A stretch of 21,499 nucleotides of DNA from a virus. The notes beneath the pieces were generated by a model, which searched no databases, had not been told where the DNA came from, and was given only the letters and a program-made list of their open reading frames with translations. Positions within the stretch are counted from its first letter, which is position 1, and the number at the start of each line of letters is the position of its first letter. The position numbers and the translations under genes are program-made. This document shows positions 1-21,499 of the stretch, piece by piece. The stretch is taken from positions 1 to 21,499 of IMG/VR virus record IMGVR_UViG_3300007640_000293. One strand, given 5' to 3'.

Positions 1-2
1 AA

Positions 3-596
3 AATCGTTTTAATGTGGTATCAAGGGAGCTTATAACTCGCCTTAAGGGATCGTCGATCGAGGAGATCCAGTCGGCCGCCTCCTTAAGACTCCTCTTAGG
101 TGTAGTAAATAAAAAGAAGGGCAGGAAAGTTATAGACTTTACCTGTCCTTCGTGTATCTGGGAGGCGCTGACAATTTTTCGTAAATTGTCAGTAGATGAC
201 TTTTTAACTCTAATCACAAAAGAAATGCCTAGTAACCGGTTATTTATATTAAAAGGAGAGGGCGCAAAAGCCCGGACATTTACTTATCAGCGAGTTAAAT
301 ACTCTAACGATAACCTTACCGACGAGATCGCCTTAAGATGGCTTTCGAGGAGCGCTAAGGGAGTCTCTAACTTTATCTTTATGCCGGAGGCTTACAGGAA
401 AGCTAAAGAGGCGATCTCGACAGATAATAGAGCTCCGCTCGAGGCATGGAAAGCAGAGGAGGAGGTTAAGTCCTCGACCCCTACCCTACCAGATCCGGAG
501 CCAGAAAATGAAGAGACGCCGGAGGAGTTAGCGGAGGAGGTCTCTAAGATAAAATCAAAAGCCAAAAAGCAGACAATAAAAAAAGTTAATAGCTAG
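3..596 (+). CDS. Unknown protein upstream of portal gene, 5' end cut by window
   Basis: The frame is open from the window edge. The first possible start is a GTG at position 15 with no clear leader, so the gene probably begins outside. I do not recognise the family. The visible part (about 193 residues from the GTG) has a CPSC pair near residue 44 inside an otherwise helical region. It ends in a charged Pro/Glu-rich then Lys-rich tail, as in many small virion or scaffold-like proteins. It ends 8 nt before the portal-like gene and so probably belongs to the same late operon. A head or packaging role is only inferred from position. Codon use matches its neighbours. Confidence 0.7.
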   Translation, partial: NRFNVVSRELITRLKGSSIEEIQSAASLRLLLGVVNKKKGRKVIDFTCPSCIWEALTIFRKLSVDDFLTLITKEMPSNRLFILKGEGAKARTFTYQRVKYSNDNLTDEIALRWLSRSAKGVSNFIFMPEAYRKAKEAISTDNRAPLEAWKAEEEVKSSTPTLPDPEPENEETPEELAEEVSKIKSKAKKQTIKKVNS

Positions 597-604
597 CCGA
601 TCTT

Positions 605-1786
605 ATGTCTAACATTCAATCCCATATAATAAGCCCTCCTAAAAGGAGGATCCGCGTAATAGATACGGGAGGGACGATCGGGACCGCTTTTAATATCCAA
701 TTTTACGACCGGGATAATCTCTATCCGGATCGAATGGAATTACATTTGAACGGCTCCGGGACCGCTCAAAGTTGCGTTAACATCAAAGCTAAATTTATTC
801 GCGGCGCCGGATTCGAGGACGAGCGATTAGATCGAGTCGTCCTTAATGCCCAGGGCGAGCGCTTCGTTACGATAAAGCGCCAGATAAGCCGGAGCCTCGC
901 CGCTAATCGCGGCTTCTGCTTACATTTTTGCTATAATCTGGCTTACGAGATAGCGGAGATCCGCTTTATCTCTTTTAAGCAAGTAAGGTTATCTCCTCCG
1001 GACTCCTCCGGCCTCTCTGCTAAGGCTTATGTTTGGGAGGACTGGGATCTATCCCACCACAAAATTAACCGGCCTATCCGTCCGCAAGAGGTAGACGTTT
1101 TTAATCCTACTCCGGAGGTCGTAGCCGCTCAAATAGAGCTAGCCGGAGGGATTGAAAAATATAGAGGTCAAATCCTATACTATACCGAAGAGGGAGAAAA
1201 TCGCTACGTATTAAGCTCGATAGATCCGGTTATAGATCACGTTAGAGCGGAGGCGGCCGTAGGTCGTTATAATGCCAATAGCGCAGAGAATAACTTTACG
1301 CCGTCCCATTTCTTAGGGCTTCCGCACCAGGAAACAAAGGAGGGAGAGCGCCGCTTACTTAATCAATTTAGGGACTTTCAGGGGACCGATAATCCTAATA
1401 GCCTCTTTGTCGTTTTTGGCGTAGACGAGGACAATAAGCCAGTAATAGAGCCCTTCGAGCATCAAAATTTCGACGGGAGATTAAAGCTTACCGGCGACAC
1501 AGCTAAACATCAAATAATGGAGTATTTCGGTCAAACGCCGGCCTTAAGAGGGACGCCAGTACCGGGAAAGCTAGGCAATAGCGCAGAGATCGAAAATAGT
1601 TTTGAACTCTATAATGAATTTACCAGGGAAGAGAGGCAAGATCTAACAGAGATCCTCGCTCGTATAGATCTCTATACGTCGCCTAACATTAAGTTATCCT
1701 TATCCGGTAACTATAATATTATCCCGTTATCCTTCGGCGGATCTGTCAAAGATGCCGGCGGATTTATAAAAACAGAGGAGGAGTAA
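605..1786 (+). CDS. Phage portal-like protein
   Basis: Predicted 393-residue portal protein, the dodecameric ring through which DNA enters and leaves the capsid. Family recognition rests on the overall pattern. Near residues 34-70 a 'dNLYP..' segment is followed by 'S-C-N-I-K-A-K-F-I-R-G-A-G-F', which matches the portal N-terminus of many Bacteroidetes phages. Near residues 195-350 there is the typical order of a clip and stem region, a long helix, a 'GTDNPNSLFVVFG' beta segment, then 'TPALRGTPVPGKLGNSAEI' and 'ELYNEFTREERQ'. The ATG at 605 is the first start after the upstream stop. The neighbours (unknown gene, then head-tail connector) fit a head operon. Capsid and protease genes are not adjacent, which is unusual. 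A different DNA-channel structural protein cannot be excluded. Confidence 0.68.
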   Translation: MSNIQSHIISPPKRRIRVIDTGGTIGTAFNIQFYDRDNLYPDRMELHLNGSGTAQSCVNIKAKFIRGAGFEDERLDRVVLNAQGERFVTIKRQISRSLAANRGFCLHFCYNLAYEIAEIRFISFKQVRLSPPDSSGLSAKAYVWEDWDLSHHKINRPIRPQEVDVFNPTPEVVAAQIELAGGIEKYRGQILYYTEEGENRYVLSSIDPVIDHVRAEAAVGRYNANSAENNFTPSHFLGLPHQETKEGERRLLNQFRDFQGTDNPNSLFVVFGVDEDNKPVIEPFEHQNFDGRLKLTGDTAKHQIMEYFGQTPALRGTPVPGKLGNSAEIENSFELYNEFTREERQDLTEILARIDLYTSPNIKLSLSGNYNIIPLSFGGSVKDAGGFIKTEEE

Positions 1787-1789
1787 AAA

Positions 1790-2260
1790 ATGGCATTTGT
1801 AGACCTAAGCGACATAAGATCTTACATAGATATCCCGGCTAACGCTAACGAGACCGATCTAACGCATAGAGTAAGAGAGGCGGAATTATTAGACGTTAAG
1901 CCGCAAATAGGCGACGACCTATTTATAGATATTTCTGATAATCCAGGCGATACAGAAAACGCCGCTCTAATCGAGCTCCTTAAGCCGGCCGTAGTCTATT
2001 ATGCTTTTTCGAGACATTTAGAGGGAGGTAATCTCTATGCTACGGCTTACGGGATCAAGAAAAAAGAAACGCCTAACTCTACGACGGCGACGACGAGAGA
2101 GATAAAGGAGCGGAGCGGATCTAATAGGGATATCGCCTATAGCTATATCGTAGCAGCGATAAAATATATAGAATCTAACAGGGCTAATTACCCTCTTTAC
2201 GCCGGCGGCGAGACTTTTAAAAAACCGGGCTTAAAAATTGCACAGGTTAAACGAACCTAG
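1790..2260 (+). CDS. Head-tail connector / adaptor-like protein
   Basis: A 156-residue protein beginning 'MAFVDLSDIRSYIDIPANANETDLTHRVREAE'. This N-terminal pattern (short strand, helix, then a helix reading 'ELLDVKPQIGDDLF') is typical of small connector proteins that sit between portal and tail in Bacteroidetes phages (gp6/DUF6712-like). It lies directly after the portal-like gene with 3 nt between stop and start, and has a good A-rich leader (gtaaaaaATG). The mid-section carries a Thr-rich stretch, followed by a C-terminal helix ending 'YIESNRANYPLY'. Function is inferred from family resemblance plus position. A head-completion protein is the main alternative. Confidence 0.6.
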   Translation: MAFVDLSDIRSYIDIPANANETDLTHRVREAELLDVKPQIGDDLFIDISDNPGDTENAALIELLKPAVVYYAFSRHLEGGNLYATAYGIKKKETPNSTTATTREIKERSGSNRDIAYSYIVAAIKYIESNRANYPLYAGGETFKKPGLKIAQVKRT

Positions 2261-2273
2261 TATTTTTTAGCCT

Positions 2274-2588
2274 ATGGTATTACTACAAATTGCGGAGAAA
2301 GCTTTAGAAACGTCTCCCTATAACTCTCTAGCCTATGGCGTCCTTGTTTCTATCCTTATCGTCGCTTGCGGCGCTCTCTGGCTAAGGCTACAGGCGGCGG
2401 ATAAGTTAGGTCGCGAAAACTTTGAAAAGCTAGCTGAACTGATGGCTAAATTCTTTGTTACCTTAGAGGATAGTCGCTTTATGACTGACGCTATAAAAGA
2501 GGGTAACTCCGACCTTAAGCACGTAGTAGAGAAATTAGAAAGGCTTATAAATGACTTTTATAAGAGATTTGATAAATTGGAAAAATAA
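2274..2588 (+). CDS. Small membrane protein, holin-like candidate
   Basis: A 104-residue protein with one clear hydrophobic helix (about residues 19-38, 'LAYGVLVSILIVACGALWLRL'). A charged, amphipathic and probably coiled-coil tail follows, with many Lys/Glu heptads up to the C-terminus. This topology (short N-terminus, one membrane helix, charged tail) occurs in small phage holins and membrane anchors, and the gene sits inside the late structural operon where lysis genes are common. No endolysin is next to it in this window, so a holin role is an inference only. Confidence 0.6.
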   Translation: MVLLQIAEKALETSPYNSLAYGVLVSILIVACGALWLRLQAADKLGRENFEKLAELMAKFFVTLEDSRFMTDAIKEGNSDLKHVVEKLERLINDFYKRFDKLEK

Positions 2589-2616
2589 TCCTTATGCAGA
2601 GGTTTCTAGCAAGAAA

Positions 2617-3015
2617 ATGAGCGCAGTAATAAAGGATCTAAGCAAAGGAACGACCGATAAGCTCGAGGCTTTCGTTTTTGCGGAGGTCTTATATAGGCTA
2701 TTTATGGAACAGAGCGACTCCCTTAACTTTATCTTTTCGCCGGCCGGAGAGATCATCTTAATTAATCCGGCCGTTACGAGGGCGCTAGGTTACGAGATCC
2801 GGGATCTCCGGCGCCGGCTCTTTATGTCCTTCATTCATCCAGACGACCTCGAGGAGACCTTAGAGGTCTTTAACAACTTTCGCCAGGGAATAAACTACGA
2901 ACCAGGTTTTACCAATAGATACCGGAAAAAGGACGGCTTATATATACCGTTAGAATGGCAAGCCAGTAAGCCTAATCCGGGCTCCTTCTTTTTTGGGACT
3001 GCAAAAATAAGATAA
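2617..3015 (+). CDS. Stand-alone PAS domain protein
   Basis: I choose the ATG at 2617 (A-rich leader gcaagaaaATG) over the in-frame ATG at 2551, which would overlap the upstream gene by 38 nt and add 22 residues. The 132-residue product is mostly one PAS domain, at about residues 33-132. The order is 'NFIFSPAGEIILINPAVTRALGY', the helix 'EIRDLRRRLFMSFIHPDDLEE', then two core strands ('NRYRKKDGLYIPLEWQAS' and 'GSFFFGTAKI'). This is the classic sensory fold that binds small ligands or mediates protein contacts. It has no kinase, cyclase or DNA-binding partner domain. It ends 1 nt before the Ig-like tail gene, so it is co-transcribed with virion genes. Domain recognition is strong; the role is unknown. 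Confidence 0.75.
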   Translation: MSAVIKDLSKGTTDKLEAFVFAEVLYRLFMEQSDSLNFIFSPAGEIILINPAVTRALGYEIRDLRRRLFMSFIHPDDLEETLEVFNNFRQGINYEPGFTNRYRKKDGLYIPLEWQASKPNPGSFFFGTAKIR

Positions 3016-3016
3016 T

Positions 3017-3370
3017 ATGTCTGTTAATTATCAAGGAATTACCGACTTACAAGTATATCGAGGAGACGACCTTATTAAAAACGTCGTCGTTAATAACTCC
3101 TCCGATCCTTCCTACGACTACTCCGGGACTACTATCCTCTTTCAGATAAAAGACGATAGCGAGTCGGCTACCTCGCTAATCGAGGCTACGCCTACTCCGG
3201 TAACGACGACGCTAGGGACTATCGAAGTCCCTATAAATATCGCCGGCGTCGAGACCGCTAACCTCTCTCCGGGAGAATATGTCTACGACGTACAATTTAC
3301 GCTGCCCACTGGGATAGTTCGGACCTATGTAGCCGGTCGAGTTTTTGTTACTGCAGACGTAAGCCGATAA
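3017..3370 (+). CDS. Ig-like (BppU-N type) tail-fibre-associated protein
   Basis: A 117-residue all-beta protein. It opens with 'DLQVYRGDDLIKNVVV' and continues with 'YDYSGTTILFQIKDD', 'LGTIEVPI' and 'LSPGEYVYDVQFTLPTGIVRTYVAGRVFV'. This order (RGD-type start, 'Y.Y.G..i.fqIk', then 'G.Y.YDv') is the pattern of the small immunoglobulin-like domain found at the N-terminus of baseplate upper or fibre-attachment proteins in many phages. Here it is a separate gene directly before the tail fibre, which suggests a joint or adaptor at the fibre base. Its start lies 1 nt after the PAS gene stop. Confidence 0.6.
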   Translation: MSVNYQGITDLQVYRGDDLIKNVVVNNSSDPSYDYSGTTILFQIKDDSESATSLIEATPTPVTTTLGTIEVPINIAGVETANLSPGEYVYDVQFTLPTGIVRTYVAGRVFVTADVSR

Positions 3371-3383
3371 AATAGCTTGAACG

Positions 3384-5168
3384 ATGGCGGATATAATTTT
3401 AGATCTATACGACGAGGATGTTACCGTTACGATCCAGGATCCGGAGGAGATATCCTTAGAGATCCAGGATCCGGAGACGATCTCTATAAACGTTACAGAT
3501 AACGGATCTAAGGGAGATCCCGGAGATCCCGGCTTAAATTGGTTAGGCGACTGGGATAGCCTTGTTAATTACGTAGCTAAAGACGGCGTCTACTATCAAG
3601 GATCCTCTTTTGTCTGCAAGCTAGGTAATAATAATCAAGCGCCTTTCGAGGGCTCCTCCTACTGGGATATCGCCGCTAAAAAAGGGCAAGGATCTACGCC
3701 GAAAGGCGCCTATAATGCCGGGACCGGTTATGTCGTCGATGACATTGTAGAGTACGACGGGAGCTCCTATAACTGTATCTCTCCGACTACTGGAAACGCG
3801 CCGCCTAATCCTACTTACTGGGAGTTATTCGTTAGTAAGGGAGATCCGGGACCGGCCGGAACCGGCGTAACATGGCGCGGAGACTGGGCCTCCGGAGATA
3901 ACTACGCCGTTAACGACGCCGTCTTTAATAATGGCTCCGCTTTCGTATGTAATACGGCACACACTAACGAGGAGCCGCCGGATCCTAGCTACTGGGATCC
4001 CTTCGCAAGCGGCCTCCGCTTTCGTGGTGATTGGTCCGGAGTTATAGACTATAACTTAGGAGATCTAGCGAGATCCTCCGGGACGGTTTATATATGCGTC
4101 TTAGGCCACACTAACCAGGCGCCTCCTAATCTTACCTACTGGGAAGTATTTAGCGAGCAAGGATTACAAGGACCGGCCGGAAATGATGGAGACGACGGTT
4201 ATAGCGTTTTAGAGGGCGCCGGCGCTCCGGCTAATGGCTTAGGAATAGACGGCGATCATTATATAGATACTACTAACCGGATCCTCTACGTCGGGAAAGC
4301 CTCCGGCGATTGGGCTAACGCTACGCAAATACAACTAAGCCCAAGTCCTAACGGGACGAGAGTAACAGTCGGGACCAACTCTCAAAACCCTAACAGCGCT
4401 ACGCCGGTCGCTATTACTTTTAAGGGATCCTACGCCTATAAGGACGCCGGCGTTAATCATTCAACGTCTATTAATTCGGAGAGATTCTCTCCGGAGACTG
4501 GGAAAGGCGGTCGTTATACCTTTATTGCTTTTATTAACTATAACTCTCCGAGCGCTCCGAGGATCAATTTACATTTATACATTAGAAAAAACGGGACTAC
4601 AGATCTAGACGGCGACGGCGATAGCTTCGCCGGTTACTCTCGAAACTCCGGAGGATCTGAAACGTCTACCTGCTTCCTAATATGGTCCGGAGACCTCCTC
4701 GATACAGACTATATAGAGCTTATGTCAGAGCAGGGAGATACAGCCGGGAGCGTTTCTATTATATCTACCTCTTTTGCAGAATTTAACCAAAAGACTTTAT
4801 TAGAAAATCAAGCCGGCGGCGGCGGCTTCGGTTGGGGCGCTTGGCAGGACTTAACGATGAATACTGCTAATACGTGGAATGATTCGCATAATAACGCTCA
4901 ATACAGAATAAGCGACGACGGCGAAAACGTAGAGCTAAGAGGCGCCGTCCAAAGGACCGGGAGTATTGCTAGCCAATGTGCTACACTACCGGCCGGCTAT
5001 CGTCCTCCGACTGGCTTTAATCATCCGGCTTTTATAACTGCGAATAAATCTACACTAGGAACGGTCTATACTTGGATCCTCCCGACTGGCGAGATCTGGC
5101 AGACCGGTTATAGTGTAAATAATATATTAGAGTTAGGAGGCATTGTTTTTCAGACCTCCCGGACCTAA
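3384..5168 (+). CDS. Modular tail fibre / receptor-binding protein
   Basis: A 594-residue fibre. Residues 1-45 hold a repeated 'IQDPEEISLEI' strand. A collagen-like 'GDPGDPG' follows, then four CBM5/12-like modules of about 47 residues at roughly 52-97, 104-150, 160-207 and 211-256. Each carries the pattern 'G-D-W ... Y ... D.V...g..y.C ... P....YW'. A second Gly-Pro/Asp stretch lies near 260-272, followed by a jelly-roll-like region with 'GGRYTFIAFINYN' (about 335-475). The C-terminal tip domain (about 485-594, 'GAWQDLTMN...ELRGAVQRTGSI...LPAGYRPP') resembles tips of host-binding fibres. The modules suggest binding to surface glycans. It is the last gene of the left late operon. Confidence 0.8.
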   Translation: MADIILDLYDEDVTVTIQDPEEISLEIQDPETISINVTDNGSKGDPGDPGLNWLGDWDSLVNYVAKDGVYYQGSSFVCKLGNNNQAPFEGSSYWDIAAKKGQGSTPKGAYNAGTGYVVDDIVEYDGSSYNCISPTTGNAPPNPTYWELFVSKGDPGPAGTGVTWRGDWASGDNYAVNDAVFNNGSAFVCNTAHTNEEPPDPSYWDPFASGLRFRGDWSGVIDYNLGDLARSSGTVYICVLGHTNQAPPNLTYWEVFSEQGLQGPAGNDGDDGYSVLEGAGAPANGLGIDGDHYIDTTNRILYVGKASGDWANATQIQLSPSPNGTRVTVGTNSQNPNSATPVAITFKGSYAYKDAGVNHSTSINSERFSPETGKGGRYTFIAFINYNSPSAPRINLHLYIRKNGTTDLDGDGDSFAGYSRNSGGSETSTCFLIWSGDLLDTDYIELMSEQGDTAGSVSIISTSFAEFNQKTLLENQAGGGGFGWGAWQDLTMNTANTWNDSHNNAQYRISDDGENVELRGAVQRTGSIASQCATLPAGYRPPTGFNHPAFITANKSTLGTVYTWILPTGEIWQTGYSVNNILELGGIVFQTSRT

Positions 5169-5200
5169 TTTGATACATATTAGCTTAATCGCTATATTTG
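5169..5200 (+). promoter_or_regulatory. Bacteroidota-type promoter for the predicted small RNA
   Basis: TTTG (5169-5172) and TATATTTG (5193-5200) are separated by exactly 20 bp. This is a full match to the Bacteroidota sigma-70 pattern of a -33 TTG element and a -7 TAnnTTTG element. It starts within one base of the tail-fibre stop. Transcription would begin near 5205-5207 and run into the terminator at 5231-5280. Confidence 0.65.
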
Positions 5201-5205
5201 TCTAT

Positions 5206-5280
5206 TGTCTTATCCGGCCCTTTCGCCAATACCTCCGGCTAATTCATTTTGCTTAAAAAGCCTCTCCGGAGGTTTTTTTT
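5206..5280 (+). ncRNA. Predicted antisense small RNA against early-gene start regions
   Basis: Inferred transcript of about 75 nt from the promoter at 5169-5200 to the U-tract at 5273-5280. It has no sensible ORF. An unpaired 5' part of about 25 nt precedes a terminator hairpin with an unusually long 27-nt loop. Inside that loop, 5242-5259 is the exact reverse complement of 5336-5353, the start region of the next gene. Shorter stretches of the same loop complement the starts at 6057, 7503 (14 nt each), 8981 (13 nt), 6770 (12 nt) and 12677 (11 nt). This makes a base-pairing repressor of translation likely. Transcript ends and function are inference; the promoter, hairpin and complementarity are visible. 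Confidence 0.55.
5231..5280 (+). terminator. Rho-independent terminator with long antisense loop
   Basis: A perfect 8-bp stem pairs ACCTCCGG (5231-5238) with CCGGAGGT (5266-5273), followed by eight T (5273-5280). The 27-nt loop is far longer than usual and contains a small GCTT/AAGC inner stem. It would also end read-through from the tail-fibre operon. Confidence 0.75.
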
Positions 5281-5289
5281 ATGCCTCAA

Positions 5290-5321
5290 TTTGCAAAGTA
5301 ATTACCTAGTAATTACTTTTA
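5290..5321 (+). promoter_or_regulatory. Early operon promoter
   Basis: TTTG (5290-5293), a 20-bp spacer and TACTTTTA (5314-5321), one base from TAnnTTTG. The predicted start near 5327 leaves a leader of about 20 nt to the ATG at 5348. The palindromic operator 5295-5319 fills the spacer and overlaps the -7 element. Confidence 0.6.
5295..5319. promoter_or_regulatory. Operator palindrome O1 on the early promoter
   Basis: Perfect inverted repeat: AAAGTAATTAC (5295-5305), 3-nt spacer CTA, GTAATTACTTT (5309-5319). The core TAATTAC-CTAG-TAATTA recurs at 9918-9938 (16 of 17 core positions the same) and, more diverged, at 12867-12883. All three lie upstream of transcription units. Its place between the -33 and -7 elements suggests binding by a dimeric repressor. 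Confidence 0.65.
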
Positions 5322-5335
5322 AGGATTAATCTTAA

Positions 5336-5353
5336 TTTTTAAGCAAAATGAAT
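5336..5353 (+). promoter_or_regulatory. Translation start region, small RNA target (18-nt match)
   Basis: TTTTTAAGCAAAATGAAT contains the start codon (5348-5350) and is the exact reverse complement of 5242-5259. The core TTAAGCAAAATGAA is repeated at 6048-6061 and 7494-7507, with shorter versions at 6763-6774 and 8973-8985 and an ATT variant at 12668-12678. Confidence 0.7.
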
Positions 5354-5761
5354 ATTAACCAAAAACCGACAAAGGATCCGATAGGCTATCTCCTCCGGCC
5401 TATCGAGATCGAGGAGACCGAAGGAGTCTATAAGACTCATAAAGTAACGCTCGATACTGCTATAATAGAGAGAGCGGACGAGTTATTTTTTATTAACGGA
5501 CTCTCGAGGATCTCCCAGGCGATAGCAGCCAGGGACGAGGAGACGGCTAAGGCGGAGAGAGAATTACTCGAAAAGCTTATTATAGATAAGGGAGTATTTG
5601 TAGGGAGAGGCGCCGGCGAGGGATCCGCTAAGGCTGCAGTTTGGAGACGCTTTAAGGAGTCTAACTCCGGGATCCCGTTAAAATGTAATCACTTTTACCC
5701 AATTCATAAGAAAAGCAATGAAACAAGAAACGAAATCGAAATCGAAATCGAAATTAGCTAA
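5348..5761 (+). CDS. Early protein of unknown function
   Basis: A 137-residue protein, first gene of the early operon; I do not recognise the family. The N-terminal third is rich in Pro and Glu. The centre (about residues 36-82) looks helical, with 'RADELFFINGLSRISQAIAARDEETAKAERELLEKLI'. A Gly-rich 'GRGAGEGSAKAAVWRRF' stretch follows at about 87-103. The last ten residues read N(EI)4S because they are encoded by a tandem hexamer (5732-5755). The gene has its own promoter and operator and an 18-nt perfect match to the predicted small RNA around its ATG. It overlaps the next gene by 44 nt. Position suggests an early control or host-takeover protein, but the sequence does not show a function. 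Confidence 0.75.
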   Translation: MNINQKPTKDPIGYLLRPIEIEETEGVYKTHKVTLDTAIIERADELFFINGLSRISQAIAARDEETAKAERELLEKLIIDKGVFVGRGAGEGSAKAAVWRRFKESNSGIPLKCNHFYPIHKKSNETRNEIEIEIEIS

Positions 5762-6038
5762 GGGCGCAGCCGCTAAGGGCGCAGATAACGCCGGCGAGGT
5801 CCGGAGGTTTACTAATATCGTTTGGACTGGCGAGGACGCCGAAAATCCGCAACTCGTTAAGGCGCTCTTAAGGCGATCCGGCTACAAGGATCTTAACAAC
5901 CAAAAAGAGGCGGTTAAAATCGCCGTCGGTATAGTCGTAGATCTGCTTAGCGAGGATCCCGACTTTTTAACTAACCGCAAAAAACCAAAAACTAAGGCGG
6001 ATCCGGACTCCCAGGATAACGGAGACGCTCTCTATTAA
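5718..6038 (+). CDS. Early protein of unknown function with Lys/Ser-rich start
   Basis: A 106-residue protein starting inside the previous gene, in another frame, at an ATG with an A-rich leader (ataagaaaagcaATG). The N-terminus is low complexity: (KS)3K from the hexamer repeat, then a 13-bp DNA repeat (5757-5769 and 5772-5784) giving 'LAKGAAAKGAD'. The rest holds a compact domain, 'VRRFTNIVWTGEDAENPQLVKALLRRSGY...AVKIAVGIVVDLLSEDPDFL', then a polar tail. No family is recognised. Its start region lacks the full small-RNA target motif, unlike the genes on either side. It may depend on coupling with the upstream gene. Confidence 0.65.
   Translation: MKQETKSKSKSKLAKGAAAKGADNAGEVRRFTNIVWTGEDAENPQLVKALLRRSGYKDLNNQKEAVKIAVGIVVDLLSEDPDFLTNRKKPKTKADPDSQDNGDALY
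5732..5755. repeat. Tandem hexamer GAAATC x4 in a gene overlap
   Basis: Three exact units of GAAATC and one GAAATT lie in the region read by two genes. One frame gives (EI)4 and the other gives a Lys-Ser repeat. Unit-number slippage keeps both frames intact, so length can vary without loss of either gene. Confidence 0.8.
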
Positions 6039-6056
6039 TCTTAACCATTAAGCAAA

Positions 6057-6773
6057 ATGAAAGACAAAACAGCAAAGCAGCTAAAAGAGCTCGCTATTAA
6101 GGCGGTCTTTACGCTCGAGGAGACCTCTAAGGCGATCGACGGCCTTAGACAGTTAAAGCACCAGGCGACAGCGCTACGGGACAAAATAAGACCGAAGCTC
6201 GCCGGCGTCCTTCGGTCCTCTAATTGGCCGGAGGACGATAGCTTTTTTATTACCTACGCCGGCCGGCTCTATGGCTTCTATTACTACCTTAAGATTAAGG
6301 ATAGCGAGGAGCTTAAGAAGTTCCCAGGAACGAGAGAGCTAATCCCAGTATTAGGAGAGGTTAACTTATCTACTTACGCGGCCGATCCTAAAGACTTTCG
6401 AGAGGTCGAGGATCTCGATAACGAGGAGCTTAGAGAGACCCTCCTAAACTATATAAGGAACCTCGAAACGATCGAGGAGCTATCGAAAGACTTAGCGGCG
6501 AGGGATATAGATATAGACGCTATTAAGGGACGCTTAGCGGAGATAATTAGAGTCCTCCTCCCTCTTACCGTGCCAGATCTTAGCGCTTTTCTTAAAGCAG
6601 TAAAAGCCCAGGATATAGAGACAGAGGACGAGGCTAGCTTAATTATCGCCGGCGAGGTCTCTAATACGATCCTACATTATAGCCTTATAGGATCCGGATC
6701 TAATTTTGAGAATTATAGTATTAATTTTTACGGCGTCTCTGCGATGCCCTCACCAAACAAAAAAGCAAAATGA
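6057..6773 (+). CDS. Early protein of unknown function, helical
   Basis: A 238-residue protein; no family recognised. The first 50 residues are strongly helical and charged. The centre has an aromatic run, 'AGRLYGFYYYLKIKD' (about 67-81), then acidic helices (about 118-165, 'EDLDNEELRETLLNYIRNLETIEELSKDLAARDIDIDAIKGRLAEIIRVLLP'). The C-terminus ends in 'SPNKKAK'. The start region has the 14-nt TTAAGCAAAATGAA motif complementary to the predicted small RNA. The stop (TGA) overlaps the next start as ATGA, so the two genes are translationally coupled. Confidence 0.75.
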   Translation: MKDKTAKQLKELAIKAVFTLEETSKAIDGLRQLKHQATALRDKIRPKLAGVLRSSNWPEDDSFFITYAGRLYGFYYYLKIKDSEELKKFPGTRELIPVLGEVNLSTYAADPKDFREVEDLDNEELRETLLNYIRNLETIEELSKDLAARDIDIDAIKGRLAEIIRVLLPLTVPDLSAFLKAVKAQDIETEDEASLIIAGEVSNTILHYSLIGSGSNFENYSINFYGVSAMPSPNKKAK

Positions 6774-7411
6774 ACGAGACTAAAAGCATATTTCAAAGGA
6801 TATCAGATATTAACTCCGAGGTCGTCTATATACCGGCGACCGGCTTTAATGAGAACACTAATAAATATTACCGGAAAAAGGAGGATTTTTTTAACGTCCT
6901 ACAAAAGCCGATGGCTAGAGAGGGACTCGTATTAGTTAAGGAGGTAACAGCTTTCGAGGAGGCGCCGGCGCAAGTAGGGAGCAAGTCTGCTAACAGAGCT
7001 ACGCTAGCCGCTCGATTTTACCTTAAGAGCGAAGCAGGCGAGATCTATACGGACGTTATTGTTACTAAGCTAGACTTTTACGATAGCGGCTTTTTAGCTT
7101 GTATGTCCTTAGCGACCTCGAGAGCCTTAGAGGACTTTTTTCCTCTTCCTACGGATCGTCCGCCGGCTATTACGAAGGAAGTAACGGAGGATCTCGTTAA
7201 GCAGATCTACGAGGCGGAGAGAGGCGACCTAATGAAGATAGCGAAAGCTAACCTTAGCCTCGTTAATAATATCTACTTTCAAAAGCTAATGAAGGCGAGA
7301 GAGACGATCTTAAAGTTATCAGCTGCAGACCAGGCAACTATTAAAAAGGGATCGGAGATCTCCTCTCCTACTGCAGCTAAAGAGGTCGAGACGCCGGCGG
7401 ATCTGGCGTAA
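6770..7411 (+). CDS. Possible ERF-like single-strand annealing protein
   Basis: A 213-residue protein. The order of elements is weakly like ERF-family phage annealing proteins. It has an opening helix 'SIFQRISDINSEVVYIPATG', then 'YRKKEDFFNVLQKPMAREGLVLVKEV' (compare the 'y.s.edil..lkp.l...gL' pattern), a beta section around 'ARFYLKSEAGEIYTDVIV' and 'GFLACMSLATSRALEDFFPL', where ERF proteins have their 'g.a.tya.ryal...f' segment. Such proteins anneal DNA strands in phage recombination, which would suit the replication genes downstream. The C-terminus is a Lys/Thr-rich tail. Its ATG is coupled to the previous stop (ATGA) and carries a 12-nt complement to the small RNA. The ERF assignment is tentative; that it is coding is clear. 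Confidence 0.5.
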   Translation: MNETKSIFQRISDINSEVVYIPATGFNENTNKYYRKKEDFFNVLQKPMAREGLVLVKEVTAFEEAPAQVGSKSANRATLAARFYLKSEAGEIYTDVIVTKLDFYDSGFLACMSLATSRALEDFFPLPTDRPPAITKEVTEDLVKQIYEAERGDLMKIAKANLSLVNNIYFQKLMKARETILKLSAADQATIKKGSEISSPTAAKEVETPADLA

Positions 7412-7417
7412 ATCCAG

Positions 7418-7460
7418 GCGGAGCGGACGTCCGCTATTAGGTCCGCTCCGCTTTCAATTT
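7418..7460 (+). terminator. Strong hairpin after the early operon, terminator-like
   Basis: Perfect 11-bp stem, GCGGAGCGGAC (7418-7428) with GTCCGCTCCGC (7441-7451), and a 12-nt loop. It is followed by TTTCAATTT, a weak U-tract, and lies 7 nt after the stop at 7411. Confidence 0.55.
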
Positions 7461-7490
7461 GCCCCTTATCTATAATTTTCTATAACTTTA
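7458..7490 (+). promoter_or_regulatory. Promoter of the 7503 gene
   Basis: TTTG (7458-7461), 21-bp spacer, TAACTTTA (7483-7490), one base from TAnnTTTG. Expected initiation near 7496 would leave only about 7 nt before the ATG, so part of the conserved TTAAGCAAAATGAA motif may lie at the very 5' end of the transcript. Confidence 0.45.
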
Positions 7491-7502
7491 CCATTAAGCA
7501 AA

Positions 7503-8117
7503 ATGAAAAAGACTAACCACAAAACCGGAACTAACACAACTTGCACCAGAATTATAAACGATGCCGGGACCGTAGCTCTCCGGATCTATAAGACCGGAGT
7601 TAGTATAACTAACGCAACCGTAGGGAGCTCAAGAATTAACCGGAGCGAAGCTAACGCGATCGAGAGTCCTACAGAGACGGCGCCTACGAGGGAGGAGATC
7701 TCCTCCCTTTTCCGGGCTCTGGCATTTAATTTGATTGATAACAAGGACGGTTATCATATTAACAGAGGGACGCCAGTAAGAGCGGAGGAGTACGATAAGG
7801 AGAAAGAGGAGGCTAAGGCTATCTACAGCTTTTTAGACGACGAGGCGGCCTTACAGATTAACGAAAAGAGCGGAGAGCCGCTTATTATGACAGCGCCGGG
7901 AGGTCGCGTCTTTTACGACTTCTTTTCCTCCGGGGAATGGTTTATCGTAGGGCAAAATGTAGGGCAAAAGCGATATGTAGAGGAGGCTAAGGCGCATAAG
8001 TATTTTTCTAAGATTATGTTATATCCGGCTATAAAATATAAGTTCGTATCTCTGGCAGAATACGAGCGTATCTCTATGTTCTACATAGAGAAAGCCTTAA
8101 ATAATTTCTTTGCCTAA
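7503..8117 (+). CDS. Early protein of unknown function
   Basis: A 204-residue protein; no family recognised. The N-terminus is rich in Thr, Asn and Lys, with many short strands ('VALRIYKTGVSITNATVGSSRINR'). A segment 'TREEISSLFRALAFNLIDNKDGYHINRGTPVRAEEYDKEKEEAKAIYSFL' follows, then an aromatic stretch 'GGRVFYDFFSSGEWFIVGQNVGQKRYVEEAKAHKYFSKIML' (about 143-185). It has its own promoter, sits between two terminator-like hairpins, and has a 14-nt match to the small RNA at its start. This separates it from the genes on either side and suggests separate dosage control. Confidence 0.72.
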   Translation: MKKTNHKTGTNTTCTRIINDAGTVALRIYKTGVSITNATVGSSRINRSEANAIESPTETAPTREEISSLFRALAFNLIDNKDGYHINRGTPVRAEEYDKEKEEAKAIYSFLDDEAALQINEKSGEPLIMTAPGGRVFYDFFSSGEWFIVGQNVGQKRYVEEAKAHKYFSKIMLYPAIKYKFVSLAEYERISMFYIEKALNNFFA

Positions 8118-8130
8118 GTTTTCACTTGTT

Positions 8131-8162
8131 AAGGGAGCCTTCGCCGGGAGGACCCCTTTTTT
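8131..8162 (+). terminator. Terminator after the 7503 gene
   Basis: AAGGG (8131-8135) pairs with CCCTT (8154-8158). After a 2x2 internal loop, CCT (8138-8140) pairs with AGG (8149-8151). Six T follow (8157-8162). It lies 13 nt after the stop at 8117 and before the initiator gene. Confidence 0.5.
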
Positions 8163-8169
8163 AATTTTG
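8162..8169 (+). promoter_or_regulatory. Exact -7 element next to the initiator start
   Basis: TAATTTTG matches TAnnTTTG fully and ends 6 nt before the ATG at 8176. No good TTG lies 19-21 bp upstream, so this is a partial promoter call. If used, the mRNA would be leaderless or nearly so. Confidence 0.3.
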
Positions 8170-8175
8170 TATCTT

Positions 8176-9111
8176 ATGTCGAGACCTATTAAAAGAGACG
8201 CCGACTACGTCGCACACTCCGCACACTTACGAAACGCTAAGGAGATTAAAGCCCTCCGCTCGAGATATGGTCCGGAGGGCTACGGCCTTTATTGGATGCT
8301 ACTAGAAACGCTAACCGGGATAGAGGGACACCGGCTCGAATGGTGCGACCTACAGAGAGAGTTAGTCGCCGGAGATTTGGGAGCTACGCCGGAGGTCGTC
8401 GCTAATCTGGTTACTTACTGTATCGTTCTTAAGCTATTCTATCTCGAGGAGGAGGTTAACTCCGACGGCCTAACGCATTACCTAAGATCTCGTTATATCG
8501 AGGAGAAATTAGGTCCGCTATACGCTAAGAGAAAAGCAGACAGAGAGCGCCGGGATGCTAAGGCGGCCGTTGGATCTGCTAAGCAGATCTCCTCCCAGGA
8601 TCCGCCGCCGGTTATCGCTGCGATAACTACAGATATCGCAGCGATAACCCCAGATAACGCCGCGATAACTACACAAAGTAAAGCAAAGCAAAGCAAAGCA
8701 AAGGAAGAGGATATAAATATTAAGAGCGAAGAGGAGATCTTAAGCGAAGAAAGGAATATATTAGCGGAGGTTACAGAGGAGATCCGGACGCTACTTATTA
8801 AGCATAACTCTATCCAGGTCGCAGAATGGGAGGCGGCCGCTCGACGTTATAACATTGATGTTGTAACACTACAAAAGCAATTTTGTAATACTGTAATAAT
8901 TAAAGGATCTAGCCGGGAGAGACTCTCTCTAATAGCCGGCTTCGATCGCTACCTAACCGCAACTATAAGCAATAAGCAAAATGAAGAAAGCAGAAGAGAC
9001 AAAAACCCTACAAGATCTCCTAAGAGATCAACTCGCAAAAATGGACAAAGAGGAGGCGCAGCCGTCGCCGCCGATACCTCGCAACCAAAAACCGGAGGCT
9101 ATAAGCTCTAA
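8176..9111 (+). CDS. Replication initiator-like protein (DUF4373-type N-terminus)
   Basis: I start at the ATG 8176; the longer in-frame TTG start at 8110 would overlap the previous gene and add residues encoded by a terminator. The product has 311 residues. Residues 1-110 ('SRPIKRDADYVAHSAHLRNAKEIKALRSRYGPEGYGLYWMLLETL...') match the Lin1244/DUF4373 N-terminal domain, a winged-helix-like fold seen in phage and mobile-element initiators of Bacteroidetes. Residues 146-166 are three heptapeptide repeats ((V/D)(I/N)AAIT(T/P)) encoded by DNA iterons, then a (SKAKQ)-type stretch. The C-terminal region is helical and ends in a basic tail. The last 131 nt also encode the start of the AAA+ loader. Together they form a lambda O/P-like pair. 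Confidence 0.72.
   Translation: MSRPIKRDADYVAHSAHLRNAKEIKALRSRYGPEGYGLYWMLLETLTGIEGHRLEWCDLQRELVAGDLGATPEVVANLVTYCIVLKLFYLEEEVNSDGLTHYLRSRYIEEKLGPLYAKRKADRERRDAKAAVGSAKQISSQDPPPVIAAITTDIAAITPDNAAITTQSKAKQSKAKEEDINIKSEEEILSEERNILAEVTEEIRTLLIKHNSIQVAEWEAAARRYNIDVVTLQKQFCNTVIIKGSSRERLSLIAGFDRYLTATISNKQNEESRRDKNPTRSPKRSTRKNGQRGGAAVAADTSQPKTGGYKL
8613..8723. other. Candidate replication origin inside the initiator gene
   Basis: Three direct 21-bp repeats (8613-8633, 8634-8654, 8655-8675) differ from the first by three bases each. Each contains a dyad, ATCGC-N-GCGAT (AACGC in the third). Next come six AAAGN pentamers (8675-8704, four of them AAAGC), then an AT-only stretch (8711-8723). Iterons with internal dyads followed by an AT-rich tract inside the initiator gene is the arrangement of the lambda origin in gene O. 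The role is inferred. Confidence 0.55.
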
Positions 9112-9823
9112 GGCTACGCCTCCTCCTATCGTATTAGAGACGCCGGCCGAAAAGATCGCAGCCGTAAGAGAGATCCTCGCTAAGCATTTCCCAGGCTTCG
9201 AGATCGACGAGCATAACGGACCGGTTATAGACGCTATCTCTCTCTATATGTTTAATGATCCGGCTTTCGAGAAAATATCTCCGGAGATATGCGCTAACCC
9301 TTCGCTAAGAAAAGGGATCCTTATAGGAGGACCGGTCGGAACTGGTAAAAGCCTCCTCCTTAAGATCTTCGCCGATATCTCTAATAAGTTTAATCCTTTT
9401 CATGTTAAGCGCTATAGTTTCCAGTCTACGAGATCCGTAGTTGGAGAGTATAGAGATAAGCTCCGCTTAAAAGAGCCGGTTACATTGATCCGGGAGTTAG
9501 GCTTAAAGGACTTTCGCAAGCTTAACGACGGGACTAAGGAGCCTCGCTCTCGCTGCTTTGATGGGATCGGCGAAGAGCTAATGAACGGACCTATAAGAGA
9601 CTACGGTAATACGCTTAACGTATTTATGGAGATCCTCGCCGATCGTTATGATATGTTTATAGATCACGGTATGTTAACGCATGGCTCTACTAACTGCGAT
9701 GCCGGCGAGCTCGAGGAGTTCTACTCTCTCCGGATGCTAAGCCGCTTTCGACAGATGTTTAATAGCTTCGAGCTTAAGGGTAGAGATCGCCGGCCGGATG
9801 GCAAAATTATAAGGCTTATGTAA
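8981..9823 (+). CDS. DnaC-like AAA+ ATPase, helicase loader
   Basis: A 280-residue AAA+ ATPase. The Walker A motif GGPVGTGKS is at residues 116-124 and a Walker B-like CFDGIGEE at 192-199. A sensor 1 Asn in 'HGSTN' is at 234-238, and a candidate arginine finger is in 'RMLSRFRQMF' (251-260). The first 50 residues are a Pro/Lys-rich low-complexity lead. Its place behind a DUF4373-type initiator suggests that it loads the host DnaB-type helicase at the phage origin, as lambda P or DnaC does. The ATG has a 13-nt complement to the small RNA and lies inside the 3' end of the initiator gene, with a 131-nt overlap. The gene is followed by a good terminator. Confidence 0.78.
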   Translation: MKKAEETKTLQDLLRDQLAKMDKEEAQPSPPIPRNQKPEAISSKATPPPIVLETPAEKIAAVREILAKHFPGFEIDEHNGPVIDAISLYMFNDPAFEKISPEICANPSLRKGILIGGPVGTGKSLLLKIFADISNKFNPFHVKRYSFQSTRSVVGEYRDKLRLKEPVTLIRELGLKDFRKLNDGTKEPRSRCFDGIGEELMNGPIRDYGNTLNVFMEILADRYDMFIDHGMLTHGSTNCDAGELEEFYSLRMLSRFRQMFNSFELKGRDRRPDGKIIRLM

Positions 9824-9872
9824 GTTTGATTAATAGACCCTTTCTTTACGTTCTTTTCACCTTCATAACAGG

Positions 9873-9907
9873 ACGCCGGATCTAAAAGGTCTGGCGTTTT
9901 TTGTTTT
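9873..9907 (+). terminator. Rho-independent terminator after the replication module
   Basis: A 10-bp stem (8 Watson-Crick, 2 G-U) pairs 9873-9882 with 9888-9897 around the loop TAAAA, followed by TTTTTT-G-TTTT. It sits 49 nt after the loader stop. Confidence 0.8.
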
Positions 9908-9910
9908 GTA

Positions 9911-9942
9911 ATTGCATTATAATTACCTACTAATTATATTAG
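9911..9942 (+). promoter_or_regulatory. Promoter of the 9970 operon with operator O2
   Basis: ATTG (9911-9914), 20-bp spacer, TATATTAG (9935-9942), one base from TAnnTTTG. The operator palindrome TATAATTA (9918-9925), 5-nt spacer, TAATTATA (9931-9938) lies inside it and overlaps the -7 element, as at the early promoter. Confidence 0.5.
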
Positions 9943-9969
9943 CCGATAGACAAATAATTTATACTAGGT

Positions 9970-11211
9970 ATGGCAAAAAAAATAACCCCTAACAAAAACC
10001 CCTTAAAAGCCGCTATCCGGGAGGATAGGACTAAAGTAACAGTTACAAAAGCCTACGAGCTTTTTAGGGATCGTCCCTACGTCGAGCGCTATAAGCCGTC
10101 TTATAATGTGGCTAGATCGGCGCTCGTCTTTTTTCACTTCCTTAGTATTACTTTCGCTTTCCTTTTTGTGTTTAGCTTCGTGCTTAATATGGTCTCCGGT
10201 CTCTCGATCGAGGAGATCTCCTACAAAAATAAGGATCTTATTTTTGTCGGGATCGCTGCAGTAATAACCGGCCTCCTCCTCGTTTTTCTTGAACTGGGAA
10301 AGGACGCCGTAGGTAAGGTCTTTATAGATATCTACTTAAAAGAGTCTCGCTTTCTATATGTCGCCGGCCTTTTTCTGGTAGTTATTATTAGCTTTTCCGT
10401 AGCTAGCTCGACTAACGGCGGCCTCGTCGTAGCTGAATACCAAAACAGAGTTAAGCCGGAGGAGATCTCCGACCTTAGCTCTATCTCTGCTAATTGGTCC
10501 GATAAGATCTCCCAGGAACGAGCGGAGATCGCCTCTCTCAGGAAGGATCCTAAAAACCTAGTCCGGGAGGGATCTAATATGGTCTTAGGATGGAATATTA
10601 GAGAGACGATCCAGGCTAAGGAGGCGAGAGTAGACAAGTATTTATCTTTAATGGATAAGGAGCAAGGGAGAGCGCACACTAAAAACCAGGAAGTTAAGCT
10701 AATGTCCTCGATAGATGTAGAGCAGTATAGGACCGTAGCTCTAATCGTCTCCGTAGCCGTCGAGATCGGTATTATCTTTTTACTAATATTTATCCGCCGC
10801 TTTTTCTATATGACTTTTAAGGAGATCGGATTAAGAGAGGATAAGGAGGAGGCGAAAAAAGCTAACTCCTCTCCTACCCTATCCGATAACCGGAGAGTTA
10901 GCCAGGTTAAAGAGCCGGCTAAAAACGGTAAAATTATACCGGGCGCCTCGACAAAAAAAATGACTATCCAGGATCCAGGATCCGAGCCAGGATCTTTAGC
11001 CAAGATAAGAGGTCTAGTTAATTTTAACGACCCTATCCAGTCTAAAGAATATAGCAAGCTCCTAAATTATGCCGATGTAGTAGCCAGTAACGACGCCGGC
11101 TTATCTATTGCGGCGATCGCTAAAGAGCATGGTATATCAGAGGGAACTGTTAAAAATATTAGGAAAATACTAAAAAAATACGCCGAAAATACTAAAGCCG
11201 TTATATCATGA
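9970..11211 (+). CDS. Membrane protein with C-terminal helix-turn-helix
   Basis: A 413-residue protein; no named family recognised. Three hydrophobic helices lie at about 49-73, 89-109 and 128-146. A long charged, coiled-coil-like segment follows (about 160-245), and a fourth helix at 254-276 ends in 'RRFFYM'. A cytoplasmic linker rich in Ser/Pro/Lys leads to residues 378-402, 'LSIAAIAKEHGISEGTVKNIRKILKKY', a clear helix-turn-helix of the type found in resolvases and LuxR-like regulators. This is the only recognisable DNA-binding motif besides the initiator. It could anchor phage DNA at the membrane or act as a membrane-bound regulator, including of operators O1-O3. The TGA stop overlaps the next start (ATGA). 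Confidence 0.75.
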   Translation: MAKKITPNKNPLKAAIREDRTKVTVTKAYELFRDRPYVERYKPSYNVARSALVFFHFLSITFAFLFVFSFVLNMVSGLSIEEISYKNKDLIFVGIAAVITGLLLVFLELGKDAVGKVFIDIYLKESRFLYVAGLFLVVIISFSVASSTNGGLVVAEYQNRVKPEEISDLSSISANWSDKISQERAEIASLRKDPKNLVREGSNMVLGWNIRETIQAKEARVDKYLSLMDKEQGRAHTKNQEVKLMSSIDVEQYRTVALIVSVAVEIGIIFLLIFIRRFFYMTFKEIGLREDKEEAKKANSSPTLSDNRRVSQVKEPAKNGKIIPGASTKKMTIQDPGSEPGSLAKIRGLVNFNDPIQSKEYSKLLNYADVVASNDAGLSIAAIAKEHGISEGTVKNIRKILKKYAENTKAVIS

Positions 11212-11363
11212 AAAAAACAGTTAACAAGCTAATCTTACTCCTTACGAGATCCGCCGGCTTTTATCAAGTCCTATTAGTTGCTATCTTTATCCTAATAGGT
11301 TTACTGATGGCGGCCGGCGTTATCGAGGTTAAGTATATTAATCCCTATAACGATGCCAGATAA
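11208..11363 (+). CDS. Small single-pass membrane protein
   Basis: A 51-residue ORF that starts at the ATGA overlap with the previous gene. A basic N-terminus (MKKTVNK) is followed by hydrophobic residues with one strong helix at about 19-41 ('YQVLLVAIFILIGLLMAAGVI') and a short polar tail. The start context and coupling to both neighbours (11-nt overlap with the next gene) support real translation. The function is unknown; it may be a subunit of the upstream membrane protein or a lysis or exclusion peptide. Confidence 0.6.
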   Translation: MKKTVNKLILLLTRSAGFYQVLLVAIFILIGLLMAAGVIEVKYINPYNDAR

Positions 11364-11670
11364 AAGCCTCCCTAAGAAATTCTCCGGGATCCTCCTAGCT
11401 TTCGAGATCCCAGTAGATATAGACTACGCCGATATCCTCCGGAGATCTTCGACGCTATACGAGGGAGTAGGGGAGGCGGTCTTAATCCCGGAGGACGGCC
11501 GGCCTTATGTGGTCCTAAATTGTAACAGGATGACAGATCGCCGGAAATGCGAGACGATGTTAGAGGAGGTTAAGGCGGCCGTAGATAAAATCTACGATAA
11601 GTATAACAGAAAAGGAAAAGAGAATAAGGAGGAGGCTACAGCGGTCGCCGGATGCAGAGTAGGAGAGTAG
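11353..11670 (+). CDS. Unknown small protein of the 9970 operon
   Basis: A 105-residue protein, no family recognised. It has alternating beta and alpha elements: 'SGILLAFEIPVDIDYADILRRSS', 'GEAVLIPEDGRPYVVLNC', then a charged helix 'RKCETMLEEVKAAVDKIYDKYNRKGKENKEEA'. It overlaps the small membrane gene by 11 nt and ends in a possible hairpin (AGGAGA-N5-TCTCCT) over the stop. It is probably the last gene of the transcript that starts upstream of 9970. Confidence 0.65.
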   Translation: MPDKSLPKKFSGILLAFEIPVDIDYADILRRSSTLYEGVGEAVLIPEDGRPYVVLNCNRMTDRRKCETMLEEVKAAVDKIYDKYNRKGKENKEEATAVAGCRVGE

Positions 11671-11703
11671 GTCTCCTCCTATCTTTCCCAGGATCCTAAC
11701 TTA

Positions 11704-11717
11704 TAATCATTAATCAT
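11704..11717. repeat. Tandem TAATCAT pair upstream of the secreted protein gene
   Basis: TAATCAT occurs twice head to tail (11704-11710, 11711-11717), 8 nt before the ATG at 11726. It may be a regulatory half-site pair or part of a weak promoter region. No good TTG / TAnnTTTG pair is visible here. Confidence 0.35.
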
Positions 11718-11725
11718 ATAACTAT

Positions 11726-12592
11726 ATGTACTTTATTAAATCCAAAATTTTACTACTTGCGCTCCTCGTTTTTGCGGTTGGAGCCTTCGCCGTAGATTTC
11801 GACTTTATCGGATCCGGCGCCTCGAATGGGACTAAGACCGGAGGGACGATCGAGGACACTGTTACGGGAGCCAATATTACCGGCGCCGGATTTTCCTTTG
11901 TAAGTAAGCAGCTTTCCGGGAGTCGGGAGATCTCCGTTAAGATCATAGATCCCGGCGGTCCTAATACCTTAGCGCAGTCCGGACTTATGATCCGAGAGGG
12001 ACTCGATCCGCTCGCTCCTTATGTTTGCGCTTACGTTAACGGGAGTAATAAGCTACTCCGTATCTCTGCAAGATATTACCAGGGATCCGGGACGGCTATA
12101 GTATTTCAAAAAGTAATTCGTAAGGCTTCAAAATTTTGGCTTAAGATCGAGAAAGTCGGGCAACGCTGCGAGATATATATTAAATACAAAAATAATTGGC
12201 CTTATGAGTACCTAGACGCCGTCTACTATATGCCGGCCGGTCCTTATAGAGCCGGGATCGCCTCCGCCTCCGGAGTAGGCGTCTCTAACGAGACCTTTAT
12301 CTATAAGCAGTTTAAGACGCCGGCGATCGCTGCGAGGATCTCTCCGGCCTCCTCTGTTACTGCAGAGATTAAGGTTTATCCTAACCCTACTCCTGATCGA
12401 ATTAACTTAGATCTCCCGATAGCGCCTCTCCGAGTCCGGATATTTAATCCGGAGGGAAAGGTTATATTAGACGACCAGGAACCAGGGAGGACAAATAGTT
12501 ACGACCTTAGCTCTCTCCCGGCCGGCGCCTACTTTATCCGCGCCGATGGCTTAGATAATAAACTTTATATGAGAATTGTAAAAATCGAATAG
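11726..12592 (+). CDS. Secreted lectin-like protein with T9SS sorting domain
   Basis: A 288-residue protein with three parts. Residues 1-22 are a signal peptide (basic start, hydrophobic core, cleavage after 'AFA'). Residues of about 25-195 form a beta-rich domain with 'TLAQSGLMIREGLDPLAPYV', 'FWLKIEKVGQRCEIYIKY' and 'AGPYRAGIASASG', the pattern of concanavalin-like/DUF1349-type domains ('aGvMiR...', 'wlki.r.g......'). Residues 217-288 begin 'VYPNP' and include 'LRVRIFNPEGKVI' and 'LSSLPAGAYFIRA', ending 'MRIVKIE', the canonical type A C-terminal sorting domain of the type IX secretion system. The product should therefore be exported by the host and attached to or released from its surface. 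Possible roles are receptor masking, superinfection exclusion or glycan binding. It is bounded by its own terminator. Confidence 0.82.
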   Translation: MYFIKSKILLLALLVFAVGAFAVDFDFIGSGASNGTKTGGTIEDTVTGANITGAGFSFVSKQLSGSREISVKIIDPGGPNTLAQSGLMIREGLDPLAPYVCAYVNGSNKLLRISARYYQGSGTAIVFQKVIRKASKFWLKIEKVGQRCEIYIKYKNNWPYEYLDAVYYMPAGPYRAGIASASGVGVSNETFIYKQFKTPAIAARISPASSVTAEIKVYPNPTPDRINLDLPIAPLRVRIFNPEGKVILDDQEPGRTNSYDLSSLPAGAYFIRADGLDNKLYMRIVKIE

Positions 12593-12619
12593 GGCTTTAG
12601 TATTTGATTCACTTTCTCC

Positions 12620-12656
12620 GCCGGCGTCCGGATCTCCCGGCGTCGGTATTTTTTTT
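12620..12656 (+). terminator. Terminator after the T9SS-signal gene
   Basis: A 9-bp stem, GCCGGCGTC (12620-12628) with GGCGTCGGT (12639-12647), includes three G-U pairs. It is followed by A and eight T (12649-12656), 27 nt after the stop. Confidence 0.7.
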
Positions 12657-12676
12657 ATCTCTAACCATTAAGCAAA

Positions 12677-12859
12677 ATTAAAACAGGAAAAAAAGCAGAC
12701 CTCCCAGTTATAGACCTCCCGGCTCTGGATATAGTTACGCCGATCTTTTGTCCTCGATATGGCTGCAGAAAAGTTATAGGACCAGATAGACAGAGGACCG
12801 GCGCTCTCTGCAGCTGTAAGAGGAGGCGAGTAAGACTCTCTCCAATAGTAACTTCGTAG
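12677..12859 (+). CDS. ATT-initiated small zinc-ribbon protein (or start-lost gene)
   Basis: A 60-codon plus-strand ORF with no ATG, GTG or TTG in frame. It begins at ATT (12677), placed exactly where the other early genes have ATG in the conserved start motif (ccattaagcaaaATTaaaac). The product carries Cys at residues 25, 30, 45 and 47 (C-X4-C-X14-C-X-C) in 'PIFCPRYGCRKVIG' and 'ALCSCKRRRVRLSP', a likely zinc ribbon with a basic end. Codon choice matches its neighbours. ATT is a known rare start (E. coli infC). Either this is a low-level ATT start or a gene that lost its ATG by one base. A minus-strand ORF over the same span lacks such support. Confidence 0.5.
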   Translation: MKTGKKADLPVIDLPALDIVTPIFCPRYGCRKVIGPDRQRTGALCSCKRRRVRLSPIVTS

Positions 12860-12866
12860 ATCTAAG

Positions 12867-12911
12867 TAATTACTAACTAATTGGTTTTTAAAGCGTTCTA
12901 AAGTATATTTA
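12867..12911 (+). promoter_or_regulatory. Promoter and operator O3 of the 12933 operon
   Basis: ATTG (12880-12883), 20-bp spacer, TATATTTA (12904-12911), one base from TAnnTTTG. The diverged operator TAATTA-CTAAC-TAATT (12867-12882) overlaps the -33 element. It matches 14 of 17 core positions of O2. The start would be near 12917, leaving about 15 nt of leader. Confidence 0.5.
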
Positions 12912-12932
12912 GGGCGTATTTTTTTTACCAAA

Positions 12933-13136
12933 ATGAGACAGATAGGACAAAAAAACGAGGAGCCGGCTTTTGATGCTAAGCAGATCGCTAAAGACTGGCT
13001 TAAGATCGACGAGGAGGAAACCTCGCCAGATCATAACAAGTTAATCGAGTCTCTCGCTTTTCTGTTAGAGGGCGTTTTTGCCGAAGGGCTTCATATAGGA
13101 ACCTGTGTAAAAACTATGCAAGTATGTCAAAATTAG
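12933..13136 (+). CDS. Small acidic protein of unknown function
   Basis: A 67-residue acidic, helical protein, beginning after a T-rich stretch and 'accaaaATG'. Nothing in it is recognisable: 'FDAKQIAKDWLKIDEEETSPDHNKLIESLAFLLEGVFAEG' predicts helices. It overlaps the following membrane protein gene by 13 nt and shares its promoter. Its stop lies inside the next gene's second to fifth codons, so the two are probably coupled. It may be a cytoplasmic partner of that membrane protein. Confidence 0.6.
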   Translation: MRQIGQKNEEPAFDAKQIAKDWLKIDEEETSPDHNKLIESLAFLLEGVFAEGLHIGTCVKTMQVCQN

Positions 13137-13924
13137 CGCCGCTCCTTATTTTCTTTTTTACCTTTTCGCTTTTCCTGTTACTGCAGACGGTAATACACGC
13201 TCGCAGATGGCGAGAGGCAACTAACGAGCCGATCCCGTTAAGCTTCAAAAATATGTGGTCTTTATTGAGAGGAGGCGTCTACTCTGCTAACGCTGCTTAC
13301 TATGTGGCTACTAATGATTACATTTTAGCGCCTAATATAGCCTACGAGATCCTCCGGATTACTTTGCTGCAGATGTCTATATTTTGGCTAATATATGATA
13401 TTTTATTACCTCTATTTGCGGACCGGCCGCAACTCTGGCAGGATCCCGACTTAGGCGATAATAATAGTTTCTTTGATCGTATAGGCGGCGACTGGATAGG
13501 TAATCTTATTATTAAGCTAGTTAATCTCCTCTTTTGTATTGGTTGGCTACTGTTTACAGATCCGGGAGAATTTCTCCCTATTATCCCTAATCATATAACA
13601 TGGATAGGAGTAGGCGTCGGATCTATTGGAATGTTAATTGTTTACTTATATAAAATTAAGATTATGAGTTATCCAAAAATTTCCCTATTTGATCTATTTA
13701 CCAGAAAATACGGCCGGCGTAACGGGATGGTCCTTATCTTCGTTTTCTCTATGGTCGTTTTTCCTACTGTGTGCTTACTGTTAGCCGGCGTAGTCTCTTC
13801 CGCTCTCAACTCTCAAAACGAATTTATATTAAATATTGGAGGCGGCGTCTCCTTTATCCTTGTTATCTTATCTATTAAGATCTCCCAGGTTATTAAGATC
13901 CGCCGTCCTGAAAGCTTACGTTAG
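13124..13924 (+). CDS. Six-helix membrane protein of unknown function
   Basis: A 266-residue protein with about six hydrophobic segments (roughly 5-23, 72-98, 125-145, 157-177, 201-225, 236-254) separated by short charged loops. One loop reads 'DRPQLWQDPDLGDNNSFFDRIGGDWIGN'. The C-terminus is basic ('KISQVIKIRRPESLR'), consistent with a cytoplasmic end. No transporter or enzyme signature is visible. In a phage accessory block, a multi-pass membrane protein may act in superinfection exclusion or host membrane change, but this is inferred from position only. The TAG stop is followed by a terminator about 65 nt downstream. Confidence 0.7.
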   Translation: MSKLAPLLIFFFTFSLFLLLQTVIHARRWREATNEPIPLSFKNMWSLLRGGVYSANAAYYVATNDYILAPNIAYEILRITLLQMSIFWLIYDILLPLFADRPQLWQDPDLGDNNSFFDRIGGDWIGNLIIKLVNLLFCIGWLLFTDPGEFLPIIPNHITWIGVGVGSIGMLIVYLYKIKIMSYPKISLFDLFTRKYGRRNGMVLIFVFSMVVFPTVCLLLAGVVSSALNSQNEFILNIGGGVSFILVILSIKISQVIKIRRPESLR

Positions 13925-13989
13925 AGGTTTAGCCCTTGCTTTTGAAATTGTGTTTTTATAGGGCTCATGTTTAAGGAAGTAGTAAGGCG

Positions 13990-14022
13990 AGCCGGCGAGG
14001 AGCTATCCTCCCGGCTTTTTTT
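13990..14022 (+). terminator. Strong terminator before the terminase operon
   Basis: The stem AGCCGG / CCGGCT (13990-13995, 14011-14016) continues as GAGGA / TCCTC (13997-14001, 14006-14010), with one bulged C and a GCTA loop. A run of T follows (14016-14022). Confidence 0.85.
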
Positions 14023-14029
14023 CGTAATA

Positions 14030-14051
14030 CAGAGAGATAACAGAGAGATTT
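14030..14051. repeat. 11-bp tandem repeat in front of the small terminase gene
   Basis: CAGAGAGATAA (14030-14040) is followed directly by CAGAGAGATTT (14041-14051), 6 nt before the ATG at 14058. It may be only a purine-rich leader. Direct repeats near a small terminase gene can also be packaging recognition sites, but two units are weak evidence. Confidence 0.4.
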
Positions 14052-14057
14052 TATAAT

Positions 14058-14486
14058 ATGGCAGATCAAAAAACAGAGGAGGGAAAGGCGGCCGCTCGAG
14101 CTAACCTTATTCCTTTTGAAAAAGGAACGAGCGGAAACCCGGCCGGCCGGCCTCCGGGATCCCGTAACATAAGAACGGCGCTAGAAAAGCTCTCCGCCTA
14201 CGCTATTAAGATCGAGGATAACGATATATTCGATAGCCTCCGGCGCAAGTTTCCGGAGTATTTCGACGAGGACGGGAGAGCCTCGATCGTAGATCTTAAC
14301 TTACTCCGGCTAGCTACTGGCTTTATGATAAAGGATAAAAAAGTAGCATTAGCCTATATGCGAGAATATTTCGACCGGCTCGACGGCCGGCCGGCTCAAA
14401 CTGTAATAGGTAAGGACGCCGAAGGTAACGAGATAGAAAAGAAAAGATTTGACTTAGGAGACGGACTTACTATAGAGTTCTATTAA
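14058..14486 (+). CDS. terS: Terminase small subunit
   Basis: A 142-residue protein carrying 'FEKGTSGNPAGRPPGSRN' (about residues 24-41), the basic Gly/Pro-rich motif typical of phage small terminases and DUF5681-like proteins that bind the packaging site. It is followed by helices ('IRTALEKLSAYAIK', 'ALAYMREYFDRLDGRP'). It lies directly before the large terminase, whose start overlaps its stop (TAATG). The small subunit recognises phage DNA and feeds it to the motor. The C-terminal beta segment 'KKRFDLGDGLTIEFY' may be the contact for the large subunit. Confidence 0.78.
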   Translation: MADQKTEEGKAAARANLIPFEKGTSGNPAGRPPGSRNIRTALEKLSAYAIKIEDNDIFDSLRRKFPEYFDEDGRASIVDLNLLRLATGFMIKDKKVALAYMREYFDRLDGRPAQTVIGKDAEGNEIEKKRFDLGDGLTIEFY

Positions 14487-15868
14487 TGGATCCTAATACG
14501 TTATTAAGCTTAGAGAATTTCCCGAAAGCTAAAGAGCTTTTCCGGGCTGTCTTTAGCTTTAAGTATAATGTAATCTTTTACGGAGGAGCCGTCCGAGGAG
14601 GTAAGACCTTTAACCTCTTAGGCTGCTTAGTTCTACTCCTCCGTATGTACCCAGGCGCGAGGGCTGCAATCGTCCGTAAGGATAGCGAAATGTTAAAGAG
14701 AGCGACTCTCCCGAGTGTTAAAAAGGTCTTTCCTCCTAACTTTCTCCGGCTTATAGACGCGACCTCCTACAGATGGGAGGCGGATAATAGACGATACGGA
14801 GCGCCGCTTAACGGCGAGGTCTTTTTTTTCGGAGAGAACTACGAGAGGGATAAGGAGTTAACCAGATGGGACGGCTTAGAGGTTAACTTTATCCTTATAG
14901 ATCAGATCGAAGGAATAACAAAAGAGGGATTTACTAAGGCGCTCGAGAGAGTAGGGAGTTATTTTATCCCAGGGATCCCGAAGGAAAAACAGCCGCCGCC
15001 TATAATCCTAGCCTCTCTTAATCCCTCCAAAAACTGGATTAAGTCGCTCGTATATGATCGTTGGAAAGAGGGACAATTACCGGATAAATGGACATTTATA
15101 CCGGCCTTTATTACGGATAATCCCTATGTTCCGGATAGCTATAAGGAGAGCTTAGAGCAGCTAAAGACCACTAATCCCAGGGAATACGCTAGACGAGTCT
15201 TAGGAGATTGGAACTACGCCGACGATCCCTCCGCTCTCGTAGATCCCGACAGACTTAACGATATGACTACTAACGAGTATGTCGAGGAGGGATCCTCTTA
15301 TATTACTGCAGACGTAGCCAGATTCGGCCGGGATAGTAGTGTTATATTAGTATGGAAAGGCTTTAAGGTCGTAGATATAGAGATAATCGAAAAGTCTAAG
15401 ACTACCTACTTCGAGCGGAGAGTTAAGGAGCTCGCTAGAAAGTACCAGGTTAGCCGGTCCCATATCATAATAGATGCCGATGGCGTCGGAGGAGGGCCGG
15501 TCGATCACTTACAATGCAGAGGATTTGTTAACAACTCTCGAGCGATCGGAAAGACGAGAGTAGAGGGCAAAAATATTAAGAATAGCGAGATATACGCTAA
15601 CCTAAAGACTCAATGTGGCTACCTATTGGCGCAATATATCAACGATGGCAAAATACATTGGGCGATCCAGGATCCGGACTTGTCGGCGAAAATGAAGGAA
15701 GAAGTAGAGCAGATCCGGGAGAAGTCGCCAGGGTCCGACAATAAAAGACGGCTAGTCCCTAAAGACGAGGTTAAGAAAGTCTTAGGTAGGTCGCCAGATA
15801 TAAGCGATAGCCTTATAGAAAGAATGTTTTTTGTCTTAAAGGGTTCGAGTATGTCTGCAGGATATTAA
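14486..15868 (+). CDS. terL: Terminase large subunit (packaging ATPase and nuclease)
   Basis: A 460-residue packaging motor protein. The Walker A-type motif 'GGAVRGGKT' is at residues 33-41 and Walker B 'FILID' at 135-139. Motif III is around 'IILASLNPSKNW' (173-184). The C-terminal RNase H-like nuclease has 'ITADVARFGRDSS' (D275, D283) and 'IIIDADGVGGG' (D330, D332). Length and order fit the family. The residue after the Walker B Asp is Gln (IDQIEG), where Glu is common; E142, two residues further, may replace it. It follows the small subunit with a TAATG overlap, and a hairpin lies 4 nt after its stop. Confidence 0.92.
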   Translation: MDPNTLLSLENFPKAKELFRAVFSFKYNVIFYGGAVRGGKTFNLLGCLVLLLRMYPGARAAIVRKDSEMLKRATLPSVKKVFPPNFLRLIDATSYRWEADNRRYGAPLNGEVFFFGENYERDKELTRWDGLEVNFILIDQIEGITKEGFTKALERVGSYFIPGIPKEKQPPPIILASLNPSKNWIKSLVYDRWKEGQLPDKWTFIPAFITDNPYVPDSYKESLEQLKTTNPREYARRVLGDWNYADDPSALVDPDRLNDMTTNEYVEEGSSYITADVARFGRDSSVILVWKGFKVVDIEIIEKSKTTYFERRVKELARKYQVSRSHIIIDADGVGGGPVDHLQCRGFVNNSRAIGKTRVEGKNIKNSEIYANLKTQCGYLLAQYINDGKIHWAIQDPDLSAKMKEEVEQIREKSPGSDNKRRLVPKDEVKKVLGRSPDISDSLIERMFFVLKGSSMSAGY

Positions 15869-15872
15869 AAAA

Positions 15873-15895
15873 GCCGGCGAAGCTAGCCGGCCTTT
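15873..15895 (+). terminator. Hairpin after the large terminase gene
   Basis: GCCGGC (15873-15878) pairs with GCCGGC (15886-15891) around a 7-nt loop. A-rich upstream and CTTT downstream arms extend it. The U-tract is short, so termination may be partial. Confidence 0.5.
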
Positions 15896-15917
15896 AGAGT
15901 TCCTCCAAAATGTTTAC

Positions 15918-15948
15918 TTTAAGAGCTACTATAATAATATTATATTTA
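15918..15948 (+). promoter_or_regulatory. Weak promoter for the tail operon
   Basis: TATATTTA (15941-15948) is one base from TAnnTTTG. The -33 region holds TTT (15918-15920), 20 bp upstream, but no TTG. A palindrome, TATAATA-A-TATTATA (about 15930-15944), overlaps it. The element ends only 5 nt before the ATG at 15954, so a transcript from it would be almost leaderless. Confidence 0.3.
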
Positions 15949-15953
15949 CGATT

Positions 15954-16619
15954 ATGAAAATCCCATTTACACTAATTAAGAAATCTACGGGCGAGGAGAT
16001 CTCTTTTGATATTCCGCAGCTATGGGAAGATATAAGTGTAGGAGAGTTTGTAGAGATTAAAAAGAAACTGATTAAGGGAGAAAGCTTAGAGGGATCTAAC
16101 CTCCTCCCGGTATTCTCTGGGATCCCGGCTAACGTATGGCGATCGACCTCTACAGAGGAGGTAGGAGGCGCCATCGCTGCGATCTTTACGCTATTAACCT
16201 CTACACCTCCGGACTTCTTAAAGCTACCTAAGCCGGCCTCTATTGAGCTCGACGGCGTAGAGATCCGGACTAAGTCCGATATTGGCAAGTATTCATTTGG
16301 AGTTATCGAGGCGATGACTCAAAGGGTGACGGATTGGGTAATAGGCGGATCCGACGCCGCCTCCCTCGACGAGCTTATTATATACGCTCCGGAGGTTATA
16401 GCGCTTTTCAGTTACGAGGAGTATAGCTCCGGAGAATGGGACGAGGAGCGGAGTAGAGATCTAATCCCTTTTGTCGAGGATCTCCCGGCGATCGTAGGGA
16501 TCCCCTTAGCCGTTTTTTTTTTATTAATAGCCCTCGAGTCGTTAACCAATGGCGTAACGCTATTAACTCAAAATCAAAAGCGGACTCAATCTCGCAGATG
16601 GCGGACCCGTCGGAGCTAG
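15954..16619 (+). CDS. Tail assembly chaperone, G-type
   Basis: A 221-residue protein of the type found before tail genes in Bacteroidetes phages. It has 'FDIPQLWEDISVGEFVEIKKKL', then 'LLPVFSGIPANVWRS', a 'FLKLPKPASIELDGVEIR' section, 'IGKYSFGVIEAM' and 'LPAIVGIPLAVFFLLIALESL' near the end. Such proteins hold the tape measure protein during tail assembly. Near codons 187-189 the gene runs over ten T (16513-16522). The zero-frame sequence after this becomes a basic, poorly structured tail ending 'RTQSRRWRTRRS', whereas the -1 frame continues into the next ORF without a stop. This matches the lambda G/GT arrangement. Confidence 0.6.
   Translation: MKIPFTLIKKSTGEEISFDIPQLWEDISVGEFVEIKKKLIKGESLEGSNLLPVFSGIPANVWRSTSTEEVGGAIAAIFTLLTSTPPDFLKLPKPASIELDGVEIRTKSDIGKYSFGVIEAMTQRVTDWVIGGSDAASLDELIIYAPEVIALFSYEEYSSGEWDEERSRDLIPFVEDLPAIVGIPLAVFFLLIALESLTNGVTLLTQNQKRTQSRRWRTRRS
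16513..16522 (+). other. Candidate -1 ribosomal frameshift site (ten T)
   Basis: Zero-frame codons run GTT TTT TTT TTA. A slip by one base back on T-TTT-TTT places the ribosome in the frame of the 16598 ORF. That frame is open from 16457 (after a TAG at 16454-16456) to 16825. The fusion would be about 290 residues. Confidence 0.55.
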
Positions 16620-16825
16620 CTGCTTTCGGCGTTATTAATATCCTCGAGGAGTTATCCGGAGGAGATCTGCTAAAATGGGATTCGATCTTTAGGCTACCTT
16701 ATGAAGTTGTTATGACAAAAAAACTATATAACGTAACTCGATCCGCTTACGAGGCGCGTTATATGCAGATTCTAAAAGATAGAGAGGAGTCTAAGCAAAT
16801 GAGCAGACGAGCAAAATATAGATAG
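16598..16825 (+). CDS. Tail assembly chaperone, T-type part made by frameshift
   Basis: From its ATG this would be a 75-residue protein. The ATG has no A-rich leader, however, and the frame is open upstream to 16457. The residues before the ATG look like normal protein ('VVNQWRNAINSKSKADSISQ'), which supports production as the C-terminal part of a fusion with the 15954 product. The visible part ('LSGGDLLKWDSIFRLPYEVVMTKKLYNVTRSAYEARYMQIL') has the helical, aromatic character of T domains that bind the tape measure protein. It ends 1 nt before the next gene. Confidence 0.55.
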   Translation: MADPSELAAFGVINILEELSGGDLLKWDSIFRLPYEVVMTKKLYNVTRSAYEARYMQILKDREESKQMSRRAKYR

Positions 16826-16826
16826 T

Positions 16827-17261
16827 ATGGTAAGCATAATAGAAACGATTATAGCTAATATGTCGGTCCCTATGGGATTTATCTACGCCGAGGGTTGGGA
16901 GTTTAACTTAAAGGCGGATAAGGTCGTTACGTGGCCTCTCGCAGTCCTCCTCCCAGTCACCAAAAAGAAAAAGCCTCTACAGACTAACCAGGTTATTACG
17001 GTTAATAATCTGCAGATCCTTTTTATTAATAAGACCTCCTTTCTCCGGGATCCGGAGACCGAAGCTCTCCCGGTTATCGAGGCGCTCGAGGATCTCGCAG
17101 ACGAGTTTTTAATTAGACTCGCTAAGGCTAAAAAATGGTACGAGCCGATATATAAAACGGAGTTCGACTTACTCCCTCTCCCGGACGAGTTCGACTTACC
17201 CGGAGACGGCTACTTTATAGGAGGTAAGGTCTTAGATAGGTCATCTATAAAATTTTGCTAA
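16827..17261 (+). CDS. Tail protein of unknown role
   Basis: A 144-residue protein with a beta-rich N-terminus ('GFIYAEGWEFNLKADKVVTWPLAVLLPVTKKKK') and a following 'ALPVIEALEDLADEFLIRLAKAKKWYEP' helix region. The C-terminus has 'LPLPDEFDLPGDGYFIGGKVLD'. Size and position (after the chaperones, before a gp10-like protein) suggest a tail terminator or completion protein, but I do not recognise the family with certainty. The stop overlaps the next ATG (TAATG). Confidence 0.6.
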   Translation: MVSIIETIIANMSVPMGFIYAEGWEFNLKADKVVTWPLAVLLPVTKKKKPLQTNQVITVNNLQILFINKTSFLRDPETEALPVIEALEDLADEFLIRLAKAKKWYEPIYKTEFDLLPLPDEFDLPGDGYFIGGKVLDRSSIKFC

Positions 17262-17746
17262 TGACAGATCAAGAGCTATTAGATCGGATGATTACGACCC
17301 TTAAGGATAATATAATAAGGGAGCAAGCGGCGAGAGGAGTAAAAGCCTCCGGCCGATCTGCCAGATCCTTAAGAAAGGAGGTAACAGACTCCGCCGGCCG
17401 CCTCTATGGACTGTATTACTTTTTGCAGCAAGAGCAAGGAAGAGGACCGACCCGGACGCTCGAGCCGTCTACGCCTACACTACGAGAGAGGATATTTAGT
17501 TGGTTAGGCGAGAAAGGGATTAACCCTACGGATATAACAAAGGAGTCCTTAGCCTATGTTATAGCTAGAAAGATACACAATGAAGGGACAAAGCTTTATA
17601 GAAAGCTAAATAAGGGAGAGGCTAACGACGCCGTTAAGGTCGGTATAGAGGACGGTATTAACGCAGTTATTAAGCAGTATAAGCCGGAGTTAGTTAAGAA
17701 AATGAGTATTTCTCTAAGGAGTCAAATAGTAAAAGATATAAAATGA
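17261..17746 (+). CDS. Tail completion / neck-like protein (gp10-like)
   Basis: I use the ATG at 17261, which overlaps the previous stop (TAATG), rather than a TTG six bases earlier. The 161-residue product has a helical N-terminus with 'ASGRSARSLRKEV', then 'LYGLYYFLQQEQGRGPTRTLEPSTPTLRERIFSWLGEKGINPTDITKESLAYVIARKIHNEGTKLYR'. The 'Q.GRGP' segment, 'I..WL..KGI' and 'AYVIARKIH.EGT.LYR' are typical of small HK97 gp10-like completion proteins in Bacteroidetes phages. Its TGA stop is within an ATGA overlap with the next gene. Confidence 0.6.
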   Translation: MTDQELLDRMITTLKDNIIREQAARGVKASGRSARSLRKEVTDSAGRLYGLYYFLQQEQGRGPTRTLEPSTPTLRERIFSWLGEKGINPTDITKESLAYVIARKIHNEGTKLYRKLNKGEANDAVKVGIEDGINAVIKQYKPELVKKMSISLRSQIVKDIK

Positions 17747-19470
17747 TATCGCAAATATCTAACCCAGGAAAGACCGTATTAGGAACGTCCGTAAGCCGGC
17801 ACGTTTCCGGGAGAGCGCCTATTATATTCGAGTATCAAAGGAAGGACTTTATTACTACCAATTACGGCAACTACGGCGGATCCGTACAAATAGAAATAGC
17901 TACGACCTCGAACCTTTTTACGCTAGGAGATAAGGTCTACTTTTTCGCTACGGATGGCGCTACGGAGGTCGCCGGCGTCGGGACGATAGACCAGATCTCG
18001 CAGACCTCCTCGACGGTATTAGTAATAAGCATCCCTTACCAGGCGATTACGCCTACGGAGCAATATATTAACCTTAATACGCATTATAACGACTACGCCG
18101 CTAACCTCGAGATCTATAACGTTAGAGACGATAGCGAGGCGATCGCTACGAAGGATCTTACGCCAGATAAGACCGGCTTAGTTAAATTCGACGTTAAGCC
18201 CTTCGTTAGTAACTTTCCGCTTAAGGGATCCTATAACGCTACTGCAGCACAAAACGACCTACTCTTTACGATCCCTTTTTATATCAAGATAGGAGAGAGC
18301 TATGACCAGACGACGACGACGCCGGCGAGGATAGATCCGGAGGACTACTACTCCGCCTATTTTCTTCCGGAGATCGGATCTCCCTACGGTCAAAATTTAG
18401 GATTAGAGTTAGCTTTTCCGGGCGCCTCCGGAGACGAGGAGGGCCGCTTTTTAATGGACTTTGAGAAGCCTACATTTTTCGCCGGTTGGCCTTTCGCCTT
18501 AACCTTTCACTATGTACCTAACGGAGTAATAGACAATCTCTCGAAAGTCGTTAAGGAGTTAGACCAAAACGATACGCTACTAGCTACGACCTCCGGAGGA
18601 TTTACGCCGGCGGATCTGGCAGAGCCTATAGAGGTCCAACTAATACAGACTTTCACGGCTAATACTTGCCTCCTTAAAGTATCTATCGAGGGCTCTACTA
18701 CCTTTTCTTTTTTAACGGTTATAGATCCCGGTATAGATGGGACTTTTGATCCCTCTATTAATACCTCCTCCGGTATAGCTTACTGGCTATTCGAGGATCT
18801 TAGCACGTTAAGCGGTAACGGGATCTCGACTACTGGAAACGGACTAGACGGATCCTCCCAGGTCGTAAGGATCTCTAACCTAGATCCTATAGTTATAACG
18901 GCCTTAGATCTCTCCGGCGATAAGATCTCCGGAAAGCTCGACGCCTCCTCCCTTGTTAACGCTACTGCTATATACTTACAGGATAACGAAATTGCCTCTT
19001 TTGTAGGCGCCGTAACTTCGGCCTTAGTTAATAACCTTAACCTTAGCGGTAACGGATCCCTTGCCTCCGTAGATCTCTCCGGCCTTAGTAATTTAGGCGG
19101 CGCCGTTAACCTGTCTAACTGTAATCTCCCTAACGGATCTATCCTCCTCCCTACGACCTCCCAGGCTTTTACGAGTCTTAATCTTAGCGGAAATAACTTA
19201 GGCTATCTTAACCTCTCCCGGCTCTCTAATTTGGGAGGAGTTAACAGCTCTATCGTTAACCTCGCCGATAACTCCCTATCTCAATCCCAGGTTAACAGCT
19301 ATATTATAGATCTCAATAGGATATTTCCGGCCGGCTATACCGGTCGCGTTATCCAGATCGACGGGACTAACGCCGCTCCGGGCTTAGGGATCCCGGCCGT
19401 AACTTCGGCCTTAGCTTCGCTTAGTACCAAAAACGTAACAGTTAACTACTCCGGCGCCGGAGGATCCTAA
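17743..19470 (+). CDS. Tail/baseplate protein with C-terminal leucine-rich repeats
   Basis: A 575-residue protein in two parts. Residues of about 1-330 are beta-rich, beginning 'SRHVSGRAPIIFEYQRKDF' and including 'LVKFDVKPFVSNF' and 'FLMDFEKPTFFAGWPFALTFHYV'. This pattern belongs to distal tail or baseplate proteins of Bacteroidetes phages. Residues of about 375-570 hold bacterial leucine-rich repeats ('ALDLSGDKISG', 'NLNLSGNGSLASVDLSGLSNLGG', 'SLNLSGNNLGYLNLSRLSNLGG', 'IVNLADNSLSQSQV'). LRR modules bind proteins or glycans, so this part may contact the host surface. The gene is coupled to its upstream neighbour and precedes two further tail genes. Confidence 0.65.
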   Translation: MISQISNPGKTVLGTSVSRHVSGRAPIIFEYQRKDFITTNYGNYGGSVQIEIATTSNLFTLGDKVYFFATDGATEVAGVGTIDQISQTSSTVLVISIPYQAITPTEQYINLNTHYNDYAANLEIYNVRDDSEAIATKDLTPDKTGLVKFDVKPFVSNFPLKGSYNATAAQNDLLFTIPFYIKIGESYDQTTTTPARIDPEDYYSAYFLPEIGSPYGQNLGLELAFPGASGDEEGRFLMDFEKPTFFAGWPFALTFHYVPNGVIDNLSKVVKELDQNDTLLATTSGGFTPADLAEPIEVQLIQTFTANTCLLKVSIEGSTTFSFLTVIDPGIDGTFDPSINTSSGIAYWLFEDLSTLSGNGISTTGNGLDGSSQVVRISNLDPIVITALDLSGDKISGKLDASSLVNATAIYLQDNEIASFVGAVTSALVNNLNLSGNGSLASVDLSGLSNLGGAVNLSNCNLPNGSILLPTTSQAFTSLNLSGNNLGYLNLSRLSNLGGVNSSIVNLADNSLSQSQVNSYIIDLNRIFPAGYTGRVIQIDGTNAAPGLGIPAVTSALASLSTKNVTVNYSGAGGS

Positions 19471-19481
19471 TTTTATCGCTT

Positions 19482-19928
19482 ATGCCAATAGTACAAGAAA
19501 TAGAAGTCTACTACGAAGAGATCCCGGATAGCTGTAATCCGGTCTGTCTATACTGGCGTAATAGCGCCGGCGGTTTTAGTGTTTGGGTATTTGTCTTAGA
19601 GAATGAATTAGAGCCGGAGTATAAGAGAGGCGAGGTATTTAACAAGCCGATCGAGGACTATACTAACGGAGTAGATCTCTACGCCTCCCTCCCTCATCAA
19701 ATACGCCAGGGACTAACCGTCGCCGGCCGGTCGCTAGATCTGCAGACGATAGCGGCGCTCGAATTTCTAGGAGCTTCGCCGGCGGTCTGGGAGGTCCGTA
19801 AGGATGGCGCCGGAGGCTTTATCTTTATCGAGGTAGAGGTTACTAACGTACAAGCTAACCGAAATATTAACGACCTCGCCGGCGACGTTTTTGTTACCTT
19901 TAAGCGACCTAATAAACTTTTTATCTAA
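19482..19928 (+). CDS. Tail/baseplate protein, small
   Basis: A 148-residue beta-rich protein. It carries 'SCNPVCLYWRNSAGGFSVWVFV' near the start (residues 17-38), an element found in small distal-tail-like proteins encoded next to the large baseplate proteins of Bacteroidetes phages. It continues with 'AGRSLDLQTIAALEFLGASPAVWEV' and ends 'DVFVTFKRPNKLFI'. Its function as a tail tip or baseplate component is inferred from context. The stop overlaps the next start (TAATG), which makes translational coupling likely. Confidence 0.55.
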   Translation: MPIVQEIEVYYEEIPDSCNPVCLYWRNSAGGFSVWVFVLENELEPEYKRGEVFNKPIEDYTNGVDLYASLPHQIRQGLTVAGRSLDLQTIAALEFLGASPAVWEVRKDGAGGFIFIEVEVTNVQANRNINDLAGDVFVTFKRPNKLFI

Positions 19929-21499
19929 TGGATAGACTAATAGTAGACGGTATAGAGATTAACTTAGATCCTAATAAGAGGATAGGTTACACCGTCTATG
20001 GAGTTAACCTATCGGATATAACCAAACAAAAAACGAGCTACTCGAATAGAGTTAAGATCCCGTTAACGGATCATAATAGAGAGGCGCTAGGATATCCGGA
20101 GGAGATCTCCTCCGGCGATCGGACGCCTTACCGTCTGTTACCTTGTTCTCTCTGGCTAGACGGGTTCCAGGTCGTTACGAATGGCTTGCTAAAGATCGAG
20201 CGGATCTCCGACGATATCGAGGCGACGGTATTTAGCGGAGACCTCGAGGCTTTTAAGCTAATGAAGGGATTAGAGCTTAAGGATCTCGACTTGTCCTCCG
20301 ATAATCATTTCTATACGATGGCAGAGATCTCATCAAGGGCTAACAATTTCTTAGGCGCAGGAGAGAGCTTTTATCCGGCGATTAACTATAAGAAAAATCC
20401 CGTAACCTCTAACCGTTGGAATTATAACTATCTCTTTCCGGCGTGGTGGGTTTTAGATATACTTAACCAGGCTTTTACAGACCAGGGATATAAGGTCGGC
20501 TCCTTAGAGTGGGTTTTGCCGGGCTTTCAAGTCTCGCACGTTGCGAGACTGGCTATCCCTTTCTCTAATAAGAAATTCCAAAACGGCGCCGCCTATGTTA
20601 CGGATCATAGCTTTAACGCCGTCTCTAATGCCTCTACGGTCGTCGATATCGACTACGAGAACAACTCCGGGACGCTAGAAACTCCGGTATATACCGACAA
20701 GGTAGCGGCGCAAGTAGAGGAGACCGGTAACGCTAATTACTCCTCGCCAGATTTTACAGAGCCTAACGCCTCGAGGATCCGGTATTATGGAGAGTTTCGA
20801 GTTAGCGCCTTTACGCATAGCTACCAGGACACGCCGCCGGAGGATCCGCCGTTAGCTTTCTATCGTATCGCTATCGTTAAAAATGGAGTTATGCAATCGG
20901 AGACGCAAATAGGCGCCGATAACTCCCTATCCTTAGCGACCTACTCGATCGAGGCGGAGGTAGAGGCGACCGCCGGCGACGAGATCTCCTTAGCCTTTCT
21001 AACCTATATAGAGAGCTCCGGTATAGATGACGAGGTAACAGTAGACGCGACCTTAGAGGACGTTAAATTTTACGCCGCTAATGTCGAGGCGGAGATTTTC
21101 CCCGGAGGTTATGTCGAGAGCGCAGAGCAACTCCCGGAGATAGAGCAGACCGATTTTATCCGCTATATAGGATCTCTAATCGGCGCCTATATTGTTACGG
21201 ATCCGATCTCTAAAAAATGGACTTATAAGCCGTTTAAGGATATCGTAGCACAAAAGCCGGCGGCTAAGAACTGGGATAGTAAATTGGTGCTTAAGCCAGG
21301 TCAAGAAAATTGGTATGTAAATAAGGACACGAAGCCGGAAAGCTTCTACCAGGTTAATAAGTTTGAATGGTTAGCAGACGAAACCGTTAACCCGGTAAAA
21401 GGTAACGGATCCTTTAACCTCGATAACGAGCAACTCGACAAAACAGGGACTTTTATAGATAACATCTTTAGCGCTTCGGAGCAAAGATTAACGGCCGGC
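19928..21499 (+). CDS. Large tail/baseplate protein, 3' end beyond window
   Basis: From the ATG at 19928 (TAATG overlap with the previous stop) the frame stays open for 524 codons to the window edge. The N-terminus, 'MDRLIVDGIEINLDPNKRIGYTVYGVNLSDITKQKTSYSNRVKIPLT', resembles the start of large Bacteroidetes phage baseplate or tail-hub proteins. It is followed by many beta segments such as 'WWVLDILNQAFTDQGYKVG', 'ASRIRYYGEFRVSAFTHSY' and 'VESAEQLPEIEQTDFIRYIGSLIGAYIVTDP'. The 'f..I..lfga.i..d....' element resembles tail hubs. No catalytic motif is visible in the part seen. Confidence 0.65.
   Translation, partial: MDRLIVDGIEINLDPNKRIGYTVYGVNLSDITKQKTSYSNRVKIPLTDHNREALGYPEEISSGDRTPYRLLPCSLWLDGFQVVTNGLLKIERISDDIEATVFSGDLEAFKLMKGLELKDLDLSSDNHFYTMAEISSRANNFLGAGESFYPAINYKKNPVTSNRWNYNYLFPAWWVLDILNQAFTDQGYKVGSLEWVLPGFQVSHVARLAIPFSNKKFQNGAAYVTDHSFNAVSNASTVVDIDYENNSGTLETPVYTDKVAAQVEETGNANYSSPDFTEPNASRIRYYGEFRVSAFTHSYQDTPPEDPPLAFYRIAIVKNGVMQSETQIGADNSLSLATYSIEAEVEATAGDEISLAFLTYIESSGIDDEVTVDATLEDVKFYAANVEAEIFPGGYVESAEQLPEIEQTDFIRYIGSLIGAYIVTDPISKKWTYKPFKDIVAQKPAAKNWDSKLVLKPGQENWYVNKDTKPESFYQVNKFEWLADETVNPVKGNGSFNLDNEQLDKTGTFIDNIFSASEQRLTAG

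Follow-up and report, generated by a model that had tools for sequence, protein, structure and literature searches.

The RegA protein of bacteriophage T4 is a translational repressor with many early phage genes as its targets, each bound at the start-codon region. In the phages P1 and P7, the antisense RNA c4 is encoded on the same strand as its target operon and just upstream of it. The title of a study cited in PMC8546580 describes c4 as a 77-base processed antisense RNA; it acts in trans (PMC8546580) and base-pairs with the ant mRNA in the vicinity of the ribosome-binding site, by way of a sequence that probably lies in loops (PMC12197685). IsrK of the prophage Gifsy-1 has its own promoter, a rho-independent terminator and a read-through mRNA that extends into downstream phage genes, and it pairs both in cis and in trans with the downstream leader (PMC4825925). 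The CI RNA of the satellite phage P4 is outlined in the same source as an antisense RNA that comes from an untranslated transcript and governs replication genes of P4 itself (PMC4825925). Among the RNAs of the Bacteroidota, GibS of Bacteroides thetaiotaomicron represses by pairing at start regions, has more than one target and carries an extended unstructured seed (PMC7366714).

A candidate for a phage RNA of this kind lies in the 21.5-kb virus contig IMGVR_UViG_3300007640_000293, all 21,499 nt of which were analysed (hereafter the window) and which is a fragment, judged by its open ends. The genes that frame the locus are the following:

3384-5168: tail-fibre gene, with its stop codon at 5166-5168
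5348-9823: early/replication block, which follows the portal gene and then the tail-fibre gene
Gene 6770, in block 5348-9823: Erf-like protein
Gene 8110, in block 5348-9823: replication initiator
Gene 8981, in block 5348-9823: DnaC-like loader

Downstream of this block are other genes, the terminase gene (14486) and the tail genes, and the gene order around the 179-nt gap at 5169-5347 therefore identifies the gap as the boundary between late and early genes. The portal and the terminase have distant homologues in Bacteroides, Cellulophaga and Flavobacterium phages, and it is these relatives and the promoter type that suggest a host among the Bacteroidota. The phage records yielded no matches closer than these to either protein and no homologue of the early genes. 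A genome scan with the terminase revealed no relative, and scans of IMG/VR with the proteins of 5348, 6057, 8981 and the portal gene returned a single match, the overlapping contig L006 (1-4447) of the same phage, whose portal is 100% identical and which stops short of the segment 5169-5353; L006 adds ~2.6 kb leftward of the window. The segment is thus represented by one contig. The protein of gene 5348 showed neither a family match nor a relative when an antirepressor identity was sought, as in the target operon of c4. Three other proteins of the window have recognisable features: a PAS-fold protein (Pfam PAS_3, E 5e-9) is encoded at 2551-3015, between the portal and tail-fibre genes; the protein of 11726-12592 combines a signal-peptide-like N-terminus with a C-terminal Por_Secre_tail sorting domain, which is unusual for a phage; and the protein of 9970-11211 has hydrophobic segments and, at its C-terminus, matches helix-turn-helix domains weakly (HTH_23, sigma70 region 4).

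The gap begins with the elements of a short transcription unit:

5169-5200, plus strand: sRNA promoter TTTG-N20-TATATTTG, an exact match to the Bacteroidota type
5206-5280, plus strand: predicted RNA of ~75 nt, its putative ends taken from the positions of promoter and terminator
5231-5273, plus strand: terminator form B, the one given in the preliminary description, with an 8-bp stem (5231-5238/5266-5273) and a 27-nt loop
5255-5278, plus strand: terminator form A, a 10-bp local hairpin (approximately 5255-5264/5269-5278) with a UCCG tetraloop and a U-tract

A full Bacteroidota promoter had been claimed for 5169-5200, and it proved to be the sole exact match to TTTG-N18-22-TAnnTTTG on both strands of the 21.5-kb window (consensus from PMC7366714), where ~0.05 exact matches per strand are expected in random sequence of equal dinucleotide make-up. 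Its first base directly abuts the tail-fibre stop codon. Promoter and terminator follow one another in the right order, with noncoding sequence in between. The terminator itself stood up to re-examination, whereas its 27-nt loop belongs to only one of two competing folds, the predicted balance of which varies with the assumed 3' end: the probability of form B is 0.75 for 5206-5280 and 0.27 for 5206-5285. Positions 5243-5254, the core of the sequence complementary to gene starts, lie outside the G+C stem in both forms, with partial weak pairing predicted; in form B, runs within this core pair weakly inside the loop, which, like the competition between the two folds, counts against an antisense function. 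A search of Rfam with the segment found no family at the gathering score, and c4 was absent even among the weak matches; a weak minus-strand match to STnc130, below threshold, was disregarded.

Five genes of the early/replication block share a start signal to which this RNA is complementary, and a sixth copy lies further downstream:

5336-5353, plus strand: start region of gene 5348, the proposed primary target, 18 nt complementary
6048-6061, plus strand: start region of gene 6057, proposed target, 14 nt complementary
6763-6774, plus strand: start region of gene 6770 (Erf-like), proposed target, 12 nt complementary
7494-7507, plus strand: start region of gene 7503, proposed target, 14 nt complementary
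8973-8985, plus strand: start region of gene 8981 (DnaC-like loader), proposed target, 13 nt complementary
12662-12682, plus strand: sixth copy of the extended motif, TAACCATTAAGCAAAATTAAA, with ATT in place of ATG

The 12-nt block AAGCAAAATGAA, which occupies columns -7 to +5, is invariant in the starts of 5348, 6057, 6770, 7503 and 8981, and outside it only column -13 is invariant between -22 and +16 across the five ATG starts, the flanks being variable. No other gene of the window, late genes included, carries the block, and matches with up to two mismatches number 8 where 0.5 are expected. Bacteroidota starts are enriched in A at -3, -6 and -11 to -15 (PMC7366714), an enrichment that leaves the constant G at -5 and C at -4 unaccounted for. 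In two of the five cases (6770 and 8981), the block falls within the coding sequence of the preceding gene, which favours a role in RNA over a DNA promoter; a DNA promoter as the cause of the shared block is further disfavoured by its extension into codon 2. The extended motif had no match in IMG/VR and 22 scattered matches in genomes, mostly away from gene starts. All of the shorter complements listed in the preliminary description (14 nt at 6057 and 7503, 13 at 8981, 12 at 6770, 11 at 12677) are present, except that 12677 does not qualify as an ATG start. That copy is situated in a gap of 340 nt whose coding content is doubtful, with a 60-codon frame of intermediate codon likeness behind it, and could be a decayed start, an AUU start or a decoy for the RNA.

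The complementary sequence occurs once:

5242-5259, plus strand: anti-start segment, with a core (5243-5254) exactly complementary to the invariant start block

The exact 18-nt reverse complementarity of 5242-5259 to 5336-5353, noted earlier, was confirmed; the window contains no other perfect inverted repeat of 18 nt (~0.07 expected), and the core spans exactly the invariant -7 to +5 block and no more. The A-tract expected in any terminator supplies four or five of the 18 matched bases, so that the independent match is nearer 13 nt. Likewise, the complements at the several starts are mutually dependent because those starts have one motif in common; the independent facts are the repeated start motif and its single inverted copy. 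The comparison of the RNA with phage starts against shuffled controls, proposed in the preliminary description, came out in its favour: of 29 tested starts, those of the five motif genes form the five strongest duplexes with 5240-5261 (-20.4, -16.5, -16.4, -15.5 and -14.2 kcal/mol), the top four beat all 2,724 background windows, and none of 500 shuffled segments equalled the observed best or summed value. Counting against the match, the pairing is A+U-rich and yields roughly -14 to -20 kcal/mol, from which the costs of opening are still to be deducted. In total duplex energy, the motif starts are also equalled by certain G+C-rich parts of the genome, and specificity therefore depends on the exact match to the start motif. 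The target specificity of the anti-start segment is well above chance, and complementarity to several starts at this level is what would be looked for in a trans-acting repressor sRNA, here a predicted RNA.

Between the terminator and gene 5348 lie a second promoter and a palindrome:

5290-5321, plus strand: predicted early promoter TTTG-N20-TACTTTTA, one base from consensus and missing from the preliminary description
5295-5319: palindrome AAAGTAATTAC-cta-GTAATTACTTT, a likely operator, with perfect 11-bp arms over the promoter spacer and the -7 box

The combination of promoter 5290-5321 with the palindrome implies that the early operon probably has its own repressor-controlled promoter, although none of the genes in the window could be recognised as coding for a repressor. 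No copy of the operator accompanies the RNA promoter at 5169-5200. An operator-like palindrome, GTAATTACctaGTAATTAC, precedes three transcription units (5295-5319, 9906-9939 and 12864-12886), the later copies, upstream of 9970 and of 12933, having diverged. A further promoter-like sequence, TTTG-N21-TAACTTTA at 7458-7490, has TCAATTTGC in common with the 5290 promoter; its expected transcript would start inside the 7503 start motif and give a nearly leaderless mRNA.

The two routes of transcription into gene 5348 are predicted to leave its start in different states. In a transcript that reads through the terminator, the core pairs with the 5348 start with a probability of 0.997 while the terminator hairpin stays intact inside this fold, and the start region becomes largely closed, with a mean probability of ~0.1 of being unpaired; in a transcript from ~5328, the same region stays ~0.65 open. 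The earlier suggestion that read-through mRNA could fold on itself and hide the 5348 start is thus upheld by the folds, with a folding z-score for 5240-5356 of -7.3, part of which comes from the terminator and the operator palindrome. The near-complete pairing, the start left only about 10% unpaired and the z-score would also suit an arrangement that acts in cis only, in which the inverted copy hides the first early start on late read-through, an RNA acting in trans does not exist or plays no part, and the motif is simply an early translation signal. The longest match does lie at the adjacent gene (18 vs 14 nt), although its extra bases include the terminator A-tract and so lend little weight to a dedicated cis target, and an exact promoter just before the terminator is left unexplained. 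We consider this explanation unlikely, though it is the best of the alternatives.

Promoter, terminator and early gene stand in series on one strand, two alternative stems are available and IsrK offers a precedent (PMC4825925), all of which would fit a leader whose terminator serves as an attenuator. Promoter 5169-5200 would then also serve the early operon, as its second promoter, with the short RNA as a by-product, and the inverted repeat would tune read-through or translation, much as in the P4 and IsrK leaders. Since each of the two stems runs into the U-tract, there is no antiterminator among them; the early operon has its own predicted promoter and operator downstream of the terminator; and the complementarity to four further starts has no place in such a scheme. 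This explanation appears improbable.

About as improbable is an origin of the copy as a relic or by chance, either as what remains of the start signal of a gene since lost or inverted, or as an accident picked out of the window, which was scanned by eye for oddities and hence with some selection. On the minus strand the copy does read as start motif, ATG, AAT and TAG, a two-codon frame; with two codons and no minus-strand promoter nearby, a gene start at this position was rejected. In simulated 179-nt intergenic gaps, the core 12-mer arose with a frequency of 0 to 5e-5 depending on composition (at most 5 in 100,000), and any 13-mer antisense to any start in 0.4-0.8% of gaps of the same length. 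A survey of 83 other phage sequences and the window (901 kb, 5,988 candidate starts), most of them from an alignment-based terminase scan, showed an inverted copy of at least 13 nt, upstream and on the same strand, at no start other than 5348, so that the arrangement is absent from the ~6,000 starts elsewhere; an A+T-rich 11-mer in Flavobacterium phage 11b was taken as chance. A DNA pattern search for an anti-start sequence with a terminator gave no match. Inverted start copies around a T-run gave two (L007 and L008), which represent a single locus, close to a repressor-like gene in an unrelated phage, and were likewise attributed to chance. The position of the copy between an exact promoter and a terminator also argues against a relic. 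Finally, perfect 18-bp inverted repeats on both sides of the early promoter might be recombination sites that flip the 76-bp segment with terminator and promoter, a most implausible reading given that no recombinase was recognised in the window and that the repeat is the shared start motif, found elsewhere at starts only in direct orientation.

The reading that we rather favour is that of an antisense RNA that keeps ribosomes off the shared start block, acting in trans on the mRNAs of five genes and in cis on transcripts that read through. The segment 5169-5353 would then form a compact RNA-based control region, set between the late operon and the early operon in a phage of the Bacteroidota. 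Its first promoter, of the host type and lacking the early operator, would produce an RNA of ~75 nt ending at the intrinsic terminator, of which an exposed stretch of 12-15 nt would pair with -7 to +5 of 5348, 6057, 6770, 7503 and 8981. Pairing at the start block would prevent ribosome binding on all five genes in trans; in cis, transcripts running past the terminator would fold onto the 5348 start and conceal it, and an open 5348 start would be found only on transcripts from the operator-controlled early promoter at 5290-5321. All of the elements, the invariant motif, the above-chance complementarity and the predicted folds can be read from the sequence, from which we infer the production of the RNA and the repression of translation by pairing. 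One RNA silencing early and replication genes together, as first suggested, agrees with the anatomy of the locus and the above-chance match for the five ATG starts, and no longer extends to 12677. Shut-off when late transcription takes over appears to be one of several possible timings, and constant expression for immunity would fit the layout equally well: an RNA promoter without operator beside an early promoter with operator allows both purposes, immunity and post-early shut-off. In the former case, a constantly made RNA might stop leaky early translation, as with c4.

Location on the same strand, put forward in the preliminary description as a distinction, is not new, since c4 of P1/P7, CI RNA of P4 and IsrK of Gifsy-1 are all same-strand precedents; oop- and sar-type cis-antisense RNAs lie opposite their targets, and the phage RNA does not. 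It resembles c4 in that 5242-5259 complements the downstream start region 5336-5353 on the same strand. However, c4 serves one target operon (icd/ant) and is processed from the operon transcript, whereas five starts carry the complementary block here and a dedicated promoter and terminator are predicted; the phage RNA also gave no match in sequence and structure to the c4 family model in the Rfam search. The closest layout is that of IsrK, with its own promoter and intrinsic terminator, which are predicted from sequence in the present case. In trans, IsrK activates anrP translation by opening structure; the phage RNA has several candidate targets and is complementary to the start codon itself, so repression is predicted, unlike for IsrK. 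P4 CI causes transcription to terminate prematurely, by means of seqA and seqC, whereas the complement here is a translation start. GibS, likened by description, is also a Bacteroidota RNA that pairs at start regions and counts in favour of the antisense reading, but it is a host RNA with metabolic targets. As no Rfam family matched, the phage RNA is not filed as a member of c4, CI or IsrK, and its best reading is a c4/IsrK-like antisense RNA widened to a gene group. RNAs of the c4, CI and IsrK type control one gene or operon, often an antirepressor; the phage RNA would differ in having a target group defined by one repeated start block. If true, this would be a group-wide translational switch operated by one short RNA, of simple design (one common start block and one mirror copy), and a case of RNA control within a phage of the Bacteroidota, a phylum without classical Shine-Dalgarno starts. 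The fullest version, a little short of an even chance in our estimate, is that the common 12-nt start signal lets one 75-nt RNA silence all of these genes in trans and lock read-through in cis, an RNA-run start-codon regulon that would be the counterpart of T4 RegA, with RNA as the proposed repressor in place of a protein.
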